Assembly (NCBI GenBank): GCA_018398585.1
Contig: JAGTTD010000008.1
Span: forward strand, 632,501 to 696,500
Reading direction: 5' to 3'
From: Simmondsia chinensis
Lineage: Eukaryota; Streptophyta; Magnoliopsida; Caryophyllales; Simmondsiaceae
DNA length: 64,000 bases
The first letter of the stretch is position 1; every line of letters starts with the position of its first letter. The position numbers and the translations under genes were made by a program. Below the pieces are notes generated by a model. The model was not told where the DNA came from. It saw nothing but the letters and a program-made list of their open reading frames with translations, and searched no databases. Positions 1-64,000 of the stretch are shown in pieces.

Positions 1-3000
1 GTATTAAAGCCTCTTTGACTGAGAAGAAAATAGAGAACTGGGAATAGTCAAGCTCGTCCTCGTAGGGGAGCTCAATTTGGTCGCTGATGATGACAGGGAC
101 GCAGTGGCTTACGATAGCATCGAAAAGGCGACACGAGGATGGGGTGTCTCCAGCTGGGTGAAGACAGAACTTGGAAGAGCGCATCCCTTGTGTAGACTGG
201 TACAATGAAAGACATATATGAGAAAGGGTTAAGAGTTTCTTACATCATCCCCTAGAGAAATAGTTGGAATTAAGATGTAAATTGATTGGGTTAGCATGAA
301 AAAATAATAACTAAAAGCCTAGTTCATTACCGTAAGAACTAGGCCAAGTCGTCACGGGTAGAGGTATAAATGAATTTGCACTTATTAGGACGACGTTATA
401 CTCCTTACCATCTTAATAAGAAATAAATGTTCGTTGAACTCGGGTTCGAAATCGGTAAGGGATCATTTGGATTTGTTTTGGGGGCTCGATAGTTTATCGT
501 GCTAAGTTCGAGAAAGCTCAATAAGTTTACCAAATTGAATTCGAACAAGGGGGTGCTTGACTCGTTAGCGTTTATGAACAGTTTGATAAGGGTTCATTAA
601 GAGCTTGTTAATGGCTCTATAAGGGACCTGTTAATGAGTAGGTAGTTTGAAAGTCGTTTGACAATGCCTGTATAGGAACTCTAATAGCTTGGTTTAGTAG
701 TGAGCTCAACTCAATAGCAACCTCGTCTTAGCTCAATAATGAGTCCAGCTCAGCTCAATTAGACTAACGGGCAGAGTCCACCCAATCATTGAGATCAGAC
801 AAATGTTCAGAAACTCAATAGATGTAAAGAGCCTATTTACTATAGTTTTCTATGGGCAGCTTTTAGAAACGACTATTATGGTTTTTGATTGTTTATTTCA
901 GGTTTTTCCAGTTCGAGCGAGAATCGAAAACCAAAAGCTGAAAGCAAGAAAAATATCATTACAAAAGACAGGGAAGTCCACACTGTATGACATACGAGTT
1001 TTATGTTATCCTCAGTTGCAAAGCTCCGCTCATAGTGCACATCATCATAACCAGCCAAGACCTTCAGCAATTTAGCACGGACCACGCCATCCTTTACAAA
1101 GCAACATCGCAAACCCCATTAATTTTGGGTTCGTCTTCAGACATACATACAATTAGGCGTACAAATGAACCAACCCGACTCGCAAGTTATAAGGCTCGGC
1201 TCGTGTCGAGCTCAAGCTGTATCAAGCTAGATCTTTAAGCTTTGTGAGCTGAGACCAAGCCTAGTGAAACTCAAGCATGCAGCGTAAAGGAGCCTAACTA
1301 AGCCCATCTTGATACAATTTACCAGGCTAAATACGCGTACTCGAATCAAGTTTGAGCCTAAAAAAAGCCGAGCTCAAGCCTAAACATGTCTAAATCAAAC
1401 TTAATAACAATAAATAAGGCGAGCTTAGCTTGGAGCTCACTGAGCTAAACTCAGGCTCAACTAAACTGAGCCGAGCTTCAGCTTATGACAAGCTGAAGTC
1501 GAGTTTGAAGTTTCCAAACTCAGCAAGCTTCAAGCCAAACCCGACCCGAGCTAAATGCAGCCAAGCGAAGCCTCAACCCCGACAAAGTTGGGTTTGACTT
1601 GGCTCATAACTGTTCACACATACACAACAACCCAAATCGATCAGAAAACGAAAAGACTAAACTTACATACATCTTTCCTGACCGTCCTTCCACGAAAAAA
1701 GAGAAGTGTAGATCGAGATTCAAACGGGTTAGGACTTTCGTCGTCAACATAAGAATCCACTACATGAACATAAGGGGCGACAACGTCTTTGCGCAAATTG
1801 GACATGCTCTTGGGGTAACGGCCGAAATCCGCTACGATCAAGATTGAGGAGTTGACTTGTTCCCTAAGAAATCGGAAGGCGTTGGGATGGTGCATCGGGA
1901 TAACATGGTCCCTGCCCCCAGATCTTTGATAGTACTTTGATTTCTTAAAGAACGCCAGTATATCTACCTGAAATCGAGATTCAGGAACTATTATGATCAG
2001 TTGCTGGGAAGGACAAGGGACGATGCAAAACGCATTGAAATGGGATGGATGCTCAGTTATGCTTGCCAGTTCCAATAGCAAGTTTTGAGTTCTCAGAGGT
2101 GTAATTAGTTTGTGAAAGTTTTTTCTTGTTTTCATTTTTTTTTTTTTTTTTTTAAACAAGAAAAGAAAAAATCATTTCGATAATATAGTTTTTGCAACAA
2201 CAAAAATCCCAATGCCACAAGAGCTCCCGCCAAGCGAGGCTGTGTCCGAGGGCCTCCAACCCTAAAAGGCAAAAAGCAACTGAAACAAAAAAGCAACAAG
2301 CAGCAAAACATAGAGCACAAAGCAACAATAGAACACGCAGGCAACAAACAACAAGCAACCATAGCACCCAGAGCAAACATGTAAGCCTAGGGATGTTATG
2401 GACTAGCTTCATTGTGCTCCTCTATCCTAAATCACTATATCAGCTACACTTGTTCTAACTCGCCACTCGGTTATATCTAAGGCCATATCCTCATTTAGGT
2501 TTACCTGGATGAGATCGTGTCTAATCGTCTCCATCCAACTCTTCTTTGGCCTACTTCTACCTTTCCTCCGGTACATAATATGAAGTTGTTCGCATCTCCT
2601 AACAGAAGCAATGGTCGGTCTCCTCTCAACATAAATTTTGGTCACTAAAAAGTCAAATTATGAACAGAAAACGATATCAAACAGTCCTTAGATTTCAATT
2701 CAAGATGCTTGTCAAGTAGCTTGGCATGCCCACATCAATTATATACATGACAATTACACCTAAAATTAATAGAAATATTCACAAAATTTTCCATTAACCA
2801 ATCTTCGGAAAAAACAACTTTCTTATCTCATAATAGAAAAGGGTGATTAGTTTATCAATTTTTACACAGAACAAGTTTTTATGCCTCTTAGGGTTGGGGT
2901 CCCAATTCCTTCATCTTATGGAGAATTTGTTAACTTAATCAACAACAACAAAGTTTTTTCACTTTTTGAGGAAGGGAAAACTTGCCCTTCCCCAGTCTAT

Positions 3001-5561
3001 GTAAGTGTCAAGAAACTAGCACTCTAAAAGCTTAAGCCATCGGACGAAGATCCAAAAACAGTTTTATAACATGACTCTCTATATGAGCATCAATTAAGTT
3101 TGAAGTGTGAATTTTACACAAACCCACCTCATATTTACGCCATAATTATATTAACTATAAGAATGAGGAATTCTGTGATTTGGAATCTGGATTTCTCTGT
3201 TGGAAAGGCTCCATGTCTTAGAACCAACTATCCAAAAAGCCTAAGTTGTTAGGTCAAGACACAGTAATGATGTATTATAATGATAGAAGATCAACAAACA
3301 AAATGTGCAAGTTATACGCAAATTTCTGTTGCCTTTTGCACCATTATAAACTACACCAATTCAAGATTATGAGACCACATAGACGAAGAGAAAATGACCA
3401 TAAATTCATCATATTGGACATTAAAGAGTAAACAAAGCCATTGATGCAATTCCACATCGATTAGATGTGAAGAGAAAATACCAATACATATACTAAGGGA
3501 GCTTCTCCACCCTTTTTTATCGAAAAACGAAATAATATTAAGAGAGGAAGAGTGTGCACAGAGTTAAGACAACATGTCATCAATTATCATCCTACTAGTC
3601 CTCCAATCCCTCGGTAAATTAGCTAAAAACAATGTAAACAAAGCCTCCAAAGCTCGTTGTTTAAAGAGCTCCTACGAATACCACATTTCCCAATAGGAAA
3701 TTAACCTGCATATATTGATCTATAAAAATTCTAGATTCCTTTTCTAGCCAAGTACACCAGAAAATCAAAATTTTAGATGTTGAAAATAACATTAACACAT
3801 CTTTTCTCTTTCCTAAGCCATCGAACTTCATTAAAAGGATACCCCTTGGGCTGGTGGTCTAGTGGGAGCTTCTACTTCTGTTGTCAACTAGTTTTGCAAT
3901 AAAATCTCTTTTACTATGCATCATTGGTATCAGAGCCACTTGGTGGCACTAGGCTTGTTGTTGTTGTTGTTGTTGTTGTTGTATTGGTATCAAAGCCACT
4001 GATCTTGCACTGTGAATTGTCGGTCAGAGTTACAAATTCCAAATTATGAAGTATGGCAGCATTTTATCTAATCAAGATCTATTGAAATTCAAAATTTCCC
4101 TAAAACCCTGAAATCTACTAATTTCATCTCCTACATGTTAATAAACTGAATCACAGCATAGGAATTAAGGCACATAGTAACAGCAATGCTAGGTGTATAT
4201 ATATAAATCGTATTCAATTTGGTACTCAATACCCACAATGAAAAATCAAAAGACCCTCTTTTTTTTTTTTATGATCTAATAATTTTCAATCATATAATAG
4301 CATGCTTAATGTAATGTTAGTACATATGAGATGCACATTGAAGTCCAAATGGGGTTTTATTCTAAAACTAATTGGTATTTTATGTATGGCTGACATAGCT
4401 ATTAGGAGAGAGGAACACAACGACACTATTTCACAGCATCCCTAAGCTTAAATGTCTGCTATTATTGTTACTTGCACGCTTACATGTCTGATACTACTTC
4501 ATTTAATTTGGGTTTTGTAAAATTGTTCCGTTTTTGCTCCTTAGGTTGAAAGCCCTTCGGAAACAGCCTCTCTTCGGGGTTGTACTTGAGATAAAATCTC
4601 ACTCTCTCCAGACCCTACTTTGGTGGAAGTCCTGTGAGGGACTAGGTTTTTCGTTATTGTTGTATTAGCTGGAATATTCACTAGAATTATATGTTGATCT
4701 TTTGTTCTAAAAAATCCAATGCAGAATTTCTCCCTAAACTCACGTGGTTGAAGTGTTAACACTTAAACTGCATTACATATAGCATTTCTACTTCAATAGT
4801 TCAGTAAAGGATCCAGATCCGTCAAGATAAGTGGAGTAACCTGCTATACTTATATAATTGATCTCGTTACATTAGACTTAGAAGTGGAGATCATAACAAA
4901 AATAGTTCACTAAGATTTATATGTAATCTCTTTTCTCTCGCAAATCGAACGCATAATTTACTACCAAACTCACGTTGTAAAGTCTTAACACTTGAATTGC
5001 ATTACATATAGCATTTCTACTTCAACAAACATACCCAAAAGAAGAACAAGAGAACCCATAACCCGATCCGTATACCTGGAGTTGCCGGTCAAACTCCGTA
5101 TCCGGATCCGTCCTATTAAGCCCATACGTATTGTAACTCAATGAAGAAAAGAACGGCACGAAGAACACGTCAGCAATCTCAGGATCCGAAACCCTAACCG
5201 CCTCTCTCTCCTCCCCTCCTCCACCGTACAGCAGTGACGTCATCATCCAGTACTCCACACTATGCTGTCTATTAAGCCCCGACCGTTTCGGCCAAGGCGG
5301 AACCGTTTCTTCCGTCACCGGCGTTTCGTCCTCGGCGTTTCTCCGGCGCCGTAGCATCCCGACGTTGAACCGCCGCGGAAGATCGTACATATAAACCCTA
5401 AGCGGCGATAAAGTACGGCACGGCGGCAGCGGCAGCGGCAGCGGAGAAGAGAAGTGAGATCGGAAATCGACGGTGCCCACGAAGGTGAAAGAGATGATTG
5501 TGAGAAGAACGAAGAAGATGAGACTGAGAATTGACTTGCCGAACATCGATTTGACCCCCAT
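1..5561 (-). CDS. Exostosin-family glycosyltransferase (GT47, ARAD-like), 5' part, runs off left edge
   Basis: Coding exons on the minus strand, in transcript order: 5561-5076, 1967-1671, 1091-996 and 196-1 (open at the edge); all introns are GT-AG and phase 0. Exon 1 (162 aa) has a short cytoplasmic N-terminus and one hydrophobic signal anchor (about residues 8-30), then the exostosin start LRVYMYDLP and a stretch ending FDRQLQ. Exons 2-4 carry [73 protein letters not shown] and [14 protein letters not shown], the conserved GT47 core. Family members are Golgi type II proteins; ARAD1 acts on pectic arabinan, but the acceptor here is unknown. About 357 residues are present of a usual 440 or so; the C-terminus lies outside. 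Intron 1 is about 3.1 kb and holds retroelement debris. The leader has long GA tracts just before the ATG. The closest Arabidopsis match I recall is At1g67410. Confidence 0.93.
420..790. repeat. Degenerate GAGCTC-rich hAT-type MITE
   Basis: Intron 3 of the exostosin gene. Repeated GAGCTC/GAGCTTG-like words resemble the better preserved copies at 25627-25985 and 54050-54425. Termini are not recognisable. Confidence 0.5.
1140..1560. repeat. Degenerate GAGCTC-rich hAT-type MITE
   Basis: Intron 2 of the exostosin gene. Same low-complexity GCTCGAGCTC/GAGCTTAG composition as the other copies of this family. No target-site duplication found. Confidence 0.5.
2187..2646 (-). mobile_element. RTE-clade LINE, 3' end relic (5'-truncated)
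   Basis: Minus strand inside exostosin intron 1. The reading frame 2645-2427 has the C-terminal signature of plant RTE reverse transcriptases: [18 protein letters not shown], then [15 protein letters not shown] and the VAD...I stop region. After it comes a T-rich 3' UTR and then the module beginning GGTTGGAGGCCCTCGGACAC, containing GCGGGAGC and ending near (TTG)n. The module lacks its central ~60 bases compared with other copies here. Everything upstream (endonuclease and most of RT) is missing. This is the only copy in the window that still joins coding sequence to the TTG-ended tail. Confidence 0.8.
3850..4010. mobile_element. LTR-retrotransposon boundary with tRNA-Met-type primer site, disrupted
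   Basis: TTGGTATCAGAGCCA at about 3924-3938 is the classical primer-binding site complementary to the 3' end of initiator tRNA-Met. It follows sequence ending in CA like an LTR terminus. No coding sequence follows; a tiny TTG-tail insertion splits it. Confidence 0.5.
3941..3982 (+). mobile_element. 42-bp RTE/SINE tail insertion with TSD
   Basis: Only the last few bases of the 3' module plus about ten TTG units. It is flanked by ATTGGTATCAGAGCCACT (3923-3940) and the same 18 bases with one change (3983-4000), the target-site duplication. Confidence 0.8.
4543..4663 (+). mobile_element. RTE/SINE TTG-tail module copy
   Basis: Intron 1 of the exostosin gene. Contains CTTCGGAAACAGCCTCTCTTC, CAGACCCTACTT and a GTTATTGTTGT end, matching the family module in order. 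Confidence 0.7.
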
Positions 5562-5756
5562 GAATCACTCTCTCTCTCTCTCTCTCTCTCTGAATTTCTC
5601 TCTGTGAATTGGGGGAAATGGAGGGGAGAGAGAGAGAGAGAGAGAAGGAAAGTGAAGTTGCAGGTGGAAGCTTGAGCTGGCTATGGTGGTTTAACAATGG
5701 CGTCTCCTGGAAGAATGGCAGCGATGTTTGTGGATGAATATTCCCTTTTGTTAAAT

Positions 5757-6413
5757 ATAAAGTTAGATAAATTATAGATTATTTATATTTTAGTATCGGA
5801 TATTCTTGAAAATAATAAATACGACTGTAATTTTTTTAAATTATTAAAAAGGCTCTCTAGTTTTTATCGTACTAATAAAAAGGTTCTTAAATTTTTATCG
5901 CATTAATAAAAAGGCACATATCTTACGTAATGATGTCATTTTTAGTCAACAGAGTTGATGTGATAGCTATTTTTTTATTAATGCTACAGTAAAATAACAA
6001 AAGCACCCATATTTTGAAATAAATTAAGCAAAAAAAGATGATTTGTACGTAATACAATATCTCAAATTTCGGGTGCCCGATTTTACCCAATAATAGATAG
6101 TTGTTTATGTCTTTTGTAAAATTAATTTTATAAGAAAATTTAATAAATGGGCAAGTACCTGATCAGATCTTTTAAGGTACCTAATTGATCTGGTTACTCG
6201 AATATTTAGATCACATTATGAGTAATAATTATGGTGATTTTAGTGTTTCAGATACCCGACCGGAAATGCATTTCGGATAGGGTACCTCGACCCATGCTCA
6301 CCTCCTATTATATACATGTAAATTTTTGAACTATAAAATTATTTCATAAAGTCTGCAAGCTAAAAAATAAGTTACCAAACCTTATGGTACTAATATATAG
6401 TTTACCCTTAAAG
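5757..6413. repeat. Foldback MITE, older copy
   Basis: Its left arm (TTTATATTTTAGTATC...AATTATTAAAAAGGC) is repeated, diverged, in the neighbouring element at 6397-6890. The right end is less clear. AT-rich, no coding capacity. Confidence 0.4.
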
Positions 6414-6890
6414 TCATTTACATTTTAATATCAAGTGTTTTTTAAAATAATAAAAGAATCCAGGCTTTTTCAAATTAATAAAAAGGCCCCTTTGCCCAGT
6501 GTGATAACGTCATTTTTCGTTGATAGAATTAACGTTACAACTATCTTTTTAATAATGTTGGAATAAAATGGCAAAAATACTCTTCAATAATCATATTTTT
6601 AAACAAGTTAAACGAAAACATGTAGTTTCTCGAAAATATAACATCTGAATTTTCGTACTTATAAAGCAAGAATAATGGTATTGAAAGATATCTTTATTAT
6701 TTTACTGTAACACTAATAGAAAAGAAGTTGAGGTATCGGCTCTATTGACATAAATGACGTTGTCACACCAAATACGTGATGTTTTATAAATATAAAAAAA
6801 AACTAAGGACTTTTTTATTAATTCAAAAAAATTGAGATCTTTTTTATTATTTATATAGATTTTGGGATACTAACATATAAATTAACTCTA
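6397..6890. repeat. Foldback MITE
   Basis: Left arm about 6405-6490 and inverted right arm about 6790-6885 share the order 'ACATTTTAATATC - AATAATAAAAGA - CAAATTAATAAAAAGGCC'. A conserved TGACGT-type core lies in both halves. No convincing TSD seen. Confidence 0.5.
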
Positions 6891-6991
6891 AATTTAAATT
6901 ATGTGTCTTATTCTTTACTTCGAGTTAAAAAAATTATTTGCTTAATATGCTAAAGATAATTGGTTTGTTATTTTTATTAAGGTTAATTATA

Positions 6992-7496
6992 GGGTAAATT
7001 ATAGAAAACTCCCCTAACTTTTGCTTCAATAATAAAAAACCCCCCTCACAGATAAAATCACTCACTAAACCCCCTAACTTTTAAAAATTTTTCACTTCGC
7101 TCCCAAATAAATTTTTTTGACCATTTTACCCCCCAACCAAAAAAAAGTTATATTTTATCTCATAATATTTTTTTCTAAAAATTTTAAAAATATTTTTTAT
7201 CTTCTGAACTTATATAATATTACTATAATTAATTGAAATAATTATATTTTTATAAATATAGAAAATTTTCTTAATTTTTTTTTGCTAAAAACACAAAATA
7301 TTTAAATTTTGTCTAATAATATAAAACATTTTTCTAAAAACAAAATTAAACATTAGGGGCAAAATAGTCAAAAATAAGTTACATGTGGGTTAAGTGATAA
7401 ATTTTTAAAAGTAAGGAGGTTTTGTGAGTGCTTTTATTTGTGAGGGGGTTTTCTGTTTTTGAAGCAAAAGATATGGGGATTTTCTGTAATTTACCC
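6992..7496. mobile_element. MULE-type MITE, copy 1, intact termini
   Basis: 505 bp with terminal inverted repeats of about 140 bp beginning GGGTAAATTATAGAAAA and ending with its inverse (TTTTCTGTAATTTACCC). It is bounded by an exact 9-bp duplication TTAATTATA at 6983-6991 and 7497-7505. A 9-bp TSD with long TIRs is the hallmark of Mutator-like elements. No transposase. Same family as 44661-45162. Confidence 0.9.
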
Positions 7497-8008
7497 TTAA
7501 TTATACTATAATTATTTGATTTGCTTGTAACAAGTCAAATATTAAGTTCTATTATAATAACAAAATAGATGAAAATTGAAGAAAAATACAGATAACTGAT
7601 AAACAAAAGGTTTACGGGATATCTTAATTGCGGAATATGATCCGAACTTGTCTTATTGTCTTAGTAGATCGCCATGAAAACCGTATAATTAACTAAGAGG
7701 GCTACCATAATCATCTCATTTTTCGCATCACAAAACCAAGAGCCAAATATAGCGACTCTATAGAAATAGGTGAGTATTGGGAGAGTCATTAATTTCTTAA
7801 TCAGATGAATTAATTAGTTTTTAAGTGAAAGAAAGACTTTGTTTATAGGTATAACACTGTTACTCCCTACAAAATGGAGAGAAAATCCTCCTACTATATA
7901 AGTAAAGTGATCTCTATTGTTCTCAGCTTATGAGATATTAATAAAATAGTAGTTGACTAGGTTAGCGTCCAACAAGAAAAATAAAACATGACCCAACTTT
8001 ATAATAAG

Positions 8009-8563
8009 GAAAATTATTACTTAGGTACACTGAGATTTGATTACCCTGATATTTTAATATATAATAAGATACCCTGAGTTTTAGACATTTTATCACTTAG
8101 GTACCCCGAAGTTTTAAAATTTTATTAATCAGGTACCGTTTTGTCACAAATTCGATAAATTTTTATTAGAAAATGTTAAAATAGAATATGATTTCAACAA
8201 TATATAAGTATCTTTATTATAATTTGATGATATTTTTCCAAAAAATGCGAAAATGGCACATACTTATGATAATTTTGAGGTGGTCTAGATTAACATTCAG
8301 TAAATATTTATCACAATTCATTCAATTTTTGATAAAACATTGACATTAGCTTATATATATTATCATATTTATGTATTATATCAACAATTTTTTTTTTTGT
8401 AAAATTGATAATTTTTTGCAAAAACTCATCAAAGTCTGTCATAAAGTAACTAAGTAGTAAAATATTTAAATCTTATGGTACTCTATTATATATATTAAAA
8501 TATCAAATTACCTAAATAATAATTATTAACTCCTTAGGGTATCTAAGTGATAATTTTTCTTAT
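8009..8563. repeat. Foldback MITE, family 'TTACTTAGGTAC'
   Basis: Starts GAAAATTATTACTTAGGTAC and ends with the diverged inverse (GTATCTAAGTGATAATTTTTC). The interior has repeated AGGTACC words. Flanks TTATAATAA and TTATAACAA could be a 9-bp TSD with one change. A second, older copy lies at 57415-57880. Confidence 0.6.
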
Positions 8564-8772
8564 AACAATTACTAAATTGTAAATTATGGGCATTATTGGT
8601 TGGTTGAGTTTGTCCCTCTCGAGTCGCACTTATTGCACATGCACTCTTCCTAATTTGTTAACTGCTTCGTTGGCTCGTCGACTAGCTAATTGGCTGTTCA
8701 ATATAAAAAAATGTTAAAATCAATTTCAATTTAGATATTTAATTACTGTATTTAATAAAGTTATAGAAAATA

Positions 8773-9470
8773 GGGATGACAATGAGTCGGATAAGAGTCG
8801 GGTTTGTCTTCATTTAAATTTAACCTAAAAAAAACCGACCTAACCCAAATCTAGAAAAACTCATTTATTTCATAAAAATTCAACCCAAATTCAGATCCAT
8901 CGTGTATAATGGATATCCGACCCAAACCCGTAACATATTTAAATCCTATAATAGATTATGATATTACAATCTAATAGTAATATATATAACAACAATAATA
9001 CAATAGTAAATTATTACAACAACAACATACCCAGTGCCCTAAGGACTCCCACTCGGACAGGGTCTGGAAAGGGTAAGATGTACGCAATCTTATATCACCA
9101 GGGTGAGACCCTGATGAGAGACTGTTTCCGATGACCCCCAACCTGAATAATACAATGGTACATTAAAAGTCAATGTTTGGATAATTCGCTATATTTTTTT
9201 TCCTTTTTTCACTTAATAATAAGAATAATATTATTACTATAATAAGCATTGTTTTTTAACCATTATTCTTTATACACTGGTGTATTAAATCATGATTTTT
9301 AAAAATGATACAATAAAAAAAAATGTTATAATCAAGTTTGATATCTTAAAAACTCAAAATTTAGTAATGTTAATATTTTATCTTACATTAAACATAATTT
9401 CGGGTTAGATTTAAGTCAGGTTTAATGTCATCCAAATCCAACCAAACCCAAAATCCGTTTATTAACATCC
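8773..9470. repeat. Degenerate repeat rich in GTCGGGT/ACCCGAC words
   Basis: TAGGGATGACAATGAGTCGG at the left and an inverted, diverged AATGTCATCC with ACCCAAA words at the right suggest an old inverted-repeat element. A TTG-tail insertion (9017-9144) interrupts it. Confidence 0.4.
9017..9144 (-). mobile_element. RTE/SINE TTG-tail insertion with TSD
   Basis: Read on the minus strand it starts AGGTTGGGGGTCATCGGAAA and ends (TTG)n. It is flanked by AATAATACAATAGTAAATTA (8994-9013) and AATAATACAATGGTACATTA just right of the element, two changes in 20. Confidence 0.8.
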
Positions 9471-9851
9471 AAATTTAAGTTCACTTAAAACTATTTTTTA
9501 CACTTAAATACATAGTAAATGAATTTAGTTATACAAATATTTAATAAATTCGGATACAACTGTCATTCCTAGTTGAAAGAGGTACAGATAGCTATCCTCC
9601 AAAGAAAGCAAAGTGCACCCATGAAGATTCACGCAAGACACTTTGTCCCTATCAATAAAACACAATAGGGACAAGCACAGACAATTCAATTTAAAAGCTT
9701 CGTTTTGATACATAATTTGTTTAACAGTTTTTTATTGATCAAAATTTGTAACTGTTTTAAGTTGTAAACACACATCAGTGTTTCTGCCCCACCTATTTGA
9801 TTTTCTAGCGTCTAATTACTCCATAAAATATTCAGCTGCTTGTCCTACATC

Positions 9852-10015
9852 TAGGGTCGGTCCTAATATTTTCGGGGCCCCAAGCAAAATTTTCAAATGA
9901 GACCCTCCATATATAATAATATTTATTTTAAAACCCATTAATGTTAACATACAAAACTACAACCTCTAAAATTTGGTGGCCCCAAGTGGTTACTTGGGGT
10001 TATGTCTGGCCCTGT
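9852..10015. repeat. hAT-like MITE relic (GGGCC-ended)
   Basis: TAGGGTCGGTCC at the left and GGCCCTG at the right are inverted, and GGGGCCCCAAGCAAAATTTT pairs with the right-arm AAATTTGGTGGCCCCAAG. Related relics lie at 20160-20390 and 60235-60570. An 8-bp TSD is not clear. Confidence 0.5.
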
Positions 10016-10016
10016 C

Positions 10017-10250
10017 TATACCAAAGAGGGCACCAACACGCCGTCACCGGATCTCATTAGAACTCTGAAGTTAAGCGTACTTGGGCAAGAGTAGTATCGC
10101 GATGGATGACCTCATGGGAAGTCCTCACCCTCAGGTTGGGAGCACTGGGAAATAACCTCTCTTCAGGTTAACACCTTGAAGGGGGAAGGCTGCGTACATC
10201 CGCCACCCCAGACCCTGCGTAGGCGAGGGCTCTTGAGGCATTGAGTATGT
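10017..10250 (+). mobile_element. 5S rRNA-headed SINE, copy 1
   Basis: Head about 10021-10125 resembles plant 5S rRNA from CACCGGATCTCATTAGAAC through AAGTTAAGCGT (internal A box) to GATGACCTCATGGGAAGTCC (C-box region). It passes directly into the tail (CAGGTTGGGAGCACTGG, GGCTGCGTACATCC, CCAGACCCTGCGTAGGCG). The TTG end is decayed. Confidence 0.85.
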
Positions 10251-10404
10251 TCGTTTAAGATCACTCACATGAGATTGGTGAGAGATGAAAAGGGTAGAAC
10301 TAATTTTAAAATCAGATGCCTTAGTTTAGATCTAATGGTTCATATTTTATCATCTTATTCCTTGCCATCTTATGCGAGTCATGATAAATGACCAAACCTC
10401 GTGG

Positions 10405-10925
10405 TTAGGAGTGTAAATGAGCTGAGCACCCTCTTGTTCGAACTCGAGTATGAACCGAGCTCTTAACGAGTTTTCAAACCCTTTGTTTGAGCTTAGTTCG
10501 TTACGATTTTGTTGCATTCGAAGCTCGGCTAGGCTATTGAGCCGATTTGAGCTCCTTATCTTATCGAATCGAGCCGAGCTCGCTATTGAGCAAAATCGAG
10601 CTCATAACTAAACCAGCTTATTATTAGGTCGAGCTCCTTATTGAGTCATTATCGAACTATTTTGGAGTTAATATTAACTGCTAATGAGTTCTTAACAAGC
10701 TTTTGACGAGCTCTCATCAAGCTCTTAATTAATGAACCTTTACCAAATTGTTCACAAATATTCACGAGTCAAGCACTCGTTGTTCGAACTCGACTCATTA
10801 ACCTCATAGAGTTCGCTCGAACTCAACTCGATAAGTTATCAAGCTCCACTAACAAAAAAGAATAAGCCATAATCAATTCATAACACGAGTAGTTCATTAA
10901 ACGTTCAGTTCATTTACACCCTTAT
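10405..10925. repeat. GAGCTC-rich hAT-type MITE, diverged copy
   Basis: Termini TAGGAGTGTAAATGAGC and the inverse (AGTTCATTTACACCCTTA) match the family; the interior is dense in GAGCTC words. No matching 8-bp flanks. Confidence 0.65.
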
Positions 10926-11530
10926 TCATTATAACTAAGTGATAATTTTTCAATAATTAATAATATAGTTTTTTACAACATTGATCCCTTATCTTTTTAA
11001 ATTTATTTAGATTAATCCCTTATTTTTTATTTTGTTCAAATTGGTCTCTCATTTTTATAACTTTGTTCAAGTTGGTCCCTCAACTTTTTAAGTTTGTTCA
11101 AATTAATTCTTCATTTTTTTTCTAAAATATTCCTCATATTTTGTCTTATGAAAAAATTAGCCCCTCATATTGTAATTAAAATTAATTAAAAATTTTAAAA
11201 AATAAGAGATCATTTAAAATAAAAAAATAAAAAATTTATTTTAATAAAATTAAAAAAATAAAAAACTAATTTGAACGTAACTATAAACATTTGGGACCAA
11301 CCATATAAATAACTCATTAATAATATATAAACTGCGGAAAAACAAGCCGGCGTCAAACCGCGGGTGACGCAAAGACAAAACACCGAGGATCGCCGCACCA
11401 ACCAAGCGAACAACATCACTTCCTGCTACCATTCTCTCTCCTCCTCGCTCTTCAAACCCTAATTTTCGAATTCATAAACCCTAGATCACACAATTCTCCG
11501 CTAAATCTCTCTCCATCTCTCTCGCCATCA

Positions 11531-14500
11531 ATGGCGCTGTTTCGATTCAGCGGCAGAGATATGGCGGCCTTCAAGGTGCTATTTTTTCTAGCTATTATGT
11601 ACGGATTGATGTCAATTTTGGTGTACTTTGTGCTTCACATGAAGTTTACCGAGCCGCTAGGTCTTGATGCAGCGTTTGATCGATTTTCTGAAGAGAGAGC
11701 GATTGAACACCTTCGAGTTCTTTCCAAGGAGATTGATGGCCGTCAAGTGAGTTATGCCTTGGATTTTGGTTAAGGAAATGATACATGCATCCTATTTGTG
11801 TACCTAACATGGCAAAAAAATCACCATGATATAAAAAAGTGATTTTTTTTGGGTTATTTACATCAAATATCTTGTACTTTTCTGCACGTACTAACTTGGT
11901 CCTCTATAATTTATATTATGTCAGTTTAGTTATATAATTAAATTTAAGTTAGGTTATTGATATAATTTTTAATGACATAATAATGTGAGATTCAAGTAAC
12001 TCAATAAAAATTCATTCATTGACTCAATTTAACCTAAGTATTAAAAATATAATTAACTACTTAACACAAGTTTTACTTTAAGGATCAAATTAATACTATA
12101 TTAATTATAGAGGAACTAAATTGAGATAATTAAAAGTGTAAGAATAAATTTATATAATAGGTAAAGTATAATTATCAATGTAAAAAGTGATCTTAGATAA
12201 TTATTATGAAACTTTGCCGTTTGTTTTGAGTACACAATGCGAAGGAAATGCTATTATGTATCCTATTTGTGTACCTAATATGGCCAAAAAATCAATGTGT
12301 TATGAAAAAGGGAGATTAATTTTTTTCTGTTTTTAAAAAGGTAAAGGCAATAAATCCTCAAGACTGTCCCCCTTAAATAGGGAATCCATAGACATTCGCA
12401 CTGATAAGAGTGAGAAAAGCCCCATGCGGGGCACAATTCCACACAGAAGTACCAGAGCCCCTGTGACCCAAATTTGCTAGCTAGTATGTGGGTCTATTAG
12501 GTTCCATTTAGCAATGATTGAAAAGACTCGTGACCACACTGTTGATTCAATAGACGAGTCTCTTTAGGGATAGTGAGGATATTTGTAGAAGTTGAATAAG
12601 AGCCTGTATTTGCTTTAATAACCGCCTCATTTTCACCCTTAAGGATAAATCTTTGAGCGCCCGGTCGTTTAGCATAGAACAGAGCATCTCTTGCTGCTAG
12701 CGCCTAAAACAACAGCAACAACAACAGACCCAGCACCTCAAGGGCTCCCGCCTAAGCGGGGTCTGGGGGTGGATGTATGCAGCCTTACCCCTTCAGGTTG
12801 TAACTCTGCTGAGAGGCTGTTTCCGAGGACCCCCAACCTTATAGGGTTTGCAACGCGAGGACTTCCTAGGAGGTCACCCATCCTGATACTACTTTCGCCC
12901 ACTTCTCAACTCTTTGGAACCGGCTGAGAGCATCATCCCATTATGATATTAGATAATTATGGAATTTTTATGGTTTGTTTTGAGTCCACACATTGGGTAT
13001 ATTTGATGTGAGCTCATAGCATTGTTCATTATTATTCATTAATTTTTGTCTAATTTTTGGGTCTGTTCTCCTGTCTGTGATTGATAGGTGGGGCGTCAAG
13101 GTTTGAAACAAGCCGCTGATTATATTAGGAAGCAATTGGAGTTGATAAGGGGGCGGGCGAATCCGAATTTCAGGTTAGGCTCCGTTTCTTTTACATTGGT
13201 AAGGAGAGTAGAACAACCTTTTTTTAAGAATGAAACCAACACGTAGAGGAGGGAGTTGATGAGTTTTGAACTCAAGATGTCTCATTTAGGAGTTGGGAGA
13301 CAAACCACTACAGTAACACCATTAGCTCTAAGTTAGGCTCTGAAATTTCAACTGAATGTAATGCTACCCCTATTTAGTTTGAGAAGTTCCCTGTTTGCAT
13401 GCTAAGCAATTTTAGTCACAATGATTGCTAAGAAAGTGAGGCAGATTCAAATTTGTGATACCTTGTGCGTTTAGGGAAGTTTTGATCCTGCTTTTTACTT
13501 GTTATGCTTTCCGAATCTGTGGAAAAATGTGTTGTTGGGCCGCTCATTTATTGTTGCTCAGAAAAATGAGAAGCTTGGTGGCTTACTTTTGTGAAGCATA
13601 GTGACTTGCATTTTCGCTAAAAGGATGTGGGAAAGAAAGTACTTTAGGTTTTCAATTCTTTTGTCTTTGAGCTTTTCGAGGGTTGAGTTAAGCCTTTGAC
13701 AAAAAATTGCGATACCTCATTGCACCTACTGATCTTGTTTCTTTTGCCCCTGTGGGTATTGAACCCACAATATATTCGTTTCAAATTTTACTTTGCAGGA
13801 TCGAGGTTGAGGAAACTTTAGTTAATGGCTCTTTCAACATGATGTTTCTAGGTCACAGCATATCTCTGACTTATAGAGAGCACACAAATGTACTTATGAG
13901 GTATACTTAGTGTTTATGGTTTTTGTGAAATTTTGCTACTTGAAAACCTATTTAATGCAATTTTCATGACATTTCCATCTTATCGTGTTGCAGGATATCA
14001 TCGATTGATTCGCTCGACACAGATGCCTCAGTTCTAGTAAATGCTCATTTTGATAGCCCTCTTGGGTCCCCCGGAGCTGGTGACTGTGGTTCTTGTGTTG
14101 GTGGGTTCCATTGTGCACTGTTTCCAGGAGGCTTTTTAGCTGATACGGAGATTTCATACACGTGAGATGCTTATTCTTGTCGATGTTTGCAGCATCATTG
14201 TTAGAGCTAGCAAGACTTGTAGTTGATTCTGGCTGGGTTCCACCTCGGCCTATCATATTCCTCTTCAATGGAGCTGAGGAGCTTTTTATGTTGGTAAGCA
14301 TGATGTTACACATACCGGATGCTCCCCCTGAATGCAACTGTAACCGCTGATTTGTGTATGAGTCTACCTTTTCCGTTGAAAAAACATGATATAAGCCATG
14401 AATACTGGAAAATATGTTAAATATCCTAAAGAAGTTGATAGATTTGGCTGATCCATGGCTGTTCTTAGTTTGAATGTGTCTCCTGTAGAAAGCTCCTGTG

Positions 14501-17500
14501 GACTTTTTTTTGTTCGCTTAATCTTCCTGTAATTTATGGAGCTTTTTCTGTTTGATTTTGACTGAATGATTTTACAGGGTTCACATGGTTTCATAACAAC
14601 TCATAAATGGCGTGATACTGTTGGAGCATTTATAAACGTGGAAGCATCAGGAAGTGGAGGTCCTGGTATGTTGCTGTTCGTCTTGCTAAAAGTGTTCTTG
14701 CCAATTTTATTCCATGCAATCAGATCAGCTTGATCTCAAGTTTGATGTAGAGGCAACCCACAATTGTAGATAGGACTGCTTGTCCTAGAACTGTGGCTTT
14801 TCAAATGTTGCTTCTTTGTGGTAGTTCTTTTCACGTATATTGAGCACTCAAAAATATGGAAGAATATTTGAACAATACATACCAATGAACGTTTACCCGA
14901 GGCTGTTAAAATCCATTAAGTAATGCTGAACACTGGTTTCAGTGTTATGTTGAAGGCTTGATGATTTACTGAAACTAAACTATAACTTAAAGATGGTTCC
15001 TTTCTTCAATTGTACATTTTTAGGGTGATGGAATATTCCATTTTCCGTCATGATTTGTCTCTTTGCTACTACTGTGTGTAATGCTTTTGGGTTGATATTT
15101 TAAGGTTTGTGCTAACTATGCCCTGTCCCCAAGGGTTTTCCTTTTCAATTTTCATTTCTCCATCTGAATTTACTGCAATTCATATACTCCTTAAAATAAA
15201 GTAGAAAAAGCCATATTTAAACCTTAAAAGATGCAGAATGTTATTTTCTAAATTTGTCTGCTTTCTTTGGAAGTGAAGCATTTTTATTCTGGTGTTTCTT
15301 ATGTTTGAACCTCCATTCTTCTTTCTTTCTTTCTCTCTCATATTTTTGGCATGGTTCTGTTATCTCTTCTGTGCTTGTAAGTTCAACTTGAGCTACTTGT
15401 TGCTATCACAAGTTGTTATCACTTCTTTGGTATGGTCTCTTTTCATCCTTAATGTCACATCTCAAGTGAGCCAATTTGTTCGAAATGATTATTCTCAATT
15501 TACAGATGTAGTTTGCCAATCTGGACCTGGGTCTTGGGCTTCTCTTGTATATGCTAAGGCAGCCCCACGTCCAATGGCTCATAGTGCCGCGCAGGTACCA
15601 TTTTAATTACAATGTTATTCGTATTAAGAGTTATATGGATGGAATCTTACAGTTCATTTTTCAACAACAGGATGTTTTTTCTGTTATTCCCGGTGACACA
15701 GATTACCGGATATTTGCTCAGGATTATGGTGACATTCCTGGACTTGATATCATCTTTCTTCTTGGTGGTTACTTCTATCATACTTCATTTGACACAGTGG
15801 AGAGACTATTGTATGAAATAAATATTCCTACCTTGGTACATATTCCCTATTTTCAGTGGGCTAATTGTAGAGTGTCTTAAGATTATGGCTCTGATGCATT
15901 TCTTCCTTCAACAGACCTGGAAGCATGCAAGCACGCGGTGACAATCTCTTCAGTGTGGTCAAAGCTTTTGCTAGTTCCTCCATGTTACACAATGCGAGTG
16001 AACGTCAGTCTCTTGCATCATCTACTAAGAGACTTGGTGATGATCGGGCAATATACTTTGATTATTTATCATGGTTCATGGTATGCATCCATCAAGTCAT
16101 TAAACCGAGCATCTGTTGGAGATTAGGATACGTATTTAGTGACATGACAAATAGCAATAACTAACGTGACATTTTATTAATATTTACTTTTTGTCAGGTC
16201 TATTACCCTAAAAGGATAGCCGCGATTCTTCATACTCTTCCCATAATAATCTTCTTTCTTCCAGTATTCGTTTCGCTAGCAAAATTTGGACTGTATGCTT
16301 GTTGCAGAACATTTTTTGACTTCATTAAAGGTAAATGACTTCTTAATTCTTATTTCTACATTCTGGTTCAGTTGCATTCCTCCACCCCTTTGGTTATCGT
16401 CCAGTATTCATAATGCTGCAGAAATCTGATAAATTAAGTTACTGTTTTGATAGGAGTATGTTTATCATCATGTCGGAGTTGCAAGGTTTTGACCGTTGCT
16501 CATGTGCTGTGCAGGAATGCTGATTCATGCCATTGCTATTATTCTGGCAATAATCGTACCAGTTATCTTTGCAATTTTGAGATTATTATTCTCCAGTCAT
16601 GCAATGAACTGGTAGGTCGTCTTTCCTTTTGATACATTTGATATACTGTCATGATTGTGAATTAATACATGCATTTTCAGTGATTTACAGCTTCCTTCCG
16701 TAATATTTCTCTATTTTGTTTGTAAAATATAAAATAATGGTACCTAATTTATTTATTTGAACATCAGTTTTAAAGAAATGGACTTCTAAGTGCTAGTTGT
16801 TACTTCGGCTTGGGCACGAATGATTTTCCTCTGAATCATTTGCAGTCTAGTGGCAGAAGTGGCTTTTCCCTTTCAACATGCATATTTTATTTCGTTAGGG
16901 GTTCTAATGAATGTTATGTTGGAGGAAAGTTAGGATAAGCTCAATAAAAGGGTTGTCTTGTTTGACCGGACCTGCTTTTGTTTTTTGTTGGCTTGAGGTA
17001 ATGGAAGGGAGGGTTGGATATCTACTCAAAATGTTGCACGGCACTGGGCGATAGTTTTGATGTTTTTGTTTGTTCTTTCCAGTTGCAAAAACCCCATCGT
17101 AACAAAGGGTGGCTTACGTGGGGACCGTGTCTATGTCTCTATACAGGAGTTCGTTTGGATCCATAGCATCTTTCCCCTATCAACTTGAAATTCTACATGT
17201 TAGAGTCACAACATGTTTTGTGTCGGCTTAAAATTGATGGATAAAATTTAATGGCCGACAACCTTTAGTTTTGTTTGCTAGGTAAAGACTCACAATATTA
17301 ATGGGTCAAAATCCATTTGACTCGTCTATATAGATGGGTTGATACACGGTGGATCAAATTTGTGGAAATGTTGAGTACATCCGGATTAGAGGCAAAAATT
17401 CTCCGACCAAACTCAACTCTTTGAGATATTTCAAGGATACGTTGGGTAAACTCGGGCCATAGGTCAAACTTGAGTTGATTCAATTAAAGTTAAAGCCTTT

Positions 17501-20500
17501 TTATTCGACTTATATGATTATTTTTCAAGTAAATATGTGCAAATTGTGAGGATATTTGCAGTAGAAGTGCAAAAATTTTAGAAATTTTAGTCGGGTAAGA
17601 TTATGTAAATTTAAACAAGTCTGAGTCATTTTGATTATACGGATCAAACTTGTTTCATGGTCAAATGGGTCAAAAAGGCAGGTGATGCTGGGTCACATCC
17701 AAAAAAAAAAATCTCGACATGTGTACAATTCTGACCTATGTCGATTCGACCAACTTGTCAGATCATTAGTAGGCCAGGTTGGTCTTAGGTTAACACAGGC
17801 CTGGCCTGTTGCAGGTCAACTCAATCTATTGGTCATATCTAGCGACACATATTCCTCATATATGGGTAAAAGCGCTGCATTAAGGGGGTCTAGTGCAACA
17901 CCTTTAACCTTGTATGAGGTGATAAATTTTCGAGGTTAGTGTCGAACCCTCTTCATCATGCATACCAAACAAGGGAAAAGGGGGAAACTGTTTAAGGGAG
18001 TACACGACACCCTTTATTCTCAAACCAAATATGCCCTAGAATCAAGTGTGAAGAAATATTTGTGCTTATAACACAACTTTGATGTTATCTGGTTAACATC
18101 TGATGCGCAGGTTTGCTCACCCATACTTGGGTTTCATGATGTTTATCCCTTGTGCTGTTGTTGGTCTGCTGATTCCAAGATATGTTTGGAGGAGCTCTTA
18201 TTTCTCTCAAGACACTTCAGTTCAACAAATTTTGAAAGAGGTCTTCTTTATTCCTCCCCCCCTCTTCTCTCTCTCGTGATTGTGTTAAGGTTGCTGTCTG
18301 TTTCTTCCACGCATCAATATGGAAGTTCTCAATCCTGCTGTTTTCTTTGGAGAGTTGTGTGATGAAATATCCCTATATGTAGTGGGTCTGGGATTACTTA
18401 CAATGAGAAGACTCAATAAATGGTTTGTACACCTGCAATGTTCAAAGAGAACCACAAGATTTGGTATATGACATGCTTTATTGATTACCCATTTCAATGT
18501 GACTTTTATCTGCATCTGTTTGCAATAGAAGCAATCTGACTGGTGGTTTGGTGATATTAGCTGCTTTGATGCACGTATCTGCCTTATTATGAATCTGTAG
18601 CTCTATGCTTTTACCTTTTCGCGTCATCTTTGCATTTTATGTCATGATATAAGTGATAGAACAAATGGCTTCGTATGTGGTCACCATACCTTTGGAGCTT
18701 TTCTAAACTTTCCTTGTAGACCTAGACTAATTTACAGTTTTTGCATGAATTCTTTGCTCTTTCTCTCCATGTCATTTTTGTATCATATGTCATGATAAAA
18801 AAGATAGAAACTATCTCTTCATTCCCGCTTGTAGTTGTTTTGGACCCTTTCTTCTTTCCAGACCATGCGTTTGATCAGAAATAATTGCTGGCAATAAAAA
18901 ACTAGTTATGGGTATTTGCTTTTATGTATTTTAGAAGATCCAAACTAGCTTGCGTCAATGAGTATGCAAGAACTTGAATTTTTTTTAGCTTTTTGAGTTT
19001 TTGATTTGAGAATCCAACTTTGCAGGGAGTAACTGATGAATCAAGCTTCTGGGGAGCTTTTGCGTATTATGCTGTGTTAACCCTGGTATGTAGTATGTCT
19101 AGTGCCTGAAACCTTCCCTTAAAGATATCGTTCTTGAATACTGTGAAATCCATTTTGAGCAGGCTTATCATTTGGCTGGTCTCAGTGGTGGATTCATGAC
19201 TCTTTTTGTTTCGGTGTCCTTGCTAGTAGCATGGACCTTCTCCCATCTGATAGGCTTCTCTAATTCTCGATCACTAAGGTCATTATCCATCTTGTCTGCA
19301 GTAGATTTAAATTCAAATTTATTATTTTTCTAACATTAATTTCGTAACATTTCTTGTTATATGAACTAATTTTTTATAGGTCGTTGGTGGGCCATATCTT
19401 GCTCCTACTTCCCTGCTTGACATATTCTGTTCACTTTGGTGGTTTCCTTGCGCAATTTTTGATTGAGAAGATGGGTATGATGGGTTCCGCTCCGCCTCCT
19501 TATGGTAAGCCAGTTTGATCTCCATCTTATTAGTCATAGACAGGTAATGCGTTGTGATTGATCAAACAGAGTTCTATTTGCCTTTGGCATTACGTAATTT
19601 GGAATATTTAGACCAAGCATATTCACGTGGTTATAAGGAAGATTGAGTTCATCATATTGAATACCCCTATATCGATCTAACAAGGATGGCTTGATTTGGG
19701 AGGATTCAGAGGCTGTTCTTAGGCTTTGTTTGGTTCAAAGGAGAACTTTTTCCGTACATAATTTTTTTCTTAACAGAAGTTCCAATTGAAAGTAATTTCT
19801 TAAAATTTTTTATGTAATGTAATTTTTCTTGAAAATGGAATATCAGTGGACTTTCACCATAATAGTAGTTGTACATCCAAATTAGCGGCAGTGTACCATT
19901 TTAGTTTATTCTTGCATTTACCGATCTTAGCATCTGCAGTCTTTGTTGTGGACACTTACTCTTATGATACAGCTGTGTGCACTATCATCTAATTCTACAC
20001 CATCCTCATTTCATCCATCCCTTTATTTAACTATGATCTGACAATACGGTTGTGATTTTTGAGTAATCTTCAACCAGAGTACTAATGAGTACTATGCGTT
20101 TTGTATCCTTTGGTACGTTTGCCTTAATTTTTTGGACTCATTTATTAGTGCTTCTCAAAGCCAATCAAGACCCCAAGCAAGTCAAGCGGTTACTTGGAAT
20201 CCCGAATTATATGGTCCTTAATTTGATCAATGCTTGAATTTCTATTTCTTTATCAAAGCTCATCTATGATTTTTTTTGCTTTTGAATATAAAACCACTTC
20301 CTCTATTAAATTTAATTGATGCTATATAAAGGGCCTCATTCGAAAAATTCACTTTAGGCCCTAAAATTCTCAGGACTGACCTTGGTGCTTCTACAAATTA
20401 ATTATGACATCTCCGATAAAAGAAGTGTATCTATACTGTTAGCTGAATGCATTTTTCTTCCCTACAGTAATTTCAATTTGAATGATTTGTATTATGTGAA

Positions 20501-23500
20501 GTGCCCTAATGGATAATGTGAAGTACTAACTACTGTAGATATTTAATAGTCCAGGATAAACCAGGGTGTAGACCTCTTAGAATTAATTTATCTCCGGGTT
20601 ATTTACACTATAGGTGCCTAACTTTTCCACCTTGTTAGCTTACTCCTAATTTAGTCCCTATGCAATTAATATTGTGTCAATTGAGTCCTATAGTAGAAAT
20701 GATGTTAAGTTGGTGATGGAGTTTTTGATGGCTATGCAATGGGCGAGTTTAAGTTGGGTCAATGGTCGGGTTTGTATTGGGTTACTTGTACATGTTGTGA
20801 CTAGGTTGGTAAAATCTATGCCATTAATTTAACTTTATAGGACTTAATTGACAGAATATAAATTGCACATGGACAAAATTGACACAATTAAAAGTAAAAT
20901 ATGGAATTGACACAACGGCAAAAGTACAAGAATGTTTGACGTAAATGACGTTTTTTTGGTAAGTTTTGATGTAAATGACCCTCTTTATCTTCTGAACCAT
21001 TGTTTGCAGGTTATTATGTACAGGACATTGTAGTAGCAGCGATGATTGGAGTTGTAACTGGATGGTGTGTGGGCCCCTTGCTACCTTTTATCAGTCACTG
21101 GTTGGCCAGATCATCTGTAATGCGATTCTTGCTGCATCTTAGTGTCCTTTCCCTGGCTTTGTCGTCACAGTTCTTTCCATACAGTCCCGACGCGCCAAAA
21201 AGAGTTGTGCTGCAACATACAGTTTTCAGTGCAGGTATACCAGCCCATTAATTCAAAAGTAAAATGTAATGTGCGCGTTATGTGCACCTCCTTGGCATGT
21301 CCAATCATTTCGATTTTGCTATTATTAGTATCACTTTAGGGCTCCATTTTGTCGGATGGATGTCCAATTCTTCTCTGTTATTGTTGCTTGTTTACATGAA
21401 TGAGCAGAGAATTAACTTTAGGACTTTGTTTGGCTACAGGAAAACTTTTCTTTTTCTTAGGAAAATATTTCCTTTGGAAAACATTTTCCAAGAAAAAGTA
21501 GAATGTCATTTTATTTTCCTTTGTCTATTTTAAAGGAAAACATGATCCTCTATTATTCACAGTTTAAATTTAGAGTGGTGAATACCTCTAAAACCCAGAC
21601 TTGACCAACTGATTCATCACGTGACTAGACTAGCCTAGTCTTGGGTTCCACATTTTAGACAATTACTGGTCTTTTTTACCACTAATTTATCACATGAAGA
21701 GAGTCTAAAGCCGTTATTCAACTCTAAAAGAAATTGTTCCTCTCTGTTGGGATGAAATGGATTGGCTTAAGTCGTGTGGCACCATCCTAAAACTTGTTCT
21801 TGTCCTCAAAATTGCAGATTCAACTCAACCTGTCGACTCCAATTACGATTTTACTGTAGTGGATTCCAATCCCTTACCTTTTCTTTTTAAGCATGCTCCT
21901 GAGGCAGCACAGCACCTTCAAATAGGCTCAGAATTTTCATTTGAATCCGCAAAAGAGAAGTGGCTGGTGAGTTACTATCTCAGCATATTCGGCGTAAATA
22001 GCGCTTTTTGTCATTGTTTGAAGAAATTTCATGAAGATCATACACATAGTTTGCAACACCATGTTTATGTTTATATTTGCGGTCTCTTGCAGGCAGTTTT
22101 CCCTGTAGCATTTCTGTTTTCAAGAAGCTTGAAGTTTCCAGCTGGGCATGATGATATTTTGAGACAGTATAAATCGTTTCCCTATATGTCAACTTTGAAG
22201 CGAGAAGAATCTTCTGATACCGGTACCCGTAAGGTTCATGTGGAATTCAGTTTAGGGTGAGTAAAAAATGCTATTTGTCTTTGAACACCGCTTGCGGCTT
22301 GTCGTCTTGAAATGACCAGCACGACGCTTGTATTGCTCTCTCGGAAAAGGGTAGAAGAATGGGATCTATTATAGGACATACATTGCATACTAATATCAAC
22401 TTGTCATATATTTGTTCGTCTTGTTATATGTGTACAACTTGAGAATCACCTGCCATTTTTAAAGAGCTTTGGGGCTTACTAACATAGGCTTAGCTGATTT
22501 GCAAAGATTGAAGACTTTATGTTATTAATTCATGGTTTTTATGCTTTTTAGGTTGGGGGTCCTCGGACATAGCCTTACCTGGGGACCCTGCATTAGCGGG
22601 AGCCCTTTTGTAGCACTGGGCTTGTTGTAGTAATTTAAAAACGTTTTGTTTCAACTCTTTGTGCATTCTGTATTTTTTAACATATTTCCTTTTACAATTG
22701 AAAAGAATATTAAACCTTTGCATTTGCTGCCATTTTGGCTTTGCAGCTCTCTGAAAGAGGTTTGGGTTGCTGTCCTCAACATAACTGGTCCTTTATCTAG
22801 TTGGTCATTTGCCGACAATATTCTACCAGGTACTAAAAATTTTCATCATTTTGTTTTTGCTTTTGGCATTATCTCAGATTTCCTCATTATTTTGACATGC
22901 AGCTCCAGAGACGGTGGATGGTGGTCCGCCTTCGTATATATGTAGGCTGAGCGGAGCTACTCATCGGAACTGGACCTTCTGGTTGGAGGTAAAAATCCTG
23001 CGATTTAATCTGTATTAGGATAGGTACTAAGAGACATTTTGAGCTACTGCCTGAACTGAAATGACCTCAACTTTCAGTTTCATCGGAAGCAACTCTTGAA
23101 CTGTTAGCGTGTATCATTTAGACCTATTGTTGTTGTTGTAGTAGTCGCCAAAATCATATTTACATAATTTGATTAGTTTAAATTAGACCCCTTAGATCAC
23201 TTTCGTGATGATGTTCACATGATTTTGGCTGTGACGAAGTCTGGATGGAGTTGAAGTAGGGAACTTAATTAATTTATAGTTCGGCAGGCCTATTTGATAA
23301 AATTGAAGGGGTCAATTTGATTTTGAGTAATAGTTTAGGGGGTTTTTATGAAATTCATCCTTACTATTATTGTCTATTATTAGTTGGGGGCCTCTTGGAC
23401 ACAGCCTCTCTCCAAGGTAGCACTCTGTAAGGGTAAGAATGCGGACATCTTACTACCCGACTCTGCCATAGCGGGAGCCTTTTTTGAGGCACCGAGTGGT

Positions 23501-23958
23501 GGTTGTACCCAACTGGACTCCAATCCCTTAGCTTCTATACCATTATTTCCCTCATCTTTCGCATAGAATATTGTCTTGTAGGGGTTTGTTGTTGTAATAA
23601 ATTTTTTAGAAACCAAAAAAACCTCGAGTTTTGGTAATGAATTTTTCTGGTTTCTAATTTCTAGTTTCAGTTTTTTCCCAAACATTTTAAAAAACTAAAA
23701 ACAAGATGAAATCATTAGCGAAACAACTTTTTAGGTTTGTCAAGAACCAAAACTCGCAAACAAAACGCGTCTCTCATTCATACTGTATTTTGATTGTCGA
23801 TGAATGTTTTGCAGGCTTACAGTTCCGAACCCCTAAGAGTCGAAGTGGCAGTGTTGGATCAGCACTTGTTGGATGAAACAAAGAAACTTAAAGATAGTTT
23901 CCCAGAATGGGTTGATGTCACTGCTTATACCAGTTTCATGTCCTCTTACTTATTCTAG
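11531..23958 (+). CDS. ERMP1: ER membrane M28 zinc metallopeptidase (ERMP1-like), 21 exons, 868 aa
   Basis: Coding exons: 11531-11746, 13088-13173, 13799-13900, 13994-14100, 14193-14293, 14578-14665, 15506-15594, 15671-15810, 15915-16080, 16198-16330, 16515-16611, 18111-18240, 19026-19085, 19163-19278, 19380-19504, 21010-21234, 21818-21966, 22093-22256, 22747-22829, 22903-22988, 23815-23958. All are GT-AG and keep one frame over 2607 nt. Residues about 14-37 form an N-terminal membrane anchor. The lumenal M28 domain has the expected metal and catalytic residues: H153 and D155 (NAHFDSP), D165 (GAGDCGS), E199-E200 (FNGAEE), E226 (NVEASG) and H300 (FYHTSFDT). A multi-spanning half follows from about residue 365, then a C-terminal lumenal domain. 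The family (animal ERMP1/Felix-ina) trims peptides in the ER; the plant substrate is unknown. The leader holds AAACCCTA telo-box words. Arabidopsis counterpart, from memory, At1g67420. The gene looks intact; introns carry many repeats. Confidence 0.95.
11853..12180. repeat. Foldback MITE, family 'GGTTATTTAC'
   Basis: ERMP1 intron 1. Starts GGGTTATTTACATCAAATAT; the right half repeats inverted words (GGAACTAAATTGA, AATTAAAAGTG). The same architecture occurs at 20597-20952, 42117-43000 and 58150-58490. Confidence 0.5.
12340..12703 (-). mobile_element. L1-type LINE 3' relic with RNase H remnant
   Basis: Minus strand in ERMP1 intron 1. From about 12702 downwards the frame reads [20 protein letters not shown] then [11 protein letters not shown], recognisable as the plant L1 RNase H stretch also seen at about 39990-40080. 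Frames then decay toward the 3' end. Confidence 0.6.
12704..12935 (-). mobile_element. 5S rRNA-headed SINE, copy 2
   Basis: Minus-strand reading: decayed 5S head with GTAGTATCAGGATGGGTGAC and CTCCTAGGAAGTCCTCG, then CCCTATAAGGTTGGGGGTCC and the full tail to (TTG)n. The 5' third of the head is diverged. It abuts the L1 relic. Confidence 0.8.
17215..17830. repeat. Degenerate repeat in ERMP1 intron 11
   Basis: Repeated GGGTCAAA/TTTGACC and GGTCAAC words in both orientations. Probably an old MITE; termini unclear. Confidence 0.3.
20160..20390. repeat. hAT-like MITE relic (GGGCC-ended)
   Basis: ERMP1 intron 15. ACCCCAAGCAAGTCAAGCGG, GTTACTTGGA and TTAGGCCCTAAAATTCTCAG match the relics at 9852-10015 and 60235-60570. 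Confidence 0.4.
20597..20952. repeat. Foldback MITE, family 'GGTTATTTAC'
   Basis: ERMP1 intron 15. Left GGTTATTTACACTATAGG; right end is the inverse with GACGTAAATGAC. Internal inverted words ATTGTGTCAATTGAGTCC and GGACTTAATTGACAGAAT. Confidence 0.6.
22551..22630 (+). mobile_element. RTE/SINE tail module, internally deleted
   Basis: ERMP1 intron 18. GGTTGGGGGTCCTCGGACAT followed directly by ACCCTGCATTAGCGGGAGCC and GCACTGGGCTTGTTG. It shares the GGACA variant and a similar central deletion with the LINE relic at 2187-2646. Confidence 0.75.
23383..23510 (+). mobile_element. RTE/SINE TTG-tail module copy
   Basis: ERMP1 intron 20. GTTGGGGGCCTCTTGGACAC through GCGGGAGCC to GAGGCACCGAGTGG; the TTG end is decayed. 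Confidence 0.7.
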
Positions 23959-23999
23959 CTTCTTTTTTTTTTTTTTATAATTCTTTTACCATAATTTAG

Positions 24000-24300
24000 G
24001 GCTTGGTTGGTGTCGTTTTCTATTTAATACTTTTGATTCCAAAAAAAAGAGAACCCTGTTTAGAATTGATTTTTTATTTTTTGTTTTTGGGCTTTTTATT
24101 TTTTGTTTTTGCTCGGATTAGATAAAAAATGAAAGCAAAAAACCAAAATCAGAAAGAACTGTTTTGAAAATATAGTTTTTAATTTTTTAAAAGCTAAGTG
24201 AATAAAATTGGAAAAAGAAAAGCAAAGAAAAGGTAAGATTTTTAATAAATTTATTAATTTTGTTTTTGGTTTTAGCTAGCATTGGTTTTTTATTTAAAAT
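24000..24300. repeat. MITE, family 'GGGCTTGTTTGGTATCGTTTT'-like
   Basis: AGGGCTTGGTTGGTGTCGTT at the left followed by A/T-rich inverted arms. Related stretches lie at 29935-30150, 58965-59179 and 61189-61405. Confidence 0.4.
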
Positions 24301-24389
24301 AAAGGTAAGTGGGGTCGTGTGATTTGATGTATCTGGTATCATATTTTCCTTTCGCTTATTGTGTGTATTTATTTTTGTAATTATATTTG

Positions 24390-24605
24390 CTTTTTATGCT
24401 ATCGCTGTTTCATGCTTTATGCTATTGCTGTTTTTATGCTTTATACTTTTGATGTAGTGTTGTTTTATGCTTCCTAGGTTGGGGGTTCTTGGACACTACC
24501 TCCGTTTAGGGTAGCACTTTAAAGGTGTAAGGCTGCGCACATCCCAACTCCCTGCAGAACCTGTATATGCGGGGAGCCTTTGAGGCACTGGGTCTATTAT
24601 TATTG
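24390..24605 (+). mobile_element. RTE LINE 3' UTR plus tail module
   Basis: A T-rich stretch with repeated TTTATGCTATTGCTGTTT words (LINE 3' UTR-like, compare 50013-50304) leads into CTAGGTTGGGGGTTCTTGG and the tail, ending TTATTATTG. Confidence 0.65.
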
Positions 24606-25057
24606 TGTATATTTACTTTTTATCTGGTATTAATTTTCTCTTTTGATTCACTGTATTATCACACTTAACCTTCAGAGAGTTACACATTCTCTAGTTGAAG
24701 TTCTTGTAAGGCCGATGTAGGGCTTGGTTGGTCAAGCTGTGATAAAATTATTTTTTAAGGTATTTTTGTCTGTGAAATTTTAGTTTTTATTTTTGCTTTT
24801 GCTTTAGAGTAGAACTACTGTATTGTGTTTTTGTTTAAAAACTGAAAAATATGTTTTGCTTCTATTTAAAATATTTTTCTTTCTTGGACAAATGTCCTCG
24901 AAGTGTTTTTTTTCTACAAAACCACTTTTTTCAGAAAGGAAGTTGGGCCAAGTAGACTCTCGGCTCGGTGTTCGATTCTTTCTCTTGCTGCCTATTTTCA
25001 GTTATTAGTGCTTACAACTTCAACTCACTATTGTCTTAATTATCAAAGAGGTATTTT

Positions 25058-25316
25058 TAAGGTCCATTTATCAGGCACTAATGTATTGGATCCCATTAGA
25101 ACTCTGAAGTTAAGCGTGCTTGGAAGAAAATAATATCAGGATAGGTGACCTCCTGGGAAGTCATTGTGTTGCCAATCCTATAAGGGAGGGGGGGGGGGGG
25201 GTCCTCGGAAACAGCTTCTCGGTAGGGTTACACTCTGAAGGGGTAAGATTGCGTATATTCATCCCCCGACGACCCCGCTTAGGCGGGAGCCTTGAGGCAG
25301 TGGATCTGTTGCTGTG
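25058..25316 (+). mobile_element. 5S rRNA-headed SINE, copy 3, with near-canonical 5S 5' end
   Basis: The head begins close to the 5S start (AAGGTCC...TCAGGCACTAATG, GGATCCCATTAGAACTCTG, AAGTTAAGCGTGCTTGG, GATAGGTGACCTCCTGGGAA). A G15 tract has grown at the junction, followed by the tail. Flanks TCAAAGAGGTATTTT (25043-25057) and TCAAAGAGGCTTTAC (25317-25331) may be a diverged TSD. Confidence 0.85.
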
Positions 25317-25501
25317 TCAAAGAGGCTTTACTCAAAATAATTACCCTGTTTAAGCTTACAAATTCATTAGTCTTAATATGAGACTTCAACTAGTAGCTCA
25401 CAAGATCACGTTCTTGAGAGTTACCGTAGAAATTATCTCCTATGACTATTGATTTCCTACGTATTTGTTACAATCATTGATTCCTAGTTTTTGTATTTAA
25501 T

Positions 25502-25620
25502 GTTGGGGATCCATCGGAAACAACCTCATTTCAGGTAGTACAGTACATCTTTTCATACCTCTAGACCCTATTTCATCGGGAGCCTTACTGAAAGCTTTAG
25601 GCTGCTGCTGCTGCTGTTAT
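25502..25620 (+). mobile_element. RTE/SINE tail module copy
   Basis: GTTGGGGATCCATCGGAAAC through CTAGACCCTATTTCATCGGG to a CTG repeat replacing TTG. Confidence 0.65.
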
Positions 25621-25626
25621 TATAAT

Positions 25627-25985
25627 TAGGAGCGTATTTGAGCCAAGCCGAACTTGAGCCTGCCAGGCTCAAGGCTTGCCTTGTTAGCATTAAGCTCGCC
25701 GAGCTTTGAAATTTTAGACTCGAGCTCGGCTCATCAAAAGCTCGAGCTCGGCTCAAATTGGCTCAGTCTAAGCTCGGCGAACATTAAATTAAGCTTGCAA
25801 TTTTTTGGCTCATTTAAGCTTAGGCTTGGCTCATTTAGGCTCTAATTGACTTTATTGGGTAATATTTCAGCAAATATATTACACTTCACTAGGCTCGGGC
25901 TCGGCTTGACTTGAGCTCAAAGTGAGCCGAGCTTTTTGAACTTTATGACAAGCTCACAAGTTGAATCGCCTCATTTACACCCCTA
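25627..25985. mobile_element. GAGCTC-rich hAT-type MITE with 8-bp TSD
   Basis: 359 bp. Termini TAGGAGCGTATTTGAGCC and the inverse of TAGGGGTGTAAATGAGGCG. Flanks ATTATAAT (25619-25626) and ATTACAAT (25986-25993) are an 8-bp TSD with one change. No coding capacity. Confidence 0.8.
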
Positions 25986-26116
25986 ATTACAATCATGAAT
26001 TTTGAGCATTGAAGGAAATTAATGGCGTTGCTTTTCTTTCTAGCTTGTGATAAAAATTAGCCCATAAATTCATATTATATGTTTCTGAAAGAGAGAGCAG
26101 CAGAACAGTTAATAAT

Positions 26117-26371
26117 TTAAAAAAAAAAAAAATAACATTTTCAGTGTCCTAAAGGCCCCCACCTAATCAGGGTTTGAGGGTGGATGAACGCAGCCTTCCC
26201 CCTTCAGGGTGCTACTCTAAAGGGTGGTTGTTTTTGATAACCCCCAACTTGAGGGGTGCAACACGAGGACTTCTCGGGAGGTCACCCATCTTTGTACTAT
26301 TCTTGCCCAAGCACGCTTAACTTCGGAGTTCTAATGGGATCCGGTGCTTGCATGTTGGTCCTCTCTTAGAT
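26117..26371 (-). mobile_element. 5S rRNA-headed SINE, copy 4, complete with perfect TSD
   Basis: The composite is bounded by the identical 15 bases AGAACAGTTAATAAT at 26102-26116 and 26372-26386. Minus-strand reading: TAAGAGAGGACCAAC, CACCGGATCCCATTAGAACT, CCGAAGTTAAGCGTGCTTGG, AAGATGGGTGACCTCC and TCCTCGTGTTGCACCCCTC (nearly complete 5S), then AAGTTGGGGGTTATC and the tail module. The 3' end is T-rich rather than clean TTG. This copy fixes the outer limits of the mobile unit. Confidence 0.93.
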
Positions 26372-26391
26372 AGAACAGTTAATAATAATAA

Positions 26392-26393
<2 letters not shown>

Positions 26394-26439
<46 letters not shown>
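26394..26439. repeat. (AT)n microsatellite
   Basis: Pure alternating AT of about 45 bases, directly after the TSD of the 5S-headed SINE. Confidence 0.95.
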
Positions 26440-26440
<1 letters not shown>

Positions 26441-26710
26441 CAAAATTATATTTGAACAAAATAAACTATAAATTAACATAAAAGAACCACTATGTACAAG
26501 CTCCTGTCTAATAGTAAGGAAGGGTGCATTTTTGATGTAAAAATATTTATATGCGTGTTGCTAAAATACTCAAAAAAATTCAGTAAAAATAACAGAATCT
26601 CTTCGGAGACATCCGATAAAATTGGAACGAAACAACATAACCATGCGATATGTTGGCATGTCTAATCCAGTTTGAGTGGCAATTCAATGCCATGTATTCT
26701 CCTTATTAAT

Positions 26711-26862
26711 ACACCAATAACAATAAACTCAGTGTTTTAAAGGCTCCCACTAATGAATGGTCTGGGGGAGTGAGATGCAAGCAGCCTTATCTCTTCAGGT
26801 TGCTATCTCAAAGTCAGACTGTATCGGAGAACCCGTAACCTAAAAACATAACGACATACTAG
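26711..26862 (-). mobile_element. 5'-truncated RTE LINE tail insertion with 20-bp TSD
   Basis: Flanked by CATGTATTCTCCTTATTAAT (26691-26710) and the same 20 bases with one change (26863-26882). In sense orientation about 25 bases of LINE 3' UTR (GTCGTTATGTTTTTAGG) precede the module. Confidence 0.8.
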
Positions 26863-27007
26863 CATGTATTCTCTTTATTAATGAGGAAAAAAGTAGCTGT
26901 TGGATTTGAAATTCATATTCCTCAATTCCCATTTTTACGGCAGTATTATACCTCATTTTTTGGTAAAAAAAAATGTACAAATAAAGTTGGGCTAATTGCA
27001 TATTGAT

Positions 27008-27575
27008 ATTTGACGTTTGTGAAAATTATAAGAAGGCGCCTGACCTTTTTTATTTATTTTTAGTACCTTAGATTTTTTCTTCGTATTAGCAAATAGGATC
27101 CTATTCGACATGATGATATCATATTCTGTGGATAAAAAGTTGACATGGCAGGTAAATCTAAGTACCTACTATCAATAAAGGAAAGGAACATACCCAGTGC
27201 CTCAAGGGCTCCCGCCTACGCAGGGTCTGGGGGAGCGGATGTACGCAGCCTTTCCCTTCAGGGTGTTAACCTGAAGAGAGGCTGTCTCCCAGTGCCTCCA
27301 ACCTGAGGGTGAGGACTTACTATCAATATATTGACCAAAATATCTTAACTTTCAGTTCAGGTACCCACTAAAATAACCCAGCCTTAAAATGATATTTTTG
27401 TCAATATATTATAGTAGATATTTAAAGTGACTTGTCACGTCAATTTTCTTACCGGAATATGACATAATCACATCCTAGAGGGTCTTATTTATTAATATAA
27501 ACGAATTTTAAAATGCTAAAATAATAAATTAAGAAATGTTAGAAGCCTTTTTATTATTTTCACAAACGTCGGGTT
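27008..27575. repeat. Foldback MITE interrupted by a truncated 5S-SINE
   Basis: Left terminus GACGTTTGTGAAAATTATAA and its inverse at the right (TTATTTTCACAAACGTCG). The insertion at about 27190-27311 splits it and duplicates ACYTACTATCAATA. Confidence 0.65.
27190..27311 (-). mobile_element. 5S-headed SINE, truncated within the head
   Basis: In sense orientation it starts GTCCTCACCCTCAGGTTGG: the last few bases of the 5S head precede the tail. Flanks ACCTACTATCAATA and ACTTACTATCAATA are the TSD. Confidence 0.75.
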
Positions 27576-27623
27576 ATAAAAGACACAAAAAAAAAAAAAA
27601 GTGTCTAATCCAAACCGCCCAGT

Positions 27624-27705
27624 CACGTGGGCCTTATTAGCAGGCCCAATCAAAAGCCCATCCCCAAACAAGAGCTAGGGTTTTGCTGCCCCTCTTCGTA
27701 TAAAG
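27624..27705 (+). promoter_or_regulatory. RPL17 promoter: G-box, site II (GGCCCA/TGGGCC), telo-box, TATA
   Basis: CACGTG at 27624-27629 runs into TGGGCC (27628-27633); GGCCCA at 27643-27648; CTAGGGTTTT (inverse telo-box) at 27675-27684; TATAAAG at 27699-27705, about 90 bp before the ATG. Site II plus telo-box is the usual layout of plant ribosomal-protein promoters, linked to TCP factors and growth control. Confidence 0.75.
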
Positions 27706-27793
27706 CCGCAGATACTCTGCCTGCTTCTTCTCTTCTGCCTCCGAGGGAGAGAGAGAGAGAGAGAGAGAGAGCGAGCAGAAGCAGCAGCCGAAA

Positions 27794-32556
<4,763 letters not shown>

Positions 32557-32814
32557 ATGGTTTATTATTAGGCAAAGCTTATCTTGTTACATCTGATGAA
32601 TTTTTGGAGTGTGTTTGTTTGATTTTGTTATGTAGACGGAGATTTTGTTGCATTTATTTATGAACTTGTTGTCGCGATTAAACTGCTTATTCAATCATCC
32701 AATGGGATGTAACATTCATATTTTCTTGGGACTTTTATGATCTTTTCTTGGATTGTGCTGTGAAACTGGGATCGCTTGCATGTTCCTATTTCCTTGGTTC
32801 ATTTACTAAGGCAT

Positions 32815-32929
32815 CGGAAACAGTCTCTCTTCAGGGTAGGCCCCTGAAGGGGGAAAGCTGCGTACATCTATCCCCTAGACCCTGCTTATGCGGGAGCCCT
32901 TGGAGGCACTGGGTTTGTTGTTGTTGTTG
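32815..32929 (+). mobile_element. Tail-only insertion with perfect 14-bp TSD
   Basis: Begins inside the module at CGGAAACAGTCTCTCTTCAG and ends (TTG)5. ATTTACTAAGGCAT is identical at 32801-32814 and 32930-32943. Confidence 0.9.
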
Positions 32930-32943
32930 ATTTACTAAGGCAT

Positions 32944-33172
32944 TAGATTTTATTAAAACTCGGAAATTAAGCATGCTTCGGCAACCAAGATGGGTGACCT
33001 CCTGGGAAGTTCTCGTGTTGCCGATCCTATAAGGTTGGGGGTTCTCGGAAGCAGCCTCTCGACAGGATTATATCCTGAAGGGGTATGGCTCTGTACATCT
33101 ACCCCTCTTAGACCCCACTCATGCGGGAGCCCTTGAGGCACTGGGTCTATTGTTTGCTGTTGTTGTAATGCT
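32944..33172 (+). mobile_element. 5S rRNA-headed SINE, copy 5
   Basis: The head starts within 5S (TTATTAAAACTCGGAAATTA, AGCATGCTTCGG, AAGATGGGTGACCTCCTGGG, TTCTCGTGTTGC), then CCTATAAGGTTGGGGG and the tail to TTGTTG. Confidence 0.85.
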
Positions 33173-33194
33173 TTTTGTTGATCAATGTAGTGAA

Positions 33195-33300
33195 AGACCA
33201 CAAGGGGTGTTTCCTGAAAGGATAAGGTCGCGTACATCTCTTCCTCCCAGACCTTGTTTAGGCGAGAGCCCTTCTGGCACTAGGACAGCGGTTATTGTTA
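33195..33300 (+). mobile_element. RTE/SINE tail module fragment
   Basis: CTGAAAGGATAAGGTCGCGT, CTCCCAGACCTTGTTTAGGC and GGCACTAGGACAG follow module order. Confidence 0.6.
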
Positions 33301-33950
33301 TCGGAAGGAGTAGGGGTATTTGTGGTTCAGTTTACTGTACTGACAAGTATTTCTCTTCAGTTAACAGTGACCAACATACATGATATGTATTAATTCGGTA
33401 AATTTGTTAAAACTGGATAAAATTACTAACTACTACTATCTTGGAATACTTCAATTTTTTTTCTGTTCGCTAAACTGAATAGGAGGTTCGGTTTGTTGTG
33501 TCGATTATTAAGTCGGTAACTTGTGGGTTGTCTCATGTAACTCAAATTTTCGTAACGTGTTTGTGTTTCGTCATATTTTAGAGTGCCAAAATATTGTAAA
33601 AGCAGTAAAACTAATCATCTCGAAGTAAAAAGGTATTGAGTTTGGAACGCAATCCCTAATCACGAATGTTGCATCATTCTTACCGATAGTGTTACTTCAT
33701 TGATCCTTAATATTTGTATGTTTACTTAAATTTGTCTGTTATTTTTTTTTATTCAAATTGGCTTCTTAATTTTTTTTTTGTTTAAAATAATCTCTAACAT
33801 CTAATTGTAGGAGAAAATTAGTTATTTATCTTTGATGATTACATAATTAGTCATCATATAAAAACTCAATTTTTTTCCTTAAAAAAGATCTCAACTTTTA
33901 ACAATATAAATTATAAACTATTAGAAACTATTTTAAATAAAAAAAAATAT

Positions 33951-33997
33951 GAAGGCCCTTTGAGGCATTGGGTCGTTGTTGTTGTTGAAAAAAATTA
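33951..33997 (+). mobile_element. Short 5'-truncated TTG-tail fragment
   Basis: AGGCCCTTTGAGGCATTGGG followed by TTGTTGTTGTTG only. Confidence 0.6.
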
Positions 33998-34189
33998 TGA
34001 AGTATTAATTTAAACAAAAGTATAAATATTAGAATTATTTTAAATAAAAATTTGTAAAATTTTTACAGGAGTTAACGATTCTTACATGACGGAGAGGGTG
34101 AAGATCAGGTGCAGCGGATGAATTTGCTGTTTACGGTGGCCGAGGGGGTCAGGAAATTATTTTTTAATTTTAAAAATTATTTAAATTAT

Positions 34190-34365
34190 ATTATATAATA
34201 GTTTTAATATATAAATTAAATTATTGAAATAAACTTATTTGTTTAACTATTTATTTTTTAAATACTCGTTAAATTTTTGTTAAAAATAGCGAAATAACTT
34301 GTTATACTATCGTTATTATTTACTATTTTAACATATTTTACATGTAATAGTAAATACTAACGATA
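34190..34365. repeat. Left arm of foldback element split by the L1
   Basis: ATATATAAATTAAATTATTG, ACTTATTTGTTTAACTATTT and CGTTAAATTTTTGTTAAAAA are found inverted, in mirror order, at about 40370-40590 beyond the L1. Confidence 0.7.
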
Positions 34366-34609
34366 TTTTTATATTATAAAGTTCTACCCCGGCCGTCTGG
34401 CGATGGAGAGAAACCCTAGAGCCATTGTGCTCTTTTCCCCCCTTCCCAACTACCTCCATTAATGACCGCCTTCTCTTTCTGAGCAATTTCGGTGCGGCGT
34501 TGTGTCCTCCCTCTGGTCATTCTCTTTTTGGTCCAGTTCTCAGAAGATTTGGGGAGATTTGCTTGAGATTTGTTTCTCCTTTTTCGAAGCATTTATGATA
34601 GGGGATGAG

Positions 34610-36185
34610 ATGGAGTCAAGAAAGCAGTTAAACTCCAACCTGCCAAATCAAAGCCCCAACATCCCTTCTCCATTAGATACCAAGAGAATGGGGGACCTCT
34701 GGCCACAACTAAAACCCCCATCCACCTTCCAATTGTTATCAATCCTTCTTTGCTATAGTTGGCTATTGTCTCTTCTATTCATGGATAAAGGTGCTCCAAC
34801 TGGGTCGGGAACAGAGGACATCCTTACTGCGGGGCTTGACTCGCTGGAACTAGGGGAAGATGAGGACTTCAATCAAGCGCTCAGGGAACGCACTATGGTG
34901 GGGAAGATCATGGCCGAGAAAATCATCAAGGTCGGACCGATCCAAGCTATTCTGTGAAAAGCTTGGCAAATTAAAGGTAATATGGAAATCCATGAACTTA
35001 ACCCAAATATTTTCCTGTTTGTTTTCAAACGTTGTCAGGATCGAAATAGGGTCATGAGAGGCACCCCCTGGTCTATCAATGATGCCCTCATGGTCATCAA
35101 AGATTGGCCTGAGGATGTCTCTTTTGACAAAATTAATTTCTTGACAGCAGAATTTTGGGTGCAAGCTCATGGTATCCCTCTCAATATGATGACTCTGGAA
35201 AATGCTAATAAAATGGATAGATTTTCAAAAGTATCATCACTATTGACATGGATAACGAAAAACACACTCTATGGTCCAAATTCATAAGAATGCGAGTGGA
35301 GATTGACTTAACAAAACCGTTAAAGCCTGGTTTTACTCTTAAAGGGCAAGGGAGAGAAAAGAAATGGGTTACATTTAAATATGAAAGACTTGGAGACTTT
35401 TGTTATGCTTGTGGGAGAATCGGACATGTGATGAATCAGTGCCCTGAATCTGATTTCCCAAAAAAGAATTCTCTTTATGGGAGTTCTATTAGAGGAAAAG
35501 GGTTTTCTTCTGATAAAATTGTGTTGGGGTCATCCTCAAGATCGAATCACGTCATTGGGGCCCATGGGGGCATATGCTCTGAAGTTGCCAATGGGGAGGA
35601 TTGGCTTGTCTCCACTTTGGAAGCTTTACACAACTCTGAGATGGGAGAGTCACGGGTTGGGGATTATCCAATGCGGATTGACGTAGAAGCTCTTACGCCT
35701 CAAGAGGGACTCACCGAGGAGCTTCTTCAGGCCAGGAAGGAAAAACGATTTGCTGATAGCAGACCGTGGCTTGATCAGACGACAAAAGGGCTAAGGTCAT
35801 GATTCAAGACATGGTTTCAAATATGGTTACAGAAGATGACAGAGGAATGTGGAATCTACATCCTTCCATACTGAATGAGAACTCTGACGTTTTGAGCAGC
35901 ATTTTTGAGGAACAAGGTTTGGTCTCAATGTACATGTCTCCTATTTCGAGGGTCCACACCTCTCTTTTGGGTAGGTCAGGCTCATCTAGCTTAAGATGTA
36001 TCAAGACAATGGCAAGGCAAACCGAGAGAGCAGGTAGGGGAATTAGATTTTCGAGAGATGGCTCTACTCATAGGGGTCATTCTTCCACGATTTTTTTACA
36101 TGAGGCACGTGGGGGCGAAGACACAACATCATCGGAACTTGGGTTTGCGGGGGTTGTCCCTCAACAACTGCCTCCAAAGCCATGA
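34610..36185 (+). pseudogene. L1 ORF1 (gag-like, DUF4283 and CCHC zinc knuckle), disrupted
   Basis: Begins about MESRKQLNSN. VGKIMAEKIIKVGPIQAIL is followed by an in-frame TGA (34955-34957), then KAWQIKGNMEIHELNPN continues in the same frame. A frameshift near 35235-35250 moves reading to TLWSKFIRMRVEIDLTKP. The knuckle CYACGRIGHVMNQC lies at about 35404-35445. A TGA ends that frame at 35800-35802 and a further frame runs from 35799 to 36185. In plant L1s this protein binds RNA and forms the ribonucleoprotein. Confidence 0.85.
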
Positions 36186-39100
36186 GTATTATCTGCTTTA
36201 ACTGTCGGGGATTAGGCCAGTCCCTAACAGTTTGGGCTCTTAAGGAGCAAATTTTGAAGAATAGGCCTGCTATTATTTTCTTATCCGAGACTAAGCAAAA
36301 ATATAACTTTATGAGGAATAAAAGCTCAATGTTGGGTTTTCCCTCTTCTTTTATGGTTGAGCCAACAGGTCTGTCAGGTGGGCTTGCACTGTGGTGGACT
36401 TGTGATGTTGTCATCTCCATTTTGGCTGGTACGAATAGATATGTCTCCGCTGAAATTGAAGAGGTTTGTTCTGGTAAGAAATGGCGCCACATTTTTATCT
36501 ACGGGGAACCAGCTAGACATCGTAGAGCTCGATTCTGGTCCGAGTTTTCAGCTGTGTGCCATGGTCAAGGCTTCCCACTTATGGGTTCGGGAGACTTCAA
36601 CACTATTTCTTCCTCTTTGGATAAACTTTCCGGCTCCCAGGTCAGTGATAGCCAACTCTCTTGGATTCATGACTTCTTCGACTCCTACGACCTTATGGAG
36701 CTTCCCTCGCATGGGTGCCGTTATTCGTGGACAAATAAGTAGGACGACCAATTCAACATCAAGGAATGTATTGATAAAGTAGCCGCTAACTATGATTGGA
36801 AGATTCTATTCCCGAATGCTCAAGTCAATCTCACTCCGGCGGTTGGGTCGGATCACTATCCTTTAATTATTGTGCTTAATGCCGATCGGCCTAAGCGTCC
36901 GAGGGACTTCAGATTTGAGTCTAAATGGCTTCTTGAGGAGGACATTGGAACCGTGGTGAGGAAGGGGTGGGCCTTTGACGGCAGTGGGTCCCGTATGTTT
37001 GTTTTCAACAAGAAGCTACCGAGATGCCGAGAAGAGCTCAAAAAATGGAGCATGAGGCATAACGGAGATCGAATGATGAAGATAAGTGAAGCTATGGATA
37101 GACTCACTCTTATCCAGAGCACAGTTTCTACGTCTCATGATAGAGAGGAGGAGGAAAGGTTGATCTCCATGTTGAAAAACACTTGGGAAGCTGAAGAAAG
37201 GTTCTAGCACCAACGGGCTAGGTTTAACTGGGTCTCTTTTGGGGACAAAAACACCTTGTTTTTCCACGCCACAGCTTCTTAGAGGAGGAAAACTAATGAA
37301 ATGTTTAGACTCAAAAACCAAGAAGGGGAATGGGTTGAGGATCCTGTGGGAATTGAGTCATTGGTCCAGAAGCACTTTGAGGACCTTTACAAGCAACAAC
37401 AGACCGCTCGTACCGAGGATGTGCTGGACAGTGTTTCGACCGATGTTACCGTGGATATGAACAATGTGCTGTTGGCCACTGTTAGCGTTGAGGAGATTAA
37501 AGGGGCTGCGGAACAACTGGGGGTCTCAAAGCTCCGGGTCCTGATGGATTTTCAGGTATTTTTTATTCGAATTTTTGGGATGATTTGTCATTTGATGTTG
37601 TGGGGGCGGTCCGGGGTTTCTTTGAAAGTGGTCATCTCCTTTCAATCCTTAATTCCACCAATATTGTCTTAATCCCTAAAGTGCCTAGACCGGAAAATCT
37701 TAACCAATTCCGTCCAATAAGCTTATGTAATTTTAGTTATAAAATCATTTCCAAAATCTTGGCCAATCGTCTTCGTCCTTTCATGGATTTTCTTACTGAC
37801 CCGGTTCAAGCGGCTTTTGTTAAAGGGAGACGGATTCAAGACAATGTTTTTGTGGTTCACGAGGCTTTCCGTGCCTTAAAGAATAGGAGAAAACGTAACG
37901 CAGTTACAATGGCCCTGAAACTTGACTTGACTAAGGCTTACGATTAAGTGGATGGGCCCTTCTTAGAGCTTCTCTTACTTAAAAGAGGATTCCATCGGTC
38001 TTTCATGCAACAAATCATGGCTTGTGTCTCTTCAGTTCAAGCTTGCCCAGTCGTGAACGGTAAAAGGCTTAATCCAATCCATTTGAGGAGGGGTCTAAGG
38101 CAAGGGGACCCCCTTTCCCTTATCTTTTCTTGTTAGTAATGAAAATTTTGTTTTCTTCCCTTATTAACAAGGCCTCTTTTCAAGGGGAGTGGAAGGGCTT
38201 TCGTATCAAGAGGACGTGCCCTCCACTTACTCACCTTCTGTTTGCCGACGATTGTCTCCTTTTTTTTGAGGCTTCCGATAGGGGAGTCCAAAAGGTCAAG
38301 GACATCATCAATTGCTTCTGCAGGGCTTCGGATCAATTGGTTAATTTTCATGAGTCTCAAGCTTTCTTTTCTTCTAACTCGTACATTTTAATTCAAGAAG
38401 ACGTCTTAAACCTCTTTTGGGGTCCGACTCATGGAGGAAGAGGATCGTTAGTGGGGGCTTCAGGTCATGTGGGGGCGGTCTAAGAAAAGTGCCCTTAACT
38501 TCCTTTTTGAGCCCATCCGTCATAAAGTTCAAGGATGGAAATCCAAGTTATTGTCGCATGGGGGTAGAGAAATTCTCATCAAATCTGTTCTTGCCGCTAT
38601 TCCTTCCTATGTTATGCATTGCTTCAAAATTCCGATTACATTTGTTCGCAAAATCAATTCTCTTTTTGCTCGCTTTCGGTGGAAAGGGGGGGATGTGGAT
38701 GACAAGGGCATTCATTGGGTTAGATGGGATAAAATCTCCACTCCTAAGCACCATGGAGGCATTGGCTTCAGAGATATGGAGGGAGTTAATATCTCCATGC
38801 TTGCTAACCAAGCTTGGAGAGCTATTCAAAGTCCTAATGGGTTTTGGGCTCGTATCCTTAAAGGGATTTATTTTCACGATGGCTCCTTCCTGAAGGCTAA
38901 GTTGGGGTGCAACCCATCTTGGGGATGGAGAAGTATCATTGAGGGTCATGACTTCCTCCTTAAGGGAGTTCGTTGGAATGTTCAGAGTGGTGCGAACATC
39001 GATATATGGATTGACAAATGGGTTCCCTTTTCTTCTGACTTCTGGGTTGGCTCCAACAAACCAGCCGGCTTCCCCTTGCAGTCGGTGAACCACCTCATAA

Positions 39101-40257
39101 TCCCCGAAGCCTGTCGTTGGAATTTGCCTCTGGTCCGGCAGTGGCTGGGTCCCGAGATCGCTGACCACGTTTCCCTGATTCCTATTGGGAGGCCGGGGAG
39201 CATGGATAAGCTGGTTTGGCACTTTTCTAACTCCGGGTTTTTCACTGTTCGGTCAGGTTATGACTTTTGGTGCAAAAATGTGAGAAGAAGCTTAATTGGT
39301 TTTTCTGCCCCTTTCCCGTCCACGATTCCCTATTCCAAAGCAATTAAAGCTATTTGGAGCTTAGTTGCTACTCCTAAAGTCCGGCACTTTATTTGGAGAG
39401 CCTACAACAATGCTCTCGCTACCCATGACAACCTAAGGAAGAGAAAAATCTAGGGCCCTTCTATTTGTTCTCGGTGTGGGGAAGACCTTGAAACAATTGA
39501 ACATATTCTTTTCTTTTGTCCTACGGCCAGGGCAGCTTGGTTTGGTTCTAAATTTGGCTTTCGGTTTTCTAAAGAGGGGTTTAGAGGTTTTAGTGGGTGG
39601 TGGGATCATATTTGTATTGTTTTTAATTTTTGTTCTAAAAGTCTGAGTAGTATTGCTCTTCTTTGTTGGAATTTGTGGAAAAACATGAAATCTTTTATTT
39701 TTCAGGGGTCCTCTAAGGAGCCTCATCTGATTGTCCATGACTCTCTGCGTGAAGCCTTTGAGATTGTTGATCATGTGTGGCCGACCTCGCGGTCTAGTTC
39801 GTCTAACCGAATGAGTGAGAGTCGGTGGTCTCCCCCGCCTAGTGGTACAATCAAGATCAATTCTAACGTTGCTTGGAAGTCCAAGGATGTCTTAGCCGTT
39901 GCTGCTGTCGTTGCTAGAGACTCTTCTGGTTCGGTTATTCGTGGGTGGTGTGGCTCACTGCTCGCTTCCACCCCTCTTGTTGCTGAGGCCCTTGCTTTGA
40001 GGGCGGCCTGCTTCTTTGCTAAGACCCACGGATGGCGATGCATTTCTTTTGAGTCGGATAGTAAGATTTTTATTGATGCTGTTAATGGAAGAGTTCCCGG
40101 GGATTAGATGATCCAAGCGATTGTTGAGGGTATTTGCTCTTTTGCGCTTTCTTTCCCATCTTGGGTTTTTGCTTGGTGCCCTAGAAGTTGTAATAAGATT
40201 GCCCATTTTGTAGCTAAAGGGCATTCTCTGGTAATTGTACTCATGATTGGTGGGCAT
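36182..40257 (+). pseudogene. L1 ORF2 (APE endonuclease, reverse transcriptase, zf-RVT, RNase H), disrupted
   Basis: The ATG at 36182 overlaps the ORF1 stop (ATGA). Endonuclease: FNCRGLG, FLSETK, GDFNTISS, then TAG at about 36740, followed by GSDHYPLI. RT: IVLIPKVPRPENLNQFRPIS, VKGRRIQDNVFVVHE, KLDLTKAYD with TAA right after D, RRGLRQGDPLS and LLFADDCLLFF. The zf-RVT stretch is CSRCGEDLETIEHILFFC, after a TAG at about 39451. RNase H: GTIKINSNVAW (first catalytic Asp replaced by Asn), AEALALRAA, ESDSKIF, a TAG, then WCPRSCNKIAHFVA. Breaks in several domains make it certain to be inactive. Confidence 0.9.
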
Positions 40258-40339
40258 TTCCCACGCGGTTACATGCTCTTTTATCTCGGGATATTTAAGG
40301 AATATAATGCTGGCCTCTGGCTTTGTCTTGTTAAAAAAA

Positions 40340-40590
40340 AAATACTAACGATAATACAACAAGTCATTTCGATGCTTTTAACAAGAATTTAATGAGTATT
40401 TAATTTTTTTTTTATTTGTTTGACTAATTTTATGTAAAATATGTTAAAATAGTGAATAGTAACAAAAATATAACAAGTCATTTTAATGTTTTCAATAAAA
40501 ATTTAACTACTATCTAAACAACAAATAGTCAAATAAATAAAAATTAGTCAAACAAATAAATTTATTTAAATAATTTAATTTATATATCTA
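40340..40590. repeat. Right arm of the foldback element split by the L1
   Basis: Inverse of 34190-34365, with a second partial repeat of ACAAGTCATTTYRATG words. Together with the left arm and without the L1 it would be about 410 bp. Confidence 0.65.
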
Positions 40591-40746
40591 TACAATATAT
40601 TATTGTGGGGTCCTTCGCCCCTAAAAACTGCTCAAGCTCTCATCCCTCAATTTCTAAAAGGGTGACTTTTTATTTGCTAAAATATAGATAAAAAAAAAGC
40701 TAAATCTATCTTCTATATATTGTTATTATTATTATTTATTTATTAT

Positions 40747-40780
<34 letters not shown>

Positions 40781-40783
<3 letters not shown>

Positions 40784-41038
40784 TAGCATTTTTATAAGAG
40801 AGTGAGAGCATGAGAGGAGCAAATCTTGGCCCTCCATTATAATGGACAGTCAAGATTTGTTGAACATTAAAAAAAATAACAATTACGGCCCATAACCCCT
40901 TCATGAGGCAGAAAGAAAGAAGGGATAAGGGAGGAAATTTTTATTTTTTTTAATACTCAACAAATTTTGGCCGTCCATTACAAATGCAGGGCCAAGATTC
41001 GCCCCTCCCACGCTCTCACCCTCTCATAAAAACGCCAC

Positions 41039-41040
<2 letters not shown>
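40781..41040. mobile_element. 260-bp MITE inside a TA microsatellite
   Basis: TIRs of about 100 bp: TGGTAGCATTTTTATAAGAG at the left, inverse of TGGTGGCGTTTTTATGAGAG at the right, with CAAATCTTGGCCCTCCATTA in both arms. Both sides are (TA)n (about 40753-40780 and 41041-41086). Confidence 0.85.
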
Positions 41041-41087
<47 letters not shown>

Positions 41088-41644
41088 CCTCAAATCCTCA
41101 ATCCAAACAATTCTAACGGATTTCATCAAAGGCCTTTAAACTCTAATCTATCTATATATTACTACTAAGTACCCCACCTCTATAAGAAAGTGTCATTTAA
41201 TATTTTATACCATGGGAAAGAAGAAAACAAGAAATTCTTGCAAAATATATTATTGTATTTACTATAAAATACAATAAAATCCTAACAAATTTAATTAAAT
41301 TTTAATGTGATAATATATATAAAGTTATACTTTATAATTTTATAATATGTAAATATCATTTGTGCGTCACATGAGATAATACTAGTATATATTATTGCAA
41401 AGTTCCTCCTTCTCCCAAATCTCTTCACACTCATAAATCCAACAATATACTCCTTAAATTCATTAACAACCTAACGAAAATAGTGTCATTAAGAATTTTG
41501 ATATACTACAAAACTACTATACTCATATGCTGTATACTAAAATTAAGATAATAGTATTATTTTTGATATCAAATAATGAATACATAAATGAAAAATAATT
41601 AAAATATAAACAACACACGGGAAGGGACTAGTAATATATTAATT

Positions 41645-42115
41645 ATGGGCTTAATGTTTATAGTAATTGATTCGTTAAATAACAAAAAAAGTTTTTACAA
41701 AAAATCATCTAAAATTTAGGTGCAGTTTCAAAAAATCACTTAGATTTTCTATTTTTTAATGTCACACCTAAAGTTTTTAAAGTTTCTCAATGTCACATTT
41801 TATTTAGTATGACGTCGTCAACTTTCGTTAGTTTTTCTGACATGGCATTTTAAGAAAAAATATTTTTAAGCATATAAATTATTTTTGTCAATATTTATAA
41901 ACTTTTTAGATATTTAAAATATTTTAAAAACTTTGTAAATGTAAATTTCAATTTTTTAAACGTATTTTCTATTTTTTTTATAATGTCACGTCAAAAACAA
42001 ATTTGTGGATATTAACGGTATCACATTAAAGTATGATATTAAAAAATTTAAATGATTTATTTAATTGGTACACAAAACTTAGATAATTTTCAAAAAGAAG
42101 ATATTAAAAATAAAG
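41645..42115. repeat. Foldback-like AT-rich MITE
   Basis: Inverted words AAATCACTTAGATTTTC / GATAATTTTCAAAAAG and TAATGTCACACC / TATCACATTAAAG. No TSD recognised. Confidence 0.35.
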
Positions 42116-42116
42116 T

Positions 42117-43000
42117 GTTATTTACGCTACAAATCCCTATACTTTACCCAGTGTGTTAATTTCATCCTTATACCTTTAATTGTGTCAATTTAGTCACTGA
42201 ACAATTCAAAACGTGTTAATTTAGTCCTTTGATCAAATTTAAGTTAAGTTAATATGGTAATTTTGAACGAAAAAATCATGTTAAATGTAAGGAACTTATT
42301 ATAAATTCATCCATTTACTCTATTTAACCCAATTTGTGGTCGAACTATTAAAAATTTCATTGAAAACATAACATAAAATTTTCTCTAAGGATCAAATTGA
42401 CACATTTTAAATTGTACCATAACTAAATTAACTTAATTAAAAGTATAAAAATTAAATTGACATAATAGATAAAGTTGTCACGAACCTAGCATCCGAACAA
42501 CTATATTTTGCTTTTATTGTTTTGTATCGGTTATGCAGTGAAAAAATATTATAAAACTAATTAATTTAAATTTTGAATTCGAGTTTGTATTAGGAGGGGA
42601 GTCGGTTGGGGTGAAATTAGAGGCAAAGGGTTAGTTTAAATTGTAATGATGTATTAGCATTAATTAAAATGTGGGCTAAGGAGTAGGGTCTAGAGATCGA
42701 GGGGGATGGTTGGGCCTTCCCTCCAATTTCTATATATACACTTGTAATTTGTATTTTGAGCATCAACTAATCAAACAATAAAAAATTCAAATTCTCTCTT
42801 TCCTTTTCTCTCTTGCTCTACCGTCCCCTCTCCCCTTCTAATCTCTAACTCCTTCTCCCCTTCTAACTCTCGTCTCAATCTCTCTTTTTAATTCTCTACC
42901 TTCTCTACTCTCTTTCTCTCTCTCGTTCTCTCTTTCAAATTTACCGAAGTGGCGGACTTAAGTTCGTGACAAAAATACAGAGTCCTTTAGCATAAATAAC
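42117..43000. repeat. Foldback MITE 'GTTATTTAC', interrupted by a solo LTR
   Basis: The left end GTTATTTACGCTACAAATCC is matched in inverse by TCCTTTAGCATAAATAAC at 42983-43000. The solo LTR sits close to the right end. Confidence 0.65.
42476..42971 (+). mobile_element. Solo LTR, 496 bp
   Basis: Starts TGTCACGAACC and ends AGTTCGTGACA, the TG...CA terminal form common in plant LTR retrotransposons. It contains TATATATACAC, a polyadenylation-like AATAAAAAATTC and a long CT-rich end. Flanking 5-mers AAAGT and AAAAT differ by one base. No internal region. Confidence 0.75.
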
Positions 43001-43149
43001 CCAAAAATAAATTAAATGTAATTAGTATCACTCATCGGGCATATGTTAAAAAGGGTAACGTGGAGAAACAATATAAATAAGAATCCACAACTTTGTCCAG
43101 CAATCTGCCTAATTTTATTTGGAAACTACTTTATTATATAACTTCATAT

Positions 43150-44097
43150 AAAGTTTGACTATTAATTTAAAAATAATAAAATTATATATCAATATATCAA
43201 AAAATAACTCAACTCTATTTTTTAATAAAAAATAACCAAATTTTAACTTTTTTACTAAAAAATAACTCAAAATCTAACTTTTCTATTAAAAAAATTCAAC
43301 TCTAAAATTAATATAAAAATAACAAAACTCTAAAAATTTGATTTAAAAATACAAAATTGTGATGTTTCAACAGTATATTTTTCTTCTATATATTTTTGTT
43401 TGGCTTGTTAACATTAATTTAGAATTATATAATTGATGAGAAATAAATTTAACATTGTTAATAAGAATAATATTGTTAGAAAGCGGGTTTTATTTTTTAG
43501 TACATTGATGTTTGTGATTTATATTTTTTATCAGAACTATTAGGGGTATTCATGATTCGACTAACCATATGAAAAGTATTTCGATTCAGTTAACCGTAAC
43601 TAAAATACTCAAAAATCTCTAACCTTTATCGTAACTGAAAGATCGGTTAATCGACTTTTGGTAAATTGGTAATTCAGTTCGGTTATGCCGGTTAACAAGT
43701 AACTGATAAAATAATACAACGCATCTTTCATGTTACATGATCAATTTTTTTAAAGGTTTGTAAATATCTAAAAATGTAAGAATATTCATCAAATTATGAA
43801 TCGGTGAGAAAAAAATTATTTTTAGTTTGGTTAAGTGAATAAAGAAATCAAGTCAAACCTAAAATACATATAAAAAATATATATTGTCGGAGCATCATAC
43901 TGCACACCAAGCTTAGCCATCAATTCAGTATTTTTAAATTAATTTTAGAGTTTGGTTATTTTTTGGTACAAAAATTAGAGTTGGGTTATGTTTTGGTAGA
44001 AAAGTTAGAATTGAGTTATTTGTTAGTTTGAAAATAGAATTGAGTTATTTTTTTGGACATTAACATATAATTAGATTATTTTTAGATTAATTATTGT
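43150..44097. repeat. Large foldback element with repeated arms
   Basis: Arms of about 190 bp at 43150-43340 and 43920-44097 are inverted copies and themselves carry three or four AAATAACTCAACTCTA-like units. The loop holds a GGTTAACCG-rich relic. Confidence 0.5.
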
Positions 44098-44660
44098 AAA
44101 AAAAATAGTGATTATTTTAGCCCTATTATATAACTAGGGACAAATTAAACTCTATAGGAAGATAATAAAAAGACAAACTCAAATATATTTAAAAAAATAA
44201 CAAATATTTTATATCATAATAAGATTATTTTATTAAAATTTTTCCTCTCTTTTCTCGTTGGTTTTTTTTCTTCCTTTTCTTTTCTTTCTTTTCCTCTTTG
44301 TTTTTGTTATATGCCGCTGTGTCTCTATGTATATATACAAGGTGGTGGGGTTGACGACACTTGTTACAATTTATATATATAAATAGATATTTTATATAAT
44401 TTTTAATTTTTTTATAATATTTAATAATATTTAATAATATTTAAATTTAATTATAAAAATTATATCAGAAAAATATTTGATATTTACAACAAGTCGTTTC
44501 ATATTTTCATTCATTTTTGCCCCCTTCCTCCCATTTGCCAGGTTCTTACTCGAACAGGTATGTTTCTCTCTCATTCATTTGTGTAATTTCTTTGTTGCTT
44601 TTGATCTTAATTTAGGGTTAAATTTAACTATTAGGGTTATAATTTAAATAATTTTTAAAA

Positions 44661-45162
44661 GGGTAAATTATAGAAAACCTCCTTGACTTTTACTTCAATA
44701 ACAAAAACCCCCATCACAAATAAAACCACTCACTAAACCCTCTAACTTTTGAAAATTTTTCACTTTACCCCCAAATGAATTTTTTTTTACCATTTTGCCC
44801 CTCCACCAAAAAAAGTTATATTTTATCTCATAATATTTTTTCCTAAAAATTTTAAAAATACGTTTTATCTTCTGAACTTATATAGTATTACTATAATTAA
44901 TTAAAATAATTATATTTTTATAAATATAGATAATTTTCTTTATTTTTTTGCTAAAAATATAAAATATTTAATTTTTGTCTAATAATATAAAATATTTTTC
45001 TAAAAATAAAATTAAACATTAGAAGCAAAATGGTTAAAAATAAGTTACATGGGATTAAGTGATAAATTTTTAAAAGTAAGAAAATTTTATGAGTACTTTT
45101 ATTTATGAGAAAAATTTTTTATTTTTAAAGCAAAAAGACAGAAATTTTTTTATAATTTACCC
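44661..45162. mobile_element. MULE-type MITE, copy 2
   Basis: 502 bp, same family as 6992-7496, termini GGGTAAATTATAGAAAA and the inverse. Exact 9-bp TSD TTTTTAAAA at 44652-44660 and 45163-45171. It lies within about 100 bp upstream of the likely start of the SPCS1 transcript. Confidence 0.9.
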
Positions 45163-45398
45163 TTTTTAAAATTAAAAAAAAATTAACCCCCCGCCCCCCC
45201 TCCCCTGCGGTTCTTCTCACTTACCATCGCACAATCTTCACCCCGACGGAGAAACCCCCCAGTTATACGATTGTAAACCCTAATTCTTCGTCGTCTCGAT
45301 TGAATGTTCTGCATCGCCGGTAAATTTCTCTCTCCCTCTCTCTCTCTCTCTCTATATATATATCTCAATGCGATGAGGTCTTTCAGATTAATGTTTCG

Positions 45399-46470
45399 AT
45401 TTTGTTTGCTTAGATTGTTCTATTACATCAATTTGCTCTTCGTCATATGAGTAGAAATTCATTCATTTTCGATCCGGGAAATGAAATCGAAACGAATCGT
45501 ACCAATTTTTAATTTCTGAAATGATTTCGGTTGTTATACTGACTTGCTTTGATTTGATCTGCTTAGATTGTAGTTTTAGATCAATTTACTCTTTGTCATA
45601 TGATTAGAAATTCATCCATTTTCGATGCTGGAAATTAAATCGAAACGAATTGTACCGATGTTTCAGTTTTGGAATGAATTTGGTTATTATATTGACTTGC
45701 TTTTGATTTGATTTGCTAAGATTGTAGTATTAGATCAAATTACTGTTCAACATGCGAAATAATTAGGTCAAATTCATCCGATTTCATTTCCGGAAATGCG
45801 ATGAAATGAAGCGTAACTATTTTTTAATTTTGGAATAAATTCGGTTGTTATACTGACTTTTGATTTGATTTGCTAAAATTGTCGTATTAGATCAATTTAC
45901 TACTTGTCATATGAGTGGAAATTCATCCAGTTTTGATTCTAGAAATGAAATCGAAACGAATCGTACCGATGTTTCAATTTTTGGAAGGAATTTGGTAGTT
46001 ATAATGACTTGATTTTGGTTTGATTTGCTTTGATTGTAGTATTAGATCAAATTACTTTCTGAAATGCGAAATAATTGGGTTAAAATTCATCCAATGAAAC
46101 ACAAGATATTTTATAAATTTTGAATAAATTTGGTAGTTATACTGACATGCTTTTGATTTTATTTGCTTAGATTGTAGTATTAGATCAAAATACTCTTCAA
46201 TATGCGAAATAATTAGGTCAAAATTCATCAGATTTCGTTTCTGAAAACGCTATTGAAATGAAATGTAACAATTTTGTAATTTTGGAATGAACTCGGTTGT
46301 TGTACTGACATGTTTCCGATTTGATCATCTTAGAGTGTACTTTTAGATCGAATTACTCTTTGGCATGCAAAATAATTAGGTCAAAATTCATCCATTTCCG
46401 TTCATGGAAAAGGCAATTGGAATGAATGGTAACAATGTATAAATTTTTGGAATAAATTCTGTAGTTATAC
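45399..46470 (+). repeat. Seven-copy ~155-bp tandem array in the SPCS1 leader intron
   Basis: The word TTTGCTTAGATTG (or close variants) recurs at about 45406, 45559, 45712, 45869, 46024, 46162 and 46326, spacing 138-164. Each unit continues with TTAGATCAAATTACT, AATTCATCCATTTTCG, GAAATGAAATCGAAACG and TTATACTGACTTG. Copies 1, 2 and 4 share a CATATGAGTAGAAATTC variant; copies 3, 5, 6 and 7 share GCGAAATAATTAGGTC. Confidence 0.9.
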
Positions 46471-46473
46471 TTC

Positions 46474-46758
46474 TTGGAGTATAAAACCATTCTTGGACCT
46501 TCGTTCATTAGCTTAGCTTTGGGGATAGTTGGTTATTTGGCATGGTACAGTGCCTTGTTGGCCAAGAGGTCACGAGTTCAAACCCCGATAGCACCCAATC
46601 TAAATGTTAATATTTTCAAGCACAGGGTATAGGTGAGCCGTGAGCCTATGCATTGTTCAGGTTTCAAGCCCAGTGAGTATTTGTGTGAGGAGACACATTG
46701 GAGTATAAAATCATTTATGGACCTTTATCTATTTATTTAAACTTTTGAAATAGTTAGT
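46474..46758 (+). mobile_element. TRIM-like short LTR element relic
   Basis: TTGGAGTATAAAACCATTCT (46474) and TTGGAGTATAAAATCATTTA (46698) start two direct repeats of about 60 bp. After the first comes TGGTACAGTGCC (46543), like a decayed TGGTATCAGAGCC primer site, and a GAGTTCAAACCCC word; GAGGAGA precedes the second. The internal region is only about 160 bp. Confidence 0.5.
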
Positions 46759-47388
46759 TTTTTTTTACTATAGTGACTTGCTTTTCGATCTTGATCTATT
46801 CATCAATTATCTGCTAATGGCGGATACCAGATTGTGGACGTTTTATTATGCTCGCTAGGACTCAATTTGACATGGATAAGTATTTTTCGATGCCATGAAT
46901 ATTTTTTTTACGTAAATGAAAAATGTTTTTTTTGGGGTCCAGAGGAAGGAAAATTTTCCAATGTAAGTCTAACCTCACATCATATATTTCACTTTAATCA
47001 CAATGTTAAAGGACTTCACATGTGAGTATAATAAGAATCCTGCATAAGAGTTGTGAAATAAGAGAGATCAACATATCAGTTTAGTGGGTTATTCCATCTA
47101 ACGCCAATTAGCTTTATGATGGGTTTATATGTGGACCTTGTGTATCCCAACTCCGTGAGTCAGGCCCGACGCAAGGTGAATGTTTGCACCCTACAAGGTC
47201 AAACGCAGACCTCATCCAGATTTATCTAATGAAACTATTTCCTTACATAGACAAACGAAAATCTGTAAGAAAGGGATATTTTGAGAAAAACAATTAACCA
47301 GAAGAAAAAACTTATTTTCTCAAACCAAATGCAACCTCATAAGTAGCATCTCCTCTCTCATATCCCTGTGAAAATTGCAGGGAGGAGA

Positions 47389-47667
47389 ATGGATTGGCAA
47401 GGGCAAAAGCTGGCGGAGCAACTTATGCAGATCATGCTAGTGGCGTTTGCCATGGTGGCATTTATCACCGGTTTCGTGTTGGGTTCTTTCCAGATGATGA
47501 TCCTCGTCTATGCTGGTGGCGTCATTTTGACCTCCCTCATCATCATCCCGAATTGGCCTTTCTTCAACCGTCACCCTCTCAATTGGTTGGACCCAAGCGA
47601 AGCAGATCGCCATCCTAAGCCTAAGGTGGAGCTGAACCTAAAGAAGAAATCTTCCAAGCAAAAATAG
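47389..47667 (+). CDS. SPCS1: Signal peptidase complex subunit 1 (SPC12), 92 aa
   Basis: Single coding exon: MDWQGQKLAEQLMQIMLVAF, two membrane spans (about residues 14-34 and 38-56) joined by a short loop, then the conserved IPNWPFFNRHPLNWLDP and a lysine-rich cytosolic tail. This fits the ~90-aa plant SPC12 proteins, the small non-catalytic ER subunit that helps signal peptidase distinguish signal peptides from membrane anchors. I start at 47389 because homologues begin MDWQGQKL; an ATG 21 bases upstream lies before the acceptor ...TTGCAG (47380). A leader exon around 45200-45319 (donor GCCG|GTAAAT) precedes a ~2.06-kb leader intron with a tandem array and a TRIM-like relic. Confidence 0.93.
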   Translation: MDWQGQKLAEQLMQIMLVAFAMVAFITGFVLGSFQMMILVYAGGVILTSLIIIPNWPFFNRHPLNWLDPSEADRHPKPKVELNLKKKSSKQK

Positions 47668-49164
47668 GTTTGATTTTAACTCATCTTTGTTGCTTTCTTA
47701 CGTTGCTTTGGATGAGTTCTTTTATGACTTCCTGTGGATGGGTAAAATGATAATTTCTTTGGGATGGTTGAATTTCTTGTGTTTTAGCAAGTTATGGAAT
47801 GGATTTATGCAGTTTTGCATGTCTATTGTGTTTGTCTCTAATTTATGTCTCGATTCAGAAAGGTGCGGACCATCTTTGTTGCTATGTCGCTGCAAGTCCA
47901 AAGATCGATTGTATCCTCTCCATCATATTTCTTTCTAGATTGCTTTCTTCTATCCCCGTAATTTGAGTGTTCTCCACTTTAATCTGTGTGTTATGATTTT
48001 CTCTTTCTCCCTCCTCTTCTCAATTTCTTTGAATTATGTTCTTTCACATCTAAATTGAATTTCAGTTTTTGGGTATTTATCTAACATTGCTTAGCAGATT
48101 AACCGTAGTACTTAGGTTCGTTTAAGTGGTCCAACCCTTAGACCAGGCGCTTTATGAAGTGTGAGGTCCATACAACAACAACAATAAACCATCTATTCCT
48201 TAGAGCCATCCAGTGCCTCCAAGGCTCCATCTATTCCTTAGGGCCATGCAGTGGGTCCATACAACAACAATAAACCCAGTGCCTCCAAGGCTCCCGCCAA
48301 ATGCAGGGTCATTTAGTGGGTCCATGGGCCCCAATTTACCTTGTTGTACATAGAAAAACTTTCGAGTGGGCATCCAGTGATATGTTGTTCTTTTCATCCT
48401 TTCTATATATTGCCGATAATTAAGGACATCTAGGAAGGTCTATAGTCTATAGCTGTTTGTTAACCCGGGTGCGCGGGTTGGGGGGGGGGAGATGTTTCCA
48501 CTCTCCTCTAGGAGGAGTAACTTTCTGTTTTATTTTTGAAATTTCACCAAGTCTCAGGCCTTGACCTATGGAGCAAGCATATTTGAGGTTCACATATAAG
48601 TCTATTGAAACTAGCTGGCTTTAGGTGGAGGGGCTTGTCTGTAATATCTCTCAAATGGGATAATTTAACTGTATTCACACGTGAGGTTGTCAACAATTTT
48701 AAGGGTTAATAGGGTGGTTTGGTAGCACACAGAGTAGGATGCATTCCGATGTCACACTTAGAATGTGAAATGCCCCTCGTGGATTTCAGTTTGGGATGCA
48801 AGGAAATTCTGCTTCTCATTTTTTTTTTTTTTTTAGAAAGAATTAGCTGTTTCTCTTACGGGAACATCAACTATTAGTAGGATTGCATAACGAGCTTTGA
48901 ACCATAGACCTGTTCTTCGGGGGTAATTTGGCAGGTTTTTTCATAAGTAGAGTTGAGCTCAGTCTCTTGAAAAAAGGAAACGAGACCGAGATTTGAGAAT
49001 GCTTTTGGGTGTGTAATGTGAGTTGTGTTGAAGAATGCTCCTCTTTGCTTGTGTTTTGAGTTGGTACTTACAGGGAAAAGGAATCGGGATGAGGTGTCTT
49101 TAGAGATATTTAACATTATTCTTTATTTGACACGTCTATTTGGCACTCGGTATGAACAATGAAC
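47668..49164. other. Intergenic region after SPCS1
   Basis: SPCS1 3' UTR followed by unique-looking AT-rich DNA, TTG-tail fragments (48170-48330) and a G-run (48478-48490). No coding signal seen. Confidence 0.5.
48170..48330 (-). mobile_element. Two partial TTG-tail fragments, partly duplicated
   Basis: ACAACAACAATAAACC plus CAGTGCCTCCAAGGCTCCCG occurs twice, separated by duplicated CCATCTATTCCTTAG words. Confidence 0.6.
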
Positions 49165-49260
49165 TGCGGACACAGTCTCCCGTTAGGGTAACACCCTCAA
49201 GGGTTAAAGCTGCGTACATCTCTATCCTCCCAGTTTGGCAGGAGCCTTTTTGGGGACTAC
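49165..49260 (+). mobile_element. RTE/SINE tail module fragment
   Basis: CAGTCTCCCGTTAGGGTAAC, AAGCTGCGTACATCTC and GGCAGGAGCC in module order. Confidence 0.6.
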
Positions 49261-49743
49261 AAATCTGGAGCTTAGAGTATGAATTGGTGCTGGGATCCGT
49301 TAAAGGTTGCATAGACTAACCCTGACTGAGCGTCATCAGTTAATCCCTAGCGTAGGTAAAGGCAACGAGAATCGATCAAGGTCTCGGGCGCGTAAAGACA
49401 CTACTGTGTCCTACTCGTTCACTCCTACTCGTCTAATCTGTACATACTCGGATATGCTTATCGTATCGGTCAGCCACTATATTGATGATAAGAATGAATC
49501 ACAGGTATGACCTTCCATGGATTGGAGGTAACTGGGAATATTTATAAAGCATTGGAGATAGATAGGGGAGCCCTGTTGGAGCTGAGTCACCCCCCTTAAC
49601 TCTTCACCCGTTCAGAACGTTTTTTAATTCCTGTCAATGGTTCTTACTCAACCCCTTTGCAAATTGCATGTCGTTGTCATTATTATTAGGGAGTTATTGT
49701 CAGTGTAAAAATTATTATTGTCATAGTAATGATGTGTTACAGA

Positions 49744-49977
49744 CCAAAGAGGGTACCAACACATCGTCACCGGATCCCATTAGAAACCAAAGTTAAGTAT
49801 GCTTGAGCGAGAGTAGTACCAGGATGGGTGACCTCCTGGGAAGTCCTCACTCTCAAGTTGGGGGCACTTGGAAACAGCCTCTTTTCAGAGGTAATACCCT
49901 AAAGGGAAGAAGGCTGCGTACATCCGTCCCCAAACCCTGCTTAGGTGGGAGCCCTTGGGGCACTGGATATGTTGCTT
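49744..49977 (+). mobile_element. 5S rRNA-headed SINE, copy 6, complete with perfect 17-bp TSD
   Basis: Flanked by TAATGATGTGTTACAGA, identical at 49727-49743 and 49978-49994. Head CCAAAGAGGGTACCAAC, CACCGGATCCCATTAGAAAC, AAAGTTAAGTATGCTTGAGC, GAGTAGTACCAGGATGGGTG and ACCTCCTGGGAAGTCCTCAC; tail from AAGTTGGGGGCACTTGG to GGCACTGGATATG. 234 bp. Confidence 0.95.
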
Positions 49978-50012
49978 TAATGATGTGTTACAGAAAACTA
50001 CCATTTTACTCT

Positions 50013-50304
50013 ACAGCAACAACAACATGAACAGACTCAGTGTCTCAAGGGGTTCTGTGTAAGCAGGGTCTGGGAGGGGCGGGATCTACGCAGCCTTACT
50101 TCTTCAGGATGATACGCTAACGAGAGGCTGTTTCCGTGGACCCCCAACTTGAGAAGCATGGAAGTATAAAGCACAAAAGCATCTTGTTGAAAAAGCATAC
50201 ACAATGACACAATGCAAGCATATAGAGAGTATAAACAGCGAGTAGGCAATACAACAACAAGATGACAGACCATAAGAACTCTAAGTAGGCATATAGAGAG
50301 CATA
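50013..50304 (-). mobile_element. 5'-truncated RTE LINE 3' UTR plus tail
   Basis: Sense reading: T-rich UTR (TATGCTTGCATTGTGTC, GTGCTTTATACTTCC) then TCAAGTTGGGGGTCC and the tail to (TTG)n. ATTTTACTCT flanks both sides (50003-50012 and 50305-50314). Confidence 0.75.
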
Positions 50305-50502
50305 ATTTTACTCTGATAGTAACAATTTTACTCTGATAGTAGTGCAATCATTTTGTATTTGCTTGTTCATTCTTTTTCAAACCCATACCGATGGGCCCTA
50401 ATTAGATCCGATGACCCATAATATATTCAGTTGTCAGCGTCAACTCCACTCATGGTTTATAACAAAAATAAATACACTAATAGGATAAGAGCAAGCATCC
50501 AC

Positions 50503-50573
50503 CGTACATTTTATCATATTAAATTACTTACATATATATATGTATATAAGTTAGTATGATAAAATGTATGGTA
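50503..50573. repeat. Near-perfect ~70-bp palindrome
   Basis: CGTACATTTTATCATA...ACTTACATATATA is mirrored by TATATGTATATAAGT...TATGATAAAATGTATGG. It could be a tiny MITE or a hairpin RNA source. Confidence 0.6.
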
Positions 50574-50615
50574 CATGAGTTAATAATAAATGCATTGGAT
50601 CTTGTCCTTCTGGTA

Positions 50616-50699
50616 CTGGGTTAATAATAATTGCATCTACCCTTCCCAGACCCTACTTTTGGCGGAAGCTCTTGGAGGCACTAGGTTTGTTGTTGTTTT
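50616..50699 (+). mobile_element. Tail-only insertion with perfect 18-bp TSD
   Basis: GATCTTGTCCTTCTGGTA is identical at 50598-50615 and 50700-50717. The insert carries CTTCCCAGACCCTACTTTTG to TTGTTGTT, with about 20 unrelated bases first. Confidence 0.85.
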
Positions 50700-50794
50700 G
50701 ATCTTGTCCTTCTGGTAATGCCCCAGCTTAAAAATAGGGCTTCATTCTAAGATGGCGGGCCCGGGCAACCATGCTTATGTTGCTGATAAGCGTC

Positions 50795-50915
50795 TCAGGT
50801 TGGGGGTCCTCGGAACCCGGAAGGGAGAAGATTGCGTACATTTACCCCCCAGACCTTGCTTACACGGGAGCCCTTTGAGGCACTGGGATTGTTGTTGTTG
50901 TTGTTGTTGTCAATC
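50795..50915 (+). mobile_element. RTE/SINE tail module copy
   Basis: GGTTGGGGGTCCTCGGAACC through AGACCTTGCTTACACGGG to (TTG)6; the upstream TTATGTTGCTGAT resembles the LINE UTR. Confidence 0.8.
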
Positions 50916-50999
50916 TAAGAGGGCGATTTTCTCCTTCAACTGAAGCACCATTTTTTTAGCCCTATTTTTATATTTTTGTGTTATTTTAGTAGTTGACGT

Positions 51000-52260
51000 T
51001 ATTTCTTTATTTTAAATACATTGAAAAAATACATGTTTAAATAAACGCATTGTAAATAACTGACTACGTTTCTTGATATATGACAGAAATACATTGAAAA
51101 AAATATATTTGTGCAAAAAATACATTAAAAAAAAAAGGGTAAAACATAGGGCTAAAAATGTTGCGTTTTAGCCTTCAAATTATTGTTACAAAAAATGGGC
51201 TTAATTTTTGGTGTCAAAAAGCCCCAAAAATAGGGCTTTGTCATTGGGGCTCCAAGTACCTCTAAATGAAATCTAATATGTTTGTATATTATTGCACTTT
51301 ATGCATGAAAAGTTCGGTGAGAAATCGGTTCACTTATTAAAAAAAAAATTTAAGCGCTGAGAACTCTTATGATCCGATCATCTTGTTATATGCAAAGGTA
51401 ATGAAATCTAGATATTCGTGCGCTCAGTTGTTCACACACCGAGCAGGAATCTCAATGTCCCATATCTCCTTTTAACGTATCAGAAAACAATTTTAGACCC
51501 TTGAAGTCTTTCAAGAATTCAAATTCTTTAGTCGCGGTCCTCTTCCAGCCCTCCTAATTGTAAAAACACAGATATAACAGGTTAATACCGAGCTTTGTGC
51601 AAACAACGAGCATACCTAAGGCATGGGACATGATGACAAAAAGCTTGCAAGGCGAGGAACCAAAATGACTCTATCACGGTAGTTTAATATTAAAAGTGTA
51701 AAGTTTAAGGACATGTTTGACCAAATTTTTTATGGTTTTTTTTTTCGATTTTAAGGTTGTGCCGGAAAAAAGAGAATGATTTAAATAGAAGTATTCCATT
51801 TTTATACACTGAAGCATAAATAAAATAATATTTGTTCTTTAAATAAAACTAAAAGTAAAAATTAAATTTTTTTTCGATAAAAATACTCCTATTATACTGC
51901 AAAAAAATTGTTTTTATAATAACAGTTTTTTCGTCCCTATTGCATTGTTAATTTAATTAATTGACCTAATATAAATTAGAAAAGCTAAATTAATATAATT
52001 AATAAAAATACTAAAAAAATATATTAGGCAAAGTATAAAGATTTTTTTAGATAAGGCAATCCGAACCTAAATCAAAGTAGACTAAAAATTAACGGAAAAT
52101 ATTAAAATACTGAAATTAAAGAGACAGGGAAGAAGAAATAAAAAGATGACATTTGATTTTATTAGTGCTTTATAATACAACTACTACCCTATTTATAGAA
52201 TAACTCTCTTCCTAGATGGAATTTATTATACAATTTATTGGACTACCCCTAATATTATGT
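51000..52260. other. Intergenic AT-rich stretch
   Basis: No gene seen. Contains short AT-rich duplications such as ACATTGAAAAAAATA at about 51020 and 51093. Confidence 0.5.
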
Positions 52261-52280
52261 GCTCAAATACCTAATTCGAG

Positions 52281-52602
52281 TACTTTTTTTCTCGATAATT
52301 AGCGAGGATAAACTCGCGATATAAGAGCCGGTGCCTCAAACAAGAGACCTGAAAAGCGCACACAAAGTGTGAAAAGGGGGAAAATAACAAGAAACCTGCA
52401 AAGCAAGAGAGACAAGCACAACCTCCAGAACAACACCAAAATAACGAAAAGAACATAACAGAGTAAAAGAAAAACCACCTTCAACCCGCAACACCAGACT
52501 CCAAAGAAAGGCAACCAACTACAAGCAACTCGAGACAAACCAAGAAAGCCCCACCAAATAAGACACCGAAGACAAACGCCCAAAAGTAGGAATAACTACA
52601 CT
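52281..52602 (-). mobile_element. Unclassified poly(A) retro-insertion
   Basis: A T-rich minus-strand sequence ends in A7 (plus 52284-52290). CCTAATTCGAG (52270-52280) and CCTAATTTGAG (52603-52613) are a probable 11-bp TSD. An open frame of about 94 codons is hydrophobic and not recognised; an L1 3' UTR is the likeliest source. Confidence 0.55.
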
Positions 52603-52624
52603 CCTAATTTGAGCACGTATCATA

Positions 52625-52758
52625 CAACAACAACAACAACAACAATCCCAGTGCCCAAGGGCTCCCGCAAAAGCGGGGTCTGGGGAGGATAGATGTACGC
52701 AACCTTCCCCCTTCAGGGTGTGAACCTGAAGAGAAGCTGTTTCCGATGACCCCCAACC
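52625..52758 (-). mobile_element. 134-bp tail module insertion with perfect 15-bp TSD
   Basis: TGAGCACGTATCATA is identical at 52610-52624 and 52759-52773. In sense orientation the unit starts exactly at GGTTGGGGGTCATCGG and ends (TTG)n. Confidence 0.93.
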
Positions 52759-52999
52759 TGAGCACGTATCATAAATAATCCTTAAATAATAATCTATGCC
52801 TACTCTTATCCAATTCATTTGGGTTCAAAAAAGAAAGGAAGTTGTTGTTGTCTAGGCAAGAATTACTATTGTCATAACAATGATATAATATAAAAATAAT
52901 GAGAACCATAAAATTATCTTAAAGCCTACAATTTGCTCTGATAATAACAAATTTGTCTTAATAATAATACTACCAAAACAAAAGTGCAATAGTTTAGGG

Positions 53000-53580
53000 G
53001 GTTGATGACAAGGGGTGTTCACAAAAACCCGAAACCAATACCAAGAAAACCGAACCGAAAATATCGGTTATTGAGTTGAAAAGGGGGAATTTGTGTGGTT
53101 ACAGTTAATGGGTTCCAATAAAATGGTTAACCGAATAAACCAATTAGTATATTTACAAGAGTATTGTAGTTGTACATTATAGATTATAGCCTATCCGGTA
53201 AATACTCATGCTTAGTTTTGTATGATTATGAGTTTAATTCAATCTAGTTTTAACCTTTTATATTCCTAACATAAACCGATCTAAATTACCATTAGACTTT
53301 GAAATACAATTGACAATCCAAACTTAAGTGGTTACTTGATTTACATGTTTTTTAGAGCACATGGCGGTAGCAAAATCTTAGTATCTAAATGGGTTTGAAA
53401 AATATTTAAATTTCTTATTTAATAAGTTTATAATCGATTAACTGAACCAAATTAATCAAAACCGAAATTCCGTTAACCAAATTTAAACGGATGATAACGG
53501 CTATTAAATTTTTACAAGTTTTTTAAATATTTATCGAACTAATAAGTTAAATAACACGATTAATCAGTAACGAACCCCAC
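53000..53580. repeat. Degenerate repeat rich in GGTTAACCGAA words
   Basis: GGGTGTTCACAAAAACCCG at the left and inverted GGTTAAC/GTTAACC words throughout; probably an old hAT-type MITE. Confidence 0.35.
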
Positions 53581-54049
53581 ATAAAAATATAAAAGAAAAA
53601 TTCCCGCCGTTCATTTCACGGATATACACGGTTTATCTATCTAATATTGACGTGGCTTGTCGAATTTTTTATCTTCATTTTCGTCCATTCTCTCTCTCTC
53701 TATATATATTCCCTCTCCCATTCTCCTTCTTCATTCTCTCTCCTCTCGCTCTTACTCACTGCATTGGCTCTAATCTGTTCGTTCTTCTCTCCGACGGGTA
53801 ATTTTTCGCCTCAATTTCTGTCTCTTGTTACGTTCTACGTTGTTGATTTGATTCAGATTGTATAGGTTATTGTGCATTGCTATTCGTTCGGAAAATTTTG
53901 AATGCTTTTTGGTTCGATTTATTGAATTTGTTTCGTTTGCTATTTTTTGTTGAATCGGATTGATTAATGCGTGTTTTCTGATGAATTTTGGATATTTGAA
54001 TATATTGATGTGTATCTAATTTGTTGTACTAGTAGGAGATTATATAGAC

Positions 54050-54425
54050 TAGGGTGTATTTGAGCTAAGTCGAGCCCAGCTTGTAAGGCTTGAGGCTCTG
54101 CGAAAGTTCAAGCTCGAGCTCAGCTTGTTAAAAGGCCGGGCTCGGCTTGGCTCGATCTAAGCTCGGCGAGTTTCGAATTAAACTTACAATATTGCAGCTC
54201 ATTTAAGCCCAATTTACGCTCGCTTACGCTTGGGCTTGGCTCATTTAAGTTCAAATTTAGCTTCATTAAATATATTAGATTAAGAAAGGCTCGTGAGCTT
54301 ACGAGTTCGAGCTTCACTAGGCTCGGACTCTGCTCGAGCTCAAAGCGAGCTGAGCCTTTCGAGCTTTATGACGAGCCGGCTTCGCAAGGGCTTACAAGCT
54401 AGCTCGGCTCATTTACACCCCCCTA
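54050..54425. mobile_element. GAGCTC-rich hAT-type MITE with 8-bp TSD
   Basis: 376 bp in the leader intron of the F-box gene. Ends TAGGGTGTATTTGAGC and the inverse of TAGGGGGGTGTAAATGAGCC. Flanks ATATAGAC (54042-54049) and ATATAGAG (54426-54433). Confidence 0.8.
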
Positions 54426-54434
54426 ATATAGAGT

Positions 54435-54730
54435 TAGGTCTTTTTCGGTGTGCAGGAAGTAAATGCGGGAAGTAGAAATTCATGAGAAATACATATTTTG
54501 GCCATTATTTGGTTGGCAGGAAGTAGGTAGAATGCAAAAAGTGGAAATTGTTTCAAAACGCAGGAAGTTACTTACCTAGTCCCCTAGTTAAGTTATAATT
54601 TCTTTGTTTTTAGCTAACCTCTCGAAGGAATTTCTATTTTCCATCTTGACAACCAAACATGTTTTACCTACGACAGGAAATACAACTTCCCTCGGGAATT
54701 TAATTCGTATGGCAACCAAACGAGGCCTTA
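54435..54730. repeat. MITE, family 'CAGGAAGTAGG / CAACCAAAC'
   Basis: CAGGAAGTAAATGCGGGAAG at the left and ATGGCAACCAAACGAGGCCT at the right. A related element lies at 62870-63180. Confidence 0.5.
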
Positions 54731-55134
54731 GGAAATCTATCTACTAGACGAGAGATTAAAATGATTAGTACGTATTTTATGATGATTCATGAATTCTCAA
54801 TTGTTAGCCATACTTTGTCGTTTATTTGTAGAGTTGCTCCTAATCTCTATTGTTCTTTTATTCAAAATAGTATTTGATCTTTTATTTCAAAGAAATCAAG
54901 TTAGATAAAAATGGCATGCATATCATGCATCTAGGCCTATGTAGGGGTTTCAATGAACAACAACCACCCATTGCCTCAAAGTAGGGATTTATTAGCGAAA
55001 ATGGAACTAACTGCGAGGTAAGGCTTGCCACATCCTATGGCCTTGAATGGTATTCTTTCTCTTCCCAGTACTTACTATGTTTCTCCATTCCTCTTTCCCT
55101 TGATTTCAAAATCTTTCATTAGCACCATGTACAG

Positions 55135-55207
55135 GTAAAGCTGTATACATTTCACCCCCCAGCCCTGTCTTAGTGAGAGTCTTTCAGGCACTGGGTTTGT
55201 TGTTGTT
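55135..55207 (+). mobile_element. RTE/SINE tail fragment
   Basis: TAAAGCTGTATACATTTCAC, CCCCCAGCCCTGTCTTAGTG and GGCACTGGGTTTGTTGTTG. Lies in the F-box leader intron. Confidence 0.65.
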
Positions 55208-55361
55208 TTTATACTATTGTATACAACTATACACCACAAATTCTTACTAGGTCAATTAGTTTTATGATCTTGTATTGCAATTATCTACAGGTAACTGGGT
55301 GTCGTGTGGGGGAAGAAACATTTCAGTACGAAAATATCCCAGGAGCCGAAGTACTCCTAGC

Positions 55362-55496
55362 ATGGCCAATGAATATGATTGGATAAAATATGTAAATTCA
55401 TCTAAATATTTAGCACGAACGGTTGTTACGACTGCAATTTTCATCCCTTGGTCACATAAAATCTCGATTGGCAATGATTACCACGAGTTTCTATAG
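55362..55496 (+). CDS. Upstream ORF (44 codons) in the F-box/kelch leader
   Basis: MANEYDWIKYVNSSKYLART starts the frame, which ends 57 bases before the main ATG. It lies wholly within leader exon 2 (from 55291), so it would be in the mature mRNA. No known peptide is recognised; whether it is translated or conserved is unknown. Confidence 0.4.
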   Translation: MANEYDWIKYVNSSKYLARTVVTTAIFIPWSHKISIGNDYHEFL

Positions 55497-55553
55497 ACAT
55501 CATTTAGAAAGCGCGAGTCATATTTCAAAGAAATAGCGAATCCGTGAATAGGT

Positions 55554-57253
55554 TTGTTTTTTGAAGTGCCCGGTTTTGTTAGTGAAAAGAAGAGGTTGAC
55601 GGCATCCAACATGTGCCTGTCCATGTCGGTCCAGCAAGATGAACCTACTGGTTCAAAAAGCACTATAAAGACGAGGTCTGCGCATTTAGACAAGCGCTAT
55701 AGCCCAATTCTACCGGGGCTTCCAGATGACGTGGCCAAGTTTTGCCTTTCGCTCGTTCCTCGAACTAACTTTCCCACCATGGGTGCGGTATGTAAGCGTT
55801 GGAAGTCATTCATAAGTAGCAAAGAATTCATAACTATTCGTAAACAAGTCGGTATGCTAGAAGAGTGGCTCTATGTCTTGACCATGGATGAGAAAGTTAA
55901 GTGGAGCCAGTGGGAGGTGCTGGATTGCTTTGGGAATAAGCATCATGTTCTTCCTCGTATGCCCGGTCCAGTGAAGGCTGGTTTTGGGGTGGTGGTTCTC
56001 CATGGAAAGCTTCTTGTCATGGCGGGATTCACGTTGTCTGATGGGTCTGCCTCTGCTTCAGCAGATGTTTACCAATATGATTCTTGCCTTAACTGGTAAG
56101 TTTTTGTTGCATCGTTTTCTTGAATGTGGATAAGAACTTTTCTCTGGAATAATGTTTGTTGCTATGCGATGAAATAGAGTGATATGATGGCTAGTTCTAA
56201 ATTGGTTACATAATTGCTGTTGTGTGTTATGCGACGACTTCTATTTGATTTTAAGGCTCCGCCTGGTTCAACAAAAAATACTTTCCTTAGGGAAAATTTT
56301 CTGCGCAAAATGTTTTCAATCATCGCAAAGTATTTTGAATCAAAATTATTTTGTCTTAAAATTTTTTGTCATTTCAGATAAAGAAAATGGTTTAATTCTA
56401 TGGTCAAGTTTGAGATTGACGTAAAGCATATGACATGAGATTAAGACTAAAGGGAAGTCAATTTACACTTAATAAAGGACAACATTTTTTGTATCTGCAA
56501 TTATTGCTATACGGTTATGCAAAGAAACAATAAAACTAATATGAAAAAATATTGTCCATCAAAACAAATAGAGACTTCGGTGTCTACATTTCCCAATGGA
56601 TTTGACTCTTCTGTTGCGATTTCAGCTGGACCAAGTTGGCAAGCATGATCGTCCCCCGTTACGACTTCGCCTGTGCCGAAGTCAATGGACTCATCTATGC
56701 AGTCGGGGGCTACGACACAAACGGCGAGAGCCTCTCCAGCACGGAGGTCTACAACCCGGACTCAAACACGTGGACCCAAATCGAGCCACTTCCCCGCCCA
56801 AGGTGGGGATGTTTCGCCTGTGGGTTCAGGAACAAGCTGTATGTCATGGGCGGGAGGTCGAGTTTCGCCATCGGAAACTCGAGAGTTGTCAACGTGTATA
56901 ACCCAGAAACCCACGCTTGGTGTCAAATGAAAAATGGCTGCGTCATGGTCACTTCCTATGCCATACTGGCAAACAAGTTATTCTGCATAGAATGGAAGAA
57001 CCAGAGGAAACTAGCTGTTTTTAACCCAGATGATGGTTCATGGAAGATGGTTCGAGTCCCTGTAACCGGGAGCTCAAGCATCGAGTTCCGGTTCGGGAGT
57101 CTCGGTGGGAAGCTGCTGCTATTCTCTCTCATGGACGAGCCTGGGTACTGGACCTTGGTGTATGACCCGGGTGCAGCGCCGGGGGAAGAGTGGAAGAGTA
57201 CTGGGATTAAACCATCTGGTTCTTGCTTGTGCTGTGTGACAATCAGGGCATGA
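55554..57253 (+). CDS. F-box/kelch-repeat protein (At1g67480-like), 389 aa
   Basis: Coding exons 55554-56095 and 56626-57253 (GT-AG, split codon TG|C). The N-terminus MFFEVPGFVSEKKRL fits the family start. The F-box spans about residues 52-95 (PGLPDDVAKFCLSLVPR...GAVCKRWKSFI). Kelch repeats follow, with double-glycine strands at residues 208-209 (IYAVGGY) and about 250 (LYVMGGRSSF) and the partner motifs NTWTQIEPLPRPRWG. Such proteins are substrate receptors of SCF ubiquitin ligases: the F-box binds SKP1/ASK and the kelch propeller binds the target, which is unknown here. A leader exon near 53690-53797 is followed by an intron to 55290, and leader exon 2 holds a uORF. The closest Arabidopsis protein I recall is At1g67480. 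Confidence 0.94.
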
Positions 57254-57414
57254 AAAACTGGTATGTTTCTGTCTTCTGCTGCGTCTCGAAAAATATCTTA
57301 GAACGATGCTATGTTTTAAAAAAAAGAATAAGTAGGGCAAAATGTTAACTGGATTAGGAAAATAACATGTCAGGAAGCTTTATGTTGTGCTCCTTATTCT
57401 TTAAAATGAAAATT

Positions 57415-57880
57415 CATTATTTAGGTACCCCGACATTACAGTAAGGTACTATAAAATTTGAGAATTTTATAACTTAAAATGGCTATCAATTAGGTAAATT
57501 CAGTGGGGTTTTGTTAGAAGTTGCTAATGCAGAAGGTAATTTCAACAATATAAGTGTCCTTTGTCATTTATCTCATGAATTTCTATTGAAAATGTTGACA
57601 TGACACTATTTCAGCAATATATATATCTATCTTCTAATGGAATCTGTTGAATTTTTTTTGTAATATGTTGGATTTTTGTCGAAAACACTGATATAGATCA
57701 TGTATATTATCTTAATCATGTACCCCATTAACATTTTGTTGGAGAGAATTTACTACAATTCTAAGAAAAATTTATGAGGTTCTGGTATAGGTGTACCTAG
57801 GTGATGAAAGTTTTAACCCTCGGGTACCTCATTATATATGCTAATTTTATGGTACCTAAGTAATAAATGGTCAAATCTTA
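57415..57880. repeat. Foldback MITE, family 'TTACTTAGGTAC', older copy
   Basis: ATTATTTAGGTACCCCGACA at the left, inverse of GGTACCTAAGTAATAAATGG at the right; repeated GGTACC words as at 8009-8563. Confidence 0.5.
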
Positions 57881-58149
57881 CCTTTTTTTGGTGTATATTG
57901 GAGACATTACCCCATTCTGATTCTGTTTATCAACACGACATGTTTGAGGTCTTTAAAATAATGACTGAAACACTAATTTATATTGATTTCTGGTACGTAA
58001 AGCTTCATTTATTATGTCAAAGTTGTTAAAGTGCATGATTATTTAAAGTAAATCTTACTTTTCTTTTGATTGTTCCACTAAAATTGCTTGCTTAAGCTAC
58101 ATAACTATGTGGTTAGGAACATCTAATATTTTTATACACAATTAAGAGA

Positions 58150-58490
58150 CGTTAAAGTTTGAAATCCCCCTGTAAACTGTCTCAGTTTATCTAGTGTTTG
58201 TATAATTTATATCCTATCAATGTAGTCTTATACTTAAATTAAAATTAGGTAAATGATGTAACTTTTCATGGTACAGAAGAAACGCAAGGGAATTAGTACA
58301 AACTCACCTTTTTACCCAATTTAGATTTACTTCTGACGCGAGCATTAAAAATTTCGCTAACTTAACATGGATTTAACTTTAAGACTAAATTGACACAATA
58401 TAAATTATAAGGGGATTAAATTGACAAAATTAAAAATATAAGGACTAAATTGACACAATGAACAAGTTACCGTTACCTATACTACAACGT
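58150..58490. repeat. Foldback MITE, family 'GGTTATTTAC', degenerate
   Basis: GACTAAATTGACACAATATA and AAGGACTAAATTGACACAAT words, mirrored by ATGTAGTCTTATAC in the left half. Resembles 20597-20952. Confidence 0.4.
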
Positions 58491-58964
58491 AATAAACTTT
58501 TTCTGAAAATGAGATTCAATAGGTTTCTTGCTAGGGTAGTTGCCTAATGCAAAGTAAATGTAAGAAGAATATTATAATAGTGAAGTAAAGTAGGTATGCC
58601 ATTATATTTATATACTAGTACTACCAATTGAGATAGGGATCTTACCCAACAATGCTTTCTTTGTGTTTCTTTTTGTTTTGCCATTTAAAATTTGTCATCA
58701 AATAATTTGAATTATGGATTGAGCATTAGAGTTGACCTTTGTTCATAATCATAACTATGATGAACACTTCAAAAACTTTAAATGTCTTTTAAAGCAATGG
58801 TCCCACTCTAGGATCTTTGTTCCCATATAGTTGGTTCATCGAAACAGTTCTATTTGTACAACTAATACGCAAAGTAATTGATTACGTAAAGTGGGTCTTA
58901 TAATTTTTTAGTCCCCTAATGTTATAGAATATGAGTACACAATATAAAGTATAACTAGAAACAC

Positions 58965-59179
58965 TAGAGGCTTATTTGTCATCGTTTTTGTTTGCAGTTT
59001 TAAGTTCTTGAGAAACAAAAACCCAAGTTTTGAAGGTAATTGTTTCTTCTTTTTGGTTTTCTGTTTTCATTTTTTACTTCAATTAGACAAAAAAATGAAA
59101 ATGAAAAACTAAATAGAAAAAAATTGTTCTAAAATATGATTTTTAGTTTTTGAAAAATTAAAAACTATAAACAAAAATC
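58965..59179. repeat. MITE, family 'GTCATCGTTTTTGTTTGCAG'
   Basis: GCTTATTTGTCATCGTTTTT at the left and inverted AAAACTATAAACAAAAATC at the right. Carries the truncated L1 at its right border. Confidence 0.45.
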
Positions 59180-59192
59180 AATATTTCCAATA

Positions 59193-59435
59193 TTGATTGT
59201 AGTGCTATTATTGAGGATATTTTCATGTCAGCCTCTTCTGCTTGTTTTATTTCTTGTCTTTTTAGTTGGTCACCTAGATCATGTAATAGGGTGGCCCATT
59301 TCGTTGCTCGTTGTCACTTGAGTCGTCGTTGTACTCATCACTGGTGGGCGGCCCCCCCTCCAACTTTGATTTCCCTTGTAAACTTTGACCGATTATTAAT
59401 CTAGTTTCTTGCCCTCGGGCTTTTATGTTTAAAAA
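59193..59435 (+). mobile_element. 5'-truncated L1 with RNase H C-terminus and perfect 13-bp TSD
   Basis: The frame reads FSWSPRSCNRVAHFVARCHL then a stop at about 59400, the end of the L1 RNase H domain, followed by a 3' UTR and A7. AATATTTCCAATA is identical at 59180-59192 and 59436-59448. It is related to but distinct from the L1 at 34366-40339. Confidence 0.88.
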
Positions 59436-59824
59436 AATATTTCCAATACGATTTTTACATACCTTGTGTGTTTCCCATGAATTGGTCAGTGTTTGATTAG
59501 CTTCCTTCCCTCATATTGTCTTGTTAATTTTTGTGATTTCTTTCGAATTTTTGAGCATATCGCAAACTTTATTTGTCTTTTCTTTTACTCAAATTGTAGA
59601 TACAGAACATCAACCCAGTTATCGAAATATTAAAAAAAAAAAAAAAAAAATTCCCTTGTGGGCACATATACTTGGCTTTTAAGACCACCAATCAACACCC
59701 TTTTAATTTCCCCCTAACTACCTTTTGGTTGTATCAATTATTTTCCCTCTTTCTTTACCATAAAGCTACCCCCAAACCCCTTCATTTTTCTTCTTCTCTT
59801 TTCACCAAACCCATTTTTACTATA

Positions 59825-59860
<36 letters not shown>

Positions 59861-59910
59861 GGTTAAGTGAAGTGGTGAAGAACATGAAGAGGGTGTTGTT
59901 CAAATTGGGC

Positions 59911-61934
59911 ATGGGAGCCTGTGTCTCAAGGAAGAAAGGGTCCCCTTCATCATCAACTATGAGGGTAAAACTGTCATTTTCTACCAATAATTCCGCTTCT
60001 GCTACCGCTACTACAACCAGAAGAATTGCAATGGTGGATCCCAACCCAACCAATGAAGCTTCTCCTGGTACTTGTTCCTTTTCTTTGTTTTATTTGTGAT
60101 TTTTTTGGGTAACGGGGTGTCTGAGTCATCTTATGTGCGCCCTAACTAATTCTCGGGTGGCATAAACTTCTTAATATTTAGGAGTTTGTATCTATGCAAT
60201 AGGGTGAGTTAGGATCCACACACCTAATGAGTAGTCAGCCAGGGCCAATTTTAAGATTTTAGGAATTCAGAGCAAGTTTTAATTGGTAAGCCTTTTTTTT
60301 TATAATGGAGGTGTCTGTGTCAACTTAAACACACCAAGTAGTTCCCTTTATATTATATATATCAGCTAATATGTGGCCATTTTATATTATATATATTACT
60401 TATAAGTTTATAGTGTACTATGAATAGGTTATTGTTTCTTAAATTATGAATGGTGATATACAATAGAAGCAAACTCGCAGTATAATTAATTTTTAAAAGG
60501 GAACCTTAACAAATTAAATTAGGAGCCCCAAGCAACTGTCTGGGTTGCTTGTGATCTTGACTGGCACTAAGGGTGGCCCCGGGGAATTTTGTCTACAAAC
60601 TCACTTTACGCTTCAACTGTCTTACTAGTTAAGCCAACAACCCTTAGTTTATGATTCAGAAAGGGTATTAGATTCTTACTTGAATTTGCCTAATTTCTTC
60701 AATTTATTGTACTGCAGCATATGTTGTCAATTGGTGTAATTATGTTGAATTTGTATTTATCTTAGAAAATACACCTGAAAACTTATCAAATACTTTCGTT
60801 TAATTTACTCATGGTTAGATTATCATATCAAGTTCGAGTTTGAATCGAGTCATGTTATATTTAAGTTTCTCTATATTAGTAGTGGTATAATACAATATTC
60901 TTCACTCAAACCTTTATATTAGTAAAGCAAAACTGGGAATGAGAATCCTTTAGTTTGGAATGGGATCGTGCACAGAGTTTTTGATTTTTGAGAAATTAAA
61001 AATTGGGTTTTGGAAACAATTTTTTCTTGTTTTTGTTTTTATTCCTTATAAAATGATAAATCTGGGTTTCAATCTTGCCACGGGGCTCTAGCAATTTTTT
61101 CAGCCATTCTATGGAAGACTTCTAAGTGGATGGTGCCTGAAATCCGAAGACGAGTCAAGATTGCATGGAACCAATCTTAGGGCCTGTTAAGTATCGTTTT
61201 CGATTTGCAGGTTTTTTGTTTTTTAGAAACTAAAACCATATTTAAATGGTTTTTGATTTCCTGCGTTCAGTTGTTTACTGGTTTGAATGAAAACTTGAAA
61301 CAGAAAACCAAACCAGGAAAAAAAAAAAAATCGTGTCCAAAACCTTGTTATTAGTAGCTCAAAAACAAAAAACTGCAAACAGAAAACAACATGAAACAAG
61401 CCCCTCGGGTTAAAAAAAGTGGGACCTAAAGAGAGAGTATGGGGGTTGGCTAGAACTTACGTAGGACCAGTTTTTATGCTTGTTCTTATCACTTCACATA
61501 AATGAGTACATGTGCCCCATTAAAGACCTTTCATAATCCCCCTTTTAATTTTAACCATATGATTTGATCAAACAGGAACGAAGGGCGAGATGTTCTTCGA
61601 TTCACGACAATGGCTAGAATCAGAAGACGACGAAGATTACATCAGTCTGACCAATACACCCGTACGCTCCCTCAATCTGATAGATCAAGGAAAGAAGCTA
61701 TCAGAACTCTTTAGTGAGAGCTTCAATAGCGAAAGCCAAGAGAGTGTAAGGGTAGGCGATGAAGAGGAACAAGAACTGGAAGCCGTGGCTTCCGCGCTCG
61801 GGCTCAGCTTGGGAAGCAAAGTAGAGAGGGAAGAAAGAAAGACAAATGGATGCTTGCCTAGCTTAGTTCGGAGTCTCAGTTGTGGGCGCGATAGGCGGAA
61901 GAGGGCTAGTCCTGTACATATTATTACCAGTTAA
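59911..61934 (+). CDS. Uncharacterized plant protein (At3g27210-like), predicted acylated, 171 aa
   Basis: Exons 59911-60067 and 61576-61934, GT-AG, phase 1. Starting at the third in-frame ATG gives MGACVSRKKG, a good N-myristoylation signal with an adjacent palmitoylatable Cys, as in the MGSCAS start I recall for At3g27210. Starting at 59872 or 59884 would add 13 or 9 residues and bury the signal. Exon 2 has the family block GEMFFDSRQWLESEDDEDYI, then NTPVRSLN, a GKKLSELFSESF motif, an acidic stretch, and a basic C-terminus with SLVRSLSCGRDRRKR. No enzyme domain is visible. It is probably peripheral to the plasma membrane; the function is unknown. A long CT tract (59828-59858) lies in the leader. 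Confidence 0.82.
60235..60570. repeat. hAT-like MITE relic (GGGCC-ended) in intron
   Basis: CCAGGGCCAATTTTAAGATT at the left and inverted GGAGCCCCAAGCAACTGTCT near the right match the relic at 9852-10015. Confidence 0.45.
61189..61405. repeat. MITE, family 'GGGCCTGTTAAGTATCGTTTT'
   Basis: AGGGCCTGTTAAGTATCGTT and the inverse of AGGGGCTTGTTTCATGTTGT form about 30-bp ends; inner arms AGAAACTAAAA are also inverted. Confidence 0.6.
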
Positions 61935-62282
61935 GAGGCAAATGTACTTTATAAGGGCATTATATTTAAAGAAATAAAAGAAGCTAAAACATACGGAATG
62001 TATATAAGAAAGACAACATGTTTTGAAATAACAGGATTCCTGGAAAGTACTTTCGTTTGCTTAACAGTGAAGGGTCTCTTATTTCTATCAAAATATGTTG
62101 CTTTTCTCGTTCTTTTTCTGAAAAATGGTATCTTTTCTTTTTTTTTTTTCTTTTGAAATATGTTATCCTTATTTGTTTCCCGCTAAATATAATGCCCTAG
62201 TCAGATTTCTTGTTATAGATGATAAGGAGTATAACATTGTCTCCGTAAGTGGTAAGGGGCTATTTACGATTGGGGGTGGGGG

Positions 62283-62310
62283 TTGGGGGGGGGGGGGGGG
62301 GGGGGGGGAA
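62283..62310. repeat. Poly(G) tract
   Basis: About 24 consecutive G after GGGGGTGGGGGTT. Length in the assembly may be unreliable. Confidence 0.9.
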
Positions 62311-62543
62311 ACGAGCCTTAAATCCACGGCCTCACACTCGGGGGTGGATAGCTTAACCACTACATCAAATTGAACGGCTCCTATTCAAATATTTTTGCCT
62401 CACTTCGAAATGGTGCTCTAGTGCTTTGTGTTTTTGTATGCTTGTACAATATGATTGTTCATCTTAGTATTTAAATATTAATTTAGATTGATAATTTAAT
62501 TGAATTCATGGCAATTGTTAATGCCAAACTTTATTATGTTAAT

Positions 62544-62721
62544 TTTTTTTTGGTAACGAGGAATTAGGCTGCCCCAACCAACCCCGGACCATGAGAACAA
62601 CCCACAAGCCCCCATGAGCAGGTAAGTCATGAGTATATCCTCAACGAGAATCGAACTCCTTACCCCTGAGCGATGACCGTATGGGTAAGACACGCCACCA
62701 ACTGAGTCACCCCATGATGGG
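62544..62721 (-). mobile_element. tRNA-derived SINE with poly(A) tail, 178 bp
   Basis: Minus-strand reading: A box TGACTCAGTTGG (plus 62698-62709), B box region GGAGTTCGATTCTC (62646-62659), a body ending CCTCGTTACC and A9. ATTAATATAATAAAG and ATTAACATAATAAAG flank it (plus 62722-62736 and 62529-62543). It is unrelated to the 5S-headed family. Confidence 0.85.
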
Positions 62722-62869
62722 CTTTATTATATTAATGCCAAATCAAAAAGAGTATTCTTGTGAGAAGTAAAAACTGAAATTGCTTTGATATTAATAATAT
62801 AAGCCCTAAAAATAATATTTACGATAAATACATTGTTTATAGAACTTCCTAAAATATAACAACGGGCTA

Positions 62870-63180
62870 TTTTCTAGTTGACAGGAAGTAGGTCGAATAT
62901 AGGAAATGAAAATTAATTAGCAATTTTAATTCTTTCAAAACATATAAAGTAATTTACCTAACCTCCTTGGGTAAACATATAAAGTAATTTACCTAACCTC
63001 CTTGGGTAAGTCTTAATTCTTTTATTTAACTAGCCTCCACAAGGAAAATTTTATTTCCCATTATAACAATCAAACGTTTTTACCTACTGAGAAGTTGACA
63101 CATTAATTAATTTTTAAAAAATATAATTTTTTGTAGAAATTTAATTCACGTGACAACCAAAGTTGGCCTTTAATATCGCA
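62870..63180. repeat. MITE, family 'CAGGAAGTAGG / CAACCAAAC'
   Basis: GACAGGAAGTAGGTCGAATA at the left and GTGACAACCAAAGTTGGCC at the right, as at 54435-54730. Contains a 35-bp tandem duplication (62941-62975, 62976-63010). Confidence 0.55.
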
Positions 63181-63194
63181 TTTTTTGACATACT

Positions 63195-63830
63195 ATCATT
63201 GTTATTAAAATCTCGATTTGAATATTAGAATCTTACGATTATACGATTTCACAATTGTCCACCGATCTGAATCATAAGTAGAATCATAATTTTGTAGAAT
63301 CTTATGATTTATTGATATTATAGGAAATTAAAGGATAGAATCGCAAAGCGATTTTACTATTCTACCAATCCGACCTCGATTCTACCAACATATATAAGTA
63401 AAAAGTAAAAATGTAAAAAAATCAAGCATATACTCTAAACAAACTTACTTTATTAGTTTGAAGTTAAAAAAAGTAAATTAAGCATTATATACTTTCAAAC
63501 AACTTAAATTAAGTTTAGTTTTATGTTTTAACCATAATATAAAGTTCGATTAGCATCATTTATCATAAAAGTTCTCATGATTACTGTAGCATAACATGAT
63601 ACATCTATGGTGCATGATAATATTTTTATATAGTTGATTATATTTCTTACGTATACCCATGTAATTAAAGATCTTATTAATAATTTTTTGAATTATATAA
63701 CTGCTATTAATATAAAAAATAATTATAATATACATTTAGAATCTTATGGTTCTCAATCGATTCTAAGATTCTAATTCTAAAAGTTCTTTCTAATTCTAAG
63801 TAGAATCCTAATTTTAATAACCTTTGCACG
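63195..63830. repeat. MITE, family 'TTGTTATTAAAATCTCGATT'
   Basis: Left end TTGTTATTAAAATCTCG; right end is the inverse (CCTAATTTTAATAACCT). AGAATCTTACGATT and its inverse AATCGATTCTAAGATTCT fill the arms. Confidence 0.6.
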
Positions 63831-63839
63831 CTATTGCTA

Positions 63840-64000
63840 TTTGAATTAGAGCACGTGCAGGCCACGTGTCCCTAACAAGAAGTTATTGGTGGTGAGACAC
63901 TATTAAGACTGTAAAATATCTAAAACCCTAAACCCCGAATGAATACAAGAGAACCAATCCATCTCCCGAAACCTCCAATTTCATTTGTCAGCGATTAAAA
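63840..64000. promoter_or_regulatory. Possible promoter/leader of the next gene
   Basis: CACGTG twice (about 63852 and 63863), AAACCCTAAACCCC telo-box words near 63921, and CT-rich sequence typical of leaders. No ORF starts inside the window, so direction is a guess. Confidence 0.35.

Follow-up and report, generated by a model that had tools for sequence, protein, structure and literature searches.

Can a plant SINE begin with 5S rRNA? The literature describes plant SINEs as derived from tRNA (PMC9033089) and places 5S-headed SINEs, or SINE3, in vertebrates and some insects (PMC7245038), with a fungal 5S-SINE case in Aspergillus (PMC5063351). The question is raised by positions 49744 to 49977 of a 64,000-nucleotide stretch of the Simmondsia chinensis genome (the whole stretch that we analyzed, referred to as the window), where a first-pass annotation had proposed a SINE family with a 5S-like head and an RTE-type (TTG)n tail. 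We confirmed that this locus is a SINE composed of a 5S rRNA head and a LINE-derived tail. The six composites that had been listed, and a seventh copy truncated in the head, are all present in the window, and the TSDs claimed for two of them are perfect exactly as described (17 bp around 49744-49977 and 15 bp around 26117-26371). The copies and their parts are as follows, with subfamily names (B, A0 and A, including A1 and A2) from the consensus sequences discussed below.

49744..49977 (+): full-length SINE, A1-type, ending TGTTGCTT; Rfam 5S, 46.5 bits
49744..49856 (+): 5S rRNA-derived head of this copy, including the internal promoter region; from the covariance alignment and the consensus boxes
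49857..49977 (+): LINE-derived (RTE-type) tail of this copy; from the alignment with LINE ends
49727..49743 (unstranded): 5' side of its TSD, 17 bp; perfect match to the 3' side
49978..49994 (unstranded): 3' side of its TSD, 17 bp; perfect match to the 5' side
10021..10251 (+): A2-like SINE with tail signature CAGGTTAACACC; Rfam 5S and A2 consensus
12716..12901 (-): subfamily B SINE, head without its 5' part (the 12704 copy); similarity to head and tail
25058..25315 (+): subfamily B SINE, 5S head nearly whole, additional G-run at the junction; Rfam 5S and similarity
26117..26371 (-): subfamily A0 SINE (composite located at 26134-26367) with A-like 5' end, complete 5S 3' end and T-run end; Rfam 5S, consensus and TSD
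26102-26116 and 26372-26386: perfect 15-bp TSD of the 26117 copy
32934..33161 (+): subfamily B SINE, head shortened (the 32944 copy); similarity to head and tail
27183..27317 (-): A-type SINE, 5'-truncated, 16 nt of head remaining (tail part 27183-27301)
27167-27177 and 27318-27328: 11-bp repeat on both flanks of the 27183 copy

SINE copies and LINE tails are bunched at 32.8-33.3 kb and 49.7-50.9 kb of the window, and an extra tail fragment (33213-33299) lies directly downstream of the SINE copy at 32934. Elsewhere the window contains two snoR74 H/ACA-type snoRNA genes in tandem (29281-29409 and 29594-29721, +; 82.2 and 93.6 bits), F-box and Kelch reading frames (55548-57253, +) that probably form one F-box/Kelch gene, a GT47 exostosin-domain reading frame (5022-5564, -), and a decayed LINE (34466-40107, +). 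The latter has RT and zf-RVT by Pfam and a CCHC knuckle and RNase H-like frame by eye, and is probably L1-type. The genes and repeats of the genome look like those of a plant.

The claim of a 5S-like head held up, as the covariance model and the alignment to the host gene agree on a 5S rRNA origin. The Rfam 5S_rRNA model reached its gathering score (38 bits) in four of the seven window copies, at 10020, 25059, 26263 and 49743, with scores of 40.9 to 68.2 bits; one genomic B copy scored 66.9 bits. The A consensus aligns with the host 5S gene over 80 ungapped nt with 3 mismatches. The B consensus spans nearly all of the host 5S from B's third base in a global alignment, with small insertions and mismatches near both ends. 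Boxes A and IE of A1, A2 and B are identical to those of the host 5S and box C is off at 2 sites; a 5S-derived head with boxes A, IE and C is the hallmark of SINE3, and this family carries one. A tRNA-derived head, as in TS-type plant SINEs, was ruled out since the head is 5S by the covariance model.

The host 5S genes form a tandem array of ~435-bp units on contig C8, where 46 of 47 scored matches were located (the other was on C29). Within nt 50-107 of a host 5S gene (L061, C8, 4.69 Mb), nt 79, 95 and 106 are unlike the A1, A2, A0 and B consensus sequences, and nt 81 is also unlike those of A1, A2 and B. To judge by these letters, the SINE heads may keep a different or older 5S sequence.

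The tail could be traced to a LINE. Reverse transcriptase (RT) pieces, searched for with an RTE motif as the query, were found in two of 20 random 10-kb loci (L021 and L027), and in both the SINE tail lies downstream of them on the same strand. At 5.9-8.2 kb of L021 the RT pieces and a terminal tail fall within one insertion with an 18-bp TSD, as read by eye; the pieces match Pfam RVT_1, which is clade-blind, in two separate ORFs with 21.4 and 25.4 bits, under the curated cut-off of 29.6. A scan with the RT motif listed 150 scored matches out of 5490 candidates; from these we chose 12 further loci, those having the longest open frames, and inspected the 500 bp that follow each on the downstream side. 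The tail was present in seven of these, its first bases only were present at the edge of the stretch in two (L088 by BLAST, L090 by eye), and it was not seen in the 500 bp read for the remaining three. When aligned, the SINE tails and the LINE ends are the same ~125 nt, such that the SINE 3' end is common to a LINE of the same genome, as is characteristic of RTE-mobilized SINEs.

LINE ends and subfamily B finish in (TTG)n or nearly so, and A and A0 in T-runs. Plant RTE LINEs are described as ending in (TTG)n or (TTGATG)n, and plant L1 families as having an (A)n end in 224 of 233 (PMC3747384). The RT motif (matching at 64-83% identity), the ends in (TTG)n and the signature at insertion sites together mark the partner LINE as probably RTE-type. 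The proposal of an RTE-type (TTG)n tail was therefore correct in part: the tail is the 3' end of a resident LINE that is RTE-type by motif, ending and insertion mark, but the (TTG)n end is confined to B at the consensus level. SINE and LINE tails also have a stem-loop in common. It is conserved but not covarying, because two-sided change was observed in just 2 of 31 pairs among 12 sequences (L091 was dropped for an internal deletion).

The first-pass annotation had suggested a resemblance of the tail to the 3' domain of Au-like SINEs, in which case the tail would be a mark of the Au/Angio-domain superfamily and not of a partnership with the resident LINE. Au-like SINEs do end in T-runs (PMC3747384), like A and A0. 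However, the Angio-domain is described as 37 bp (PMC9033089) whereas the tail here is the ~125-nt 3' end of a LINE that carries RT farther upstream, and this origin of the tail is quite improbable.

Head and tail moved as one unit, as had been claimed: TSDs enclose both, and all of the heads that we found carry a tail. In 264 kb (the window together with 200 kb sampled at random from the genome) there were 12 composites, no lone heads and 23 lone tails (E up to 1e-3). All 20 new loci picked by the head alone, among 40 head matches listed, have tail sequence; 18 of these tails begin within the first 13 tail positions and two only from positions 47-53. Heads and tails occurring mostly apart had been set beforehand as the refuting pattern, and this was not so, with no tail-less head in the loci examined.

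TSDs were detected in 58 of 93 copies in all, compared to 0-1 per round with mismatched flanks. Among A and B copies the figure was 45 of 73 (median 17 bp, range 13-23), with 0-1 in each of 10 mismatched pairings, and among A0 copies it was 13 of 20, again with a null of 0-1. Other script settings gave a TSD in 25 of 40 A copies. No TSD reached the cut-off in 28 of the 73 A and B copies and in seven of the 20 A0 copies.

These data bear on two other explanations. One is that 5S pseudogenes or rDNA fragments came to lie by chance beside LINE remains, and the 264 kb do hold 23 tails that lack a head (excluding the 27183 copy). However, the junctions are uniform within subfamilies and the TSDs span head and tail together. 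Since TSDs surround the composites and there are no lone heads, we rejected chance juxtaposition, to which we give next to no credence. The other is that the repeat is a Cassandra-type TRIM or its solo LTR. Cassandra is a known plant mobile element that, as here, carries a 5S promoter (PMC10853983, PMC10886601), although it is an LTR element with the 5S within its LTRs and not a SINE (PMC10853983). In our copies no LTR sequence was seen: the 5' end of the head borders the TSD directly or almost so, and the element closes with the LINE tail. LTR elements usually have a 5-bp TSD, compared to 13-23 bp here. Cassandra was therefore rejected on the lack of LTR flanks and on TSD length, and is an extremely improbable source of the family.

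The lone tails are most simply 5'-truncated LINE copies, because the two sampled RT-bearing LINEs (L021 and L027) end in the tail. There were 24 non-composite tail clusters in the 264 kb, which include the truncated SINE at 27183 and hence leave 23 lone tails. We considered whether they might be a second, tRNA-headed SINE family, using 17 of the 24 clusters (the seven beginning past tail position 12 were excluded). This was rejected, as ARAGORN found no tRNA in any of the 17; the upstream stretches of three of the 17 were alike another one, weakly. Three lone tails of the window have repeats at their flanks:

52632..52756 (-): lone LINE tail, insertion beginning at GGTTGGGGG, near the SINE junction; 15-bp repeat at 52610-52624 and 52759-52773
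9016..9141 (-): lone LINE tail; repeat 11/12 identical, ending right before CAGGTTGGGGG
32814..32928 (+): lone LINE tail beginning ~10 nt within the tail; 13-bp repeat at 32801-32813 and 32930-32942

The sites of insertion were also informative. In the 45 A and B copies with a TSD, T was enriched at positions -11 to -8 (53-69%), and the first base of the TSD was T in 73% (TA in 16, TT in 15). TTTT occurred within -14 to -6 in 16 of 45 copies as compared to 144 of 1825 flank windows (p=1.6e-7, the flank windows being not fully independent), and in two windows farther upstream it occurred in 3 and 4 of 45. A Tn-TA mark has been described for legume RTE LINEs and their SINEs, of which the SINEs end in Tn and the LINEs in (GTT)n (PMC13295347). 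The insertion sites observed here fit this signature of RTE-linked plant SINEs.

As the first-pass annotation had suggested, the family is divided into subfamilies, and the consensus sequences resolve three. Subfamily B (the 25058, 12704 and 32944 type) has a head close to the whole 5S, the junction CCAACCCTATAAGG and a (TTG)n end. Subfamily A0 (the 26117 type, with 20 genomic copies and the one in the window) has the 5' end ACCTAAGAGGG, an intact 5S 3' end GTGTTGCACCCC that is exactly host-like, a TCAGG junction and a T-run end. Subfamily A (the 49744 and 10017 type) has the 5' end CCAAAGAGGG, has lost the inner 3' leg and ends in a T-run. In the 49744 and 26117 types alike, the T-run is preceded by TGTTGCTT or TGTTCCTT. 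Instead of the two junction types reported previously there are thus three, CCAACCCTATAAGG in B, GTGTTGCACCCCTCAGG in A0 and CACCCTCAGG in A; the A junction had no exact match in one scan of IMG/VR. Among 39 A copies, 17 are A1, 15 are A2 and seven are neither.

The consensus sequences are ~235-250 bp long, and the elements are short, dispersed, non-coding and multi-copy, as SINEs are. Mean identity to the consensus is 94.5% for A (39 copies) and 93.6% for B (22 copies); because these identities come from best hits only, we claim no age for the subfamilies. The genomic copies came from three scans, which had 9201, 7400 and 4898 first-look candidates; in each they were taken from the 40 top-scoring hits, which lie on many contigs, so that the consensus sequences represent well-preserved copies. 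The A1 and A2 consensus sequences have a single run of at least four Ts, at the 3' end, and B has none. Because that run is 3'-terminal, an A1 or A2 transcript would stop at its own terminator.

One possibility for this divergence is that 5S and LINE were fused independently, twice or more, with B and A0/A each arising from its own 5S copy. At the 5' end it is B that is nearer to the host 5S, and at the 3' end it is A0, where GTGTTGCACCCC equals the host exactly, and the junction words of B and A0/A differ. On the other hand, the SINE tails share CTTAGGCGGG (A1, A0 and B) or CGTAGGCGGG (A2), where CTTTT is present in seven of nine aligned LINE ends, and three 5S-core letters unlike the host are common to all four consensus sequences. 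We regard independent fusions as conceivable but somewhat unlikely.

Taken together, the covariance model, the TSDs as compared to their null, the linkage of head and tail, the LINE ends and the insertion signature support the core reading of a SINE in which a 5S head and an RTE-type 3' tail are mobile together. It is thus highly probable that the family consists of 5S rRNA-derived SINEs in which 5S RNA acquired the end of an RTE-type LINE and was moved by the LINE machinery. Such a family would have begun when 5S RNA was fused to the last ~125 nt of the LINE, most likely via template switching by the LINE reverse transcriptase. Two of the lone tails (9016 and 52632) begin a few bases from the 5S joining point and a third (32814) begins elsewhere, ~10 nt inside the tail. 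Reverse transcription may be prone to halt at the foot of the tail structure, and these few cases lend partial support to a template switch. The 5S head, with its boxes A, IE and C intact, would provide an internal RNA polymerase III promoter. Because the tail equals LINE 3' ends and the insertion signature is RTE-like, the LINE protein probably recognizes the tail, with its large stem-loop and its (TTG)n or T-run end, for target-primed reverse transcription. The family would then have split into B, with 5S nearly whole and (TTG)n, and A0/A, with a remodeled 5' end and a T-run.

It could be speculated that the SINE RNA retains a fold like that of 5S rRNA, with helix I, a part not covered by the DNA promoter, rebuilt with new letters; the RNA would then meet nascent LINE protein via 5S-binding proteins (L5, TFIIIA) or ribosome contact. 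A comparable route, through SRP9/14, has been proposed for Alu. By this scheme A0 would have lost the inner 5' leg, and A the matching 3' leg as well, with pairing extended outward into the LINE tail. Leg pairing as compared to shuffles that kept the inherited GGGT/ACCC gave p=0.032 and 0.028 for A, 0.059 for A0, and 0.35 and 0.36 for B. In head-only RNA the expected pairs of native helix I were 9.8 (A), 9.2 (A0) and 0.4 (B). In full-length RNA the helix was partial (4.2 for A, 5.4 for B), and the best A0 fold paired the 5' end with the tail instead. The host 5' leg gave 0.09 expected pairs on A (head-only RNA). Because the host 5' leg pairs with the A0 3' leg (8.7) and the A0 5' leg with the 3' leg of A (10.6), A0 and A do not count as separate cases, nor is the 5' change of A0 compensatory. 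In these fold models the retained 5S-like helix is a weak lead, and the idea as a whole is doubtful.

The fusion of 5S and LINE gave rise to a large family. Scaling from six composites in the random 200 kb, we estimate ~25,000 copies (Poisson 95% range 9,000-54,000) in the genome of 831 Mb and 35 contigs; 80 regions had been drawn from 14 contigs, whose lengths were either known or lower bounds, and the first 20 of them were read. In this assembly 26 contigs exceed 17 Mb and hold 829.7 of 831.4 Mb, which suggests that there are 26 chromosomes in this genome.

Combinations of this kind are already known in animals. Ped-1 of the springhare has a 5S rRNA promoter and a BovB tail (PMC3747384 Table 1), and BovB is an RTE-clade LINE (PMC13295347), so that it resembles the present family in joining a 5S head to an RTE-clade tail; it differs in host, a mammal, and in its LINE, and the likeness is one of described structure. 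The moth SINEs HaSE3 and PxSE4-5 likewise have a 5S head with boxes A, IE and C (PMC3272025, PMC8010984), and RTE is thought to mobilize HaSE3 (PMC7245038). They are insect elements, however, and the body and tail of HaSE3 are common to a tRNA-headed SINE, whereas the plant unit has no separate body. Among plants, the TS SINE of tobacco shares ~100 nt of 3' end with the RTE LINE RTE-1_STu and has a (TTG)n end, as here, but its head is tRNA (PMC3747384). Legume RTE-linked SINEs have a tail in common with RTE, a T-run end and a T-stretch ~10 nt upstream of a TSD whose first base is T, again as here; unlike for our family, the passages on them in PMC13295347, which summarize earlier work, mention no 5S head.

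No plant 5S-headed SINE was found in the open-access literature searched, a scope that lies outside Repbase, Dfam, SINEBase and most subscription papers. An existing catalog entry for a plant 5S-SINE, which had been named as refuting the proposal, thus did not come to light within that scope. As far as could be checked, the kind is known from Ped-1 and HaSE3 and the plant member seems new within that literature. Families of this kind may have escaped notice, given that one annotation tool drops candidates nearly identical to Rfam RNAs (PMC8825457).

These data indicate that plants, too, have evolved SINEs with a 5S head and a LINE tail, here as a large family whose LINE partner is present in the genome as well. 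The two make a naturally occurring SINE/LINE pair in which tail recognition can be tested.
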